Source of the DNA: Psychromonas antarctica
GTDB taxonomy: Bacteria > Pseudomonadota > Gammaproteobacteria > Enterobacterales > Psychromonadaceae
Reading direction: 5' to 3'
DNA: 60,081 nucleotides
NCBI RefSeq assembly: GCF_022267535.1
Contig: NZ_JAHNZV010000016.1
Location: 1-60,081 of the forward strand
The notes under the pieces: model-generated
Told to the model about the DNA's origin: nothing
The model's database searches: none
What the model saw: only the letters and a program-made list of their open reading frames with translations
Made by a program: the position numbers and the translations under genes
Shown here: piece after piece, positions 1 through 60,081 of the stretch
Position numbering within the stretch: the first letter of the stretch is position 1
Layout of the letters: the number at the start of each line of letters is the position of its first letter

Positions 1-258
1 AATATTATTGCAGGAATAGTAGCTTACTGCGTAAAAAAACAGAAGCCATGCATTAAGCTGTCAACAAGCGAATCGGGTGTAATGACAGCTTAATAAATGC
101 AGTTTCTTATCCAGATCTCAGGTTAATATAGTACGGTCTGTTGGCGGACAGTAGCTATTTAGAAAAGCGAATAAAAAAACAACTTTTTAGCGAACGCTAA
201 TTGGCAAATAAATATCAGTAAATTGAAGTGATGATGATGATCATAGTAGAGGCATAGT
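1..258. other. Upstream region of the first gene
   Basis: This AT-rich stretch lies before the lipoprotein esterase and holds no convincing gene. A GAGG element at 249-252 lies 6 bases before the ATG at 259 and probably acts as its ribosome binding site. I see no clear operator. The beginning may be the end of an intergenic region whose left neighbour is outside the window. Confidence 0.4.
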
Positions 259-1749
259 ATGAGAAAAATAAACAAAGCAAGATATTTTACTGGGATGGTG
301 ATAGCCCCGTTACTTTTGGCGCTGACCGGGTGTGGTGATGCCAAAGTTACCCCCTCTGAGCCCCTCTCCTCAGTTTGTGCTCAGGTTGCGGGTAAATGGA
401 GTTTAATCACCGAGACCGATGATTCACTTTGTGGTGGTTCAGGAAAGACGGAGGAAACGGTTTTTACGGTTACCCAGAAGCAGTGCCAATTAACAAATGA
501 TAATGGGTCGATGGGAACCATTGATGGTACGGATATTACTTGGACGATGCCCCCTTGGTCTGTTAATGGCGGTGACGTCACCTACTCGCAAGCCTCTGCA
601 AAAATACAGGGTAAACAGATAATAGGTAGTTATGAGTGGACATGGAGTGATGGTCACTATCAATGTTCAGGTGTTAGCAAACTCCATGGATCGCTTGTGG
701 ATAATGGAGAAAAAGTGCAACGACAAGCCGTTAATAAAGAAAAAAATCCGATGCTTTCTCCCAGAGAGGGAACGATTGCCCACACTTTTTCATTACAAGC
801 TGCTGATGCCAAAACAGTTTATCTTGCTGGCGAGATGAGTGATTGGCAAGATGATGTCTTTAAAATGCAACAAGGAGAGAAGGGCAATTGGGATTTAACC
901 TTGTATTTACTACCGGGCGCTTGGCAGTATAAATTCGTTATCGATGAGCAGTGGCGTTATGATCACAATAACCCTAAAACTATAGATGATGGCTTTGATG
1001 GATTTAATTCGGTTATTGTTTTGGGCAAAGAGATTGCAGCATCAATCCCTAATCCTGATATTGCGCACGGTGTTATTATTAATAACGATTTTGATAGCAA
1101 AGTTTTGGCTGGAAAAAGTCCATTTTCGCTTTACTTACCACCCGGTTATTCGCCAGAAAGTGGCAAAACTTATCCTCTTTTAGTGCTGTTGCATGGTTAC
1201 GGAGCCAATTTTCAACAGTGGGTCAAGGTCGGTAAAATTCAACACTTTATGGATAATCTTATTAATGCTGGTGTCATTAAACCCTTTATTATCGTGATGC
1301 CCTCTGGTGCGAAGAGCCAGTATATAAAAGGCCGAGAAACGCATATTATGGATGAATTGATTCCTTATCTTCGCAGTCAGTATCATATTAAGTTGGGGCG
1401 CGCTTACACGGCTATTTCCGGGGAATCGATGGGGGGATTTGGCGCCTTTTATTTAGCGCAGCGACACCCTGAGGTTTTTGGTCTTTCGGTGCCGCTTAGC
1501 GGTTATTTTGATATGCATAATTATCCAGAATTTAAGGCTGAAAAATCAGTCCTGCAATCTACATTGTATTTTTATTGCGGCACCGATGACCATATTAGTT
1601 ATGCCAGTAATGAAGCTTTAGTTAAGTTATTGAAAAAAGGCGGGATTGATTTTACCTATAATAAAGCGCCTGGAAATCATACTTGGCGATATTGGAACGC
1701 TATCAGCACCGATGTTTTGACGAATATCTCTGCGTTTTTCAATCCATAG
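259..1749 (+). CDS. Lipoprotein esterase with CBM48-like module
   Basis: A 496-residue secreted lipoprotein. The N-terminus is a signal peptide ending in the lipobox LTGC (Cys25), so the protein should be membrane anchored. Residues about 30-150 form a cysteine-containing domain I do not recognise. Residues about 172-255 resemble a CBM48/AMPK-type glycogen-binding fold (VYLAGEMSDW, then LLPGAWQYKFVID). Residues about 275-496 are an alpha/beta-hydrolase of the esterase D/feruloyl esterase type: LLHGYG, the nucleophile elbow GESMGG (Ser390), probable acid Asp443 or Asp444 in GTDDH, and His474 in GNHTW. It probably removes acyl groups from a polysaccharide or its side chains; the substrate is unknown. 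It is monocistronic, with a strong terminator just downstream. The glycogen-binding-like domain suggests an alpha-glucan link with the pullulanase elsewhere in the window, which is inference. Confidence 0.8.
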   Translation: MRKINKARYFTGMVIAPLLLALTGCGDAKVTPSEPLSSVCAQVAGKWSLITETDDSLCGGSGKTEETVFTVTQKQCQLTNDNGSMGTIDGTDITWTMPPWSVNGGDVTYSQASAKIQGKQIIGSYEWTWSDGHYQCSGVSKLHGSLVDNGEKVQRQAVNKEKNPMLSPREGTIAHTFSLQAADAKTVYLAGEMSDWQDDVFKMQQGEKGNWDLTLYLLPGAWQYKFVIDEQWRYDHNNPKTIDDGFDGFNSVIVLGKEIAASIPNPDIAHGVIINNDFDSKVLAGKSPFSLYLPPGYSPESGKTYPLLVLLHGYGANFQQWVKVGKIQHFMDNLINAGVIKPFIIVMPSGAKSQYIKGRETHIMDELIPYLRSQYHIKLGRAYTAISGESMGGFGAFYLAQRHPEVFGLSVPLSGYFDMHNYPEFKAEKSVLQSTLYFYCGTDDHISYASNEALVKLLKKGGIDFTYNKAPGNHTWRYWNAISTDVLTNISAFFNP

Positions 1750-1761
1750 ACTTATCTGAGT

Positions 1762-1789
1762 AAGAGCCCTTAATTAAAAGGGCTCTTTA
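1762..1789. terminator. Rho-independent terminator
   Basis: A perfect 10-bp stem, AAGAGCCCTT at 1762-1771 pairing with AAGGGCTCTT at 1778-1787, has a short AT loop and an A/T flank on each side. It lies 13 bases after the esterase stop and 33 bases before the end of the convergent small gene, so it can serve both strands. Confidence 0.85.
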
Positions 1790-1821
1790 TTAACGCTTCT
1801 ACATTTCAAATCCTGCTTTTT

Positions 1822-2190
1822 TTAATCACCACTGATAATGCTAATTAACTTTTTAATAAACAGTTTTAGTGCTTTGGTATTATCAAATTTAAACGAAATA
1901 CCGTAATGAATTTCATTCATTCCTTTATGGATCCTTTTTGGGAAACGGGTCATCTCGGCGCTGTGAAAATAGTTTTCTCTTTTTCTTACTCCTTCAATTG
2001 CGGCTAGTTCGGCAGCAAATACTTCAAAGACCGGGCGGATAATAATATGCGGCGTATTGCTTTCTATATGTAGGTAAAATGCTTCCTTGAGTTTAGGTAA
2101 CATGTATTCAGTTAATTTTTTGATAGTAAAGTTGGTGCGACACTCTAAGGTGGTTAATAGATTAACTATTTCGTTTTCTGTAATGGCCAA
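1822..2190 (-). CDS. Conserved hypothetical protein, 122 aa
   Basis: A small soluble protein with no signal peptide, no membrane segment and no motif I recognise. It is rich in charged residues, mixed alpha/beta in appearance, and ends in a lysine-rich amphipathic helix. The start is a TTG at 2188-2190; upstream on the minus strand is AGGAG at a spacing of about 7 bases, a strong ribosome binding site that decides this start. It lies downstream of greB on the same strand with a 75-base gap, so it may be read in the same transcript. No function is assigned. Confidence 0.65.
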   Translation of the reverse strand: MAITENEIVNLLTTLECRTNFTIKKLTEYMLPKLKEAFYLHIESNTPHIIIRPVFEVFAAELAAIEGVRKRENYFHSAEMTRFPKRIHKGMNEIHYGISFKFDNTKALKLFIKKLISIISGD

Positions 2191-2265
2191 ATTCGTTCTC
2201 CTAGAACGGCTATTATATAAGATAGTGAGCCTAACTTGGGAGTTAGGTCAATGACTGTACTGCCA

Positions 2266-2757
2266 TTAATAATCGTATTCAATGTTGTTGATATACCAGC
2301 GTACTAAACCACTGGGTGTTTTCACTAGCGCCTCATCATCGATCTCTTGTTTTAGTAAGGCGCGTGCCATTGGGCTATCGATGGAAATGTAATCTTTACG
2401 TTGTTCGAGCCCCCCGCGTTGGTAAATTTCATCGGGGCCAACAATTTTGAAACGCTTTACCTCCTCTTGTTCATTTTCTATTGTTACCCATGCACCAAAG
2501 AATACTTTGCCGGCTTGTTGTGGTGAAGGCGTGACGATGGTGAGTTGTTCGATGCGTTTACCTAAAAAGCGGATACGTGAGTCTATTTGTCGTAAGAGGC
2601 GCTTATTTTCTTTGTAATCAGCATTGTCAGAGCGATCGCCTAGGCTGGCTGCCCAAGCGACTTTTTGAGTGATTTCGGGGCGATATTCGCGCCACAGATA
2701 ATCGAGTTCAGTCTGTAATTTTTTAAAACCCTCTGGGGTTATTAAATTAGTGTGCAA
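2266..2757 (-). CDS. greB: Transcription elongation factor GreB
   Basis: GreB rescues backtracked RNA polymerase by entering the secondary channel and stimulating transcript cleavage. The 163-residue length matches the family. The N-terminal coiled coil carries the loop GDRSDNADY with the acidic residues that reach the active site, and the C-terminal FKBP-like domain ends in the typical SPMARALL segment. The start is a TTG at 2755-2757. It aligns exactly with the usual GreB N-terminus (TPEGFKKLQTELDYLW), and no in-frame ATG gives a family-length protein. The gene stands between the large PilZ protein and the 122-aa protein, all on the minus strand. Confidence 0.95.
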   Translation of the reverse strand: MHTNLITPEGFKKLQTELDYLWREYRPEITQKVAWAASLGDRSDNADYKENKRLLRQIDSRIRFLGKRIEQLTIVTPSPQQAGKVFFGAWVTIENEQEEVKRFKIVGPDEIYQRGGLEQRKDYISIDSPMARALLKQEIDDEALVKTPSGLVRWYINNIEYDY

Positions 2758-2910
2758 TGTTCATCTCATTATAAAAAGTGAAATCGTTATTTATGTTATT
2801 TCCGTTTATACAGAGTAATAAATATTGATAACTTTGTTACCCTTATTATTAAAATCTGCAGGCCATACAATACATTCGCTAGCAGGCCTTCAGTTGCGAT
2901 TTTCTATTAT

Positions 2911-5352
2911 CTAATCGATAAGATCGCTTATATCGGAAATTTCAAATGCGCCAATTGTGTCGCGAAGTGTCGATTTTATCGCTTTGACTTTAGCCGTTGC
3001 AAATCTTTCTATATAGGCCATTTCATCTCGGAAATACTTATCAAATACGCGCTCCTTTTTAGCGATCTTTATTCTTAATAGTCTCGGCTTTCCAATGCAT
3101 TTAAGTGAATCCATTAATGGCTTTAAATCTGTATCTTTATTTGCTTCTGTTATTTCTTTAATTAAAAAGTACTCATCTCCATTACTACGGCTTTTTGACA
3201 TAACAATAAAATATAGAATTTGAAAAGGGTTTTCGTTATTTATCAACTCTATTTTTTCAATAATAGCTGTTCTAAATAGCTCTGACTCCATCAATGATTC
3301 GCTGTCTTCAATGGTGTTTTGACCGAGATCTGGATGGATGGCATTTTCTGATGTCGCAATGTTTTTTATATAACGTGCGGGGCCTTCTTTTGCCACTATG
3401 CCATAGGGAAATGGTATATTGTTTGCAAATATATTTCTTAATGCACGAGAGAGGCCATAAACTTCATTCTCATAACCGACTGCCTGTATCTCATTTATAT
3501 TTTTATTAATGTATTCTTTGAATACCTTACGGCCATCATGAGCAGCGGCATTGCCTTCAATGAATAATCGATACGCTAGCTCGCTATCTTTCCCTACCAC
3601 ATGATACGGCTGATATCTTGTGTCATTGTGATCCTTGCCTATAAGCATTGGAATATGTACTAATACTATATCTCCAACCTTTAAGTCAGTGGCAGTTGAA
3701 AGTACTATTTTTAACCCTCGGGTTGATATATTAATGGTATGGCAAGGAATAAATTCTTGTGTTTGCAGTGCTTTTTGTTGCAATAGAAGATTTATCTTAC
3801 ATACAAATCGGTCTTCCATGCGCAAATCATTTTTCTCAGCGAACGCGCCGTATAAGTCAATTGAGTTGACCGGTTTTTTTAATATATATTGCGCTAGGTT
3901 GATTTCAGTTTCTCCCCCCCCATCCGCATCTAACAGGTTGAGATGAACAATTGCATCTGAAAAATCGCTGAATACGAGCATTCTTTTTAGTTGATCCGAA
4001 AGTGATTTTACGCGATCAATCGGCTGTTGATTCATACGTTCAAAAGCTTCACCTGCCGAGGACGGAAGGGAGCTTGGAACATGGCTTTGAGTTTCTGGTA
4101 TCGTTGTATTTCCATCAACCCGGTACAGTTTAAGTTGATTTCTCTGATAAGCGCTACGTGCAATTTTTTTTATAAAACTATTGTTAGTCAACGCTTCAAA
4201 TGGGATAGCAACATAATAAGCTTTATTGTTTTTATCCTTGATGGGCATTACAAACAGGTAATCATGAAAACGCTCACCTAACGCTATTCTTGACTGTATT
4301 GATGGCAAGACAGAGAATGAACGCAAGAAATCTTTATTGTCCTTTATATTAGCAATTAAGCCAATGTTGCTATTATCTTTGGTTTTAAATTGTGCAGCCG
4401 GTAGCCATACTCCATTTTGTTGCAATAGGAAGACGGGAAGTGCACTTAACCTTGCAATGATAAGCTGTTCTGTCGCTTTTACTTTGACAGCATTGATGGT
4501 GTTTTCAACGGGCAGGTTGTTGCGCTTTTTCTGTGCATTAAGGTAGCGCTCAGAAAAAACGATGAACTCATCTTTTACTTTTGAAAACTGTTTGTTGTGA
4601 TAATAAAGATTGAAGTAGATATAGCCGTTTTTTTCTTCAGTTTTTTTGATATCGTAGGTGATAATGACATGATCCGAAAATTTAAACTCACTTTCAATAC
4701 CGTGCATCCAAACATGGATCAAGCCGTCTTTTCTGCGTACCTTTTCTTTGGCTATTTTAATTGATAGCCCCGTTGAAGATATATTGGTTGTTAAGCCTTC
4801 TATTGCGAAATTATTAAATACATTCTGAGTCATTTTCTCCGGACTATTGTAGAAAACACTTACTTTCTTTATAAAATACAAGCGTTCGTCTTTACGCTGG
4901 AAAAATTGGGTGAGATACACCGTTTCTGTTTTTTTTGTGGGGGTTAGTAATGCATGTGGATCTGCTTGATATCGTGCCTTGGCTTTTTGCATAATATGCT
5001 CATAAACACCAAGCGTATAGTTGCCACCATATTTATTTATCTCATTTTCAAACTCATTTTTCGATTTGTCATCAAGAAAATGCGATATTCCCTGATAAGT
5101 GAATTTTTTACATCCCGCTTTAAAAACATCACGCAGATCAATCACCCGCTGCACATTGCGAGAAAGCTTCATGATCTCCATTTTGATAAGAAACCTATTT
5201 GACACCGTCGCCGTGGCAGCGAGATCCTGAATTTTGCTTTCTAGTGTGGGAGTATTATAGGCATGTCTTAGAGACATAATAATATCCCTAAAGTCAGTAT
5301 TCTCTTTATTATTCGCCATCACGTTACTTAGTGTCATATTTTTCTTTTTCAT
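2911..5352 (-). CDS. Large protein with two PilZ domains
   Basis: An 813-residue cytoplasmic protein with no signal peptide or membrane segment. Two separate PilZ-type modules each carry both halves of the cyclic-di-GMP signature: RKDER at 153-157 with NISSTG at 190-195, and RMEDR at 511-515 with NISTRG at 541-546. In the family the arginines and the Asn/Asp-x-Ser-x-x-Gly loop clamp a c-di-GMP dimer. The N-terminal 130 residues and the C-terminal 250 residues are not recognised. Similar large PilZ proteins occur in Vibrio and relatives, sometimes near greB. The start is uncertain: ATG 5352 lacks a clear Shine-Dalgarno, and ATG 5337 is an alternative. It is probably a c-di-GMP effector, perhaps of motility or surface attachment. 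An HD-GYP phosphodiesterase is encoded elsewhere in the window. Confidence 0.8.
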   Translation of the reverse strand: MKKKNMTLSNVMANNKENTDFRDIIMSLRHAYNTPTLESKIQDLAATATVSNRFLIKMEIMKLSRNVQRVIDLRDVFKAGCKKFTYQGISHFLDDKSKNEFENEINKYGGNYTLGVYEHIMQKAKARYQADPHALLTPTKKTETVYLTQFFQRKDERLYFIKKVSVFYNSPEKMTQNVFNNFAIEGLTTNISSTGLSIKIAKEKVRRKDGLIHVWMHGIESEFKFSDHVIITYDIKKTEEKNGYIYFNLYYHNKQFSKVKDEFIVFSERYLNAQKKRNNLPVENTINAVKVKATEQLIIARLSALPVFLLQQNGVWLPAAQFKTKDNSNIGLIANIKDNKDFLRSFSVLPSIQSRIALGERFHDYLFVMPIKDKNNKAYYVAIPFEALTNNSFIKKIARSAYQRNQLKLYRVDGNTTIPETQSHVPSSLPSSAGEAFERMNQQPIDRVKSLSDQLKRMLVFSDFSDAIVHLNLLDADGGGETEINLAQYILKKPVNSIDLYGAFAEKNDLRMEDRFVCKINLLLQQKALQTQEFIPCHTINISTRGLKIVLSTATDLKVGDIVLVHIPMLIGKDHNDTRYQPYHVVGKDSELAYRLFIEGNAAAHDGRKVFKEYINKNINEIQAVGYENEVYGLSRALRNIFANNIPFPYGIVAKEGPARYIKNIATSENAIHPDLGQNTIEDSESLMESELFRTAIIEKIELINNENPFQILYFIVMSKSRSNGDEYFLIKEITEANKDTDLKPLMDSLKCIGKPRLLRIKIAKKERVFDKYFRDEMAYIERFATAKVKAIKSTLRDTIGAFEISDISDLID

Positions 5353-5684
5353 TGCGAGTAAGTCTCATCTTTTTGTGTAAGAAGGACCATAATTGTCGTT
5401 TTTTCAATTAACAAATCAGCTATTAATAAAACGCTAATAATAGCGCATTTAGAAGATCGCATCTTCATTGGAGATCACAATCAGGTCGCTTACTGCGTGC
5501 CGAAAAATAGGCCCTAGCGACCTGAGTCGCCGTAGGGCAAGTCAAATTGTACTGACCTGCGTGGTAATTAATTCTCAATGTGGCATCACAAGGCTGTAAT
5601 TTTATGGCCCGCATCTAGGCTCAACTTCGCATGCTAATTTAGCTTCTTGGAGTAGCATGAGTCTATGCCGCTCGTATTGGCTTG
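5353..5684. other. Intergenic region between PilZ and SDR genes
   Basis: A 332-base gap. It holds the minus-strand hairpin at 5504-5538 described separately, and presumably the promoter of the PilZ gene in its left third. I see no coding sequence in it. Confidence 0.5.
5504..5538 (-). terminator. Probable terminator of the SDR gene
   Basis: GCCCTA (5511-5516) and GCGAC (5517-5521) pair with GTCGC (5526-5530) and TAGGGC (5533-5538), with a 2-base bulge and a CTGA loop. Read on the minus strand the stem is followed by a TATTTTT run (5504-5510), which fits rho-independent termination of leftward transcription from the dehydrogenase gene, 146 bases after its stop. Confidence 0.6.
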
Positions 5685-6368
5685 CTATTCTAATTCCACG
5701 AGTGGCCTAAAAGTCAGTTCATGTACGACCAGATCGTTAGGGTTGGTGAGTAATTGACTTATCATAGTAGCTACACTTTCTGGTTGCATATATTGTGGGC
5801 GAGGCTGATCGCGAAATGCGGTGTTGATACCTCCTGGGTAAATAGCCGTTACTTTGATGCCATGGGGCTGAGCTTCTTTCATTAATACATTGTTTAAACC
5901 AGCAAATCCCTGCTTCATTGCCGTATAGATACTCATACTAGCATTACTGCGTTTAGCAACGGTACTGACGATATTGATAATATAGCCGTGCTTTTTTGGG
6001 AGCATATGTTGCATCGCTTCGCGGCAGAGTAGGTAAGGGGCGCGTAAATTGATTGCATATTGCAGTTCAAACTCTGCTAAGTTGGTTTCCGACAGTTCAC
6101 ATTTTCGTGAATTCATGCCTGCGTTATTGATGAGTACATCGATCTGCCCTAGGGCTTGCTTGGCTTGGTGAAAAATATCTAGAACATCCTCCGCTTGAGT
6201 TAGATCGCAAACTTTACCTGAACATCCGCTTTCTGTGATCAGTTGCTGCAGTAGTATCTTATCCCGTCCAGTGGCAAAAACTCGATGCCCTTTACTGCAC
6301 AGATCAATTACCAGCGCGCGGCCCAGACCTCGAGTAGCACCCGTAATAAATACGTTCTGATAGTTCAT
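5685..6368 (-). CDS. Short-chain dehydrogenase/reductase
   Basis: A classical Rossmann-fold SDR of about 227 residues using NAD(H) or NADP(H). It shows the cofactor motif TGATRGLGRA near the N-terminus, NNAG in the middle, and the catalytic YxxxK as YTAMK. The substrate cannot be deduced. I prefer ATG 6368 to GTG 6377, because on the minus strand AAGGAG lies 8 bases before the ATG and would overlap the GTG. It stands alone, with a probable terminator downstream and a 295-base gap upstream. Confidence 0.88.
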   Translation of the reverse strand: MNYQNVFITGATRGLGRALVIDLCSKGHRVFATGRDKILLQQLITESGCSGKVCDLTQAEDVLDIFHQAKQALGQIDVLINNAGMNSRKCELSETNLAEFELQYAINLRAPYLLCREAMQHMLPKKHGYIINIVSTVAKRSNASMSIYTAMKQGFAGLNNVLMKEAQPHGIKVTAIYPGGINTAFRDQPRPQYMQPESVATMISQLLTNPNDLVVHELTFRPLVELE

Positions 6369-6663
6369 ATTTGTCACTCCTTAAAATTAATAACCGTCAA
6401 AATACGTTCTTTGTTACTTAATTAAATGGCGGGAATGAGCTCTTTACGTTTAACCGATAAACTCTTACCTATAAAATAGGACGCCATCTTGTAAGCGTTA
6501 TTATGGCATAGACCCTTTTTTATCAAGGCCTTAATTTACCTTACACCTTAGAAACTGCGATCTGTGCATAAAAAAATAAAAAGATATCATAAAACATGTA
6601 GTCGCTTCTCCTTGGCGTAGATTAAAGGCATAATTAGCGATTGATTTAACGGGAGCTACTGCT

Positions 6664-7773
6664 GTGGAATTACTGCAACTGGAACATTTTGGGCAGACAT
6701 TAAGATTACAGGCCTCTGTCGCGGGGTGGCAACAATTATATTGGGGCGATCAAATCGTATCTCAATTAAGTGCAACGGAAAATAAATTTGCTAAATCGAC
6801 CCATCACTTTGAATTTTCTCAAGCTGTGAAGCAGACGGCAAGTATAGAAGCGCCGCAGATTACTAAATGCCGTTTAGAGATAGTCTTAAACTGGCAGCCT
6901 TTTGCAATGAAGTATCAATTATTTGTTGATGATAGTGTGGTGCAGTCAGGGCAAAAAGACAGTAAAGATATTGAGCAACAAGTACCGATAAAGACACTTA
7001 AAGTTGAAAAAAAAACCAGCACAGTCGGACTGTTATCACTTCTATTTAAGCTCTTTAAAAGTGCCAAAATTATAAAAGTAGTGCTAGCCGGTGCGAGTTT
7101 AGCTGCCTACAGCTGGTTTTTTTCTTTCCAATTTGCTTTAGCATTAATTGCTTGCTTGGTATTTCATGAATATGGGCACATCCGCGCGATGCGATATTTT
7201 TCAATGCAAACCAAAGGGATTTATCTTATCCCCTTTGTTGGCGGACTTGCGCTCACGGATCAAAAAATTAATACCCGCTGGCAAGATGTCGTTATTTCTA
7301 TTATGGGACCCACGTTTGGATTAATTTTATCCTGTGCCTGTCTCTTGGGGTACTGGTTTACTGGGAGTCCTTTTTTGGCGGGGCTGGCGGTGTTTAATGC
7401 GTTATTAAATCTATTTAATTTGCTGCCTATTCTGCCGCTTGATGGTGGGCATATTTTGAAAAGTATCAGTTTTTCAATGAACAGTAAAATTGGGCTTGTT
7501 GCTTGTGTTTTAGGTGCTGCGCTAGGTGTGTTTGTCAGTTATCGGTTAGGGTTGGCATTATTAGGTTTTTTATTATTAATTGGTAGTTTGGAAATATTCT
7601 TTGAGTGGCGGACTCGATTTCAAAGTCCACTCTTACCGCTGGATAAATACGCCCAGCTTGTTTCCGCTGTTTGGTATCTGCTTACTGTTGCCGGGCTCAT
7701 TGCGATTATTTTTTATTTTGCAAGTTCAGGGGATCAACTCTTGTCGTTACCGCTGAAGATTCTCGGATCTTAA
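6664..7773 (+). CDS. Site-2-protease-like M50 membrane protein
   Basis: A 369-residue membrane metalloprotease-like protein. A soluble N-terminal region of about 130 residues precedes several transmembrane helices. The zinc site is complete: HEYGH (His168, His172) within a membrane segment, and LPLDGGH, whose Asp260 is the third ligand. The family cleaves substrates within or at the membrane; here the substrate is unknown and there is no neighbouring anti-sigma factor. The start is GTG 6664, with GGGAG at 6651-6655 as ribosome binding site. A long N-terminal domain ahead of the HExxH helix sets it apart from RseP; no PDZ domain is visible. Confidence 0.85.
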   Translation: MELLQLEHFGQTLRLQASVAGWQQLYWGDQIVSQLSATENKFAKSTHHFEFSQAVKQTASIEAPQITKCRLEIVLNWQPFAMKYQLFVDDSVVQSGQKDSKDIEQQVPIKTLKVEKKTSTVGLLSLLFKLFKSAKIIKVVLAGASLAAYSWFFSFQFALALIACLVFHEYGHIRAMRYFSMQTKGIYLIPFVGGLALTDQKINTRWQDVVISIMGPTFGLILSCACLLGYWFTGSPFLAGLAVFNALLNLFNLLPILPLDGGHILKSISFSMNSKIGLVACVLGAALGVFVSYRLGLALLGFLLLIGSLEIFFEWRTRFQSPLLPLDKYAQLVSAVWYLLTVAGLIAIIFYFASSGDQLLSLPLKILGS

Positions 7774-7796
7774 TGGACAGTTACATATTAGCTTGC

Positions 7797-7833
7797 TAAG
7801 AAGCGGGGGCTCTAGCAATAACCCCGCTTCTTA
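7797..7833. terminator. Bidirectional terminator
   Basis: A perfect 12-bp stem, TAAGAAGCGGGG (7797-7808) with CCCCGCTTCTTA (7822-7833), around a 13-base loop. It lies between the convergent M50 protease and pyrC genes. T-runs are short on both sides, so termination is likely but not proven. Confidence 0.75.
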
Positions 7834-7885
7834 TGCATCAACCTATGAGAAACACATTAATGCAGTATACTCATTGTCCTGAGTC

Positions 7886-8914
7886 TTAACGGACTTTCCA
7901 ATGCAGCTGTTCGCCAGCTTTAATGGGCACCAGTTGCTGGTTACCAAAAGTAAGCGTTGCAGGTACATTCCAAGTACTTTTTTCGAGAGTAATGGTATCG
8001 CTATTACGCGCTAACTGATAAAAGTCTGGGCCGTTAAAACTGGCAAATGCTTCCAATTTATCTAATGCACCGGCCTCTTCAAAAACCTCCGCATAGAGCT
8101 CAATAATAGCATGTGCTGTATAGGCGCCGGCACAACCGCAAGCAGACTCTTTATGTTCGCGGGCATGCGGCGCTGAGTCTGTGCCTAAAAAGAATTTACT
8201 AGAACCACTGGTTGCCGCTTTGATCAATGCCTGTTGGTGGGTGTTACGTTTTAAAATAGGTAAACAGTAGAAGTGCGGCTTAATACCGCCAACGAGGAGA
8301 TGGTTGCGGTTAAACAATAGATGGTGTGCGGTAATGGTCGCGGCGATATTTTTACCTGCATTGTTGACAAATTCAACTGCATTGGCAGTGGTGATATGCT
8401 CCAGCACAATTTTTAAATTGGGGTATGCAGCAGCTATTGGGGCGAGTACTGTTTCTATAAAGACCTCTTCACGATCAAAGATGTCTATTTCATTGGCGGT
8501 GACTTCGCCATGTAACAAAAGTGGCATACCCACTTCCTGCATCGCTTGTAGTGCATCACTGATCTTATCGGCGCTAGTTACGCCGGAATCTGAATTAGTG
8601 GTTGCACCTGCAGGGTATAATTTAGCTGCATAAATTTGACCGGATGCTTTGGCTTTTTTTATTTCATCGCTGGTGGTGTTATCAGTTAGATAAAGCGTCA
8701 TTAAAGGCGTAAAGCTAGCTTTAGGTTTAGTGGCCATAATACGGCTTTGGTAAGCGAGCGCTAGTGCGGTATCGATCACTGGTGGGATCAGATTTGGCAT
8801 AATAATCGCTCGTCCCATATAACGGCTAATATCACGCACAGTATCTTTGAGCTGATCCCCATCACGTAGATGTACATGCCAGTCATCTGGACGGGTTATT
8901 GTTATTGTTTGCAT
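7886..8914 (-). CDS. pyrC: Dihydroorotase
   Basis: PyrC closes N-carbamoyl-aspartate to dihydroorotate, the third step of pyrimidine synthesis, in the cytoplasm. The 342-residue length is that of the class II enzyme. The zinc-binding HVHLRDG lies near the N-terminus, the carboxylated lysine is in AAKLYPAG (about residue 100), LLHGE and LEHITT give later histidine ligands, and GTDSAPH gives the catalytic aspartate. On the minus strand AGGAGAG precedes the ATG at 8914. No neighbouring pyrimidine gene is present. Confidence 0.96.
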
Positions 8915-9112
8915 TAGACTCTCCTGTGATTTTTCGCTATTTTACAAGCTTAACAGCAAATTTCATATGTCTTTAAGCTTTAAGAACGGTTTAATAAAAT
9001 CATTTTTTGCAGAGTCCACCTAGCAGTTTATATGGTTTTGGTTTATCTCTTCAGTGGATAATAGTCTAAATTGATTTAATAATGCCAATTACCCTTGGTT
9101 AAATAAGGAATT

Positions 9113-9129
9113 GTTAAGGAAACCTTAAG
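9113..9129 (+). promoter_or_regulatory. PmrA/QseB-like direct repeat
   Basis: GTTAAG (9113-9118), five bases, then CTTAAG (9124-9129): a TTAAG direct repeat at 11-bp spacing. PmrA- and QseB-type response regulators are known to bind YTTAAK-N5-YTTAAK. It lies 53 bases upstream of the thioredoxin gene, whose downstream neighbours encode an OmpR-family regulator and kinase, so it may be that regulator's box. The match is short and the assignment is inference. Confidence 0.45.
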
Positions 9130-9181
9130 TTTTATTGACCATAATAAAAATCACTAATCGAAGCTAATAACAAAGGAACTA

Positions 9182-9679
9182 ATGAAAAAAATAATACCGC
9201 TATTAAGTTTGTTTGTTGTATTGATATCAAGCTTTCAAGTGACTGCTCAGGAGCAGTGGTTAGATAAAATCGAGTTGTCTGAATATCAAAACAAAGTGCT
9301 TTATTTGGATTTTTGGGCGTCTTGGTGTGCTCCTTGCCGTAAATCATTCCCTTGGTTAAATAAGATGCACGCTAAATATAAGGATAAAGGGTTAGTCATT
9401 ATCGGTATCAATGTGGATCAGGATATACAAACCGCCCGTCGCTTTCTAAATAATGTCCCTGCTGATTTCCATTTATATTCAGATTCACAAGGGGTGCTCG
9501 CCCAAAAGTACGAGGTGGCCGCTATGCCTAGCGCTTATCTTTTTTCTGTTGATGGGAAATTAACGGATCGCCATCTCGGTTTTAAAAAAAGCCAACAAAC
9601 AGTCTATGAAGCGAGCATAGTAAAACTCCTTGCTCAATTACCTCGCAATCAACAAAGCAAAGGAAGTGTGCATGAATAA
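9182..9679 (+). CDS. TlpA/ResA-like secreted thioredoxin
   Basis: A 165-residue thioredoxin-fold protein with an N-terminal signal peptide ending near VTAQE, so it is probably periplasmic. The active site is WASWCAPCRK (CxxC, about residues 46-53), and the cis-proline region is AAMPSAYLF. It probably reduces disulfides in exported proteins. AAGGA precedes the ATG. The end overlaps the start of a decayed DUF4266-like reading frame. In related genomes TlpA-like genes sit with DUF4266 and DUF3570 genes, so this is probably the surviving member of that cluster. Confidence 0.88.
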   Translation: MKKIIPLLSLFVVLISSFQVTAQEQWLDKIELSEYQNKVLYLDFWASWCAPCRKSFPWLNKMHAKYKDKGLVIIGINVDQDIQTARRFLNNVPADFHLYSDSQGVLAQKYEVAAMPSAYLFSVDGKLTDRHLGFKKSQQTVYEASIVKLLAQLPRNQQSKGSVHE

Positions 9680-9949
9680 CATATTAATAACGCTTTTTGC
9701 GAGTTGCGGGGATGTGGGTATCCAGTTGGGCTTTTAAGTTATTTTTTAAAACGGCAAATGGTCACCAAAACAGCGGTGCTTTTGAACATTATTATCAAGA
9801 TACTAAAAAAGCCCTATTGATGCGCTTGGTATCTCGAAAAACTATGTTATGTTTCTAGCCCTTGATGCGTATTTATATAGTGTAGCCACTCATTTAACCT
9901 TCGCTGGCAGTGAGTCCTTGCCTGTAAAGCAGAACCATTTGACGTCATA
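9672..9949 (+). pseudogene. Decayed DUF4266/DUF3570 gene remnants
   Basis: The ATG at 9672 overlaps the thioredoxin stop and has a good AAGGAAG ribosome binding site. It begins a lipoprotein-like peptide (LFASCG, then VGIQ) resembling the start of DUF4266 proteins, but stops after 21 codons. From about 9752, SGAFEHYYQDTKKALLMRL followed after a frame change by ISKNYVMFLALDAYLYSVA resembles the C-terminal strands of DUF3570 outer-membrane proteins. The pattern fits a large internal deletion that fused the two genes, followed by frameshifts. The family assignments are from memory of these short domains and need a search. Confidence 0.55.
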
Positions 9950-9976
9950 GCTATTATTAAAATCAAAGGAAATCTA

Positions 9977-10639
9977 ATGCGTTTACTGATTATTGAAGAT
10001 GATATAGCACTCGCTAACGGCGTCATGCAAAACCTTAAGCAACAAGGCTACTGTGTGGACCATTTCGATCGGGTTAGTTTAGCGATTAACGCCTGCATGC
10101 ATGAGCATTACGATCTGATTATTTTAGATTTAGGGCTCCCCGATGCTGATGGTTTAACTTTTTTAGAAAAATACCGACAAAAACATAATAGCCCAGTCAT
10201 TATTTTAACAGCTCGAGATCGCGTGGAAGATAAGATCAAGGGCTTAGATCTCGGTGCGGACGATTATTTACTTAAGCCTTTTGATCAAAGTGAGCTGCAG
10301 GCTCGCATCCGTGCATTATTAAGACGCAGCCACGGTAATGCCACCCATGTTATCGAATTTGGCCCGTTACAACTGGATCTTAATAGCCGCGAAGTTTTGT
10401 TCCATAATCAACCCGTGATCTTATCCCGACGTGAGTTAAATCTTCTCGAAGTATTATTGCAGAACCAAGGGAAAGTGATGTCGCGTTCGTCCTTAGAGCA
10501 GACCTTATATAGCTGGGATGATGATATTGAAAGTAATGCGCTGGAGGTGCATATTCATAATCTACGCAAAAAAATACATAAAAAACTGATTAAAACAGTG
10601 CGTGGTGTTGGTTATATGGCGGTTAAAGATGAAATTTAG
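9977..10639 (+). CDS. OmpR-family response regulator, QseB/PmrA-like
   Basis: A 220-residue regulator. The receiver domain has acidic residues at EDD near the N-terminus, the phosphoacceptor aspartate in LIILDLGLP (about residue 51) and the conserved Lys in LKPFD. The C-terminal winged helix ends with the typical VRGVGYM. AAGGAAA precedes the ATG. The end overlaps the kinase start by 11 bases, indicating translational coupling. The TTAAG repeat before the thioredoxin gene would suit a QseB/PmrA-like binding site. The signal and regulon are unknown. Confidence 0.92.
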   Translation: MRLLIIEDDIALANGVMQNLKQQGYCVDHFDRVSLAINACMHEHYDLIILDLGLPDADGLTFLEKYRQKHNSPVIILTARDRVEDKIKGLDLGADDYLLKPFDQSELQARIRALLRRSHGNATHVIEFGPLQLDLNSREVLFHNQPVILSRRELNLLEVLLQNQGKVMSRSSLEQTLYSWDDDIESNALEVHIHNLRKKIHKKLIKTVRGVGYMAVKDEI

Positions 10640-12035
10640 TGATGCCTTGCTTGTTAAGTCAGGCTCAATTAAGTACTTTTTACTGATTGTTATTACGCTC
10701 CTTTTTACTTTTTACCTCGTTGCAGTCTATCTGATAAGTGCGCACCGTGCTAAACATGAAATAGATGAGATTTTTGATGCTCAGTTGGCGCACAGCGCAT
10801 TTATTTTATTTAACGTGCTCGGTGAAAATGTTTCTTTGATAGACCAAACTAATTTACATTTGCCTATTGTTTATCATGGTTTTGAAGTTGATAAGAGAGC
10901 GGTGAGAGATGCCGTGCGTCAAAATAAGATTGCCTATCAAGTGTTCAACCAACAGGGAAAATTATTGATCAAATCAAGTAGCGCCCCCGATGTGGCATTT
11001 AGCGATAAAAAAAAGGGCTATAGCAGCTTACAGATAAAAGGCAGATTATGGCGGGTTTATACGCTCTATGATGAGGATCTGGATTTCTGGCTATATGTAG
11101 CAGAAAGTGGCGCAATCAGGAATGAATTATCTGAAGGGATCTCTGTGAAGATAATAATGTTGCCTGCGTTGGTGATCTTTCCTATTTTTCTATTATTGCT
11201 TGCGGCTATTATTCGTTTTGGATTGGCGCCGTTAGAGCAGTTAGTGAGCAGTATCAACCGTCGTGAAGCTTACAGTCTGAAAACGATTGATCTTAATATT
11301 ATCCCGAAAGAGTTAAGTCCGGTCCTAAATGCCATTAATGCATTAATTACTCGTTTAGATGATGCGTTAACACGAGAGCAACGTTTAACCGCAGACACTG
11401 CGCATGAATTGCGTACTCCTTTATCGGTGGTATTGATTCATGCACAAAACGCCCTAAATAGTGACAATGAGGTAGATCGCGATATCGCGCTGCGGGAGCT
11501 TGATAGTGGCGTTAAACGCGTTGCACGTTTGCTCGAGCAATTACTCACATTATCAAAAATAACCCCAGAAACATTGCCGCAAAAAGCACTTATATTTCAT
11601 CAACTCTGTCAAAACATACTGGCTGAGATGGCCGTTAAAATCATCAATAAAAATCAGGAATTAGTCCTTTGTTGTGAAAAAGAAGATCAGGGTATCTGCT
11701 TACTCGGCAGTGAGTTTTTACTGGAAATTTTAATTCGCAATTTAATCGATAATGCCAGTCAATATACGCCTGATAAAGGAGTGATTAAATTAACCATTAA
11801 ACGAGCGGGACAGCAAATGCTGTTAGTGGTCGAAGATTCAGGGATCGGGATTGATCCTGCCTTATATATACGTTTAACGGAACGTTTTTACCGGCAGCAT
11901 CAACAACAAAGCAAAGGAGCTGGTTTAGGCTTAACCTTAGTCAATACTATTGTTGAGTTTCATCAAGGCGAATTAAGTTTTGCTAAATCGCCACTGGGTG
12001 GACTGCAAGTGACTATCAGGATGCCTATCTGTTAG
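10629..12035 (+). CDS. Sensor histidine kinase, QseC/PmrB-like
   Basis: A membrane kinase of about 468 residues with two transmembrane helices around a periplasmic sensor region of about 140 residues. The H-box is ADTAHELRTPLS, the N-box NLIDNASQYTP, and the G-boxes are DSGIGI and GAGLGLTL. A longer frame can begin at GTG 10602, but ATG 10629 gives a normal N-terminus just before the first membrane helix and overlaps the regulator stop. Its 3' end overlaps the 3' end of the convergent pdsS gene by 11 bases. Confidence 0.9.
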   Translation: MKFSDALLVKSGSIKYFLLIVITLLFTFYLVAVYLISAHRAKHEIDEIFDAQLAHSAFILFNVLGENVSLIDQTNLHLPIVYHGFEVDKRAVRDAVRQNKIAYQVFNQQGKLLIKSSSAPDVAFSDKKKGYSSLQIKGRLWRVYTLYDEDLDFWLYVAESGAIRNELSEGISVKIIMLPALVIFPIFLLLLAAIIRFGLAPLEQLVSSINRREAYSLKTIDLNIIPKELSPVLNAINALITRLDDALTREQRLTADTAHELRTPLSVVLIHAQNALNSDNEVDRDIALRELDSGVKRVARLLEQLLTLSKITPETLPQKALIFHQLCQNILAEMAVKIINKNQELVLCCEKEDQGICLLGSEFLLEILIRNLIDNASQYTPDKGVIKLTIKRAGQQMLLVVEDSGIGIDPALYIRLTERFYRQHQQQSKGAGLGLTLVNTIVEFHQGELSFAKSPLGGLQVTIRMPIC

Positions 12036-14199
12036 CTCTAGATGCCATCGGGAGGTGGACTTCTACCTGCACACCTAAATTATCCGTTCGGTTTTGTATA
12101 CGGATCTCGCCTTGATGGAACTGCGTAATTATTTTGGCAATAAATAGTCCTAAACCTAGATGTGGCTCGGTTTGTTGGCTCGACGAGCGTACAGATACCA
12201 TCGAATTTAATAATTGGTCACCCATTTTTTCAGGTAATAGTGGCCCTATATTGGCAACGGTAATTACCGCATCATTGCCGAGCTGCTCAAGTGATACCAC
12301 AATTGCATTGGCTTGCTCACTAAACTCCAATGCATTATTGATTAGCTTATCTAATAATTGCACGATAAGATCGGGCTCCGCATCGACTAAAAGTGGCTGA
12401 TCTGCTTGCGTGAAAAGGAAATGATACGCGCTGTAAGTCATTTGGTAACCTTGTATACACCCTTCAAGTAGCCCATTAAGCGGAAAGATCGCTTTTTCAC
12501 AGCTTTGCAGGCTCTGCTCTATGCGTGAGGCTTCGCTCATGCTAGTTAATATACGATTGAGACGATTAAGTCCATTTTCGGCTCGTTCTATATATTTTTT
12601 ATTGTCACTATTTTGCGGCAAAAAAGCTAAGTTTTCTAATGATGAGCGCACTACTGCGACCGGGGTGCGCAGTTCGTGTGATAAACGCGCCGCTAGATTT
12701 TCAAGGTAATTGTGGTATTGCCCTAAGCGGCTAACCATATCGAAAAGGCCGCGTGACAGATCGCCAATTTCATCTCCTGATTGAGCCGCGATAAAAGGGG
12801 TTAAAATGCGTCCTTGTGAATCGATGGCGTTATCTGTTTGATCGCGTAATCTGCGAATTCGAAAAACAATATGAGAAGCAAAGATAAATTGCACTAAAGT
12901 GGCGATAAAAATAAGCGCAAGCATGATATTAAAGAGTTTTTCCAACGCTTTATTGCGCAGTGTGCGAATACCATTGGTGGTCTCTTGAGCAACTACCATA
13001 CCCATCACTTTATCTCCGACCAGTATCGGCGTCGCGGCAGAGAGGATCGTCGCTTTACCATCACTGCTTAAAGACCAATTTGACTGTGATTTCCCCGCCA
13101 GTGCTTGTTCTATAAACGCACTGTTGAGTTGTGTTGAATCTTTTAAGTCATCATTAAAATCATTAATAGGAGGTGATAAAAGCAGTGCATAAAGAGGTGC
13201 TAGTAATGCATTATGAAATTTATCCCACCAAGAAGGTTTTTCCGGTAGCGAATTATCAGCAGGCCAAGCGCCGTCTGCATGGAGAATGTCGCCTACTTTA
13301 GCCAGTACGCGCTGATGGCGATCAACCACCCAAATTCGCGATTGTGTATGGCTCATCCCTTTTAAAATTTGCTCAATCTCGGGCGAGGGGATCAAGACAG
13401 TGCCAAGCTGTGTAGCATCTTGAATATTAGAGGTGGCGATGATATTAGTTATTTGGCGATTTTTCTTATCTGAAACCGTGTATAGCGCGAAACCTAATTT
13501 ATTGCCGAGCATTGTCAAAGGAAGCCTAAATTCAATATTATAGCCAACATTTGTTTGTTGCCAGTAACCTTGGATGCGTTTTTCGCGCGCTAATTTTCCC
13601 AACTCGTTGTCGTTATCGGGTTTTAAAAAGGCATTAAACCAACCACTTTTATGAACGGAGATTATATAGTGCTGAAGTATTCCCTGCGCCGAGGTAAGGG
13701 CTATTACAAGGTGATCGTTTTTGTCGAGTTGGCGTGCAGTGGTGCTGCGAAATACGGGGTATTTATCAGTAACTTGAAAGTATCCATATAAATAACCTTC
13801 TTTTTTACCCACCATATGAGTGAAACTGATTGGGTTGTCCTGATATTTTTGTGCTTGGAAACGAACATATTCAGCACCATAAAAAAAACGCTGTTCTTTA
13901 TTGTGTTGCCAATCTGTTAACACACCATCAAGCTGTATCGCTTGTTTAATATCGTAAGCGTAAAGATCTTTGCCCGCCTGAACCTCAGGTAAAAAACTGG
14001 CTTGTGCATTAAATAACGTTGGACGCTCATGCAAAGCCGTTGCCACTGCACGCGTTGTACCGATTAATGTTTGCTGTTGACCTTGGCGTAGAAAGTTATC
14101 CATCTCTGACACATAATGATAACCCAGCCAAGGCAAAATCAATAAAAAGCTCGATAAAAAAATTATTTTACCGCGCAGGCCGATTGAAAAGCGTTTCAC
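12025..14199 (-). CDS. pdsS: Sortase-system sensor histidine kinase PdsS
   Basis: A 724-residue kinase: an N-terminal membrane helix, a long extracytoplasmic region of about 390 residues, a second membrane helix near residue 420, a HAMP-like segment, the H-box LSHELRTPVAVV, and the ATPase domain with GLGLFI. Its length and position beside PdsR and the divergent PdsO, target and sortase genes match the proteobacterial dedicated sortase system described as a genome property. The start GTG 14199 overlaps the pdsR stop (GTGA), so the pair is translationally coupled. The signal is unknown. It probably monitors envelope or substrate status for the sortase operon. Confidence 0.88.
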   Translation of the reverse strand: MKRFSIGLRGKIIFLSSFLLILPWLGYHYVSEMDNFLRQGQQQTLIGTTRAVATALHERPTLFNAQASFLPEVQAGKDLYAYDIKQAIQLDGVLTDWQHNKEQRFFYGAEYVRFQAQKYQDNPISFTHMVGKKEGYLYGYFQVTDKYPVFRSTTARQLDKNDHLVIALTSAQGILQHYIISVHKSGWFNAFLKPDNDNELGKLAREKRIQGYWQQTNVGYNIEFRLPLTMLGNKLGFALYTVSDKKNRQITNIIATSNIQDATQLGTVLIPSPEIEQILKGMSHTQSRIWVVDRHQRVLAKVGDILHADGAWPADNSLPEKPSWWDKFHNALLAPLYALLLSPPINDFNDDLKDSTQLNSAFIEQALAGKSQSNWSLSSDGKATILSAATPILVGDKVMGMVVAQETTNGIRTLRNKALEKLFNIMLALIFIATLVQFIFASHIVFRIRRLRDQTDNAIDSQGRILTPFIAAQSGDEIGDLSRGLFDMVSRLGQYHNYLENLAARLSHELRTPVAVVRSSLENLAFLPQNSDNKKYIERAENGLNRLNRILTSMSEASRIEQSLQSCEKAIFPLNGLLEGCIQGYQMTYSAYHFLFTQADQPLLVDAEPDLIVQLLDKLINNALEFSEQANAIVVSLEQLGNDAVITVANIGPLLPEKMGDQLLNSMVSVRSSSQQTEPHLGLGLFIAKIITQFHQGEIRIQNRTDNLGVQVEVHLPMASRANR

Positions 14200-14900
14200 A
14201 GCGGCTTCTCTGTAGAGATATCCCAGCGATATCCCATGCCATAGATGGCGCTTATCTCATTAAAATGGGGATCTAAATGCACAAACTTTTTACGGATTCG
14301 TTTGATATGGGAAGTGATGGTATTATCATCAACAACCATATTTGCATCTTGCATTAATTGCTGACGATTGCGTACTATGCCCGCGCGATTCGCAAGTGCA
14401 TGGACGATCCAAAATTCGGTGATAGTGAAATCCAGTAATTGCTCAGCCCAAAAAATTTGCATTCTGTCGCTGTCGATAGTCAATAAACCGCGCATGACTC
14501 TGTTGTGGTGTTCACTGGGTTGCTGGCGACATTCAATGCGTCGAAAAAGGGCACTGATGCGTACCATTAAATGTTCAAGTCCAATATCTTTGGTTAAATA
14601 ATCATCGGCACCTAAACGCAGACCCGAAATACTATCAAAGTCATTATCACGTGCGGTTAAAAAGATAATCGGCACGGTTGCTGACAGTAAACGCAGTGAC
14701 TGGCAAAGTAGAAATCCACCGTCATATTCATTGCCTAAACCGATATCGATAATAGCAAGATCCGGTAGACGCACTTCAAAAGCCCGCAGTGCATCCTGGC
14801 GATTTTCATAACTGCTGACTAAATAGCCGTGTTTACTCATTAAATCGGTGTAATTTTCGCGAATATTTTTTTCATCTTCAACGATAGCGATGCGTTTCAT
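14196..14900 (-). CDS. pdsR: Sortase-system response regulator PdsR
   Basis: A 234-residue OmpR-type regulator. The receiver has EDE near the start, the acceptor aspartate in LAIIDIGLG, and Lys in YLTKDIG, where the usual Pro-Phe after the lysine is replaced. The winged-helix output domain ends at about residue 230 with IYGMGYRW. AGAGGGAA precedes the ATG on the minus strand. It is divergent from pdsO across a 216-base shared promoter region and most likely controls that operon. Confidence 0.88.
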   Translation of the reverse strand: MKRIAIVEDEKNIRENYTDLMSKHGYLVSSYENRQDALRAFEVRLPDLAIIDIGLGNEYDGGFLLCQSLRLLSATVPIIFLTARDNDFDSISGLRLGADDYLTKDIGLEHLMVRISALFRRIECRQQPSEHHNRVMRGLLTIDSDRMQIFWAEQLLDFTITEFWIVHALANRAGIVRNRQQLMQDANMVVDDNTITSHIKRIRKKFVHLDPHFNEISAIYGMGYRWDISTEKPL

Positions 14901-14970
14901 TTTATATTCCCTCTTTCCTCTTTTTCTTTTAGCTGCAGTATACGTGAAATATTGACATGAAAAAGAGACG

Positions 14971-15015
14971 GATCACGATTGCCTTTTTTTGAACACAATT
15001 GATCACTTAGTTGCC
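14971..15015. promoter_or_regulatory. Candidate PdsR operator: imperfect direct repeat
   Basis: GATCAC occurs at 14971-14976 and again at 15001-15006, exactly 30 bases apart. Each is followed by TTGCC and a T-run (14979-14983; 15011-15015). The repeat sits in the divergent pdsR/pdsO promoter region. A response-regulator dimer bound at each copy would lie on the same DNA face. No binding consensus for PdsR is known to me, so this is inference. Confidence 0.35.
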
Positions 15016-15116
15016 CTTTTATTACCTCTTTAAAAACATAACTGTTTGCTTAAATTGGTACATAAATTTGCAAGCCTGTCTTGTTCACTCATAAAACACA
15101 CTAAAGGGATAATAAA

Positions 15117-16001
15117 ATGAGTAATCATAAACAACCAACCACATTCAAAAAAACACTACTGAGTATTGTGATCATCTCAACTATCACGGGTGGACTAATT
15201 GCATTACAACGCTACCAAAGTGAGCCTGAATTTTTACCTACAGGTAATGTATTGCCAATAGGTGGCCTATTTGAACACAGTATGGTGACGACTGATATTG
15301 AGGAATTGGCATTAATCGCAGAGGCGAACTTAATGTCACAAGCACAGATTGAAGCTCAGCTCGACGAGATTGATACTCAGCCGCTGGTGGCGAAAAATGC
15401 CATCACAAAGGAGAACGGTGCCGTTTCCATTGAGGAAAACCGTACTTCTTTAGATATTGTGGTGTTAGATGAAGCCCCAAAAGTGATTGAGAATAGGGTG
15501 TTGTTTGCATTTGATTCTAGTCAGATAAGGCCCGTTTATTTGCCGTCGTTAAATGCAATAGCTGCGCTTATCAAAAGTGCTAAATCGGACCATAAAATGG
15601 TCTGGCAGGTGGTCGGCTATTCGGATCAAAGGGGCAATGCTTTATACAATAACCAGCTTGCCAAAAAACGCGCACAAGCGGTTGCACAATGCTTGATCGA
15701 CCAAGGCGTTGATCGCGCGCAGTTAGCTGTTCTCTCATTAGGTGAGAGTGAGACACAAGGTGACGTTTCTAACCCAGAAAACAATCGTTTAGCACGGCGC
15801 GTTGAAATTCATGTCTATCAAGCTGAAATTGAAACGCTAGTGGCACAGTTAGTTGATTCAACTGCAGTCCCCGAAAAATTGCAATCGTCCCCCGATAAAA
15901 CAACAGAAAACTCATGGTCACTAAATAAAGCTACGCCGCAAAAGGAGGCGGTAATTTTTACCTCAGCAGCGCAACCGCTTACGACCGCAATGGATTTTTA
16001 A
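15117..16001 (+). CDS. pdsO: Sortase-system OmpA-family protein PdsO
   Basis: A 294-residue protein anchored by one N-terminal membrane helix (about residues 12-27), with a spacer and then an OmpA-like peptidoglycan-binding domain at about 120-240: VLFAFDSSQIRP, VVGYSDQRG, NQLAKKRAQAVAQ, and NRLARRVEIHV. It fits the OmpA-family member of the dedicated sortase system and probably tethers the apparatus to the cell wall. AAGGGAT precedes the ATG. The next gene begins 9 bases after its stop, so it is the first gene of the sortase operon. Confidence 0.88.
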   Translation: MSNHKQPTTFKKTLLSIVIISTITGGLIALQRYQSEPEFLPTGNVLPIGGLFEHSMVTTDIEELALIAEANLMSQAQIEAQLDEIDTQPLVAKNAITKENGAVSIEENRTSLDIVVLDEAPKVIENRVLFAFDSSQIRPVYLPSLNAIAALIKSAKSDHKMVWQVVGYSDQRGNALYNNQLAKKRAQAVAQCLIDQGVDRAQLAVLSLGESETQGDVSNPENNRLARRVEIHVYQAEIETLVAQLVDSTAVPEKLQSSPDKTTENSWSLNKATPQKEAVIFTSAAQPLTTAMDF

Positions 16002-16010
16002 GGAGTTGTT

Positions 16011-18209
16011 ATGTGCCAATCAAAATTAAAAAATAATTTTCATATCTTGCCATTAAAAATAGTGTTGCTGGTATGTGGATTTATTTCACCTTATATTTTC
16101 GCTGGTGAACAGTCAGATATAGCGCCATTAACTGGGCTTGTTTATGAAACGGACGGTGCAAAAATAAGCGCGCCATTACTAAGCAGCTCAGTCAAAATGG
16201 ATGTCAATGGATTGATTAATCGAGTCGCTATTACACAGGTGTTTGAAAATGAAAGTGGGCATTGGATAAATGCAGATTATATTTTTCCTTTACCCGAAAA
16301 CGCTGCACTGGATCACCTCACTATGACCATAGGTAAACGTTTGATTGTTGGTGAAATAAAAGAAAAAATGATTGCCACACGTGCTTTTGAAAAAGCCAAA
16401 ATAGAGGGTAAAAAAGCCTCTTTAATTGCACACAAACGTAATGACATTTTCACTACACAAGTGGCTAATATTGGCCCGGGCGAAATGATTTCAATCAAAA
16501 TTGAGTATCAGCAGAGGATTCAATATAAAGCAGGGTTATTTAGCTTATATTTTCCGATGGCCATTACGCCTCGTTACGCACCACCGATGCCTCAATTAGG
16601 GCGCGTTGCGCGACAAGATTATCTAGCGCATTTATTAATGGGAAGTGACGACAGTGCGGAAAATTTGCTCTGGTCTGAACGCTGGGATAGTTGGTTACTC
16701 GATGATGAAAGTCGCCAACTCGCAGAACAGACTATCCAGACCATTAAAAAGGGAGCGGATCCCAGTTTGCTGCTGAAAATAAAAATAGTCTTAAATACGC
16801 CATTAGAGACTGCGCAAATTGTCAGCCCATCGCACGTTATTAATATACACAAACTACATGCGGGTGCGCAGTTGATTTCCCTTCAAAAGGACGCTGTTAT
16901 CGCTAACCGCGATTTTGTGTTGAACTGGCAATTGTTACAAAGTGATAAAGCGGAAAGTGCGTTGTTTGTTGAGTGCATGAGCAGCGAAACATCGCTTGGC
17001 GATAAACCCGCGACAGATAAATATGGGTTGCTGATGTTAATGCCACCAGCTGCGCAATACACAGAAGCTGCGCGTATTAATAAAGAGGTTGTATTTGTTA
17101 TCGATGTATCGGGCTCTATGTCTGGCACATCGATACGGCAGGCAAAGTCTGCGCTCAATTTTGCTGTTGAGCAGCTGGCTGAGAATGATCGCTTTAATAT
17201 CATTAGTTTCAGTGATAATAGTGAATTTTTTGCAACAAATTCACTGCCTGTCGATAATCGCAGCAAGGCGATGGCGCATACTTTTATCAACCAGCTGCAA
17301 GCCTCAGGCGGCACTAATATGGCGCTCGCTTTAACAGATTCTCTGCTCGGTCAACGTAATGTGTATCCGGATCAAAAAACCGCGTTACGGCAAGTGGTTT
17401 TTATCACTGATGCAAGTATCAGTAATGAGCAGCAGTTGTTAACGCAAATTGAGTCACAAAAAGGAGATAGCCGATTATTTATGGTTGGAATCGGTTCTGC
17501 ACCTAATCACTATTTTATGAAAAGCAGCGCAAAACTGGGCAAGGGAACATATACCCGCATAGGCGACCTTAATCAGGTCGATATGAAAATGTCGACGCTA
17601 TTTGCGCAGCTTTCTGCCCCCGTAATGCGGGATATAACGCTGCAGTGGGCAGATGGCTCTGTTGTTGATTACTGGCCGCAGCCGATAACGGACCTTTATC
17701 AAGGGGATCCATTACAGGTGACGTTTAAAATACCAGAAGGTAAAACGTCATTACATATTGGTGGGGTAAGGTTTATACAAAATAGGGCAACCCCTTGGTC
17801 AGAAAATTTCGCTGTTGCAGAGCAGCAAGGGGCAAAAGGGATCGCTGTTTTATGGGCGAAAGAGCAGATTGATAGCATTAACTTAAATCGTCAATTTTCC
17901 AGCATAGAAAAGCAGCAAAAAATTACTGCACTAGGATTAAAATTTCATATTGTTACAGAGCACACAAGTTTGCTTGCCGTAGAGCAAAACAGATCACGTC
18001 CGAGCTTAACGAATAGTTTTGATAAACAGGTTAAAACAGAATTACCACAGGGGAATACTATGTATCTGCCGCAAACAGGCTTGGCGAGTGAACTATACCA
18101 ACAGCTCGGGTTATTGTTATTGCTGTTAGTCTCCTTATTGTGGCTGGCTGAGCCCTGTCTTTGTCAAAATAAACGTATAAAGGAGGGATTAACATGGTTT
18201 CAGCAGTGA
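16011..18209 (+). CDS. VIT/vWA sortase target protein with LPQTG
   Basis: A 732-residue exported protein and the presumed substrate of the neighbouring sortase. It has an N-terminal signal peptide, a VIT domain (about 40-175), and a von Willebrand A domain (about 345-530) with the metal-site motif DVSGSMSG. At the C-terminus are LPQTG, a hydrophobic helix and a basic tail, the classical sorting signal. VIT plus vWA occurs in inter-alpha-trypsin-inhibitor-like proteins. This matches the single-target architecture of the marine proteobacterial sortase system. AAGGAG precedes the ATG. The 3' end overlaps the sortase start by 16 bases. Confidence 0.93.
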   Translation: MCQSKLKNNFHILPLKIVLLVCGFISPYIFAGEQSDIAPLTGLVYETDGAKISAPLLSSSVKMDVNGLINRVAITQVFENESGHWINADYIFPLPENAALDHLTMTIGKRLIVGEIKEKMIATRAFEKAKIEGKKASLIAHKRNDIFTTQVANIGPGEMISIKIEYQQRIQYKAGLFSLYFPMAITPRYAPPMPQLGRVARQDYLAHLLMGSDDSAENLLWSERWDSWLLDDESRQLAEQTIQTIKKGADPSLLLKIKIVLNTPLETAQIVSPSHVINIHKLHAGAQLISLQKDAVIANRDFVLNWQLLQSDKAESALFVECMSSETSLGDKPATDKYGLLMLMPPAAQYTEAARINKEVVFVIDVSGSMSGTSIRQAKSALNFAVEQLAENDRFNIISFSDNSEFFATNSLPVDNRSKAMAHTFINQLQASGGTNMALALTDSLLGQRNVYPDQKTALRQVVFITDASISNEQQLLTQIESQKGDSRLFMVGIGSAPNHYFMKSSAKLGKGTYTRIGDLNQVDMKMSTLFAQLSAPVMRDITLQWADGSVVDYWPQPITDLYQGDPLQVTFKIPEGKTSLHIGGVRFIQNRATPWSENFAVAEQQGAKGIAVLWAKEQIDSINLNRQFSSIEKQQKITALGLKFHIVTEHTSLLAVEQNRSRPSLTNSFDKQVKTELPQGNTMYLPQTGLASELYQQLGLLLLLLVSLLWLAEPCLCQNKRIKEGLTWFQQ

Positions 18210-18877
18210 TTGCCTGCAACACAAAAAGATGGAAAATGCTGTCTTTGTTTCACAAGTTGATGTTAATAATATTGCTTGCTGGGCTGTTATTGTTTAGCAA
18301 AGGGGTATATATGCAAAGCAAAGCCTTACTTGCACAGCAGCTGTTAAGTTTTGCTTGGGGGCGGCATATGCAAGATGGTGAACCACATAAAGCGTGGCCG
18401 TGGGCTGATAGTGAGCCGTTTGCTCAGCTAAGTATTGCAGGGCAAGATCCTTTGATTGTTCTGGCCGGAGCGAGCGGCAGTAACCTTGCATTTGCTCCCG
18501 CATGGATGGTCTCTTCAGCACGTTTTGATCGAGGAGGGAATAGTGTGTTGGCGGGTCATAATGATACGCATTTTAAGATACTTAAAGATATTATCTTGGG
18601 GGATGAGCTAATCGTGACCACTGTCCTTAATTCGCCATTGTTTTTTCAGGTGATTGATATTAGCATTGTCAATCAAAGTGATCTCTCTGTTTTACATGCT
18701 CAAGAGCAGGAAACCGTCACGCTGATCACTTGCTATCCCTTTGATAGTCATATTATTAACAGTGATTTACGTTATGTGGTAATCGCTAAGCGCATTAAAG
18801 ATAACCGTTCATCAATTGATCTTGCCTGGTTAGAGAAAGCGCAGAAAAGTGTTATTAAAAGTAATTCTCCATTTTAA
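18194..18877 (+). CDS. Class GN sortase
   Basis: A 227-residue transpeptidase with an N-terminal membrane helix (about residues 20-36). The catalytic residues are visible: His in VLAGHNDTHF, Cys in TLITCYPF and Arg in NSDLRYVV. It should cleave LPQTG between Thr and Gly in the upstream target protein and transfer it to an acceptor that is unknown in Gram-negative cells. The start ATG 18194 lies inside the end of the target gene behind a perfect AGGAGG at 18181-18186, so translation is coupled. Confidence 0.92.
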   Translation: MVSAVIACNTKRWKMLSLFHKLMLIILLAGLLLFSKGVYMQSKALLAQQLLSFAWGRHMQDGEPHKAWPWADSEPFAQLSIAGQDPLIVLAGASGSNLAFAPAWMVSSARFDRGGNSVLAGHNDTHFKILKDIILGDELIVTTVLNSPLFFQVIDISIVNQSDLSVLHAQEQETVTLITCYPFDSHIINSDLRYVVIAKRIKDNRSSIDLAWLEKAQKSVIKSNSPF

Positions 18878-18943
18878 TGATCAAGCATTAACATTATTTT
18901 TTGTTTCGATAATATTAGGCTTTGAATTTAAGAGAAAAAAAAG

Positions 18944-19438
18944 ATGGCAAACAGTAAATTAAATAAAGGTTTTACATTAATAGAGTTAGTAATAGTGATC
19001 GTTATTATAGGTTTACTAGCGGCAACCGCACTACCTCAATTTGTATCGCTATCGAAGGATGCAAAAATAAATGTGCTTACACAGATTAAGGTGAGTGTGA
19101 AAGTGGCTAACGACTTTATGTTTCTTAAATCTCAGTTGCCCAGTTATTCAGTGCAACCTGTTACCAATCGGCTTGATTTGATTGATGTCGATACGGATGG
19201 TGATGGTAGCATTGATACGCGCTTAAAATGGTATTATTTAGATAATACGGATATTGAAAAACGCATTGACCTTTCTGATAATTTTACTATCGAATATGAA
19301 GGCATGGACTTCACCTATATCGGTTATGATGCGGATCAAGATAGCAAGGTAAAAGATGATAATTGTTATTTTAAATACACCCAAGCCATCAATAAAGACG
19401 ATTTACCAATTTATGAGATTGTAGACAGTGGCTGTTAG
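18944..19438 (+). CDS. Type IV pilin/pseudopilin-like protein
   Basis: A 164-residue protein with a class III prepilin signal: KGFTLIELVIVIVI, with cleavage expected between Gly and Phe at about residue 9 and Glu5 of the mature form present. The globular part contains DVDTDGDGSID, an EF-hand-like calcium loop, and a second acidic run, DADQDSKVKDD. Two cysteines near the C-terminus could close a loop as in type IV pilins. It begins 66 bases after the sortase on the same strand. Whether it belongs functionally with the sortase operon is unknown. No prepilin peptidase or pilus ATPase is nearby. Confidence 0.85.
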   Translation: MANSKLNKGFTLIELVIVIVIIGLLAATALPQFVSLSKDAKINVLTQIKVSVKVANDFMFLKSQLPSYSVQPVTNRLDLIDVDTDGDGSIDTRLKWYYLDNTDIEKRIDLSDNFTIEYEGMDFTYIGYDADQDSKVKDDNCYFKYTQAINKDDLPIYEIVDSGC

Positions 19439-19489
19439 TTTTGCGTTTATCTAAACAGTATGTTGCCTACCCTAAAACACTTATAAAAA

Positions 19490-19863
19490 CCTCAACACAG
19501 GTTGCTGGTTTCTCCCGCTTTCAACTATTCTTGCTATTAGGCAGCAAAGATAGCGCCGTTATTCCCCAGTGCGTTAAGTTCAGTTTACGGCGATAGTAAT
19601 CAGTGCAAAGCTGGCTTGACGCGATCCATCTATCAGCAATAATCAAGCGCGATTGCATGAACGTGCATTTGTAACTTAACTGTCTTCTGTAAACTCGTAG
19701 AATCCCACATTAGCAATGTGTCGTGCCAATTTTCCATTTGCCATCACTCCCTTAACATATAGACCTCTACCTCATTAAACTGCTTAATAAGATAAGCCGT
19801 TAATTGATGGATCGTGTTACGCCTCATGTTGGCAACTCGCTGATGCCGTTGCGCTATCGCTAT
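19490..19863 (-). pseudogene. Decayed tnpB of an IS200/IS605-type element
   Basis: On the minus strand three reading-frame pieces line up with TnpB C-terminal sequence: IAQRHQRVANMRRNTIHQL, then ANGKLARHIANVGFYEF, then SRLIIADRWIASSQLCTDYY. They lie in different frames with in-frame stops between them. The zinc-ribbon cysteines are mostly lost. The N-terminal two thirds are missing; the first MITE begins 12 bases from the broken edge. No tnpA or end hairpins are recognised. It is a dead remnant of a transposon-associated RuvC-like nuclease gene. Confidence 0.8.
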
Positions 19864-19869
19864 TTTTAA

Positions 19870-20074
19870 TATTTAACCTCAGTTCTGGATAATGGAAGCG
19901 AAATCAGATTAAATATCAACAAGTTAAAAAACATATTATACAGTGCTGTTAGTTTTGCGTAGTTCAAGGCGAATCATCGCAGCAATAACTGGTTATTGGC
20001 AGATGATTTAACGCAGAAATACGCGTAAATAACGGTACTGTATCGTTTAGCTTATCCAGAATTGAGGTTATTTA
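19870..20074 (+). mobile_element. MITE copy 1 with 6-bp target duplication
   Basis: A 193-bp non-coding element (19876-20068) with 17-bp terminal inverted repeats, ACCTCAGTTCTGGATAA on the left and the complement of ACCTCAATTCTGGATAA on the right (one mismatch). TATTTA flanks both ends (19870-19875 and 20069-20074) as a perfect target-site duplication. A second copy in inverted orientation at 27793-27985 matches at 192 of 193 positions by eye. A long imperfect hairpin occupies the middle. It has no transposase and must be moved in trans. IS982-like ends are possible but not established. Confidence 0.92.
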
Positions 20075-20513
20075 TAACCATATAAACCATGCACTTTTTT
20101 TACTAGCCGATGCAGATAACGTAGCAGTATACGAAGATCGCCATGCCGCAGTTTTGTGGGCGCAATAACGAATATCTCGCGACCGATCGTCGCTTATTTT
20201 TTAATAACGAAATCCACATCTTACCTTGTTTGGTTTTTAAAAAAGGATAATGGAAATGTCCCGCTGAAAGGCACACCGAGTGATGCTCATCGAATTGATT
20301 TTTTCTTTAAAGAACTCAAACTTGTCGCAATTCTTTAATAGATCTTATAGCGCTCAACACTATCTCAGCTTAATGCTACGGGCTTAAAAAAGAGCTAATT
20401 TAAGTTGCATTACATTTATTATAGAAGGATACATGAGAATGATTAACTTATTGCTAAATTTACAGCTGCATTGTCACTTACTTTAACAGTCAAAGTGCCT
20501 ATATTAAAGGGTT
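20075..20513 (+). other. Non-coding region with possible decayed genes
   Basis: No intact gene is evident. Stop-interrupted pieces that read like protein occur on the plus strand (LADADNVAVYEDRHAAVLWA from about 20104, and GNVPLKGTPSDAHRIDFFF near 20250), but I do not recognise them. At 20433 an ATG preceded by GAAGGA starts a short frame. With one base shift it reads like a signal peptide (KFTAALSLTLT), perhaps the stump of a lost exported protein before the pullulanase. Confidence 0.3.
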
Positions 20514-20525
20514 GTAAGCGCTTAC
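20514..20525. promoter_or_regulatory. LacI-family operator, distal copy
   Basis: GTAAGCGCTTAC is a perfect 12-bp palindrome with central CG, typical of LacI/GalR-family operators. An identical copy lies at 20680-20691. This one is about 400 bases before the pullulanase start. A maltodextrin-responsive MalR-type repressor is a reasonable guess, but no such gene is in the window. Confidence 0.7.
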
Positions 20526-20584
20526 TTGGTTTTAACCCATTAAAAATAAAGAATAATTAATTAGATTGCCGAAATGAACTGTTA

Positions 20585-20598
20585 GTGACACAGGTCAC
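20585..20598. promoter_or_regulatory. CRP-type site, distal
   Basis: GTGACACAGGTCAC has the GTGA-N6-TCAC core of cAMP-CRP sites, in AT-rich flanks. It lies 71 bases (start to start) downstream of the distal LacI-type operator. Confidence 0.6.
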
Positions 20599-20679
20599 GT
20601 TATTGTGCTTTTGGACACTGTTTTTTAGCCATTTAGAGCGGATTCATACGAATAAACAGCTTATCACCCATCTTGCAAA

Positions 20680-20691
20680 GTAAGCGCTTAC
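20680..20691. promoter_or_regulatory. LacI-family operator, proximal copy
   Basis: A second exact GTAAGCGCTTAC palindrome, 166 bases downstream of the first and about 235 bases before the pullulanase start. Two identical operators at this spacing would permit repression by looping. Confidence 0.7.
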
Positions 20692-20743
20692 ATTTGTTTT
20701 GTTTTAAGATCAAGGGCTATTTTATCAATTTGCCTTTATTGAA

Positions 20744-20757
20744 GTGACATGGCTCAC
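20744..20757. promoter_or_regulatory. CRP-type site, proximal
   Basis: GTGACATGGCTCAC has the GTGA-N6-TCAC core. It lies 64 bases after the proximal operator, mirroring the order and approximate spacing of the distal pair, so the operator-CRP unit appears twice. A further half site, GGATCACA, lies near 20812. Catabolite activation of the pullulanase gene is the likely role. Confidence 0.6.
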
Positions 20758-20924
20758 AAAAGTAATTTGTTCACGCCTTTTTGAATTTTCAAAAAAGTGT
20801 TTCTCCGGTGCGGATCACATATTAACAGCAGCTAATCCCATATCATTTTGCACGGTGTAAAGGGGGGTACTTTTACTTCTTTAATAAAAAAAACACTTAA
20901 TAATTAAACAAATAAGGAATATCA

Positions 20925-23900
20925 ATGGAACTGAAAATAAAAAAATTAGCGCGTTTTACTATGCCGCTATTAGTCGCCGCTACACTGGTTGCATGTGGTA
21001 GTGATAATACGACTACTACTCCTCTTCCTGAGGGCGATTCTCCAGAGATGAATTACTTGCGTAAAGATGCAAGTTATGACGGTTGGGGACTACACGCATG
21101 GAATACACCTGATTGTGACGGTCTTGCTGATGACGCTGTAACAGCCTGGGACACGCCACTTTCCTTCGATTCTGTTGCTGCTAATGGTGCTATTTACAAA
21201 ATTCCGATGAAAGAAGGTGGCACTTGTTTCAACTTTATTATGCATAAAGGCGATGAAAAAGAGCCTGGTGGCGATCGTCAGTGGGATATGTCCGTATTAG
21301 GCGACACGGTTTATATAGTACAAGGTAAAGCAGATATTTCAGCAACACCTCTAGCGCTTTCTGTTTATGAAGGTCAAAAAGGCGCATTAATTGATTCAAC
21401 AACCGTTGCTTGGGACACGGGCAGTGCCGATTCTTTTGAAGTTCACTATTTAGCTGAGGGTGGATTCGAAGTTGATGACGCAACGGGACAAGAGACCTCG
21501 ACTTCAGAAATGCTTGTTCTGACTAGTAAAGATATGCCAGCGGGCACCGCGAAACGTTATGATAATTATAAAGCTTTTGGTTTTGAACTTCCAGATGGAA
21601 TGGATGAAGCAACATTAATTAGCGGTCAATTGGTGCTTGTTGCTAAAAATGCAGAAGGTAAAGTTATTGATGCGACAGGCATTCAGCTTGCACCTGCTTT
21701 AGACGCAGTATATGCAACTGGTGATACGGGCGCGCAAAATGAAATGCTTGGCGCGGTAGTAACGGGTGATTCAACGGTGTTTAGACTATGGGCGCCAACA
21801 GCTAAATCAGTGTCTCTATCTCTTTATAATGATGATCTGAGTGTATCTGGTGCCCCCGTTGCCATGACGCGTAAAGCGAATGGTACGTGGGAAACTGCCG
21901 ATGTTGCTGGTGTGGTTGGTAAATATTACCGTTATACAGTTGAAGTATACCATGCAACCTTAGATAAGGTTGAAACACTCGAAGTAACAGACCCTTACTC
22001 TTTAAGCTTATCTGTTAACAGTAAGTACTCGCAAGTGGTTGATTTGGAAAATCAAGCTAAACCGAGTGGTTGGGATGATCAAAGTGTAACTGCCATTTCT
22101 GAGCCTGAGAAGTTGGTTATTTATGAAACTCATTTGCGTGATCTGACTTCTGCGCCTGGTGATGGTGGAACTGATGCGCTTGATGGAAAATATCTTGCGA
22201 TTGAAGAAACTGAGCGTGCCAGTGTTAAGCAGTTAGCTTCACTTGCAGAGAATGGCATGAATCTCATTCACTTGATGAACCTGTTTGATATTGCAACGGT
22301 TGATGAAGCAGAATCAGTGGCTTTAACGGATACAGTTGGCGATCTATGTGCAATTAATACAGCTGCTGCTGTTTGTACTGGTGATCAAAGCCAAGTGCTT
22401 CAAGATCTGCTTGAAAGCTATGATCCAGCAACAGGCGCTGCACAAGCCTTAATGAATGATCTGCGTATGTACGATACATTCAACTGGGGTTATGATCCCT
22501 TCCACTACACTACACCTGAAGGCAGTTATGCAGTAGATGCTAAAGGTACCGCACGTATTGAAGAGTATCGTACTCTAATCATGAAGCTTCATGCGATGGG
22601 TTACCGCGTTGTTATGGATGTAGTTTATAACCATACAAATTCAGCTGGTATAGATGATAAGTCCGTATTGGATAAAATCGTCCCTGGATATTACCAGCGT
22701 CTAAATGCTTCTGGTTATATTGAGACGTCAACATGTTGTTCTAATACTGCAACAGAAAACATTATGATGGGTAAACTAATGACTGACTCATTAGTTACTT
22801 GGGCTAAAGAATACAAGATTGATGGTTTCCGTTTCGATTTAATGGGACATCAACCTAAACAGCTTATGGTTGACTCACTTGCTGCGGTTAAAGCCGTTGA
22901 TGATGATACTTACTTCTATGGTGAAGGCTGGAACTTTGGTGAAGTAGCAGATAATGCGTTATTTGTACAAGCGACACAACAGAATATGGGCGGTACAGAG
23001 ATTGGTACTTTCTCAGATCGTCTACGTGATGCAGTACGTGGTGGTGGTCCGTTTGATGGTGGTAATGATTTACGTGCAAACCAAGGTTTTGCCACTGCAG
23101 GTGTTTGGAATGAGCTGCAGACAGATGCCGCTGCTTCAACACTTAAGCTAAGAAAAGACGGTGATATCATCCGTTTAGGTATGGCGGGTAATTTAGCCAA
23201 TTTTGTTCTACTTGATCAAGCTGGTGATACTAAGCGCGGCCAAGATGTTGATTATAACGGGCAAAAAGCAGGTTATACAACTGATCCACAAGAAAATATC
23301 TCTTATGTCTCTAAGCATGATAATCAAACGCTTTGGGATAACAACATGTATAAAGTTGACACAACCGTTAATTCTGCACAGCGTGCACAAATGCAAATAC
23401 TTGCATTAAGTACCAACATGTTAGGACAAGGTGTGCCATTCTTCCATATGGGCTCTGAACTTTTACGCTCTAAATCAATGCAGCGTGATAGCTACGATTC
23501 GGGTGATTGGTTCAATACTGTTAACTACGATATGAGTAGTAATAACTGGAATGTGGGTTTACCACGTGAAGATAAAGATGGCACTAACTGGCCGTTAATC
23601 ACAACCATCATTGCTGATCCTGAGGCTGCGCCTACAATCGCTGATATTGAATGGACAGATACGCGATTTAAAGAGTTGTTAAAAATCCGTACCAGTTCAC
23701 CATTATTTAGCCTTGCAACTGCGGCTGAAGTTGAAGCGCGTGTTGATTTCCAAAACACAGGTACAGATTCAGTGGCGGGTGTTATTGTAATGAGCATTGA
23801 CGATGGTACTTCTGCAGGTGCTGATTTAGATCCTGCTGTTGACGCGATTGTTACGGTCATTAATGCAACAAATCAAGAGCAAGTTATCCCTGTAACGGGC

Positions 23901-24830
23901 GCGACTGGTTTTGCACTACACGCTGATTTAGCTGAAGGAACTGCTACTTTTGCTGCTGGTAAATTTACCGTTCCTGCATTAACGACTGCTGTGTTTATTC
24001 AAGCGCAAGGTGATGCACAAGGTGCTGGTTTGCCTGTTGATAACAGTACTAAAGACTTAACTTCAATTCCTCCATTTGGCGATACTATTCCATTAATTCG
24101 TGGCGGCATGAATGAGTGGGGAACTACCGGTGCGATGACATTCACTAGCGCTGGTGTCTACAGTATGACGCAAACTTTAGAAGCAGGTACATACGAGTTT
24201 AAAGTGGCTGATGCTGACTGGGGTACTATTAATTACGGTACCGATGGTACATTAGTGTTAGGTGAAGCTTTAGCATTAGGTGGTGCTAATAATATTTCCC
24301 TTACATTAGCTGCTGATTCTGTAGTGACCTTTATGTTTAATGCAAGCGATATAGCTGCTCCAACACTGACAGTAACTGCGGAAGAAGTGGCTAGTTGTAC
24401 TGAGCTTGCTGATAGTGCAGAAGTAGGTCCTTTAGGTGAGACTAGCATTGCTTTAATAGGTAATATCTCTGGTTGGAACTACGATACTTCTTTACAGTTT
24501 AGCTATAAAGGAGCAAATACTTACCAGGTTTTAGTTGCTGATACAGCGCTTACAGGTGCTGACGGTTTCAAAATGCGTGGTGATGCTGATTGGACAACAC
24601 AGTTTAATGTGACTATGGCTGATGTTGCTGTCGCTGATGTTCAGACTAATGTTGAATATGACCTATCTGGTGCTGTAAATTTAGCAGACATCAACTTAGC
24701 TAATAACAACACAACATTGGATACCAGCGCAGGTAACTATATATATACAGTTACTTTTAATGACGGTGCTGACTTAAGTGCTGAAGCCGTACAAGGTACG
24801 TTTAGCATGTGTGAAGTTGCTGCTCAGTAA
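20925..24830 (+). CDS. pulA: Secreted lipoprotein pullulanase (GH13)
   Basis: A 1301-residue debranching enzyme that hydrolyses alpha-1,6 bonds in pullulan, starch or glycogen at the cell surface. The signal peptide ends in lipobox LVAC (Cys24). A CBM41-like module lies at about 42-145 and a CBM48-like module at about 275-365. The GH13 barrel has the pullulanase motif FNWGYDP (519-525), region I DVVYNH (565-570), region II GFRFDLMGH with nucleophile Asp638, region III YGEGW with acid/base Glu667, and KHDN near 797-800. Two related X25-like beta modules close the protein (GGMNEWGTTG and GNISGWNYD). AAGGAAT precedes the ATG. Catabolite- and operator-type sites lie upstream and a terminator follows. 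The gene sits between two inverted MITEs. Confidence 0.95.
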   Translation: MELKIKKLARFTMPLLVAATLVACGSDNTTTTPLPEGDSPEMNYLRKDASYDGWGLHAWNTPDCDGLADDAVTAWDTPLSFDSVAANGAIYKIPMKEGGTCFNFIMHKGDEKEPGGDRQWDMSVLGDTVYIVQGKADISATPLALSVYEGQKGALIDSTTVAWDTGSADSFEVHYLAEGGFEVDDATGQETSTSEMLVLTSKDMPAGTAKRYDNYKAFGFELPDGMDEATLISGQLVLVAKNAEGKVIDATGIQLAPALDAVYATGDTGAQNEMLGAVVTGDSTVFRLWAPTAKSVSLSLYNDDLSVSGAPVAMTRKANGTWETADVAGVVGKYYRYTVEVYHATLDKVETLEVTDPYSLSLSVNSKYSQVVDLENQAKPSGWDDQSVTAISEPEKLVIYETHLRDLTSAPGDGGTDALDGKYLAIEETERASVKQLASLAENGMNLIHLMNLFDIATVDEAESVALTDTVGDLCAINTAAAVCTGDQSQVLQDLLESYDPATGAAQALMNDLRMYDTFNWGYDPFHYTTPEGSYAVDAKGTARIEEYRTLIMKLHAMGYRVVMDVVYNHTNSAGIDDKSVLDKIVPGYYQRLNASGYIETSTCCSNTATENIMMGKLMTDSLVTWAKEYKIDGFRFDLMGHQPKQLMVDSLAAVKAVDDDTYFYGEGWNFGEVADNALFVQATQQNMGGTEIGTFSDRLRDAVRGGGPFDGGNDLRANQGFATAGVWNELQTDAAASTLKLRKDGDIIRLGMAGNLANFVLLDQAGDTKRGQDVDYNGQKAGYTTDPQENISYVSKHDNQTLWDNNMYKVDTTVNSAQRAQMQILALSTNMLGQGVPFFHMGSELLRSKSMQRDSYDSGDWFNTVNYDMSSNNWNVGLPREDKDGTNWPLITTIIADPEAAPTIADIEWTDTRFKELLKIRTSSPLFSLATAAEVEARVDFQNTGTDSVAGVIVMSIDDGTSAGADLDPAVDAIVTVINATNQEQVIPVTGATGFALHADLAEGTATFAAGKFTVPALTTAVFIQAQGDAQGAGLPVDNSTKDLTSIPPFGDTIPLIRGGMNEWGTTGAMTFTSAGVYSMTQTLEAGTYEFKVADADWGTINYGTDGTLVLGEALALGGANNISLTLAADSVVTFMFNASDIAAPTLTVTAEEVASCTELADSAEVGPLGETSIALIGNISGWNYDTSLQFSYKGANTYQVLVADTALTGADGFKMRGDADWTTQFNVTMADVAVADVQTNVEYDLSGAVNLADINLANNNTTLDTSAGNYIYTVTFNDGADLSAEAVQGTFSMCEVAAQ

Positions 24831-24854
24831 AATATAGAGTTAACAACTATTGAC

Positions 24855-24885
24855 AAAATCGGCGTCTTGTGCGCCGATTTTTTTT
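24855..24885 (+). terminator. Rho-independent terminator of the pullulanase gene
   Basis: AAAATCGGCG (24855-24864) pairs with CGCCGATTTT (24872-24881), with a 7-base loop, and is followed by a T-run to 24885. It lies 25 bases after the pulA stop. Confidence 0.92.
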
Positions 24886-24953
24886 ACCTGAAATAGTTGT
24901 TTTTTCTTTGGCTAGTCTCTTTTTTTGTATTATTTATTCACAAGGATGTAATT

Positions 24954-27728
24954 TTGACTCCCTTCCAAAGCATATTCAAATTTGTATTTAGCGGTTTACT
25001 TCTTTCCTCTTTACTCGCCTGTGGTGGTGGTGGTGGTGGTGGTGGTGCCTCTGTGATTGTTGCGGAGATTTCATCAAGCCAATTAATGAGCAAATATTCG
25101 GGCCGTACTGAAGCCGCTCAATTAACCGAAGATGAACTCTACCCAGTATTAAGTTATTTGTTTAAGGGCGACGTTACAGGCCTTACTGCAATGAAAGATA
25201 AGCGCTTAGCAACGTTAGCTTCAATTAAAACAACATTTCAAACACGTAACAAAGCGGCGAATAGTAACAATAAAGTGAAACAAACTATTGCCTGTGTAGA
25301 TGGTGGAAAACTGACTGTCACAGAAAACATGAGAGAGCCGGGTTTAGGTCAAGCATCATATCGTTATGATCAGTGCGTTGAGGGGGGCATTACCTTTTCG
25401 GGCTCTATTTTTTATGATTTGCTTACTTGGGGGGAAGGTGAGGTAGGAGAATTTAATATCGTTTATGATAACTATACGGAACAATATGTTGCTGATTATA
25501 GAACATTAACCGGTACTCTCGCCTTTACTGGAGGAGGTAGTTGCCTGCAGACAACGACATCTAATATCCTGCTTGAAACAAACAAAGTGAGTACACTCGA
25601 TGTTGATTTAAAATCTCAGGTGTTTACCTGTGTGGAGAATTATGGAGAAACACCAGAGCAAAATATAAGCGGTCAAGTTTATTTCTCAAATATGGGCTAT
25701 CTGAACATTAAGACAGAGACTCCAATTAAGCTAAATGAGGATAAGCAATTAACAGCAGGTAAATTACGCCTTAGTAATGCGCTAAGCAGTATGACGCTTG
25801 AAACTAAGACAACTTATACTTATGACAAAATTTCGCTTACGACAATATCTGCTAATTATAATAATGATGAAAATATAGACCGCGAAATTTCTGTGCCGTC
25901 ATGGTATTTAATGGACACAAAATACAGTGATTTAGCTGATGACGATCATGACGGACTGCTTAATCATTGGGAGATAGATCACGGCTTAGATGAAACGCTT
26001 TCAAATGAGAATAGTGACAGTGATAAAGATGGTTTTCTTGATTATTATGAATATTTAGCCAATACAGATCCGTTGGATATTTACACCTACCCTCACTTTT
26101 CAATAGAGTTTGTATCTACTTTCGACCCTGGTTATTATGTTAATGAGACTGTTGAAATCCCATTAACATTAAAAATTGAGAATAACGATGGCTTAGCGAC
26201 ATTAATGAAAAACACGCGATTAACGATGCCTTTAACTCCAGAGCATAGCTGGTCTGTGCTTGATAACGCTTCTGGTTGCCGTATTTTAAATAATGATGAA
26301 AGAGATCAGCCTGTTTTAAGTTGTAATAACATAAATTTATCCACCACCGATTATTCTGAGACATTTTCGCTTGCCACCCTACAAGTTACTTTAAACGATG
26401 CCACACAGATTAAATTGCAGGCAAAGCTTGAAACCGATATTCCCTATAACGATGATTACTTAACTCTTGAGTTAACCCCTAATCGCAGTGATTTGGCTTC
26501 TCGTGTACAAGCTGCTTCTTTAGGCCTTGTTAAGGACGATATTGTAGATAATATTGAATATTCCTTTGTTGTAAAGGCGGATCCGCAAGGTCGACCTGTT
26601 AATGCAACAGTTAATGTTTTCGGGAAAGTAACTACTAACGAAGCGGGCATATTTATTAATGGGGTAGATAGCAACGATAACTATGGGGTAAGATGCACTT
26701 TTAGCGATCTTGATTTTAGTTGTTATAACATATCAATTTACGCTAACTCTGAATTCATATTAGGTTTTACAAAACCTGTCGATTATGGTCATCTAGATTT
26801 AGAATTTACGACTGAAACGATTTACACGCCTGACTTATCGCAATCAAAAAAAACAACGGGAAGTATTTCTATTGGCCAGAATATGAGTGCTTTAAAAGCG
26901 CAAATAGATGCGACAGAAGAAAATAAAATAACTGTTATCCCAGGTATCTATATTGGTAATATCGCTTTAGATCGCGAATTAAGTTTAAAAGGAGAAGATA
27001 AAGTTGAACTTTGGCTGACATCTAATGATGGAAATGGCGCATTTAAATCAACTCAGCGTTTAGACTTTGATGGTTTTGATGTTTATATAAATAATGGCAG
27101 TAACTTTACTATTGCAGAAGGTATATTTAGTCATAATAGATTTGAAATACAACCACTTACATATCTTCAATATTTAGTGAATTCTGATAAGGGATTACAC
27201 TTCATCGCAAATGAAGTGAGTCAAAATGAGACATACGGTTCAAGTTATCTGCTTAAGTCAGCAGGCAGGGCATTTGTTGCTAATAATTTGTTTGTAGCTC
27301 CGCCCCTTTCAAATTGTAAACTTTGGCAAAGTTCTTATGATATTGAAAGTGGTGAATACGGTTCTCTTAATTTAATAAATAATACTATTGTTAATTTATC
27401 GTCCCTTGTCTCTTTTGCCGTTAACACTGCAAATGGTAGTAATAATCTTATAATAAATGCGGATGCGTCATACTGCGACAATGTTTTAAACGGATTGTCA
27501 TTAACAAACAGTATATTACCTGCATGTCTTTCTGAAACATCTGGAAAGGGGAATATATTTACAGATAACGCCGGAGTCGATTCTGCAAATGGCTACCGCC
27601 TCTTTTCTGACTCAGTTGCAATTGATGCTGGTCTGAATTTGAGTGACCAATTAACAGATGACTTAGAAGGAAATCGTAGGGCTGTTGATGGTGCCTTTGA
27701 TATTGGTGCTTATGAGTATCAATATTAA
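24954..27728 (+). CDS. Large beta-helix lipoprotein, choice-of-anchor Q type
   Basis: A surface lipoprotein of about 925 residues. I place the start at TTG 24954, because AAGGA at 24942-24946 lies 7 bases before it and the signal peptide then has normal length before lipobox LLAC. The longer TTG start at 24897 has no ribosome binding site. A run of eight glycines encoded by GGT repeats follows the lipid-bearing cysteine. In the middle, DDDHDGLLNHWE and DSDKDGFLDYYE are thrombospondin type 3-like calcium loops. The C-terminal third reads like a right-handed beta-helix and ends with the choice-of-anchor Q signature GAFDIGAYEYQY. It may bind polysaccharide or mediate adhesion; its place beside the pullulanase suggests the former, which is inference. 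Confidence 0.8.
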   Translation: MTPFQSIFKFVFSGLLLSSLLACGGGGGGGGASVIVAEISSSQLMSKYSGRTEAAQLTEDELYPVLSYLFKGDVTGLTAMKDKRLATLASIKTTFQTRNKAANSNNKVKQTIACVDGGKLTVTENMREPGLGQASYRYDQCVEGGITFSGSIFYDLLTWGEGEVGEFNIVYDNYTEQYVADYRTLTGTLAFTGGGSCLQTTTSNILLETNKVSTLDVDLKSQVFTCVENYGETPEQNISGQVYFSNMGYLNIKTETPIKLNEDKQLTAGKLRLSNALSSMTLETKTTYTYDKISLTTISANYNNDENIDREISVPSWYLMDTKYSDLADDDHDGLLNHWEIDHGLDETLSNENSDSDKDGFLDYYEYLANTDPLDIYTYPHFSIEFVSTFDPGYYVNETVEIPLTLKIENNDGLATLMKNTRLTMPLTPEHSWSVLDNASGCRILNNDERDQPVLSCNNINLSTTDYSETFSLATLQVTLNDATQIKLQAKLETDIPYNDDYLTLELTPNRSDLASRVQAASLGLVKDDIVDNIEYSFVVKADPQGRPVNATVNVFGKVTTNEAGIFINGVDSNDNYGVRCTFSDLDFSCYNISIYANSEFILGFTKPVDYGHLDLEFTTETIYTPDLSQSKKTTGSISIGQNMSALKAQIDATEENKITVIPGIYIGNIALDRELSLKGEDKVELWLTSNDGNGAFKSTQRLDFDGFDVYINNGSNFTIAEGIFSHNRFEIQPLTYLQYLVNSDKGLHFIANEVSQNETYGSSYLLKSAGRAFVANNLFVAPPLSNCKLWQSSYDIESGEYGSLNLINNTIVNLSSLVSFAVNTANGSNNLIINADASYCDNVLNGLSLTNSILPACLSETSGKGNIFTDNAGVDSANGYRLFSDSVAIDAGLNLSDQLTDDLEGNRRAVDGAFDIGAYEYQY

Positions 27729-27786
27729 TTAAATTTTTTGAGCAACTGTTTGTGGGCCTCAATATGACAGTGGCTGATATTGTTGT

Positions 27787-27991
27787 TAAATAACCTCAAT
27801 TCTGGATAAGCTAAACGATACAGTACCGTTATTTACGCGTATTTCTGCGTTAAATCATCTGCCAATAACCAGTTATTGCTGCGATGATTCGCCTTGAACT
27901 ACGCAAAACTAACAGCACTGTATAATATGTTTTTTAACTTGTTGATATTTAATCTTATTTCGCTTCCATTATCCAGAACTGAGGTTAAATA
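27787..27991 (-). mobile_element. MITE copy 2, inverted, with 6-bp target duplication
   Basis: A 193-bp element at 27793-27985 whose reverse complement matches copy 1 at all but one base (an A for a C in the AAATCAGATT segment). TAAATA flanks both ends (27787-27792 and 27986-27991), which is TATTTA when read in the element's own orientation, the same as copy 1. It begins 64 bases after the lipoprotein stop. The two copies bracket a 7.7-kb segment as an inverted pair. Confidence 0.92.
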
Positions 27992-28007
27992 GTTTTACAG
28001 GCATAAA

Positions 28008-28033
28008 AAAACCACATTAGATAATGTGGTTTT
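28008..28033. terminator. Bidirectional terminator
   Basis: AAAACCACATTA (28008-28019) and TAATGTGGTTTT (28022-28033) form a perfect 12-bp stem with a 2-base apex, likely opening to a larger loop. On the minus strand it is followed by a T-run, so it should end the YebC-family gene; it may also stop readthrough from the lipoprotein gene. Confidence 0.88.
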
Positions 28034-28066
28034 CATGTCTCATTGCACTCACAAAGTGGTAACTAT

Positions 28067-28789
28067 TTAATCAGGTAATACTGCATTGTGGTAAATGTTT
28101 TGCACATCATCACTGTCTTCTAACATCTCAATAAATTTTTCGAATTTTTCGACATGTTCAGCGGCTATATCAGTATCGGTTTGCGCTACAAAGGTGATCT
28201 CTTCAACATCGAGTTCAAGATCTGGATTAGCATCAGTGAGTGCCGTTTTTGCTTTATAAAACTCAGTGTGTGGGCAAAATACGGTGATATTGCCTTCTTC
28301 ACTTTCAACATCAGTCACATCAACGTCAGCCATGATTAATGTTTCTAAAACATCTTCTTCATCTGAGCCTTTAAATACAAATACAGCTTGATGCTCAAAC
28401 ATGTGGGCAACGGTACCCTGAGAACCAATTTTAGCGCCTGTTTTCATAAAACAGTTACGCACATCGGTCCAAGTACGTTTATTATTGTCGGTTAGACAGT
28501 CAACAATAACTGAGCAGCCACCAGGGCCAAAACCTTCATAAGTGGCGCGTTCATAATCTTCACCGCCGCCGCCTTTGGCTTTTTCGATTGCACGTTCAAT
28601 TACGTGTGTAGGTACTTGATCTTTTTTTGCTCCATCAATTAAACGACGTAAAGAGAGGTTCCCATCGGGGTCGAAACCACCACTCTTAGCACAAACGTAA
28701 ATCTCTTTACCATACTTCGAATAAACTTTAGTTTTAGCGCCCGCAGTTTTCGCCATAGACTCTTTGCGGTTTTGATATGCTCTTCCCAT
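28067..28789 (-). CDS. YebC/PmpR-family regulatory protein
   Basis: A 240-residue member of the YebC/TACO1 family, with the usual segments [31 protein letters not shown] and a C-terminal acidic domain ending in [11 protein letters not shown]. It is closer in character to the E. coli YeeN branch than to YebC next to ruvC. Family members bind DNA or assist translation at difficult codons; the role here is undetermined. It stands alone, divergent from the MoxR operon, with a strong terminator downstream. Confidence 0.9.
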
Positions 28790-28979
28790 CTAATTAGACT
28801 CTTTTGTTGGTCATAACATTACTAAGATATAGCATTGTTATGGATTAAAAATATTGGTTAGAATTTTACCTTGTAAATGTGTCTGTACGCTAGTGCGGAA
28901 TTAATAAATATTGAACTTGATGATAAATTGTCCGCTATAATCAATATTCGTTCGATAGTTAAACAAGGTAAAGGTATTA

Positions 28980-29897
28980 ATGCACAATAAAATAGCTGAA
29001 ATTTTTAAACAATTGAATAGTGTTTTATTGGGAAAGGAAGAGCAGACTAAATTAGCGTTGGTTTGTTTGCTTGCGGATGGGCATCTGTTAATTGAAGATC
29101 TACCTGGTATGGGAAAAACAACGCTTGCATCGGCTTTAGCAAAAACACTTGGCCTTGATTACCAACGTGTGCAATTTACCAGTGATATGTTACCCGCAGA
29201 TATTCTCGGTGTATCCATATTTGATAGCAGTAAGCAGCAATTTAAGTTTCATAAGGGGCCCATTTTTTGTCAGGTATTATTAGCAGATGAAATAAATCGT
29301 GCCAGTCCTAAAACACAAAGCGCATTGTTAGAGGCGATGGAAGAAAGACAGATATCATTGGACAGTGAAACCCATCTATTGCCAACACCCTTTTTTGTGA
29401 TCGCCACACAAAACCCTTTAGATCAAGCGGGCACTTTTCCTTTACCCGAGTCTCAATTAGACCGATTTATGATGCGCATTGAACTTGGCTTTCCTAATAT
29501 GGAGGCTGAATTACAGATGCTAAAAGGACCTATTTTTGCATCTAACAAACGCCGAATTGAAGCTATTATAAATATTGAAGAGCTGTTGATGATGCAAGCT
29601 GCTGTCGATAGAATTCAAGCTAATGAGTCGGTGTTAAATTATCTTTTACGCCTAATCCATGAAAGTCGTTATAGCGGTATTTCAGCTAACCCACTATCAC
29701 CTCGCTGCAGTAAAATATTACTGCAAGCAGCCAAAGCGATGGCGTTCATTGAGCAAAGAGATTATCTCATTCCTGAAGATATTCAGGCTGTCTTTGTTGC
29801 CGTGACAGATCACCGTTTAGCAGGGCAGGATGGCTATAAGCAAGGGAATAAAGCGCTTAGTCAAACATTACTCGACAGTGTTGATCCGCTTGGTTAA
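28980..29897 (+). CDS. MoxR-family AAA+ ATPase
   Basis: A 305-residue chaperone-like ATPase. Walker A is DLPGMGKTT, Walker B is LLADEINR, and the sensor segment is VIATQNP with the arginine-finger region after LPESQLDRF. MoxR proteins help insert cofactors or assemble protein complexes, usually with a vWA or DUF58 partner. The DUF58 gene follows directly, so this is the first gene of a three-gene MoxR-DUF58-transglutaminase operon. Confidence 0.93.
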   Translation: MHNKIAEIFKQLNSVLLGKEEQTKLALVCLLADGHLLIEDLPGMGKTTLASALAKTLGLDYQRVQFTSDMLPADILGVSIFDSSKQQFKFHKGPIFCQVLLADEINRASPKTQSALLEAMEERQISLDSETHLLPTPFFVIATQNPLDQAGTFPLPESQLDRFMMRIELGFPNMEAELQMLKGPIFASNKRRIEAIINIEELLMMQAAVDRIQANESVLNYLLRLIHESRYSGISANPLSPRCSKILLQAAKAMAFIEQRDYLIPEDIQAVFVAVTDHRLAGQDGYKQGNKALSQTLLDSVDPLG

Positions 29898-29900
29898 TTG

Positions 29901-30881
29901 ATGAAAATATATTGCAAACTTACCGCGCCGTTAAAAAGACTAATTGATCGACGTTTCCAGCGTTGGTTAACTGCGCGCATGCCTGCGCAAAACAGTTTTA
30001 TTTTAAATCATCGCAATATCTTTATTTTCCCCTCTAAGTTTGGTCGGCATTTTTTATTGCTCTGTTTTATTTTGTTTTTGCTGGGCACTAACTACCAAAA
30101 TAATTTGATTTTGTTTGTGCTGTTTTTTCTGTGCAGTTTTATGGTCACTTGTTTATTTCTAAGTTATCAAAATATTGCACATATAACCCTGACTGCAACT
30201 CCGGTTACCCCTCAATTTGCTGGCTCTGATTGCGTTTTCTGTTTGCGTATGGCGAAAAAAAGCAATCTTGGTCAGGAGATGAGTATCTATTTTCAGAAAA
30301 AAAGTTCAGGGCTGCAATCGTTAATAAGTGAAGAACAAGTGCTAGTTTATGGATTATCCAAAAAAAGAGGTTGGTTTAATCCGGGGAGAGTCACCATAGC
30401 ATCAACATTTCCTTTTGGTTTATTTACGGTGTGGACGTTTCTTGATTTTGACTTGCGCGCTTTATTGTACCCTCAGCCTCAGAAAAATAAGCAACCGCTT
30501 GTTAGTTTATCCACACGGCAAAGCACTCAAGGTATAACAAATACAGCGCTTGGTGTTGATCAATTTTCTATGCTGAAAAATTATCAAGCGGGTGAGTCTT
30601 TAAAATCCGTGGCATGGAAACAGTTGGCACAAGGTAGGGGGTGGTTTAGTAAGCAATTTGAACAAGATCAAGGTGGTGATGTACTCTTAGATTTGGCCTT
30701 ATATGGAAATTTAGATTTAGAAAAAAAACTCAGTTTACTTAGCTACCAGATAATAGAACTAGATAAGCGGCATCTTAGTTATACCTTAAAACTTGGTGCT
30801 ACAACGTTTGTCGCTGAACACGGTTTACAACATAAAACGCGGTGTTTAAAAGCGTTGGCTCTGTATGGGTTAAGAGAATGA
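29901..30881 (+). CDS. DUF58 membrane protein
   Basis: A protein of about 326 residues. Two adjacent membrane helices lie at about 47-95, then a cytoplasmic region contains the DUF58 signature: GESLKSVAWKQLAQGRGWFSKQFEQ. The start is ATG 29901, three bases after the MoxR stop; the TTG just before it is an alternative. It overlaps the transglutaminase gene by ATGA at 30878-30881, so the operon is tightly coupled. It is probably the partner of the MoxR ATPase. Confidence 0.9.
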   Translation: MKIYCKLTAPLKRLIDRRFQRWLTARMPAQNSFILNHRNIFIFPSKFGRHFLLLCFILFLLGTNYQNNLILFVLFFLCSFMVTCLFLSYQNIAHITLTATPVTPQFAGSDCVFCLRMAKKSNLGQEMSIYFQKKSSGLQSLISEEQVLVYGLSKKRGWFNPGRVTIASTFPFGLFTVWTFLDFDLRALLYPQPQKNKQPLVSLSTRQSTQGITNTALGVDQFSMLKNYQAGESLKSVAWKQLAQGRGWFSKQFEQDQGGDVLLDLALYGNLDLEKKLSLLSYQIIELDKRHLSYTLKLGATTFVAEHGLQHKTRCLKALALYGLRE

Positions 30882-32860
30882 AAGAGTTTCTTAATCGCTT
30901 CAGTTTATCGCTTATTATCATTACCTATATTGGCGTGGTGACGGCGTTATTTGATCACCTAAATCCCGCTTTAATTATTTTTGGTCTGCTGTGCGCTAGT
31001 TATCGTGTACTTAATTTTTATGGCCGTTTACGCTTGATGTCAACGTTACTTTTGAGTTTGACTGCAATACTCAGCAGCATAGTGATTATTTTACTGGTTT
31101 ATCAGCAGGGTATCTTTAATGTGATGTTGCATCTCATTATGCTCGGTTTTAGCTTGAAGTTTTTGGAACTGAAATCTATTCGCGATGTACATTTCTTTGT
31201 AAATACAGGTGTTGTATTAATCGCTCTATTTTTTATTTTTAATTTCTCGATTTTGATGGCGATTGTTGGTGTTTTTCTCATCCTATTATTATTAGCTATA
31301 CTGCTAAGCATTCATGGATCAAGCTTAATTCGCAGCCGCTTTATTAAATTATTACTTAAAAGTAGCTTAATCAGTTTACCACTCGCTCTGGTACTGTTTG
31401 TTGTAATTCCTCGTTTTCCCACATTATGGAAAATGCCGTTACAAAAACATGCTACGACGGGCTTAAGTGATCGAGTGAGTCCGGGCGAAATTGCACAGTT
31501 AAGTCGCTCTAGTGAATTAGCCTTTCGAGCTTCATTTTCACAGCAACCGGTAATTGAAAGTGAACGTTATTGGCGAGTGATGATATTAGACGCGTTTGAC
31601 GGGCAAACTTGGTCACAAAGTAGCGCCAAGAAAGATCAGGAGCGAGCCGCTAAGCAAGGGCAAGGAAAGCCCTTAATACTCAGCTCCCCAAAAAGTAATT
31701 ATGATGTCATTGTTGAGCCTCACTATAATTACTGGATTCCAGCTTTGGATTATGCAGAGCAAAGTTTACACACTGTTAGCTTAAGCGATTATGCATTGCG
31801 GACAGTCGACCCGGTGGTTAAAAGAGCGCTTTTTAGTGTTAATTTATATCACCAGGTTAATCCACAACCGCTAACGAAAATAGAAACAAAGCAACTGACC
31901 AATACGCCATTAAAAGGGAATCTTAAAACCCAGAACTGGATCGACGTCAACCTAAAAGAGGGGCTTAATAAGCAGCAGATTCTTAAGCAACTGCTTAATA
32001 AGTTTGCAACAGACAATTTTCGTTACACACTCAACCCCCCACCACTGGGTATTGACCAAGTTGATGATTTTATCTTTGCAACACAAGCTGGATTTTGTGT
32101 GCATTACGCCAGTGCTTATCTTTATGTTGCACGCCGTTTAGGCGTACCTGCACGTATGGTGACGGGGTATCTGGGGGGAGAGTGGCAAGCTGAAGATAAT
32201 TTCATGTCGATTCGCCAGTATGATGCACATGCATGGGTTGAAATTTGGCAAGAAGATCGCTGGCTTAGGGTAGACCCGACAGCATATGTTGCCCCTGAAC
32301 GTGTTGAATTGGGGTTACAACAAAGCTTATCAGACAGTAATGAATTTTTAGCAGATGAGTATTTATCGTTGCAGAGGTGGCGAAATGTTGAGCTGCTAAA
32401 TCAACTACGAACAAAACTGGCGCAGGTAGATTATTTATGGGCAACTTGGGTTATTAATTATGATAATCACAAACAGCTACGTTTGCTGCAGTCTTGGTTT
32501 GGTGAGCTGCAATGGTTAAACTTGCTTTATGCGGGATTAATGATGCTCTGCCTGGCGTTTATTATTCTTGTTTTACTGATATTTAAACCTTGGGCTAGAG
32601 ATAATTTAAGTGTTGCCGATAAGTGCTATCTGCAATTACAGCGTTATTACTCAAAAAAAGGAGTATTTCGTAGGAAAGGACAAACTATCACCGAGTTTTG
32701 CAAACAAGTCAGTTTACAGTCTAATCTGCCTGCCGCACAGTTTGAAAATTTTGTTTGCAAATACAATAGCTTAAAATATGATATGACTTTACCCGCTAGT
32801 GAACGTAAAAAGCAGCTTAAACAATTACATTTTATTTGCAGACAATTGCAGAAGGGTTGA
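30878..32860 (+). CDS. TgpA-like membrane transglutaminase
   Basis: A 660-residue inner-membrane protein. Five or six N-terminal helices form the DUF3488 region, followed by a periplasmic transglutaminase-like core with a complete triad: Cys407 in AGFCVHYAS, His451 in DAHAWVEIW and Asp466 in VDPT. A further helix near residue 560 and a DUF4129-like cytoplasmic tail follow. I chose ATG 30878, which overlaps the DUF58 stop and follows AAGAGA, over the upstream start at 30842. The homologue TgpA is essential in Pseudomonas aeruginosa, as I recall; the substrate is unknown. Confidence 0.92.
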   Translation: MKEFLNRFSLSLIIITYIGVVTALFDHLNPALIIFGLLCASYRVLNFYGRLRLMSTLLLSLTAILSSIVIILLVYQQGIFNVMLHLIMLGFSLKFLELKSIRDVHFFVNTGVVLIALFFIFNFSILMAIVGVFLILLLLAILLSIHGSSLIRSRFIKLLLKSSLISLPLALVLFVVIPRFPTLWKMPLQKHATTGLSDRVSPGEIAQLSRSSELAFRASFSQQPVIESERYWRVMILDAFDGQTWSQSSAKKDQERAAKQGQGKPLILSSPKSNYDVIVEPHYNYWIPALDYAEQSLHTVSLSDYALRTVDPVVKRALFSVNLYHQVNPQPLTKIETKQLTNTPLKGNLKTQNWIDVNLKEGLNKQQILKQLLNKFATDNFRYTLNPPPLGIDQVDDFIFATQAGFCVHYASAYLYVARRLGVPARMVTGYLGGEWQAEDNFMSIRQYDAHAWVEIWQEDRWLRVDPTAYVAPERVELGLQQSLSDSNEFLADEYLSLQRWRNVELLNQLRTKLAQVDYLWATWVINYDNHKQLRLLQSWFGELQWLNLLYAGLMMLCLAFIILVLLIFKPWARDNLSVADKCYLQLQRYYSKKGVFRRKGQTITEFCKQVSLQSNLPAAQFENFVCKYNSLKYDMTLPASERKKQLKQLHFICRQLQKG

Positions 32861-32875
32861 TAAGTTAACAACAAT

Positions 32876-34555
32876 TTATTTTAGGTAAGGCTCAGCTAAT
32901 AATTTGTTGTTTTTCACACTGACTTTTGTCGGACCATAAGAGCGGGCTGCACGAAAGCTATCACGGCCGATAGAGATTGCAACATCACTATATAACCCCT
33001 TTTGAGTAATAACTTTGGCATTCTCGAAATATAGCTGTAACTCAACGAGATTTTTTTCCTGCTCACTTTTGAGAATGAGCAGCTGTTTTTTCACCTCTTC
33101 CTTGGTAAGCATTAAGCGAGCATCTAAAACCTGCTTTTTCTCGGAAAGGGGTAGTTGATCAATTTTTCGTTGCGCAACAATGAGACTTTGTAATTTTTCT
33201 TGCTCTTGAATAAGCGTGTTATTAAGTTGCTTTTTACTGTCCATTAGTTTCGGATAGAAACCGACAAGATCAATTACTGTTTTGCTGCCGGCACTTGCCC
33301 CTAGCGTGACAGTATTCACCCCTTTATTGCTAGATAAGAAACCACCTAATATAGTCCCTTTTATGCCCGCCTCATCTTGAACATTAATGCCCCCTCCAGA
33401 AATCACGTGACAGTGTAATAATTGTGTCTGGATATTCACATCTAGTCCCGCATTGATTTTTGAGTATTGACTGAAATTTGCAATGACAGCGCCTTGGCAA
33501 TTGATCTCACAAGAGAAATCTTGACTGCCGAACTCTACTTTATGACCTAAAATCCCTTTTCCAACAATTAAATCACCGCCACAATTAACCTGTGCTGAGT
33601 CAATAAAACCGGACACGCTAATGTCTCCCGTCGCGGATACTTTCATACCATCACAAATATCACCTTCAATAACAACGCAGCCTTTATAATTAATATTTCC
33701 GTAACTGACATCAACACTTTTTACTAACAAGACATCATCTACTAGCATGCTGTTGTTCAATGCCTTGGGGATACCTGAAATGCTGGCAATAAGCAGATTT
33801 GGATCTGTGGCACAAAGTTCGGTATTGACGCCGGCTTCTAGAGAAAAGTCTTTTCCTGGGGTATGCTTAACGATTTTACCGGTCACATCTATTCCTGAAG
33901 AACCTTCGCTATAGGGAATTTTCCGCATTAGTTCACTACCAGGATCGACGGTAATTAATTTTCCCAGATTACGCATATCGACACGACCATCTTCTTTTTC
34001 TTGAGGTTTTAACAACCGTTCTCTAGGGGTTTCAACTAACCGTTTAAAAATTGCATCCTTTCCATTAACTGGCTGCTTTCCTTTCGCTATAGTTGCTTGG
34101 TAGATGGCGCCGGGTTTTGCTTGTTGTGATTTTTCGAGTAGTAATGTTAATGCCTTACCATTTATTCCTTGGCTTATTTTTAGTTTCGCCATCGCCGTTT
34201 GTAATTGTTCAGAGGTGATCGCTAATCCTCCATAAGCGGAGATTATTTTCGCTTTAGCAACCATTTTAAGCGGATCAAATTCGATGCTTAACTGTGCATC
34301 TAATCTATCAGCGATGGCAATTGATTTAAGTTCCGCTGTTTGCTCACTCTCATGCGCCATGTCTTGAAAGTTTTGAACGGCTTCTTTGATCCCCGTGAGG
34401 TTGAGCTTTAGATTGGCATAATCAGACTGCTGGAAAACGGCGAACAAATTATCCGCTGTCACTTCATTATTAACGGCTTTCATCATGAGTAATAACTGCT
34501 TGTTATCAGTCGATAAGCGTAGCATATTAGTTGAAAGTGATTGCTTATTTACCAT
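32876..34555 (-). CDS. FapA-type DUF342 protein
   Basis: About 559 residues with the DUF342/FapA layout: an alpha/beta N-terminal domain, a right-handed beta-solenoid of short repeats at about 230-430 (many INVQ-, GDI- and GG-type turns), and a coiled coil after residue 440. In Vibrio, FapA controls polar flagellum assembly and chemosignalling through EIIA-Glc. No flagellar genes are nearby, so the role is open. The longer start, TTG 34585, is possible; ATG 34555 gives a more typical N-terminus. Confidence 0.8.
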   Translation of the reverse strand: MVNKQSLSTNMLRLSTDNKQLLLMMKAVNNEVTADNLFAVFQQSDYANLKLNLTGIKEAVQNFQDMAHESEQTAELKSIAIADRLDAQLSIEFDPLKMVAKAKIISAYGGLAITSEQLQTAMAKLKISQGINGKALTLLLEKSQQAKPGAIYQATIAKGKQPVNGKDAIFKRLVETPRERLLKPQEKEDGRVDMRNLGKLITVDPGSELMRKIPYSEGSSGIDVTGKIVKHTPGKDFSLEAGVNTELCATDPNLLIASISGIPKALNNSMLVDDVLLVKSVDVSYGNINYKGCVVIEGDICDGMKVSATGDISVSGFIDSAQVNCGGDLIVGKGILGHKVEFGSQDFSCEINCQGAVIANFSQYSKINAGLDVNIQTQLLHCHVISGGGINVQDEAGIKGTILGGFLSSNKGVNTVTLGASAGSKTVIDLVGFYPKLMDSKKQLNNTLIQEQEKLQSLIVAQRKIDQLPLSEKKQVLDARLMLTKEEVKKQLLILKSEQEKNLVELQLYFENAKVITQKGLYSDVAISIGRDSFRAARSYGPTKVSVKNNKLLAEPYLK

Positions 34556-35001
34556 GTTATTTATTCTTATTATTCTGATGAGCAAAGGTCGAATGTAACT
34601 CTAATATAATCATTAACTTTACCCATTCAGAGAATAAATGATGGACGGCTAATGTGATTCATTAAAGTGGCAACTTGTATTATTAGCTCGCTGATTAAGA
34701 AAGTTCTAATCTTGACGTTATCGTGAAAAAATATCCCTGTTAACTCTTAATCGCAGATATAAAGCTATTTTATAAACTAATTGAAAAGGGATAAATTATC
34801 TTACTTTTTAATTAAAAAACTGCCGAGAATAACATTCTAAGCAGCTTAATATGTTGAAAGTAACCTTCTATCACAATTTTATTGATTGCTAAGAATCATG
34901 TTCTCAGCGCGAAAACAATTGTCCGATTTCAGTTTGCTTTAATATTGTTTAGGGTTACAATTTAACTGTCTATTTAAACAGTTGATGGGCGTTGGAGAAA
35001 T
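34556..35001. other. Divergent intergenic region, FapA-type gene and recX
   Basis: A 446-base gap with no gene. An imperfect inverted repeat occurs around 34825-34842 and 34888-34905 (GAGAATAACATTCTAAGC against GCTAAGAATCATGTTCTC). A sigma-70-like promoter for recX is visible at 34934-34961: TTGCTT, 16 bases, TACAAT. I see no LexA box. Confidence 0.4.
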
Positions 35002-35664
35002 ATGTCATTTAATAAACCCATACAGGCAGCAAAAGATATAGACGGCGTGCGCAGGTCGGCTCTTTGGCATTTGGGACGCCGTGATCATAGCGAAAAAGAG
35101 TTACGTGAAAAAATTGCTCGAAAAAGTAATAATCAGGATTGGATTGAAAGAGTTATAGGTGAGTGTCTTGCTAATAACTATTTAAATGATAGCCGATTTC
35201 TAGATAACTTTATTCGTGCATCGCAAAATAGAGGCTGGGGGGCTACCCGTATTAAACGTGATTTACAGCGAAAAGGGATTGATGCTAATAATATAGACGA
35301 TTATTTTACTGATGATCAATGTGATTATATTACCGCTGCAGTGACACTTTTAGCGGGTAAATATCGTAAACGCATTGCAAACCAAAGTATGAAGCAAAAA
35401 GCGATGGCTTTTCTGCAGGGGAAAGGGCATTCGTTTGATGATATATTTAAAGCCATTGAAGTGCATAATGAGAAATATATTGAAGAGGATTGTGACGGTT
35501 TGAATGAAGCGATTACGCTGCTATTTCGTAAATTTAAAACGGCAATTGTAGAACGCAAAGCACAGGATAAAGCGCTGCGTCTATTGATTTCCAGAGGGCA
35601 TAGCTTTGCTGATGCAGCGGATGCAATCAAAGCCTTTAATGGGAAAATTAATGTCGATATTTAA
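35002..35664 (+). CDS. recX: RecX-family regulator with extra repeat
   Basis: RecX modulates RecA filaments. The first 110 residues match the family (LGRRDHSEKELREKI, YLNDSRF, RGWGATRIKRDLQRKGI). At 220 residues it is longer than the usual 150-170. The extra length is an internal duplication of the last three-helix unit: residues about 112-158 and 168-214 share the pattern TLL, K, KA, L and GHSF with a following AI. It is not beside recA; radA follows 59 bases downstream, so a DNA-repair context remains. Confidence 0.85.
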   Translation: MSFNKPIQAAKDIDGVRRSALWHLGRRDHSEKELREKIARKSNNQDWIERVIGECLANNYLNDSRFLDNFIRASQNRGWGATRIKRDLQRKGIDANNIDDYFTDDQCDYITAAVTLLAGKYRKRIANQSMKQKAMAFLQGKGHSFDDIFKAIEVHNEKYIEEDCDGLNEAITLLFRKFKTAIVERKAQDKALRLLISRGHSFADAADAIKAFNGKINVDI

Positions 35665-35723
35665 AAAGCTTATATTTATCGTAAAATTTGGGTCGTCACT
35701 AAAATAAATTTCAGGATAGATTC

Positions 35724-37136
35724 ATGGCCAAAGTGAAAACAAAAATATCATATCTCTGTAGTGACTGTGGTGCTGATTATAGTAAATGGCAGGGGCAGTG
35801 TGGGGAATGCAAAGCGTGGAATAGCATTACTGAATTTAGGGAAGCATCGAGTACCTCTAAATCTGTTAATGCAGCCATAAATCGTAATAAAGACAGTGGT
35901 TATGCGGGCGTATTAAGCAGTGGTGTACAGCGAATTTCTGCTGTTCAAGTTGAAAATGCGGCTCGTGTAACAACCGGGTTGACGGAGCTTGACCGTGTCC
36001 TCGGAGGTGGTATAACGCTTGGCTCAGTCGTGCTTATCAGTGGTGATCCCGGCTCTGGTAAAACGACCTTGTTGACGAAGGTTGCCGAGGTAATGTCACA
36101 TGCCATGCCAACTCTCTACGTGACTGCAGAAGAAAGCTTAAGCCAATGGGCTAAACGTGGCATTGAACGTTTAAAACTGAACTTTAATGAAGCTAACTTT
36201 TTATTATCCGATACGGATAGCGTTGAAGATATCGTTGATCAGTGCATCACTAATAATATTAAATTTTTAATTGCCGATTCCATTCAAGCATTTGAATCAA
36301 GCTCTGTTGACGGTTCTGCGGGTGGCGTCACACAAGTAAAGACCTGTGCGAAAATATTAAATAGATTATGTAAGCAGCACGGAATTACCTTAATTCTGGT
36401 TGGTCAGGTCAATAAAAACTCGCAAATGGCTGGGCCACAAACATTAAAGCATATTATTGATACCGCGATTCATATTGAAGTAAATGATGCGTCAGTGAGA
36501 ATATTACGTGCTGATAAGAACCGCTTTGGTGATACCGAGCAAGTCGGCATTTTTCAGATGACTGAAAAAGGGATGCGCTCTGTGGATAATCCGAGCCGAC
36601 TTTTTCTATCTGGTAGTGAAGAGCACTTTGAAGGCTCGGCTATTTCAGTGATCAAAGACGGTGCTCGAAATCTGCTTATTGAGATTCAAGCCTTAGCAAC
36701 CGAAGTGGAAGGTGAAAAATCTATTCGCAACTGTATCGGGGTTTCCTATAGCCGTTTATCACTTATAACTGCAGTATTAAAAAAGCATGGCGGTATCCCC
36801 ACCTATTACGATATTAATATCAGTTTAGTTGGCGGACTGAAAATGTCCGATTCAGAAACATCGACGGATATGGCTGTGACAGCGGCATTGCTCAGCTCCA
36901 TTAACTCCAAACCGCTGCCGGAAGATTCGGTATTTATTGGCGAATTGGCACTGACTGGGGAATTACGGCAAATACCGCAAATTGTACCGCGTGTGCGTGA
37001 GGCGTTAAGCCATGGTAAAAAGCAGATTTATATTCCCGCGGTTGCTTATCATAAGTCGATGCAGCAATTTGTAAAAGCCGATCAGTCGATTCATCCATTG
37101 AAAAATGTAAAAGAATTGATTGCTGCATTAAATTAG
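35724..37136 (+). CDS. radA: DNA repair protein RadA/Sms
   Basis: RadA is a hexameric branch-migration helicase of recombination. Its 470 residues include the N-terminal C4 zinc finger (Cys12, 15, 26, 29), Walker A GDPGSGKT (107-114), the RadA-specific KNRFG and the C-terminal Lon-like domain (NISLVGGLK and GELALTGELR). AGGA precedes the ATG. It probably lies in the same transcript as recX. I see no truncation or missing catalytic residue. Confidence 0.96.
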   Translation: MAKVKTKISYLCSDCGADYSKWQGQCGECKAWNSITEFREASSTSKSVNAAINRNKDSGYAGVLSSGVQRISAVQVENAARVTTGLTELDRVLGGGITLGSVVLISGDPGSGKTTLLTKVAEVMSHAMPTLYVTAEESLSQWAKRGIERLKLNFNEANFLLSDTDSVEDIVDQCITNNIKFLIADSIQAFESSSVDGSAGGVTQVKTCAKILNRLCKQHGITLILVGQVNKNSQMAGPQTLKHIIDTAIHIEVNDASVRILRADKNRFGDTEQVGIFQMTEKGMRSVDNPSRLFLSGSEEHFEGSAISVIKDGARNLLIEIQALATEVEGEKSIRNCIGVSYSRLSLITAVLKKHGGIPTYYDINISLVGGLKMSDSETSTDMAVTAALLSSINSKPLPEDSVFIGELALTGELRQIPQIVPRVREALSHGKKQIYIPAVAYHKSMQQFVKADQSIHPLKNVKELIAALN

Positions 37137-37593
37137 TTCGCGGTTACTGATTAAGTTAAGTTGCGTTGCGTTAATTAGTTCGGAAAATGCGCTCTAAACT
37201 TATCAAGTTATGCGTAATTTTACTGCCCTGTGGGACTCTGCTAGAAACCAGTATTGCGCTGCCGCATTTCATAAGGGAAGTGCTATTAAAGATGCTAAAT
37301 GCCTGCATTGACATCTGCAGATAGAGGATTACCACCGTTAATCACTCGCAATACCTCATGCAGTGCCTTATATTGGTGCCCGAAAGCATCTCTCTGGACG
37401 TCTCATGTGGACATGTAAGAGGCGACTTTGCAGTTGCTGTAGTTAAAACGATTCCCTCGCTATTTTTATTTCGCCGTTTTATCCGTTTAACTTGAGTCAA
37501 TCGTTGTTTCCGTGAAATTTTTGTTACTTTTAGATTCTCTTTTGTATTATCTTATTGTTATATATTGGTATTAATAAGTTAAAAGGACAATAA
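37137..37593. other. Intergenic region with a possible coding relic
   Basis: A 457-base gap. On the minus strand 37295-37402 is open for 35 codons and reads like protein (QRDAFGHQYKALHEVLRVI, then NGGNPLSADVNAGI), but it lacks a start and is bounded by stops; I cannot name the family. The remainder contains nothing clear. A promoter for the 112-aa gene is likely near 37540-37580. Confidence 0.3.
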
Positions 37594-37932
37594 ATGACAC
37601 TAGATGGAGGGCTTGCTGAAAGTAAAAAATTGTTGGTGAAATTCCGTATGGAGCCTGGCTCTTTGGGGCCTAATGGCAGCGATTATATAAAGGAGTTTTG
37701 TGAGTTTGCACAACAACAATTACAAGCCTGTGCGAGTACGAACATCATTTGGTCAATTGAGCCCCGATTAGATAAAACCTTAACAGAGATGGAATTTTAT
37801 ATACTATCAAAAAAATTACCTCGAAGTAAGGCGGAGCAATACTTAACCATCTTTGGCCAAAATTTAGATGATTTTGAAGAGCAACTTGCTGATAATCTCG
37901 AGAGCCTTATCAATCAGTACTTTGGCCGATAA
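37594..37932 (+). CDS. Hypothetical protein, 112 aa
   Basis: A small acidic soluble protein, without signal peptide or membrane helix, that I do not recognise. It looks mixed alpha/beta, with a predicted C-terminal helix rich in Asp, Glu and Leu. AAAAGGAC precedes the ATG, which supports expression. It lies 74 bases before the HD-GYP gene on the same strand and may be cotranscribed. Confidence 0.65.
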   Translation: MTLDGGLAESKKLLVKFRMEPGSLGPNGSDYIKEFCEFAQQQLQACASTNIIWSIEPRLDKTLTEMEFYILSKKLPRSKAEQYLTIFGQNLDDFEEQLADNLESLINQYFGR

Positions 37933-38006
37933 ATTTTCATAAAATGCAACCCCATTAGCAATAATGGTATTATCAGTATGATAATGAAAGCAACCATGAT
38001 GACATT

Positions 38007-39173
38007 ATGTTAAAAAAAATAAAGGTAACACAATTATGTAAAGGGATGTATATCAACGACTTAAACTGTGGTTGGTTGGACCATCCTTTTACACTTAACC
38101 GTTTTAAAGTAGACAATGAAACGGCTATTCGCAGAATTATTGCCGCAGGTGTAAAGGTGGTCGAAATTGACACCGAGAAAGGCGATGATGTTTTTATTGA
38201 AGAACTAAAAACACAGCAAGTTCCTTTTGAGAACGTGTTAAGTGCGGCGTTATCTAAAAAAATAACTGCGCAGCAAGAGCTTGGCCGAGCAAGAGTCGCT
38301 TATGCAGAAGCGGGACAATTTATTACTGAAATGATGGCTAACGTAAAAATGGGGCAACATGTTGAATTAGAAAAAGTGACACCGGTGATCAACAAAATGA
38401 GTGTGTCCATTTTGCGTAACCCGAATGCTTTATTAGGGTTGTCACGTATCCGTTTAATGGATAAATATACTTTTGAGCACTCCGTTGGCTTCTCTGTGTT
38501 AATGATGGTTTTTGCTAAAAGCATGGGATTATCGCTTACTGTGATTAAACAGGTTGGTATGGGCGGTTTGCTTCATGATATAGGTAAAACACTCACGCCC
38601 AGCCATATTCTCAATAAACCCGGGAAATTAACTGAGCAAGAATTTGTAGTGATGAAAAAGCATGTTGTTGGCAGCCGTATTATTTTAGAGAAAAGCCAAG
38701 GGTTTTCTAAAATAGCAATGGAAATTGTTGCACAGCACCATGAAAAGTTTGATGGCAAGGGTTATCCTTTGGGTTTAAAAGGCGAGCAAATTAGTCTTTA
38801 TGGGCAAATGGCGGCTATTGTTGATGTCTATGATGCACTAACAGCGGATCGCTGTTATCACAAAGGGAGCGAGCCATCAGAAGTGTTGAGATTAATGCTA
38901 AAATGGCGCGGCAGCCACTTTAATCCTGAGTTGGTCAATAAATTTATTCAATCCGTGGGTATCTATCCAGTGGGAAGTTTGGTTTTGTTAAGTAACGATT
39001 ATTTGGCCAAGGTAGTTGAGATCGATGGCAATATGCTTAAACCTCAAGTCGAATTAATCCTCAATAGCAAAAAACGCTGTTATGTACCCCGTAAAATCAT
39101 CAACTTATCCGATCATCCTGATATTAAAATATTAACTATTGAATCTCACGCGAAGTGGAATGTACAACAGTAA
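38007..39173 (+). CDS. HD-GYP cyclic-di-GMP phosphodiesterase
   Basis: A 388-residue cytoplasmic protein. The N-terminal about 130 residues are a DUF3391-like domain, followed by an HD-GYP domain. Metal ligands His158, His190-Asp191 (HDIGK) and the signature HHEKFDGKGYP (244-254) are complete, so it should cleave c-di-GMP to pGpG or GMP. The ATG at 38007 is the natural family start. It could oppose signalling through the double-PilZ protein in this window, although the two genes are 33 kb apart. Confidence 0.92.
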   Translation: MLKKIKVTQLCKGMYINDLNCGWLDHPFTLNRFKVDNETAIRRIIAAGVKVVEIDTEKGDDVFIEELKTQQVPFENVLSAALSKKITAQQELGRARVAYAEAGQFITEMMANVKMGQHVELEKVTPVINKMSVSILRNPNALLGLSRIRLMDKYTFEHSVGFSVLMMVFAKSMGLSLTVIKQVGMGGLLHDIGKTLTPSHILNKPGKLTEQEFVVMKKHVVGSRIILEKSQGFSKIAMEIVAQHHEKFDGKGYPLGLKGEQISLYGQMAAIVDVYDALTADRCYHKGSEPSEVLRLMLKWRGSHFNPELVNKFIQSVGIYPVGSLVLLSNDYLAKVVEIDGNMLKPQVELILNSKKRCYVPRKIINLSDHPDIKILTIESHAKWNVQQ

Positions 39174-39549
39174 CGCGCCATTTTTAAAATAACGAAGGTG
39201 ACTCCTTGCTGTGATTTCTTATTATACCCAGTTGGCTATTTTTACGCTGTCATACACCATAGCGCGATATACTTGCTCGAAAGTAAAATATCGATATCCG
39301 CTTTTATAATGCAGTGAGGATATTATCTGCTTCGTGTCTAAGGCTGCATGTGTTGTTTCTGGCGAAGCTCCCACAGAAAAAAGCATACTGCCCCCTTATT
39401 TGCATCGTTATAAAGTCTCAATATAAAACCATTATATTGTAATTTAATGCCTTGTATCTAAGTGTAATTTGGCTTGCTGATTTTGCATCTTTAAGTAACA
39501 TGGGGATAAGTATGTTGAACTGAAACAATAAAACAAGTAGTGAAAAATT
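39174..39549. other. Intergenic region before tex
   Basis: A 376-base AT-rich gap in which I see no gene, terminator or clear operator. Short open frames on both strands lack ribosome binding sites. Confidence 0.4.
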
Positions 39550-41724
39550 ATGAGTGTAAATTTAACGCAAATTAAAGCAAAACTCGCCACTGAATTATCG
39601 ATCAGCAAGCAACAGGTTGATGCGTTCATTTTACTTTATGATGACGGTAATACGGTGCCATTTATTGCGCGCTACCGTAAAGAGGCAACTTCTGGCCTCG
39701 ATGATAACCAGCTTCGTTTGTTGGAAACCCGCTTAATTTATCTGCGTGAATTAGCTGTTCGCCGTGTGGCCATTTTAAAAGCATTGACCGAGCAAGATAA
39801 ATTATCTAGCCAACTGCGAAAGCAAATAGAGACTTGTGAAAGTAAGAATGAACTTGAACTTTTATATCTGCCTTTCAAAAGCAAACGTATTAGCAAAGGT
39901 ACCTTGGCGCTTGAAGCGGGTATTGGCCCGCTTGCAGATAAGTTATGGTATCAGGCTGACGCCGATAAAATGATCCTTGCAGGGCGGTATATTAACCGTC
40001 ACAAAGGTTTTGATGATATCAAAATGGTATTAGATGGCGCACTAGAGATACTGGTTGAGCGTATTAGCCACGATAGTGCATTACTAGAAAAACTACGAAA
40101 ATATTTGTTGGGTAATGCGTTGCTTACCAGCCAAGTTGTTAAAGGTGCAGAGCAGACGGGTAGTAAATTTAAAGATTATTTTGATTATAGTGAACGCCTA
40201 AATAAAATAGCATCACATCGTTTATTAGCGCTTTTACGCGGTAAAAGCGAAGGTTTCTTAAAGCTAAAACTAGAAACTGATCCCAAGCAAGATAAAGCCA
40301 ATAAACAATCCTACTGCGAAGTATTAATTGCCAACCATTTAGGTTTTTCATTACAAAGTGTGCCACTGGATAGCTGGCGGGCACTGGTGATTAAAAAAAG
40401 CTGGAAAAGTAAATTATCGGGTTTATTAGAAACACAGTTAATCTCGGCTTTAAAAGAGAATGCTTATGACAGCGCAATTGAGGTTTTTGCTGGAAATCTA
40501 AAAGACCTATTAATGGCGGCACCTGCTGGGCGTAAAGTTGTATTAGGGCTTGATCCTGGCTTTCGAAGTGGCTGTAAAGTGGCGGTAGTTGATGAAACGG
40601 GAAAATTACTCGATTATGCAACTATTTACCCACACGCACCTGTTTTTAAAAGCGCCCCGTCTGAGCGGTTATTACTGCAATTAATAGAAAAATATAAAGT
40701 CGACTTAATCGCTATTGGTAATGGTACTGCTTCGCGAGAAACCGACAGTTTTGTTCGAGAAACCTTGAGTAAACAAACAGCCAAAGTCACACAGCTGATT
40801 GTTAGTGAAGCGGGGGCTTCTGTTTACTCTGCCTCTGAACTTGCATCATTGGAATTTCCTCAGCTAGATGTATCAATACGTGGAGCGGTTTCTATTGCAC
40901 GCCGTCTACAAGATCCCTTGGCTGAATTAGTCAAAATAGATGCCAAAGCGATCGGTGTCGGGCTCTATCAACATGATCTCAACCAAAGTTTATTAAGTAA
41001 ACGGCTGCAAGCTGTGGTTGAGGATTGTGTTAACGCGGTGGGGGTTGATCTTAATAGTGCCTCGGTATCATTGCTTAGTTTTATTGCCGGATTAAATACA
41101 ACGATTGCTCAGAACATCGTTGATTACCGCGATACTTATGGGGTTTTTAGGTCACGCCAGACATTAAAAAAAGTGCCGCGTCTCGGCGCCAAAGCTTTTC
41201 AGCAAGCGGCTGGTTTCCTACGTATTATTGATGGAGACCATCCACTTGATAACTCCTCAGTGCATCCGGAAGCGTACAATTTGGTTAATGAAATAGCTAC
41301 GCAGCAAAATAGGGGGGTCAAACAACTGCTTAATAATGTTGATATATTAAATAAAGTAGATGTTGAGAGGCTGGTTAATCACGAATTTGGCGCTATAGCG
41401 ATCCACGATATTATTAATGAAGTAGGCAAGCCTAGCCGAGATCCGCGTCCTCAGTTCAAAACCGTGAGTTATGCCAAAGGGGTTAATAAACTCACTGATT
41501 TAAAGCTTGATATGGTATTACAAGGCGTGATCTCTAATGTCACTAGTTTTGGTGCCTTTGTGGATATTGGTGTCCACCAAGACGGGTTAGTGCATATTTC
41601 ACAATTGGCGGATAAATTTGTCTCTGATCCATTACAAGTGGTTAAGGCTGGTCAAATAGTTGAAGTGAAAGTGCTTGAACTAGACCTAAACAGAAAACGG
41701 GTTGCTTTAACAATGCGCTTATAA
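39550..41724 (+). CDS. tex: Tex-family RNA-binding transcription accessory protein
   Basis: A 724-residue protein with the full Tex layout: an N-terminal helical region with FIARYRKEATSGLDD, a YqgF/RNase H-like domain (VLGLDPGFRSGCKVAVVD and IAIGNGTASRE), helix-hairpin-helix motifs (SLLSFIAGLN), and a C-terminal S1 domain (GVISNVTSFGAFVDIGVHQDGLVHIS). Tex binds nucleic acid and affects transcription and stress survival in several pathogens. It is slightly shorter than E. coli YhgF but has every domain. The TrmK gene follows after 36 bases. Confidence 0.95.
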   Translation: MSVNLTQIKAKLATELSISKQQVDAFILLYDDGNTVPFIARYRKEATSGLDDNQLRLLETRLIYLRELAVRRVAILKALTEQDKLSSQLRKQIETCESKNELELLYLPFKSKRISKGTLALEAGIGPLADKLWYQADADKMILAGRYINRHKGFDDIKMVLDGALEILVERISHDSALLEKLRKYLLGNALLTSQVVKGAEQTGSKFKDYFDYSERLNKIASHRLLALLRGKSEGFLKLKLETDPKQDKANKQSYCEVLIANHLGFSLQSVPLDSWRALVIKKSWKSKLSGLLETQLISALKENAYDSAIEVFAGNLKDLLMAAPAGRKVVLGLDPGFRSGCKVAVVDETGKLLDYATIYPHAPVFKSAPSERLLLQLIEKYKVDLIAIGNGTASRETDSFVRETLSKQTAKVTQLIVSEAGASVYSASELASLEFPQLDVSIRGAVSIARRLQDPLAELVKIDAKAIGVGLYQHDLNQSLLSKRLQAVVEDCVNAVGVDLNSASVSLLSFIAGLNTTIAQNIVDYRDTYGVFRSRQTLKKVPRLGAKAFQQAAGFLRIIDGDHPLDNSSVHPEAYNLVNEIATQQNRGVKQLLNNVDILNKVDVERLVNHEFGAIAIHDIINEVGKPSRDPRPQFKTVSYAKGVNKLTDLKLDMVLQGVISNVTSFGAFVDIGVHQDGLVHISQLADKFVSDPLQVVKAGQIVEVKVLELDLNRKRVALTMRL

Positions 41725-41760
41725 AAAAACTAGCTGAAAGTAAAAGAGAAGAGTTAAACA

Positions 41761-42456
41761 TTGACAAATACAAACCTAAAAACAGGCCGTCGGTTGCAGC
41801 AAATTGAGCAGATGATAACCAAGCACTATGATCATATATGGGATTGCTGCTGCGATCATGGATTATTAGGTTTTAGCTTACTAAACGCACAAGTCGCAGA
41901 GACTGTCCATTTTGTTGATATTGTGCCGGACTTAATGACCGATATAGAGGGAAAACTGCAAAATCATTGGCAGGGAAGTCAGCAAGCATGGCAGGTACAC
42001 TGCCTCGATGCGGCGGAATTGCCGCTTAAACAGCTAGCGCAAACAGATAAGCACCTTATTATCATAGCGGGTATTGGCGGTGAGTTACTGATTGAGATTA
42101 TGCGGGCGTTGTTGCCGCTTTGTACAAGCGACCAGATAGAATTTGTTTTGTGCCCCGTGCATCATAATTATAAAGTGCGGCAGTTTTTAATTGCTCATCA
42201 ACTGGGGTTGATTAATGAATCACTGGTGGCAGAAAATAAGCGTTTTTATGAGCTGCTGCATGTCTCTCGGCAAAGCTTAAAAGCACTTTCGTCTGTTGGA
42301 AGTGTAATGTGGGATTTTAACAATCCAATGCATCGAAAATATCTGGATAAAACAATTCAGCATTATCAACGTAGTACTCAAAATTCAAGTGTCGATGCTC
42401 ATGCTATTCTAAATCAGTACTTAAGCTTAAAAAAAAATACAAGGGCTGCAATTTAA
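41761..42456 (+). CDS. trmK: tRNA (adenine22-N1)-methyltransferase TrmK-like
   Basis: A 231-residue SAM-dependent methyltransferase of the TrmK/DUF633 family, which methylates A22 of tRNA. The SAM site is WDCCCDHGLLGFSLL, with the following strand VHFVDIVPDL, and IIIAGIGGELLIEIM is the family motif. The start is TTG 41761, in the family-typical position, with an AGAGAAGAG stretch upstream. It probably shares a transcript with tex. Confidence 0.88.
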   Translation: MTNTNLKTGRRLQQIEQMITKHYDHIWDCCCDHGLLGFSLLNAQVAETVHFVDIVPDLMTDIEGKLQNHWQGSQQAWQVHCLDAAELPLKQLAQTDKHLIIIAGIGGELLIEIMRALLPLCTSDQIEFVLCPVHHNYKVRQFLIAHQLGLINESLVAENKRFYELLHVSRQSLKALSSVGSVMWDFNNPMHRKYLDKTIQHYQRSTQNSSVDAHAILNQYLSLKKNTRAAI

Positions 42457-42550
42457 TAATTAACCTTCACTTGGGATTAGTTGCACTGTGTCAATTTGCT
42501 TATCCGAATGAGAGTTAATTATTTAATAACGCTATTTTAACAAGGTTAAA

Positions 42551-43219
42551 TTAATCTGCTGTTTCTTCATCTGCTATAAGCGGAAATTCTGGTAGCGAAG
42601 TCCCATCATTATTAGGATAAACGATAAATTCACCGTGGTACTTAACCTTAGATTTATAATCCGTTATTTTATATAAGAGTAGATCTTGGGTAAATGCAAG
42701 ATCAACAATAGTTTGCTGATTACCTCTAACATATAAGGACAGTGGTTTGATTAAAATACCTTGCTCATCAAAGTGATTGCTTAGTTGCTGTGCGCATACA
42801 ATTAATGACTCTTTTCCACCACTATGGCGATTCAGTTTTTCACCTACTTCAAGGTCTGTGGTTACCATCCATTGCTTATCTGAAAGAATAGTAAAAAGCT
42901 GCTTAAGCTGTGCAAGATGAACTGGCTGAACCTGTTTATCTACATCTAACACTTGGTTATAACAGTTTTGTAAGAAAAGAAATTGCTCTTTTAATCCTGC
43001 GTCTTTGCCGAAACTGCGTGCTTGTCTTTGCCAGCCCTTTAAGGTTGCTAATACAATTGCGTCAAACCGTTTCTTTTTCATCGCATTGGTTACCCAGGCG
43101 CCTAAATAATGGGCTTCACTGAGGGGGTTGTGTGGTGTCCGTCCTGATGCTTGTGATGCAGTTAATTCAGTGAGAGCGTCATTAATTAGTGTATAAATTT
43201 CTTGAGAAAAAAGAACCAT
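42551..43219 (-). CDS. Hypothetical protein, 222 aa
   Basis: A soluble protein with no recognised domain. The N-terminal half is helical, with a basic segment (AMKKKRFDAIVLATLKGWQRQARSFG); the C-terminal half looks like beta strands and ends in acidic residues. I place the start at ATG 43219, because on the minus strand AGGA lies just before it; the longer frame from 43294 has no such support. It stands alone between trmK and the two-component operon. No function is assigned. Confidence 0.6.
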   Translation of the reverse strand: MVLFSQEIYTLINDALTELTASQASGRTPHNPLSEAHYLGAWVTNAMKKKRFDAIVLATLKGWQRQARSFGKDAGLKEQFLFLQNCYNQVLDVDKQVQPVHLAQLKQLFTILSDKQWMVTTDLEVGEKLNRHSGGKESLIVCAQQLSNHFDEQGILIKPLSLYVRGNQQTIVDLAFTQDLLLYKITDYKSKVKYHGEFIVYPNNDGTSLPEFPLIADEETAD

Positions 43220-43458
43220 GTCAATCCTATTGTATGAGCCGCTATATGAGCGGGCGAGCAAGGGCAAATTATGACAGGCAATAAGACGAGTCACAAGTAG
43301 GGAACTACAAGTAAGTCGTTTAATTTTGTCATCACTATAAAATCAGTTGTAAAAGGTCAATCAGATTTACATGCGCTAAAGAGATAAAGAGCCTATTTAC
43401 ACGCAGAATAACTATTTGAGTGCATTATCAAACTAATCGATAGCGTCATTTGTGGGAA

Positions 43459-43475
43459 TTGCACGTTTCTTGCAC
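43459..43475 (+). promoter_or_regulatory. TTGCAC-N5-TTGCAC box, kinase operon
   Basis: TTGCAC at 43459-43464 and 43470-43475, 11 bp apart, the spacing of OmpR-family response-regulator half sites. The same 6-5-6 repeat precedes the EF-hand gene at 45771. A possible -10, TATTAT at 43499-43504, lies downstream. It is probably an autoregulatory site of the adjacent response regulator. Confidence 0.65.
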
Positions 43476-43589
43476 AATTTCACTGTATCATCACTGGGTA
43501 TTATTAAGTACTTTTGCTTGTTATTTCTTGACCCACAAGTGGATACGATTAAAGTTTACAGTTATTTATTTTTAAAGAGATCCATGGTA

Positions 43590-45062
43590 ATGAAAATTCA
43601 TCGCAAACTATTTGTAATTTTGTTTGGTTTTAGCCTGTTACTTGTAACCGCACTGGTTCTATTAATACAATGGAGTATTGGCCGGGGCATGGTTGAGTAT
43701 GTAAATACTAAAGAGGTTGAAGCGATGAAACCTTTAGTGGCTGATCTTGGGCTACATTATCAAAAACAAAATAACTGGTCAGAAATGCAAGGGCAGCAAA
43801 GGGCATTTGAACAACTGGTGTTTTTAAATTTTAAAAAAAATAATTATATGCCAGGACCTCCTCCATTCCATTTAGGTAGGCCACCTCCACCGCCTGAAAA
43901 TGATTTTTTTGAAGGTGGAGATAATAAAATTAGGAACGAAAATAGGGCTCGAGAGAAAAATTTTCCGCCAGTACATCAAGCTAATTATGCTTTATTGGAT
44001 GCAAGGGAAAACCTTATCGTTGGGCATTACCGCAAAGATATTAAATATAGTAAAACAGCCGTTATTGTCGATAATAAAAATGTGGGGTTTTTAGCAATAC
44101 CCAAACGAAATGAAATTACGAATGGTTATGAGTTAGATTTTATTGAACAGCAGCGAAGTTATTTATGGATTATCGCTTTAGTTATCATGATGTTGGTGGC
44201 TTTGCTTGCACAAATACTTGCACGGCATTTAGTTGGCCCAATTAAAAAAATAACCCAAGCTACGCATAAATTGACTCAAGGTGATTATGAACAGTCTCTT
44301 GATTCACAGAGCAATGATGAACTAGGTGAACTAAGTCGAGATGTTAATGAATTAACCTTAACGCTGGATCAAAATAATAAGGCTCGGAAACGGTGGTTGG
44401 CGAATATATCTCATGAATTGCGGACACCGGTTACTATATTACGCGGCGAACTGGAAGCCATGCTGGACGATGTTCGGCCGTTAAATAAAAAAAATATAGC
44501 GTCAGCTAATGATGAAGTAAAACATTTACATTTTTTGATTAATGATCTTCAGCAATTAACCAGTGCGGATATAGGCGGTATACATTGTCAAAAGGTAAAT
44601 GAAGACTTATCTTTATGGCTTAATTCAGCAGCGCATAAATATAGAAGTTATTTGGCAGATGCCGGTATTACACTCGAACTTATGATAGAGCCTAAACAGG
44701 CTAATATTTTTGCAGATAGCATCAGACTATGCCAGTTATTTGATAATCTAATTAATAACTGTGTTAAATATGCACAAGCAAAACGAGTCAAAATATCCCT
44801 TGAAATAGATAGACGCCCAATCCAAGCAATGGTAATTGTCAAAGTGGAAGATGATGGTGTCGGTGTGGAAAAACAACATTTGCCTTATTTGTTTGAGTAT
44901 TTATACCGTGTTGAAAACTCTCGAAATCGTAAAACTGGGGGATCCGGACTTGGGTTGTCTATCTGCGCACACATTGTGGCTGCACACCAAGGAAAAATTT
45001 GTGCAGCGCAGTCTAATTTAGGTGGATTAGCTATTATCATTGAATTACCACTGAGTAAATAA
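43590..45062 (+). CDS. Sensor histidine kinase with proline-rich sensor
   Basis: A CpxA/BaeS-like membrane kinase of about 490 residues. Two helices flank a periplasmic region that contains a proline-rich stretch, PGPPPFHLGRPPPPPE. A HAMP segment, H-box LANISHELRTPVTIL, N-box NLINNCVKYAQ, and G-boxes DDGVGV and GSGLGLSI follow. A frame is open from GTG 43452, but ATG 43590 starts right before the first membrane helix and has AAAGAGA at a good distance; ATG 43584 is an alternative. The TTGCAC repeat lies inside the longer frame, which argues against that start. The regulator gene follows after 15 bases. Confidence 0.9.
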   Translation: MKIHRKLFVILFGFSLLLVTALVLLIQWSIGRGMVEYVNTKEVEAMKPLVADLGLHYQKQNNWSEMQGQQRAFEQLVFLNFKKNNYMPGPPPFHLGRPPPPPENDFFEGGDNKIRNENRAREKNFPPVHQANYALLDARENLIVGHYRKDIKYSKTAVIVDNKNVGFLAIPKRNEITNGYELDFIEQQRSYLWIIALVIMMLVALLAQILARHLVGPIKKITQATHKLTQGDYEQSLDSQSNDELGELSRDVNELTLTLDQNNKARKRWLANISHELRTPVTILRGELEAMLDDVRPLNKKNIASANDEVKHLHFLINDLQQLTSADIGGIHCQKVNEDLSLWLNSAAHKYRSYLADAGITLELMIEPKQANIFADSIRLCQLFDNLINNCVKYAQAKRVKISLEIDRRPIQAMVIVKVEDDGVGVEKQHLPYLFEYLYRVENSRNRKTGGSGLGLSICAHIVAAHQGKICAAQSNLGGLAIIIELPLSK

Positions 45063-45077
45063 ATACAGGAAAGTAGT

Positions 45078-45746
45078 ATGTCTAATTCAATATTAATCGT
45101 AGAAGATGAAATAAAACTGGCAAATCTGCTAGCAGATTACTTTAACTTAACTGAGTATAAGCCGTATCAAATCCATCATGGTGATGAAGTCATTGCATGG
45201 GTGAAAGCGAATCAGCCCAAAGCTATTTTATTAGATCTAATGCTGCCCGGTAAAGATGGCATCGAATTGTGCAAAGAAATACGTCAGTTTTCGAATGTGC
45301 CGATACTGATGATCACCGCTAAAGTTGAGGAAATTGATAGACTATTAGGGTTGGAACTAGGTGCTGATGATTATATCTGCAAACCATTTAGTCCAAGAGA
45401 AGTGGTGGCCAGAGTGAAGGCCGTTTTAAGAAGAACGGTGACCATAGAAACAAATATTACGGCGTTTACATTACATGAGTTCCGCTTGAGCGTTAGTTTC
45501 TGTGGGCAAGAAGTCTCGCTAACATCAGTTGAGTTTCAACTATTGAAACCTTTGGCGCATAAACCAGGGCAGATATTTACGCGTGAGCAACTTATGCAAA
45601 GTATGTATTCTGACCATCGTATCGTTAATCATCGAACCATTGATAGCCATATAAAAAAGTTGCGTAGAAAATTGGATGATATAAGCCAAGGAGTGGATCT
45701 GATTCAATCAGTTTATGGCACTGGATATTGTTTAGTTTTACCATAA
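45078..45746 (+). CDS. OmpR-family response regulator, BaeR-like
   Basis: A 222-residue regulator with EDE near the start, the acceptor aspartate in AILLDLMLPGKDG (about residue 53), Lys in YICKPFSPRE and a winged-helix domain ending in YGTGYCL. AGGAAAG precedes the ATG. It is cotranscribed with the kinase, and its likely binding boxes are the TTGCAC pairs before the kinase operon and before the EF-hand gene. Confidence 0.93.
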   Translation: MSNSILIVEDEIKLANLLADYFNLTEYKPYQIHHGDEVIAWVKANQPKAILLDLMLPGKDGIELCKEIRQFSNVPILMITAKVEEIDRLLGLELGADDYICKPFSPREVVARVKAVLRRTVTIETNITAFTLHEFRLSVSFCGQEVSLTSVEFQLLKPLAHKPGQIFTREQLMQSMYSDHRIVNHRTIDSHIKKLRRKLDDISQGVDLIQSVYGTGYCLVLP

Positions 45747-45770
45747 CAAATCTGAGTATTTCCTTATTTC

Positions 45771-45787
45771 TTGCACCTTATTTGCAC
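45771..45787 (+). promoter_or_regulatory. TTGCAC-N5-TTGCAC box, EF-hand gene
   Basis: TTGCAC at 45771-45776 and 45782-45787, identical in half-site and spacing to the box before the kinase operon. A -10-like TATACT is at 45809-45814. The repeat is placed like an activator site for the EF-hand gene. Confidence 0.65.
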
Positions 45788-45833
45788 ATTCTATTGTTAT
45801 TGTGATTTTATACTTGAGCCACAGGGGAAATAA

Positions 45834-46124
45834 ATGAATATAAATAGTAATTTGTTGATTGCCGTAACGATAAGTTTAGCATTTTCGATCCAAGTAAGTG
45901 CCAAAGAAAAGGGGCAACCAAAGGAGGGAAAGTCACCTCGTCCTAGTTTTACAGAAATTGATGCCAATGCTGATGGCACAATTGATTTTGATGAGTTTTC
46001 TTTACAAGAAATCCCTTTTGGTGATTATCAAACCGTTTTTTCGGATATTGATACAGACGGGGATGGTGTTCTTAGTAGTCAAGAATATAACAGTCACAAA
46101 CCACCTCGCCCACCAAAGCCATAA
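45834..46124 (+). CDS. Small secreted EF-hand protein
   Basis: A 96-residue protein with a signal peptide cleaved near VSAKE, so probably periplasmic or secreted. Two EF-hand loops are clear: DANADGTIDFDE and DTDGDGVLSSQE, so calcium binding is expected. The C-terminus is proline-rich, PPRPPKP. AGGGGAAA precedes the ATG. It lies 87 bases after the response regulator with its own TTGCAC box. It could be a calcium-responsive partner of the proline-rich sensor, similar in concept to CpxP with CpxA; that is inference. Confidence 0.82.
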   Translation: MNINSNLLIAVTISLAFSIQVSAKEKGQPKEGKSPRPSFTEIDANADGTIDFDEFSLQEIPFGDYQTVFSDIDTDGDGVLSSQEYNSHKPPRPPKP

Positions 46125-46138
46125 TATAAGGATATTAT

Positions 46139-46621
46139 ATGATTAGTTCTATTAATTCAGCCAGTTCTTCTATGTCAATCTCGATGCCCTCAAAACGCAC
46201 CGAGCAAGTTTTGAATGATGAACAGAAGACATTGATTTCAGATACATTAGCTGATTTTGACCCAGAAAATTTAACAGAATCTGATGCGTTGAGCATCGTT
46301 GAGACATTTTCGGAGGCCGGAATTCAACCTGGTTCTGGGCTTGGCGATGCGATGGAAGCGCTTGGCTTTGATGCTCAAACTCTTGGTGACTTAGTTAATA
46401 ATGACAGTGATGCAAGCAGACCGCCACCACCACCTCCGCCAGCACAAAACGAAGTGGAAATAAGTTCTATGGTAAGTTATTTAGCGGATTTGATGGAAGA
46501 AAGACTTGCATCAACTGATACCTCAACTCTTACCGATCAAGACAAACAAGCTATCTATTCGAGTGTGCTAGAAAAATTTGGATTGGAAGAAGACGATTCT
46601 ATTATTAATACAACGGCATAA
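46139..46621 (+). CDS. Hypothetical protein with polyproline linker, 160 aa
   Basis: A soluble protein without a signal peptide, beginning with a serine-rich segment (MISSINSASSSMSISM). Two acidic helical regions, about 23-85 and 105-155, flank a linker with seven prolines (RPPPPPPPAQ). The first helical region has spaced acidic residues like degenerate EF-hands (ADFDPENLTESDA). AAGGA precedes the ATG, 14 bases after the EF-hand gene stop, so the two are cotranscribed. I recall similar proteins beside EF-hand genes in other marine gammaproteobacteria but know no function. Confidence 0.7.
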   Translation: MISSINSASSSMSISMPSKRTEQVLNDEQKTLISDTLADFDPENLTESDALSIVETFSEAGIQPGSGLGDAMEALGFDAQTLGDLVNNDSDASRPPPPPPPAQNEVEISSMVSYLADLMEERLASTDTSTLTDQDKQAIYSSVLEKFGLEEDDSIINTTA

Positions 46622-47002
46622 TAGTAATCCACTTTTAAGTAAATATTTCACTTACCTCATTGAGAAGCGATCACCTTGGTTACTAGGTTTCGCTTCTTTC
46701 TCACTGCTTCTTATACGGCCTTAACGGATAATCACTTTCTTAGTTATAATGTTATGAACAGCCAGTGGTTTTATTGCTTGTTGCCTAGTTTACTCAACAA
46801 AACGTGTGGAACTTGACCTTCCTTTTCTTTCGTTGTTAATTGTTTTTGAACTTACCAAGAACCAACAAACTCGCTTAACAGTACGTATAATGTGCTGATT
46901 CTTACCTTTTTAATTCAACGTTGCATCGCTTCACGGTTTCCCCTGATACAATGCCAATATCATATACAATATGAATAAGTATGCACCGAAATGAAGGTAA
47001 AA
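46622..47002. other. Intergenic region after the EF-hand operon
   Basis: A 381-base gap that contains the terminator at 46663-46697 and otherwise nothing I can identify. A promoter for the DUF1415 gene probably lies near 46940-46985 (TATACAATATG is visible). Confidence 0.4.
46663..46697 (+). terminator. Probable terminator of the EF-hand operon
   Basis: AGAAGCGA (46663-46670) pairs with TCGCTTCT (46690-46697), and inside it ACCT pairs with AGGT around an 8-base loop. A TTC-rich but not pure T tail follows, so termination is likely but weaker than average. Confidence 0.65.
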
Positions 47003-47554
47003 ATGAACGCTGACAATGAAATTATAACGCAGACTGAAAACTGGGTTAAGCAAGTTATCGTTAAGTACAATATCTGCCCTTTTGCACGTCAAGAGGTTGA
47101 GCGTGGTTCTATTCGTTATACCGTTGTTGAGCAAACAGAGGTCGCTGATGTATTGCTTGAGCTTATTAAAGAATGTCAATATTTAGACCAAAATCAACAC
47201 ACAGAAACAACTTTGTTTATTCTGCCCGATGGGTTTGCTCCGTTTGATGATTTTCTAGATTTAGTGGACTTGGCGAATGATCTGTTATTTGAACAGGGGT
47301 TTGAAGGTGTTTATCAGTTAGCAACGTTTCATCCTGATTACTGTTTTGCTGGCGAGCCACAAAGCGATCCCGCTAATTATACTAATCGTTCACCTTACCC
47401 TTGTTTGCATTTAATAAGAGAAGCCAGTATGGCTCGTGTATTAGATATGCACCCGGATCCGGATGCTATTCCACAACGTAATATTGAATTCTGCCGCAAA
47501 AAAGGGGAGGCATTTTTTGTTAATCTATTAGCGGCTTGTTTAAAGAATGGATAA
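47003..47554 (+). CDS. DUF1415 family protein
   Basis: A 183-residue soluble protein of the DUF1415 family, recognisable by NICPFARQE, FEGVYQLATFHPDYCF and RSPYPCLHLIRE with conserved cysteines and histidine. No biochemical role is established to my knowledge. I prefer ATG 47003, preceded by AAGG, to ATG 46991. The nagK gene follows after 45 bases. Confidence 0.88.
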   Translation: MNADNEIITQTENWVKQVIVKYNICPFARQEVERGSIRYTVVEQTEVADVLLELIKECQYLDQNQHTETTLFILPDGFAPFDDFLDLVDLANDLLFEQGFEGVYQLATFHPDYCFAGEPQSDPANYTNRSPYPCLHLIREASMARVLDMHPDPDAIPQRNIEFCRKKGEAFFVNLLAACLKNG

Positions 47555-47599
47555 TAAGATAAATTGAGCCTGACGATAACATTAGGTTAAGGAATTTTT

Positions 47600-48502
47600 T
47601 TGCTATACGGATTTGATATTGGTGGTACAAAAATCGCTTTTTCGGTATTTGATCAGCAGTTAGTTTGTGTTTTTTCGGAACAGCAACCGACCCCCCATGA
47701 ATACACCGATTTTATGGTGTTGATTAATGACTGGGTTAAACAAGCGGATCTGCGATTTTCTTGTCGGGGAACGGTAGGGATCGGATTCCCAGGGGCCGTA
47801 AATCCATGTGATAGACGTTTGCATTGTGCCAATGTTCCCGCCATTGAAGGGCGGCACTTAGCGGATGATTTGACAATAACCTTAGGACGAGATGTCTCTC
47901 TAGAAAACGACGCTAACTGTTTCTTACTCTCTGAGTGTCATGGCGGAAGTGGTGACGGTTTCGCTACGGTACTGGGGATAACCCTCGGTACGGGAGTTGG
48001 TGCTGCGATTTTTGTTAACGGTGCTATTCACCGTGGATATAATGCGTTTGCAGGGGAAATAGGTCATTGCCCGATACCCGCAACCATGCTTCTAAAATAC
48101 CCGAAATTGCCTCAGTTTAGTTGTGGTTGTGGGCGGAAGATGTGCTTAGAGACCTATATCTCCGGCACCGGGTTAGCTAATTTATATAAACACTATGCAG
48201 GTATGCCGCTGAAATCACCTGATATTTTGGATAAATACCGTGCAGGGGATAAAACTGCAATAAACGTGGTTGATATTTATTTGGATCTGTTTGCAGCCGG
48301 ATTAGGCTGCGTTATATTAGTACTTGATCCCGATGTTATTATTTTAGGAGGCGGTTTATCAAACTTTGAAGCATTAGTGCCGGCATTAACTGCTCGCTTA
48401 CCTGAACATTTATTAAAGGGCATGCGTCTGCCGACTCTTCGATCGGCGACATTCGGTGCTGCTGGTGGTGTGCGTGGCGCTGCTTTATTAAATTATCCAT
48501 AA
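47600..48502 (+). CDS. nagK: N-acetylglucosamine kinase, ROK family
   Basis: NagK phosphorylates N-acetylglucosamine at C6, feeding recycled amino sugar into metabolism. The 300 residues begin YGFDIGGTK (phosphate-binding loop); the sugar site includes NDANCF and EIGH, and the ROK zinc motif is CGCGRKMCLE. GLSNF and RHLADDL also resemble E. coli NagK. The start is TTG 47600, with AAGGAA 6 bases before it, and aligns with the family start. Confidence 0.9.
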   Translation: MLYGFDIGGTKIAFSVFDQQLVCVFSEQQPTPHEYTDFMVLINDWVKQADLRFSCRGTVGIGFPGAVNPCDRRLHCANVPAIEGRHLADDLTITLGRDVSLENDANCFLLSECHGGSGDGFATVLGITLGTGVGAAIFVNGAIHRGYNAFAGEIGHCPIPATMLLKYPKLPQFSCGCGRKMCLETYISGTGLANLYKHYAGMPLKSPDILDKYRAGDKTAINVVDIYLDLFAAGLGCVILVLDPDVIILGGGLSNFEALVPALTARLPEHLLKGMRLPTLRSATFGAAGGVRGAALLNYP

Positions 48503-48662
48503 GCTAAACGGTTACACTCATTTTTCGCAGCGGTTATTGCTACGCTTAAATCCACAAAGTTACCTAAAAAGCATCGACAAAAGAGGCCATTCCTTATAAA
48601 TTGTGGCGATCACTATTTCTCTATTACTTTTTGTATAAAAACCGTTCAAACAAGGATTTACT

Positions 48663-51600
48663 ATGGTTCAGCAAGCCTATTCTCTACTGCGAATTATTAT
48701 TATCGACAGTTTCTGGAAAGGTCAGGTTAATGAACTCGATTTAACTGGGCACACTCAACTTGAAGGCACCAACGGTGCGGGCAAAACTTCTTTAATGCGT
48801 TTGTTACCGCTATTTTATGGCATGCGACCGAGTGATATTGTCAGTAAGGTTGATCAAGCGAGGAATTTTGCCGATTATTATTTGCCACGCGATTCAAGTT
48901 TATTAGTGTATGAATACCAACGTCCCTATGGACAAACTTGTATGGTGCTGGCAAGCAGTGATGGCCGTAGTGTGCAATTTAAATTGATTGATGGATCTTA
49001 TAATAGCAGTTCATTTATTGGTGAAGACAAGCACCCATTAGCAGTCGCGGAGATTGAGCGTATTTATCGCAGTGCAGGCTGTTATTGCTCTAGTTATTTA
49101 GGTGTCGATAAATACCGACAAGTGATCCAAAATTTACGCAGTGGGCGCAAACTGAAAGATGTACGACAATTGCAAAGTCGTTTCGCATTTAGCGATTTGC
49201 CGACGCCGCATATTGATAAAGTAATTAATGGCACTATCGAAAAGAATCTCGATTTCGATGCGGTTAAACGTATGCTGGTGGCGATTTCCAGTGATCATCT
49301 GGCGCGAAATAGCATTGAAGAGAAAGAGCAGATAAGCCTTAATAAAGAGGATATTACTCATTGGTTAGCGGATATTCAGGCGAGCCGCGCCATCCAAAAA
49401 GTAGCTGAAAAAATTTCAATATGGCAGAGTGATTTTAATAATCTTGATAGCTTACTCATTAAATTGCAGCATCTGCATTTTGAAATCATTAATCATCAGC
49501 AAAAATTACAGACATTACAGGAGACACGTAAAGAGAGCAAAGAGGTCACCCGTAAAACATTAGATGAACTCGAAACCGAATTAAAAATCGGTGGCGAATC
49601 TTTACGTAAAGAAATGGCTAATATATTGGCCTTGATGGAGGCGGATCAGAGCCGCATTGATCTGCTTGATCAAGATAAACTGAATTATGATGATAATGAT
49701 GCCGCTAGTTTTCAGCTACAAGCGGATCAGGCGCCACGCATTCAGCAGCAGCTTAATGAAGTAAATGATGTCATTGAAGCCTTTGAAGGCAATATCAATA
49801 AAATTCAGCGCAAATTTGAAAAGTTAATACAAGACTTAACGCTGCAAAAAGTCACTGATGTGGCCGCTAATAGAGAACAATCTGCCTCGATTAAAGAATC
49901 TGCGAATGTGCAACTTAATGTGATCAGTGAATCTTACCAAGCACAGCTTGGACAGTTGAATGAATTATTAAACAGCACCTATTTAAAACTCAGTATGCAG
50001 CAACAAACGCTTGATAATCAGTTAGCTCAGGCCAGTCTAGCGCAACAAAACCCGATCATAGATGCTGAACTATTAATGGCGATTGAAGCCAATCAACATA
50101 ATTTAGCGCAAACCCATGAAACACAGATGCTTATTTTACAAAAAACTAATGAGCAAAATGAACATCTTGCGTTACTTGAAAAACAGCGGGAAAAACTGCT
50201 TGATAAGCATAAACAAGATAACCGTAATTTAGCGCTGCTAAAACAACAGTGTGCGGCGCTGGAATTGCAGCTGCTGCCCGAAGTCGGTTCGCTGCAATAC
50301 TACTTAAGCAATGAGCCGTTAGCTTGCCATTGGAAAGATAATATAGGGCGTTTATTATCTAGCGAACAAATGTCTCGCACTGATTTAGACCCTAGTTGGG
50401 GTGGGCAAAATGATAGTTTCTATGGTTTGCAATTGGATTTACAGCAACTGCAAGATAATGATTTGCAGCTTAATGAAAATGAGTTACGTGAAAAATTAAG
50501 CCATTTAGATAGCAAGAGGTTGATACTAAGCGAGCAAATAGCCGATCTTGATCAGCAACTTATTACTGCTAGCAAACAGATTGCAGCGCAAAAAATCACT
50601 ATTAGTGAAGTTAAGCAAACCCTTAAGCAAAGTGAATTAAAGCTAAGCCAACTTAATGTGCAAAAACAGAACCTTGTTGATAAAAAACAACGTGCGATAA
50701 AAGAGGCAAACCTCGCTGTTGAAATGCAGATTAAAGTCTTAAACAGTGATAAAAAGCAGATAACAAAAAAAATTGCAGCCTTTACAGAATCACAGCAAAC
50801 GCAAAAGTTTGAACTTAACACCTTAATGCTGGATCAACGCATGGTGGTGGAGTCGGATCGTGATAGCCAACTTGATCAACTTGAAGCACAGCTTGCTGCC
50901 ATTGAAGAAAGCGCGACTACGCGTTTACGTGATTATAAAAAACAGAAAAATAGCGCGCTTAGCGATCTCGACCCTGATGGTGAAGTAGATAAACGCAGTC
51001 GTGAGCGTAAAACGCTTGAGCTTGCTTTAGGTGAATGTGCCGTCTGGGCACGCAAGGCGCGAGAATATCAGCAGTTTATGAATGAGCGTTATGTGCATCG
51101 CGATAAACTGGTTGAGCTTAATCAAAACAGAGAAATAAAAAAACGGGGATTAGAAAATAACCTTGAAGATTTACTTGCTGAAAAAGGGCAGTTAATTGCG
51201 GTCAATCAAACGCTACTGAAAAAATTAACCACACAATTACGTGATAGTGATGATCTGTTAATACAGTTAAGTGAAAGCCAACGTTTGTGTGAAATGAGTG
51301 GCATTGCACCATTAACCAGTGAAACCGAACCTCATAATGAAGCGGATTTAGCCGTCAGTTTTTGTTTTGATTGGTTAAAGCAGTTTAAGAACGTTGAAAA
51401 ACGTTTAACGGAGCAACTTAACCGTTTTAATGAATCTTTTAGAAAAAATCATGCCGGCAGCGAACTCTTTGAAAACTGGCTTAAACTGGTGGCTGACAAT
51501 GATAATTATCAAGGTGCGAGAAGCCTTTTTAAATACCGTACCCCGATTGCCGACCTCCTGAGCTCTGCAGAGCAGAAACAAAAAAACACTTATCAGTTGG

Positions 51601-52355
51601 TGACGGTCAATGCCAACATGATTAATGAGTTCTATCAGCATATCGAAAACTTTGGGCGACGCATTAAAATTATTGGTAAGCAGCTTTCAACAAACGTCAC
51701 TGCCTTAGCGCATTTTGAAGCGCTGGCAGATATCAACGTTTATACCGTGATGAAACAGGAAGAGCTTGAATATTGGGGGCCTCTACAGCAATTCTCAAAA
51801 CTATTTGAGCTACATCGTGATGATTTACGTGAAGGGACCGGTGAAATTCCAGATGAACTTATCTATGCGATGCACAAGCTTTCTGCTTATCTGCCTAGTG
51901 ATGGCTTTGTATTGGCGCATAATAATCTCTTTGATATCGAATTCACTATTACCGAGAATGGGCAGTTAAAACACGCAAGAAATGCGCGTCAGTTGAAAAA
52001 AATAAGCTCAACCGGGCTTTCTTATCTGGCCATGTTATCTTTATTTGCGGGTATTTTAGGAATGTTACGGGGGTCTGGTGATACGCCTTCTGTGATTATT
52101 TTACCAGTCGATGAATTAGGTGAATTAGCGGCTGAAAACATTGATCAGTTATTGAAAATGTTTAATGAAAATAATATCTCCATGTTGTCCGCTTCTCCGT
52201 CAACGGATCGCCATATCCTTTCGCTTTACGATCGCCATTACAAATTAAAAGACAATAAAATTTACCATGCGGAAATACCGATATCACGTTTAGATGAGTT
52301 ATTAGCGCAACGTAAACAACAGAGCAGTGCACAGCAAACTGTGGAGGTTGAATAA
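48663..52355 (+). CDS. mksB: SMC-like ATPase, MksB/JetC type
   Basis: A 1230-residue SMC-type protein and the motor of the operon. Walker A EGTNGAGKTS is at 34-43. Long Gln/Leu/Lys-rich coiled coils span about 250-1000. The C-terminal head has an ISSTGLSYLA segment at 1114-1123, where SMC proteins carry the ABC signature, and Walker B VIILPVDE at 1144-1151. It is too divergent for Smc or MukB. With the MksE-, MksF- and Toprim-like proteins downstream it forms an MksBEFG/Wadjet-type condensin, a family known to cut small circular plasmids. The ATG overlaps nothing upstream; the 3' end abuts the next start by one base. Confidence 0.85.
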   Translation: MVQQAYSLLRIIIIDSFWKGQVNELDLTGHTQLEGTNGAGKTSLMRLLPLFYGMRPSDIVSKVDQARNFADYYLPRDSSLLVYEYQRPYGQTCMVLASSDGRSVQFKLIDGSYNSSSFIGEDKHPLAVAEIERIYRSAGCYCSSYLGVDKYRQVIQNLRSGRKLKDVRQLQSRFAFSDLPTPHIDKVINGTIEKNLDFDAVKRMLVAISSDHLARNSIEEKEQISLNKEDITHWLADIQASRAIQKVAEKISIWQSDFNNLDSLLIKLQHLHFEIINHQQKLQTLQETRKESKEVTRKTLDELETELKIGGESLRKEMANILALMEADQSRIDLLDQDKLNYDDNDAASFQLQADQAPRIQQQLNEVNDVIEAFEGNINKIQRKFEKLIQDLTLQKVTDVAANREQSASIKESANVQLNVISESYQAQLGQLNELLNSTYLKLSMQQQTLDNQLAQASLAQQNPIIDAELLMAIEANQHNLAQTHETQMLILQKTNEQNEHLALLEKQREKLLDKHKQDNRNLALLKQQCAALELQLLPEVGSLQYYLSNEPLACHWKDNIGRLLSSEQMSRTDLDPSWGGQNDSFYGLQLDLQQLQDNDLQLNENELREKLSHLDSKRLILSEQIADLDQQLITASKQIAAQKITISEVKQTLKQSELKLSQLNVQKQNLVDKKQRAIKEANLAVEMQIKVLNSDKKQITKKIAAFTESQQTQKFELNTLMLDQRMVVESDRDSQLDQLEAQLAAIEESATTRLRDYKKQKNSALSDLDPDGEVDKRSRERKTLELALGECAVWARKAREYQQFMNERYVHRDKLVELNQNREIKKRGLENNLEDLLAEKGQLIAVNQTLLKKLTTQLRDSDDLLIQLSESQRLCEMSGIAPLTSETEPHNEADLAVSFCFDWLKQFKNVEKRLTEQLNRFNESFRKNHAGSELFENWLKLVADNDNYQGARSLFKYRTPIADLLSSAEQKQKNTYQLVTVNANMINEFYQHIENFGRRIKIIGKQLSTNVTALAHFEALADINVYTVMKQEELEYWGPLQQFSKLFELHRDDLREGTGEIPDELIYAMHKLSAYLPSDGFVLAHNNLFDIEFTITENGQLKHARNARQLKKISSTGLSYLAMLSLFAGILGMLRGSGDTPSVIILPVDELGELAAENIDQLLKMFNENNISMLSASPSTDRHILSLYDRHYKLKDNKIYHAEIPISRLDELLAQRKQQSSAQQTVEVE

Positions 52356-52978
52356 TGTTTAAACAGACTGTACAAAAACTATTAACCGGCGCTATTATCT
52401 GCGAAACGGCGTTTGCTGACGAATATGAATATCTACAAGCCAATGATAATAGTCAACGTGTAAACGATTTTTTAGGGAATTTAGACAGAAATTTAACCTA
52501 CCTTGACAGCGCCGATGCGTTTTACTGTACTTTTCAGCAAGTTGATCAAAGTAATAGTGCGGAATTAAGCGTTTTGTTTAGCGAGGTGCGCAGTAGTTTT
52601 CGTCCATTAGTTGAGTTTTTAGAGCTGTTACTGACGGTCAGTCAAACGGATCTGCCTCTGCATGCAAAATCGGTAGTGAATATTAACGAGTTGTTCGATC
52701 CCTTTGAACATGACCAAACCTTACGTGAGCATTTGCGCCACTTAACCTCTATCAAACCTTTTAAAAGCAATAAATTAGAAACCCGTGAGCAGTTAGTTTT
52801 TGTATTTCAAAAGCTCGAAGAGATGGGCTATTTAGTGCGTAAAAACATCGGTAGTAGCCGTTATTATGGCACCGCACGTTTTGATATTATCTATCTGTTA
52901 ATCGAGTTTCTAAACGATTCTGAACGTGTTGAACTGCCGGAAAATGATCAGCAGCAACAAGAGGAGTTGCTCTTTTAA
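52355..52978 (+). CDS. mksE: MksE/JetB-like condensin subunit
   Basis: A 207-residue protein with winged-helix character: a helical N-terminal half, then LETREQLVFVFQKLEEMGYLV followed by a wing and FDIIYLLIEFL. Kite-type MksE subunits have this size and content. The start shares one base with the SMC stop and the stop overlaps the next ATG, so it is made in ratio with its partners. The assignment rests on size, position and fold impression more than on a conserved motif. Confidence 0.65.
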   Translation: MFKQTVQKLLTGAIICETAFADEYEYLQANDNSQRVNDFLGNLDRNLTYLDSADAFYCTFQQVDQSNSAELSVLFSEVRSSFRPLVEFLELLLTVSQTDLPLHAKSVVNINELFDPFEHDQTLREHLRHLTSIKPFKSNKLETREQLVFVFQKLEEMGYLVRKNIGSSRYYGTARFDIIYLLIEFLNDSERVELPENDQQQQEELLF

Positions 52979-54228
52979 TGGCGGGATATGATGTAGGCGA
53001 TGTTGCTGAATTACTAAAACAGATCGGTAGCAATGGACAGTTGTTAGCAGATGCTTATGTATATGGTTCGATTGCCGGCGATCAGCTCGATGCGGGTAAA
53101 CTTAATTTACTCCAGAAAAAAGGTTTGTTGCGGCCTGATGATGAGCCCGGTGATTACCGTGTAACCGCTGAATTAAAACGTATGCTCAATCGTTTGATGC
53201 GTAAGCAGAGCAGCTATCGGCAACTAACCGATATGGGGAAAGTGATCGATATCTTAGATGATACGGTTAACGATTTTCAGCTATCGGTGCAAAGCAATCA
53301 GCATGAAGATGCTGAATATTACTTGGATCAATTAGACGATCTTCTTTATGAAGCAAAAGACAATCTCAATGTCAGTTTAGATAATATGCATTATGCTATC
53401 TCCAGTCAGTTTGGTTTTGTCAGTACCTTAAGTGCTAAGGTCCGCGAAAACGAAAAAGCGCTAGATTATGCACAAAAACTTTTGACCGAGTTGCAGCAGA
53501 TAGATCCCGAAGCCTGTTATGAGTGGACAAATTGGGCTGCGCCCGTTGATTTCACTCGAAAAATAAGTGGCTTTATCTACTGGTTTAATCAAACGTTGGC
53601 ACGCTTGCGTTTTATTATCGACAATATGCGCCTGAGTTTATTTAGGTTACGCCGTGATGAAAAACAGGCCAGCCTACTGCGTAATATGGCGCGTTATCTG
53701 CGTAAACATCCTGAATTTGAAATTAGCGATGCACTGTTTGAAGATCCCAGCTTAAATGAAAAGTTAAAGTTTGCCGCACCGCTTAAGCTTAAATGTTATG
53801 TAGATATTAAAGACAGTGCGGTAGAAGAGCCGCTGTTCGCATTAGTGCAATCATTGCGTAAGCAAACTAAACCAACCGCTATTAATCCGCGTGAAGTGGG
53901 TACTGTTGAGATTAAGCCTATCGAGCGAGTGGTTGTTGAACCGGATTATTTTGGAGAGCAAACAGAATTATTGTTTGAACTGGCCATTACCACAGGTGAG
54001 TCTATTTCGGCTATCGGTTATTGGCAGAGTGAGTTGCAAAACTGGTCGCAAAGCGCACAAACAATCGAGCCTAAAGCTTGGATTGAACTGGTGTTTAGCA
54101 GTTATTGCAAATTGACACTTGAGCAGCAGGCCGCTTTAGATATCAAAATGGCAGGCATACTTGTCTCTGGTACTTCTGATAATTACAGTTACAGTGATCT
54201 GCGCATTGTTTTAAAAGAAAGCCACTAG
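52978..54228 (+). CDS. mksF: MksF/JetA-like kleisin subunit
   Basis: A 416-residue soluble protein. An N-terminal winged-helix-like region (about 1-75) is followed by long helices with heptad character (about 75-240), a linker near 300 and a C-terminal beta-rich, wHTH-like domain. This suits the kleisin of an MksBEF complex that bridges the two SMC heads. It overlaps the mksE-like stop by one base. It is shorter than the usual JetA. Confidence 0.6.
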   Translation: MAGYDVGDVAELLKQIGSNGQLLADAYVYGSIAGDQLDAGKLNLLQKKGLLRPDDEPGDYRVTAELKRMLNRLMRKQSSYRQLTDMGKVIDILDDTVNDFQLSVQSNQHEDAEYYLDQLDDLLYEAKDNLNVSLDNMHYAISSQFGFVSTLSAKVRENEKALDYAQKLLTELQQIDPEACYEWTNWAAPVDFTRKISGFIYWFNQTLARLRFIIDNMRLSLFRLRRDEKQASLLRNMARYLRKHPEFEISDALFEDPSLNEKLKFAAPLKLKCYVDIKDSAVEEPLFALVQSLRKQTKPTAINPREVGTVEIKPIERVVVEPDYFGEQTELLFELAITTGESISAIGYWQSELQNWSQSAQTIEPKAWIELVFSSYCKLTLEQQAALDIKMAGILVSGTSDNYSYSDLRIVLKESH

Positions 54229-54253
54229 CAAAAGAAAATTTGCACAGGTAAGC

Positions 54254-55114
54254 ATGAATAAAGCACTCTATATTTTCTGCCAAGCAAAATTTAGAACCCT
54301 ACACAAGGGTAAGTTAAAACTGTCGAGCTTATTAAGCCGTTTAAATGATGATTATGGTTTTGGCTTGATTGACGGCAATTATCTCTATTTCACGGAAAAA
54401 GATAGGGCTTCTCTGATTGAGCGGGTGCAATTGGAAAATTGTTTGCATCTTTTTCGCGATCTCTACCCAGAGGCGCAAAGCCGTGCATTGACTGCAAAAG
54501 TACAGCGTAATGAAAAAACCAATAGTTATACAGTCAGCCAAGATTTTATTTTGCTCAATAGCTTACAGACGATGCAACTTAATAAGCAACAATTTCAGGG
54601 TAATCCTTTTACTTCATTAGGTATGTATCTCAAAGCGGATGAAATCATTTCTGTTGAACATCCGCAGATTGTGCTGGTCGAAAATTTGACCATTATGGCT
54701 AACTTGCATGCGTTAGTGATTCCAGCTTCGCTGCGTAGTGCGTTATGGCTTTATCGTGGCGATTTTAAAAAGCAGCAGCAAACAAGTTGTGCTTATCAGT
54801 TTTTCCGTCGTTTTAGAGAAACCAATCAGTTAATCTGTTTTAGTGATTTAGATCCTGCGGGCATACAAATAGCGCTAACTTGTGATGCTCATTATTGGTT
54901 AACACCGCAAGACAGCGGCGTTATCAATATGGCATTACAGGGTGAAGAAAATGAATGGTTTAATCAGCAATCTGCTATCCGTTATCTACAAGATAGATCT
55001 GCCCTTCCTAAAAAGTGCCAAGATGCCTTGGCGCAGATGATGCTCAGTCGCAAAACCTTAAAACAAGAGCAGATGCTGGCTCATCATATCCAGCTGGCAT
55101 TATTTAAACTGTAG
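54254..55114 (+). CDS. mksG: Toprim nuclease subunit, MksG/JetD-like
   Basis: A 286-residue protein whose C-terminal half has the Toprim core: Glu143 in VLVENLTIM, WLYRGDF with Gly169-Asp170, and Asp198/Asp200 in CFSDLDPAG. In Wadjet, JetD supplies the DNA-cleaving activity after the SMC complex extrudes a small circle. The usual JetD is about 100 residues longer; here the N-terminal arm is short. It lies 25 bases after the MksF-like gene in the same transcript. Confidence 0.78.
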   Translation: MNKALYIFCQAKFRTLHKGKLKLSSLLSRLNDDYGFGLIDGNYLYFTEKDRASLIERVQLENCLHLFRDLYPEAQSRALTAKVQRNEKTNSYTVSQDFILLNSLQTMQLNKQQFQGNPFTSLGMYLKADEIISVEHPQIVLVENLTIMANLHALVIPASLRSALWLYRGDFKKQQQTSCAYQFFRRFRETNQLICFSDLDPAGIQIALTCDAHYWLTPQDSGVINMALQGEENEWFNQQSAIRYLQDRSALPKKCQDALAQMMLSRKTLKQEQMLAHHIQLALFKL

Positions 55115-55177
55115 AACAAATTTATTTATGAATGGCCAGCGCCGCAATGTTGAGCTAACTAATATAACAGGACTTTT

Positions 55178-56149
55178 ATGCGCGTTGCAGCAACTTCAGA
55201 AAAAGCACGACAGGTGATGGTACTACTGACTCAGATTCAGAAACAATTTGTTCAGCAGTTAATTACTATGAGTACTCAAGCGGGCAAGCCCAATGCCTTT
55301 GAAAAGGTAGAGTGGTTACGTGATAAAGGTGAACATGGTGGTGGCTTGCGTTATCAGCTAGCCGTGACAGGCCTATTTAGTCGAGCTTCAGTGAATGTCT
55401 CGCAGGTTCATTTTGAATATAGTGATGATAAAAAATTCACCGTCGCAACCGCATTATCGACCATTGTCCATCCGGCACATCCGTGCCTTCCTTCACTTCA
55501 TCTGCATATCAGTTGGACATTACTTAAAAATGGTCAGAGTTACTGGCGAATAATGGCGGATTTAAATCCGGCTATCGTCGATCTTAGCGATAAACAAACC
55601 TTTGATAATGCGCTTCGTGTTGCTGCCGCTGAGTATTATGCGCAGGGCTGTGCATTGGGTGAACAGTATTTTAATATTCCTGCCTTGGCTGTACATCGTG
55701 GTGTCAGTCATTTCTATCTTGAAGGCTTCAACCCCGATTGTGCTGAATTTCTAGCATTTCCCAGTAATTTTGCGGAGACGATGATCAATGCTTATACGGA
55801 AATAATTAGTGATAAATCAAAGCGGGTAAAGGCAAAAACTAAAGAGCAGGTAAATACTCAATTGGCTTACCACACTCTTTATTTTTATCAGGTGCTCACT
55901 CTAGATAGAGGCACGACTGCTGGGTTATTAGCCCATGATCAGAATGATCTGGGTACATTAGGATCTTTGCCTGCCTATATCAGTCGCGATCTGCTAAGTC
56001 GTTGGATTGCAAAAACCGTCGCACCTAAAGATAAATTAATTACCGCCTTGTTAGCTATTTTTCCAAATACCAATCGATGTGCCGTAACAGAAAAAGAAAA
56101 ACGACAGATAGCGAAAATCATACGTGATTTTTATAAAATACATAGATAA
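55178..56149 (+). CDS. Divergent HemF-like protein
   Basis: A 323-residue soluble protein that resembles aerobic coproporphyrinogen III oxidase in order and length: VEWLRDKGEHGGGLRYQL, STIVHPAHPCLPSLHLHI, HRGVSHFYLEGFN, and TLDRGTTAGL near the C-terminus. The histidines of the VHP and SLH segments are kept. The usual WWFGGGxDLTP is replaced by WRIMADLNPAI, and I see no equivalent of the third metal histidine. Enzyme activity is doubtful. It starts 63 bases after the Toprim gene on the same strand and could be part of that transcript, although functional linkage is unproven. Confidence 0.65.
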   Translation: MRVAATSEKARQVMVLLTQIQKQFVQQLITMSTQAGKPNAFEKVEWLRDKGEHGGGLRYQLAVTGLFSRASVNVSQVHFEYSDDKKFTVATALSTIVHPAHPCLPSLHLHISWTLLKNGQSYWRIMADLNPAIVDLSDKQTFDNALRVAAAEYYAQGCALGEQYFNIPALAVHRGVSHFYLEGFNPDCAEFLAFPSNFAETMINAYTEIISDKSKRVKAKTKEQVNTQLAYHTLYFYQVLTLDRGTTAGLLAHDQNDLGTLGSLPAYISRDLLSRWIAKTVAPKDKLITALLAIFPNTNRCAVTEKEKRQIAKIIRDFYKIHR

Positions 56150-56274
56150 GCGGTTTAGTACCTAAAAAGAACGAATGAGCAGAAATAAAGGTCTTTTTTG
56201 TTGTAAAGGAGGATTCGATTCTCAAATCAATTTCACATACACTGTCCGCAGATTAAATGATAAGGAAAAAATTG

Positions 56275-57081
56275 ATGTATAAACTGATTGCTTTAGATAT
56301 GGACGGCACCTTGCTTGATAGCCAAAAAGCATTAACAAGCAGAGTGTGTGCTGCAATAGCTAAAGCTAAAGCACAAGGAGTCAAGGTGGTGCTTGCATCT
56401 GGTCGCCCATTTGAGGGAATGTTACCGACATTAAAAGCGCTTGGCCTTGATGGCGAAGAAGATTATGTACTGACCTACAATGCATCGCTAATTCTTAAAG
56501 TTGCTTGTAAAACCGTTGTTAGTCGTGCGATTTTAAAAGGGCAAGATGCAATCGAACTGCATCAACTAGCAAATGAATTAGGGGTAAATATTCTTGCTTA
56601 TTCTATGACGCGAGGTTTGATTACACCTAAAAAGAATAAATATACGGATTTTGAAGCAACACTGAATGACATTGAATTTTCTGAGTTTGACTTTAATCTG
56701 CTTGACGTGGATGAAGATATTCTCAAAGTGATGATGATTGATGAATCGGAATTACTTTCAAATGCGATCCCTTTATTGCCGACCGAGTTACAAGAAAAAT
56801 ACTCAATGGCGCGAAGCACGCCGCATTTTTATGAGTTTATGAATAAAGACAGTAATAAAGGTAAAGGGATGGCAGCATTAACAGCGCATCTTGGACTGAC
56901 AGCAGAGCAAATTATTTGTGTGGGTGATGCCGCCAATGATTTAGAAATGATTCAATTTGCGGGTTTGGGAGTGGCAATGGAAAATGCAACCGATGCAGTA
57001 AAATATCACGCTGACTATATTACCGCTAGCAACGACCAAGAAGGTGTTGCCCATGTTTTTGAAAAATACATTTTAAAATAA
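56275..57081 (+). CDS. Cof-type HAD phosphatase, YidA-like
   Basis: A HAD-IIB sugar-phosphate phosphatase of about 268 residues. Motif I is LDMDGTLLDS with the nucleophilic aspartate, motif II is LASGRP, and motifs III/IV are NKGKGM and GDAANDLEMI. YidA and relatives dephosphorylate small sugar phosphates. I chose ATG 56275, with AAGGA 8 bases before it, over the upstream ATG 56257. It stands alone. Confidence 0.9.
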   Translation: MYKLIALDMDGTLLDSQKALTSRVCAAIAKAKAQGVKVVLASGRPFEGMLPTLKALGLDGEEDYVLTYNASLILKVACKTVVSRAILKGQDAIELHQLANELGVNILAYSMTRGLITPKKNKYTDFEATLNDIEFSEFDFNLLDVDEDILKVMMIDESELLSNAIPLLPTELQEKYSMARSTPHFYEFMNKDSNKGKGMAALTAHLGLTAEQIICVGDAANDLEMIQFAGLGVAMENATDAVKYHADYITASNDQEGVAHVFEKYILK

Positions 57082-57102
57082 TATTTGCTCAGCATTCGGG
57101 TT

Positions 57103-57151
57103 TTTCTGCGTTAACTCAGCTACCAATAGATCGCTATTGTTACGCTGAGTT
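57103..57151. repeat. Hairpin related to the MITE core
   Basis: TTTCTGCGTTAA (57103-57114) opens a hairpin: AACTCAGC (57113-57120) pairs with GCTGAGTT (57144-57151), and CAATAG (57124-57129) pairs with CTATTG (57134-57139). In MITE copy 2 the equivalent segment, 27842-27889, has the same opening, AATCATC/GATGATT and CAATAAC/GTTATTG. Both strands of each stem have changed together. No terminal repeats or target duplication are seen here. It lies just after the Cof-type phosphatase gene. Confidence 0.65.
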
Positions 57152-57156
57152 AGTTG

Positions 57157-57178
57157 ACCGTATTGATATCAATACGGT
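57157..57178. terminator. 22-bp palindrome, probable terminator
   Basis: ACCGTATTGAT followed by its exact complement ATCAATACGGT, giving a 9-bp stem with an ATAT loop and then TTTAATT. It lies between the convergent phosphatase and 168-aa genes. Termination on the plus strand is plausible; the tail is weak. Confidence 0.6.
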
Positions 57179-57185
57179 TTAATTA

Positions 57186-57692
57186 TTATTCATGGTGATG
57201 GTCATGCTCATAATCGGCATATCTATCCATAATTTGCGCACTTGGAGTGAAGTCGTCATCATCTCCGGCGAGATATCTTAAGTGTTCCCAGGTTAGCATA
57301 TAGGCGAAATACAAACGATATAAACGACTTTTTTTAATGCCCACGCCTGCGAATATTTGGCTACCGTTATAGCCTTGTAACGACTCAATGATATTGATGA
57401 AGCGTAGCCATTTTTTGTTTGAACTGGTGTTTTCCGCAAAAAAATAGTTACCTGCTGCTGCATTGAAAACCTTTAGCGCAGACCAAAAGCGCTTATTAGT
57501 ATCTATGTTACTGAGTTTTTGAGCCGCTTCGATTGATTTTTCAAAGGTATTTTCCCCAATGCCTTCACTGCTTAAATAATGCCTAAGCTGTTGCTCTAAA
57601 TGCACGCTGCCTTGCTCGAAAAACGGGCGTTCACAGAGCGGTTTATCGTTACTAATAAGTGCTTGTAAAAAATCTTCAAAGTGTTGAGTCAC
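57186..57692 (-). CDS. Hypothetical protein, 168 aa
   Basis: A soluble, mostly helical protein with no signal peptide. It has aromatic-rich segments (FWSALKVFNAAAGNYFF and RLYRLYFAYMLTWEHLRYLAG) and a histidine-rich C-terminus (YEHDHHHE) that could bind metal. I do not recognise the family. It is convergent with the Cof-type phosphatase gene. The ATG at 57692 is the only good start. No function is assigned. Confidence 0.65.
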   Translation of the reverse strand: MTQHFEDFLQALISNDKPLCERPFFEQGSVHLEQQLRHYLSSEGIGENTFEKSIEAAQKLSNIDTNKRFWSALKVFNAAAGNYFFAENTSSNKKWLRFINIIESLQGYNGSQIFAGVGIKKSRLYRLYFAYMLTWEHLRYLAGDDDDFTPSAQIMDRYADYEHDHHHE

Positions 57693-57952
57693 GTGCTTTA
57701 CCTTATGTTAAAACGGCTAAAAAAATCGAAACAGTACTGATGTATTTACCTGCCTATTTTTTTCGAGCTATCTAATTCGTTGCAGTATATTATCGCGCAG
57801 AAGAGTAACAGATTGCGAGGGGGGATTGCATCAGATTATTTGTTAGTTTTACCTAAGATAACAACAGCAAGCCATGACTCGTGTTTTTTACCATTAGCCT
57901 CACTCTTATATTTCCTCTACAATCCGCTTCTTTTTACTACAGAAAGAAAACT

Positions 57953-58600
57953 ATGTTGTTGACCATTCTCTACATTATCGGCATTACTGCAGAAGCTATG
58001 ACTGGCGCTATTTCTGCAGGCAAAAGAAAAATGGATTGGTTCGGTGTGATGTTTGTGGCTAGCGTGGCTGCTATCGGCGGCGGGACGGCACGTGACATTA
58101 TTTTAGGTCATTACCCAGTCGGCTGGATAAAGCACCCCGAATATATCATGATAACTTGTGGGGCTGGTGTACTGACAACGCTAATCGCACCTTGGGTAGC
58201 TCGCAATCAGCGTCTTTTTGTCACATTAGATTCAATAGGGTTAATTGTTTTTAGTATTATCGGCTGCCGTGTTGCCATGGATATGCATCTGCCTGCGTTC
58301 ATTTGCGTAATTGCAGCGATTGTAACGGGAATATTTGGTGGTTTGTTGCGCGATCTTGTTTGTCGCCAAAAGCCATTGGTATTACATAAAGAGCTGTATG
58401 CCTCGGTGGCACTCTTTGCCGCGAGCTTATATCTGGCATTACTTTGGTATGGTGTTGAAGATGATCTTGCGGTTATTGTTACCTTAATGGCTAGTTTCAG
58501 TCTGCGCATTGTCGCGCTTAAACTTGCGTGGTCTCTGCCCGTTTTTTACTTTGAAAAAGAAAAAATAGCGCAGAAAAAGAGTATCAAAGGAAAATCGTAA
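57953..58600 (+). CDS. TRIC/UPF0126-family membrane protein
   Basis: About 215 residues with seven predicted membrane helices in two repeats. Each repeat has the family motif: GGGTARDIILGHYPVGW near 55 and GGLLRDLVC near 140. Bacterial members are trimeric TRIC-type cation channels. I chose ATG 57953, preceded by AGAAAG, because the family begins MLLTILYIIG; the longer frame from 57881 adds an unlikely hydrophobic leader. E. coli YicG is the nearest familiar name. Confidence 0.88.
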   Translation: MLLTILYIIGITAEAMTGAISAGKRKMDWFGVMFVASVAAIGGGTARDIILGHYPVGWIKHPEYIMITCGAGVLTTLIAPWVARNQRLFVTLDSIGLIVFSIIGCRVAMDMHLPAFICVIAAIVTGIFGGLLRDLVCRQKPLVLHKELYASVALFAASLYLALLWYGVEDDLAVIVTLMASFSLRIVALKLAWSLPVFYFEKEKIAQKKSIKGKS

Positions 58601-58944
58601 GGTGAAATGTTGTGCATATAATTTACTTCCGAGCTAACGATAAGCGGGTGGCAAACCCGTTATCTAATTGTTATCAGCAATTGAGTTGATATTTCGGATA
58701 TTAATCTCTGTTTTTACTTATCATTGCTAAACGTCAAAACTTAATATTCAGAGCAAATCCTGTGTTTTCCACTCTGTGGCCAACTAAAGTTACTCCGCAT
58801 CTAACTCATACCTTGTTACTGACAATTCCCTTGGCATAATGCTTGCGCTCAACATTGAACCTGTTAACTTTCGAGCCGCACAGCGTTTTGATATACTTGC
58901 GGCCTCATTAATCAGTTGCCACAGATAAATCATTTAAGGTAAAT
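58601..58944. other. Intergenic region, TRIC gene to maa
   Basis: A 344-base gap that holds the hairpin at 58639-58664 and a probable promoter for the acetyltransferase around 58840-58900. No gene is visible. Confidence 0.4.
58639..58664 (+). terminator. Probable terminator of the TRIC gene
   Basis: GATAA and CGGGT (58639-58649) pair with ACCCG and TTATC (58655-58664), with one bulged base and a GGCAA-type loop. It lies 38 bases after the stop; the tail is only moderately T-rich. Confidence 0.55.
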
Positions 58945-59505
58945 ATGAAGACAGAAAAAGAAAAAATGCTTGCGGGTGAACCTTACTTGGCAGGCGATGA
59001 AGAACTCTACAATGAACGCATTCAGTGTCGGATAATCTTGAAAAAATTAAACAACAGCATTCCCGACAGCGATGAGTGGAATACCGCGATGACTGAATTG
59101 CTCTCGGATGCAGCAGATGGCGCCTATATTGAACCGCCTTTTCATTGTGATTACGGCAGTAACATTAGTCTTGGGCGAAATTTTTACGCCAATTTTAACT
59201 GTATTATTTTGGACGTTAATCGGGTTGAAATTGGTGACAATGTAATGTTTGCGCCAAATGTTCAGGTTTATACTGCAGGGCACCCACTTGACGTAAAAGG
59301 GCGGGTTGAAGAGGGAATTGAATTCGGTTTACCCATAAAGATTGGTCATAATGTTTGGATTGGCGGTGGTGCTATTATTTGTCCCGGTATTACTATTGGA
59401 GACAATTCGGTGATCGGTGCAGGATCTGTGGTGACCAAAGATATTCCCGCGAATGTAGTTGCTGCTGGAAGTCCGTGTCGAATAATAAGGAATCTGGAGT
59501 CATAA
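58945..59505 (+). CDS. maa: Maltose O-acetyltransferase
   Basis: A 186-residue left-handed beta-helix acetyltransferase of the Maa/LacA type, which transfers acetyl from acetyl-CoA to maltose or related sugars. The Mac domain is MLAGEPYLAGDEEL; the hexapeptide repeats include IGDNVMFAPNVQVYTAGHPLD with the catalytic His in TAGHP, and NVWIGGGAIICPGITIG. AAGG precedes the ATG. It is consistent with alpha-glucan use by this organism but is far from the pullulanase gene. Confidence 0.92.
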   Translation: MKTEKEKMLAGEPYLAGDEELYNERIQCRIILKKLNNSIPDSDEWNTAMTELLSDAADGAYIEPPFHCDYGSNISLGRNFYANFNCIILDVNRVEIGDNVMFAPNVQVYTAGHPLDVKGRVEEGIEFGLPIKIGHNVWIGGGAIICPGITIGDNSVIGAGSVVTKDIPANVVAAGSPCRIIRNLES

Positions 59506-59633
59506 AAGGACACCGGGTTAGGCCGCTTCTTGTTATTGGAAAATATACGCATCGAATGTGCTTTATCACGTTCACGGATATCACCCAAGGTTCTATGTAA
59601 GAAGCATTATGCATACCATCTTAGAGGTTCAAA

Positions 59634-60056
59634 ATGGGCAATAAACAACTAGGTAAATTAGTGCTTAGCGAAGCACAGATTAAAGACGGAGTAAAAGAAG
59701 TTGCCCGTCAACTCAACGAAAAATTTCAGGGTAGTAGTGTGGTTGTCATTACCGTGGTACCTGGAGGGATACTGTTTACCGCTGACTTGGTTCGGGAGTT
59801 ATTGTTTAATGTCAGTATGGACTATATTTCATGCCCCCATATTCCCGGCTCTAGAGATAATAATTCACCGATAGCGTACCACCAGAATATAAATATCAAA
59901 GGCAAGCACGTGATTGTTATTGATGATGCTATCGAGTCGGGAGGGACGATGAAAGTGAGCTTACGGCAGCGTAGCTCAACTTCCATTTTTTGTTCTGATT
60001 TAATACGGGTAACTCATCCATCAGGACTTAATTATGTCAAATCCAGAGCAACTTAG
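59634..60056 (+). CDS. hpt: Truncated hypoxanthine-type phosphoribosyltransferase
   Basis: The first about 108 residues match a purine phosphoribosyltransferase (PGGILFTADLVREL, MDYISCPH, and the PRPP loop VIVIDDAIESGGTMK). Relatives are about 175 residues long; here homology ends right after GGTMK and a 32-residue unrelated tail follows. The usual hood and C-terminal strands are absent, so activity is doubtful. Neither other frame restores the missing part. It looks like a deletion that moved the next gene close. Confidence 0.75.
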   Translation: MGNKQLGKLVLSEAQIKDGVKEVARQLNEKFQGSSVVVITVVPGGILFTADLVRELLFNVSMDYISCPHIPGSRDNNSPIAYHQNINIKGKHVIVIDDAIESGGTMKVSLRQRSSTSIFCSDLIRVTHPSGLNYVKSRAT

Positions 60057-60081
60057 TAGCGTTATTACTGCATTTGAGCAG
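60034..60081 (+). CDS. Start of a gene cut by the window end
   Basis: ATG 60034 with CAGGA upstream opens MSNPEQLSSVITAFEQ and runs off the window. It overlaps the end of the truncated phosphoribosyltransferase frame by 23 bases. Sixteen residues are too few to name the family. Confidence 0.5.
   Translation, partial: MSNPEQLSSVITAFEQ

Follow-up and report, generated by a model that had tools for sequence, protein, structure and literature searches.

A Wadjet-like, SMC-first operon as a candidate resident chromosome condensin of Psychromonas

The B-E-F part of a Wadjet-like four-gene operon (B-E-F-G) was the only SMC-kleisin-type complex detected in Psychromonas. Since no other complex of this type was detected, B-E-F may be the resident chromosome condensin of this genus, usually armed with the nuclease subunit G. 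The operon lies in a 60,081-nucleotide stretch of Psychromonas antarctica DNA (the window). An earlier note on this DNA had described four coupled genes with the SMC gene first, and four open reading frames (ORFs) were found in this order on one strand, with 1-base overlaps at B/E and E/F and a 25-base gap between F and G (Table 1). All four were considered genes, not chance ORFs, because of the PF12128 and PF23947 bit scores (Table 1) and low dN/dS. In 12 chosen pairs of close relatives, B, E and F had dN/dS values of 0.00-0.11, and G had values of 0.07-0.26 with one undefined.

Table 1. Features of the B-E-F-G operon, with positions in the window. Rows are alignment rows.
Feature	Position	Strand	Details
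B: SMC ATPase, PF12128/DUF3584	48663..52355	+	1230 aa; PF12128 1117 bits over the whole model; JetC profile matches the C-terminal head
B Walker A GTNGAGKT, residues 35-42	48765..48788	+	octamer in 32/53 rows; GTNASGKT in 18; others in 3
B signature SSTG, residues 1115-1118	52005..52016	+	S1116 and G1118 in 53/53 rows; T1117 in 32
B Walker B acidic pair D1150-E1151	52110..52115	+	each residue in 53/53 rows
E: predicted kite, MksE/JetB-like	52355..52978	+	207 aa; MksE/DUF4194 matches of relatives and predicted fold
F: probable kleisin	52978..54228	+	416 aa; position between kite and nuclease and low-confidence model
G: compact JetD/MksG-type Toprim nuclease, PF23947/DUF7281	54254..55114	+	286 aa; PF23947 153 bits
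G catalytic Glu143	54680..54682	+	54/54 rows
G catalytic Asp198-x-Asp200	54845..54853	+	each Asp in 54/54 rows

B was assigned to the SMC ATPases of the JetC/MukB kind by its match to PF12128 and to a JetC profile (probability 93%, E 2.5e-7). PADLOC JetC models matched 2 of 14 B members, the window's B not among them, and PF04310 (MukB N-terminal family) had no match in B or in the whole genome. An SbcC- or RecN-like family for the SMC, named in the earlier note as an outcome that would refute its reading, was not seen; SbcC and a RecN-size frame are encoded by genes separate from B. The note had also remarked on SSTG in place of an ABC signature. This motif is present but is normal for the family, with S-S-x-G in 52 of 53 B rows. 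Thus, SSTG is the family's own signature and no defect, and its reading as a degenerate signature was rejected.

The window's own E had no family match in PADLOC and profile searches, including MksE and DUF4194. Among 30 aligned relatives, 18 matched MksE (best 1.3e-9) and 11 matched DUF4194. The E model (pLDDT 75.7) had its best fold matches to JetABC chains (E 1.7e-4, TM 0.36) followed by MukE chains at ranks 4-15. Direct comparison of E to the JetB profile gave a weak match (41%, E 2.8e-4), and no MukE profile match was found by hhalign. Based on the MksE/JetB matches of its relatives and on predicted fold, E is a predicted kite subunit. For F, searches against families, profiles (hhalign to JetA and MukF) and folds (Foldseek) gave nothing significant; the best Muk/Jet fold matches had E values of 0.29 and 1.0. 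The F model, of low confidence (pLDDT 60.8), has long helices and winged-helix-like parts at the termini, and its stretch 250-322 is poorly predicted. Its position and this model point to F as the probable kleisin. The description of this subunit as short holds with respect to 14 JetA references (473-551 aa); F (416 aa) is near in length to MukF (440-500 aa, n = 10).

G was found to be a Toprim protein of the JetD/MksG type with the catalytic Glu and Asp-x-Asp, matching the JetD profile by hhalign (probability 95%, E 3.9e-8) and PADLOC JetD1 (E 1e-5). The residues reported earlier as kept (Glu143, Asp198 and Asp200) proved invariant. G is 286 aa compared to 375-439 aa for 12 JetD references, and in the alignment with the first of these, residue 122 of G falls opposite residue 252; thus, about 130 residues are absent before the Toprim part. 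The earlier note had described a loss of about 100 residues of N-terminal arm, and the residues absent here may be this arm. In all clades compared, G evolves faster than F, with a median distance ratio of 2.3 in Psychromonas and 1.6-4.2 elsewhere. Purifying selection on G persists, with dN/dS of 0.07-0.24 in the seven Psychromonas pairs with a value, and a relaxation of G special to Psychromonas was rejected. Nothing useful was obtained when solved structures were searched by sequence, with either single proteins or profiles (the MksG match of the G profile, 8b7f, was at E 0.68), by search of genome contigs with G alone, or by searches of viral contigs with B and with alignment A1.

In a gene-order survey, the SMC-first order was found to recur and to be a conserved arrangement, with B-E-F-G or B-E-F in 51 of the 58 loci with member genes. 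The orders were BEFG (47), BEF (4), BBEFG (2), and BEFFG, BBEFFG, BFG, BEG and FG (1 each). Several genes separate G from F in two genomes (G110 and G344). In G078, F was not found and a 541-aa frame contains G, a possible F-G fusion that was left unused. No published description of the SMC-first order was found; the founding MksBEF paper (PubMed 21752107) was outside this search, and an earlier description is possible. When the window was analyzed with PADLOC 2023, the JetA, JetB and JetC models had no match and only JetD models matched, in an operon with the order SMC-kite-F-nuclease in place of that of Wadjet types I-III. The operon is termed Wadjet-like and outside the modelled types I-III because JetA, JetB and JetC matches are missing. 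The SMC-first set is not covered as a set by PADLOC 2023.

Doubled letters in the locus orders indicate a gene split over two ORFs. The E absent from the BFG locus was missed by the ORF caller and is present in the annotation. SMC-only loci outside Psychromonas are not in the order survey, as it was made with G. The alignments behind the distance ratios of G and F were made without B of G345, G of G078 and F of G139 and without genes that are divided among several ORFs (B of G096, pEhorm and pVcamp; F of pVcamp and G345). The E of pAzosp, missed by the ORF caller, was later added to alignment A2. Alignments A2, A3, A4 and A1 are selections of 30, 29, 29 and 14 rows, respectively. Loci L078-L080 were compared by phmmer only, gave no match and were dropped from the locus set; L077 was included in the locus comparison and received no label.

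Within Psychromonas, B was found in all 24 genomes and G in 22, its catalytic residues invariant in all 22 rows. The two genomes without G (G187 and G342) retain B, E and F, and in the B tree the two losses map to different branches. The CD1 genome, one of these two, has 1.69 Mb and is strongly reduced (PMC5893861). Distances for all four subunits correlated with those of RecN (Mantel r of 0.91 for B, 0.88 for E, 0.86 for F and 0.85 for G), where RecF and RecN were named by size and search profile and few of them were read. Full-length MukB was detected in 0 of 24 Psychromonas genomes, ScpA in 0 of the 13 tested (11 others outside the test) and canonical SMC in 0 of the 21 tested (G094, G151 and G164 outside the test). 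Thus, no SMC-ScpAB, defined as a PF02463-type SMC of ~1150 aa with ScpA, was found in the 21 genomes searched for SMC and the 13 searched for ScpA. In the MukB and canonical SMC searches, part of the first-look candidates was scored. The same SMC search recovered SMC frames in G001, G075 and G096; those of G075 and G096 (1153 and 1046 aa) led us to reject these two genomes, which have no ScpA match, as further condensin-less carriers. Strong PF13558 matches were limited to one per Psychromonas genome and were in SbcC-size frames (n = 21, with the window's frame the one read).

In the mechanism that we propose, B-E-F-G would be an SMC machine of four subunits acting in the manner of Wadjet/MksBEFG, with B as the putative ATPase motor, E as the predicted kite, F most likely as the kleisin and G as the putative JetD-type Toprim endonuclease. 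Extrusion of DNA would be the task of B-E-F, and G would cut once a small circle had been fully extruded; for B-E-F-G, we infer the kleisin role of F, loop extrusion, plasmid cleavage and chromosome organization. In Psychromonas, B-E-F would most likely also be the resident chromosome condensin, as no second SMC-kleisin-type complex was detected and B is in every surveyed genome, and G would be a fast-evolving, sometimes lost weapon. We give an even chance to this combination of a Wadjet-like machine and resident condensin with a losable weapon. Held a little below even is the proposal that an armed condensin runs the Psychromonas chromosome: a Wadjet-like SMC complex would take the place of both SMC-ScpAB and MukBEF and would usually retain a subunit for cutting plasmids. 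Such a complex would represent a living intermediate from plasmid defence to chromosome condensin, and G187 and CD1 would be independent end points at which the weapon was lost.

Elsewhere in the taxonomic order, G was found in 32 of 184 genomes in a patchy distribution, and 29 of these belong to the 87 genomes with ScpA only, in which G is accessory; in other lineages the operon is mostly alongside ordinary condensins. Three plasmid-borne relatives were found, one beside a type IV CRISPR locus, one on a MobH plasmid and one in a Tn7-like element with SAVED/ThiF-type genes nearby. A Psychromonas-like copy was observed in G182, a genome of another family. These settings, together with the outpacing of F by G in every clade as expected from an arms race, favor a role in restriction of plasmids and mobile elements only. 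On this reading, an SMC condensin of Psychromonas would be absent or divergent, and the operon would be conserved as a useful defence locus passed on vertically over a long time. Missing MukB and ScpA matches are not special to Psychromonas, as neither was matched in 28 genomes of the order from outside the genus. Profile misses do happen, as 1187-1249-aa frames of three family f3 genomes match PF04310 weakly. A divergent condensin could escape detection, since PF13558 detects 5 of 5 classical JetC proteins and misses a 917-aa SMC-like protein and DUF3584 members. Conservation alone is no proof of a condensin role, as dN/dS of B, E and F is similarly low in clades with ScpA. By contrast, the presence of B in 24 of 24 Psychromonas genomes compared to the scatter of G elsewhere, the retention of B-E-F where G is lost, in one case in a strongly reduced genome, and the failure to find an alternative condensin in the Psychromonas genomes tested argue against restriction as the only role, which we judge possible, if somewhat improbable. 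The earlier suggestion of a separate plasmid-restricting subtype is thus upheld in part: an SMC/kite/kleisin-like/JetD-type operon that PADLOC 2023 leaves uncovered as a set has plasmid-borne relatives in mobile or defence-like settings, but an accessory-only role is not supported in Psychromonas, where B is universal, tracks the core genes and outlasts the nuclease.

Quite unlikely, in our view, is that the Psychromonas complex is a chromosome condensin only, with G vestigial or a topoisomerase-like decatenation helper and not a plasmid cutter. The two losses of G, its displacement from F in two genomes, and the Toprim domain shared with topoisomerase VI (PMC10586767) are in line with this alternative; the invariance of the G catalytic residues, in Psychromonas and overall, and the purifying selection on G oppose it. 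Least credible, and very unlikely, is an unrelated repair or SbcC/RecN-like ATPase module that is not of the Wadjet/Muk type, for although F has no significant match and the window's E and B have no JetB or JetC match in PADLOC, the kite fold and MksE relatives of E, the JetC and JetD profile matches of B and G, and the separately encoded SbcC and RecN-size frame speak against it.

Wadjet defence complexes have been speculated to be the source of chromosome condensins such as MukBEF and MksBEF (PMC10586767). This idea would become directly testable in a genus whose sole SMC-kleisin type found is a Wadjet-like complex bearing a nuclease and in which some members are nuclease-free. A further question is how a condensin that has to work on the chromosome could harbor an endonuclease and leave the chromosome intact. 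With its SMC-first order and compact nuclease, the operon adds a branch not reported as a set by PADLOC 2023.

The operon resembles MukBEF in that MukE chains follow JetABC in the fold search with E and F is near MukF in length. The MukB signature is of the STG type. Unlike MukBEF, B has no PF04310 match, F and E do not match the MukF and MukE profiles, and the gene order differs. The B-E-F set of G187 and G342 resembles the nuclease-less MksBEF condensin of Pseudomonas aeruginosa. MksBEF is sporadic and typically paired with SMC-ScpAB or MukBEF (PMC7485682), whereas all 24 Psychromonas genomes carry B, and neither partner was detected in those tested. With Wadjet (JetABCD/MksBEFG/EptABCD), the operon shares the number of four genes, a DUF3584/JetC-like SMC, a JetB/MksE-like predicted kite and a Toprim nuclease of the JetD type with the E-N and D-x-D-x-x-G motifs; F, probably a kleisin, would be the fourth counterpart. 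The order kleisin-kite-SMC-nuclease of Wadjet types I-III, also found in the Wadjet reference loci examined, and the Mks order mksFEBG (PMC10123090) differ from the SMC-first order here. Also unlike Wadjet, F has no JetA match, G is shorter by about 130 residues before its Toprim part, and B is universal in one genus, Psychromonas.

The four ORFs claimed by the earlier note were present as described, encoding an SMC ATPase (B), a kite protein (E), a probable kleisin (F) and a Toprim nuclease (G). By family profile search of the window, B (1230 aa) matched PF12128/DUF3584 over the full model length (1117 bits) and G (286 aa) matched PF23947/DUF7281 (153 bits), with no significant family match to E or F. 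PADLOC 2023 models for the Wadjet subunit JetD matched G (JetD1, E 1e-5; JetD3, E 3e-3) and mad8 weakly matched B, while none matched the window's E and F. Of the flanking genes examined, the upstream one encodes a ROK-family kinase and the downstream one a divergent member of the HemF family.

Profile comparison was used to relate each protein to classical Wadjet. B aligned to JetC through its C-terminal head (probability 93%, E 2.5e-7), and S1116, G1118, D1150 and E1151 were each found in 53/53 aligned family members. The Toprim identity proposed for G was borne out by alignment to the classical JetD profile (probability 95%, E 3.9e-8), which was limited to the Toprim part. The residues Glu143, Asp198 and Asp200, said to be kept, were invariant in 54/54 aligned G sequences, as were R77, K88, N144, R168, G169, G203 and Q271; the E-N, D-x-D-x-x-G and Q-E motifs are also shared by 90% or more of the JetD reference set. 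The window's own E was matched by neither MksE nor DUF4194, and among 30 E family members 18 were matched by MksE (best 1.3e-9) and 11 by DUF4194. Fold search with the predicted E structure (pLDDT 75.7) found chain C of E. coli JetABC (E 1.7e-4, TM 0.36), two PA14 JetABC chains and then MukE chains, in agreement with the MksE-like assignment made earlier. The predicted F structure (pLDDT 60.8) gave nothing significant by fold search, where the ranking put a MukBEF chain at position 3 (E 0.29) and a JetABCD chain at position 31 (E 1.0), and the F profile matched neither JetA nor MukF. F is a putative kleisin, so called solely by position and layout.

Condensins were then surveyed in Psychromonas. 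B was detected in 24/24 genomes of the genus (one copy cut by a contig end) and G in 22/24. Full-length MukB was found in 0/24 by profile search, where in 13 of the genomes 13 of up to 36 first-look candidates per genome were scored; a single weak match (8e-5) was to a 544-aa frame of genome G125. ScpA was found in 0/13 genomes searched and canonical SMC in 0/21 (the window's genome and 20 others at E <= 1e-15, with 78 of up to 116 first-look candidates per genome scored in the 20). The genus frames recovered by the SMC search were of RecF size (359-376 aa) or RecN size (559-602 aa), plus frames of 544, 449 and 431 aa. Outside the genus, the same search recovered frames of 1171, 1153 and 1046 aa in genomes G001, G075 and G096, respectively. 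PF13558, which matched 5/5 classical JetC proteins, had one strong match in 21/24 genus genomes (1231-1271-aa frames), none in three, and weak matches in six (frames of about 300 aa). The strong match of the window's genome resembles SbcC, carrying LSGGE and a CPLC hook, which are SbcC-type motifs. Since the MukB, ScpA, canonical SMC and PF13558 searches gave no other, B-E-F is the sole SMC-kleisin-type complex found in the genus, where a divergent one may also exist.

Distances among the operon proteins were found to track those of RecN. A quick B tree placed the genus sequences and one from G182, a genome of another family (f6), in a single cluster (support 99). The G182 copy (L049) has a Psychromonas-like B-E-F-G arrangement, inner support within the cluster is weak, and horizontal transfer is probable for this copy. 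Mantel correlations with RecN distances were 0.91, 0.88, 0.86 and 0.85 for B, E, F and G (n=20, 20, 20 and 18 genomes; p 0.0005 each), and with RecF distances they were 0.85 for B, 0.83 for F and 0.82 for G. Rates relative to RecN were 1.55, 0.94, 1.37 and 3.61 times for B, E, F and G. For eight close genus pairs, dN/dS ranged from 0.009 to 0.107 for B, E and F and from 0.07 to 0.24 for G, where one pair had no defined value; values were similar for four pairs from other clades. The two genomes without G anywhere by PF23947 search (G187 and G342) lie on separate branches of the B tree, each adjoining sequences with G. G342 is Psychromonas sp. CD1, with the order B, E, F. Its authors describe a 1.69-Mb amphipod-gut genome, 99.3% complete, and tabulate comparison genomes of 3.3-5.5 Mb (PMC5893861); completeness computed here was 79.

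Among 197 genomes surveyed from the order, PF23947 matched 47 (44 above cut-off). Stretches around these matches were labeled by iterated profiles, together with additional loci from the genus and three from plasmids. The SMC-first order noted earlier was upheld: 47 of the 58 loci with member genes were BEFG, 4 were BEF, and the other seven were split or incomplete versions of the same order. In one BEF locus (G111) G runs off the contig end; in another (G344) G lies further along the contig, past several genes much like those between F and G in G110; the remaining two are the loci of G187 and G342. The intervening genes (locus L147 in G110; loci L142 and L161 in G344) include kbl- and tdh-like ones, judged by their starts. 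BEFG order was also found in Ferrimonas senticii, F. futtsuensis and one Methylobacter MAG. Pairs overlapped or abutted in 50/56 (B-E), 54/55 (E-F) and 25/53 (F-G) cases; thus, G is the loosest operon member. Four weaker PF23947 matches (L077-L080) were not members as far as examined, and PADLOC matched neither JetA nor JetD at L077.

Within the order sample, G was above cut-off in 12/13 genus genomes versus 32/184 others (Fisher p 4.5e-8, relatedness ignored). The non-genus carriers comprised 29/87 ScpA-only, 1/61 MukB-only, 0/8 with both and 2/28 with neither, the last two (G075 and G096) both having SMC frames. Absence of MukB and ScpA matches is not rare in itself, because 28 non-genus genomes also lack both. 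Strong MukB and ScpA matches occur together in eight genomes of one genus (g35, family f25: G047, G067, G116, G129, G142, G155, G179 and G190), and family f3 (G050, G132 and G192) has 1187-1249-aa frames with weak PF04310 and without a strong MukB or ScpA match. By use of Azospira protein queries, 14 plasmid records matched G and 13 of these also B; in 13/13, G lies downstream of B in the same orientation, and the record is at least 107 kb long. Circles larger than about 100 kb are reported to escape Wadjet (PMC10586767), which fits the size of these plasmids; large plasmids are likelier anyway to hold a 6-kb operon.

Coordinates of the operon and of related or neighboring features
Feature	Source	Coordinates	Strand	Observation
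B-E-F-G operon	window	48663-55114	+	
HemF-like protein	window	55178-56149		323 aa; Coprogen_oxidas 83.6 bits; HemF equivalog model 85.5 vs 297 bits wanted; by sequence, a divergent paralogue
PF23947-like locus	L077	771-6260		compact set, in order: protein of 419 aa, JetB-like (204 aa), SMC-like (917 aa), PF23947-like nuclease (287 aa); differs from BEFG
Operon	Azospira plasmid, L034	6354-24555		few kb from type IV CRISPR-Cas locus
Operon	Enterobacter hormaechei plasmid, L033	4973-12723		on Tn7-like element near SAVED/ThiF-type (CBASS-like) genes; ISSod4 interrupts B
Operon	Vibrio campbellii MobH plasmid, L032	6281-12723		B and F each split into two ORFs
Distant SMC relative	Dolichospermum phage Dfl-JY45, PP438435.1	88341-90509		23.7% identity over 44% of Azospira query

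By homology to Wadjet, for which extrusion followed by cutting has been described (PMC10586767), B-E-F would extrude DNA and G would cut once a small circle is fully extruded. In C. glutamicum the kleisin is reported to be bound by MksG (PMC10123090), and thus G would be placed beside F. We infer that the B-E-F core of Psychromonas may also organize the chromosome as a condensin, as B is universal, B-E-F evolve near the core-gene rate and are kept after loss of G, and no alternative was detected. The gene order and compact nuclease are candidates for modest novelty; interest centers instead on B-E-F as the likely sole condensin of Psychromonas. Elsewhere, MksBEF is reported to occur sporadically, typically alongside SMC-ScpAB or MukBEF (PMC7485682), whereas in Psychromonas no other SMC-kleisin complex was detected and B is universal.
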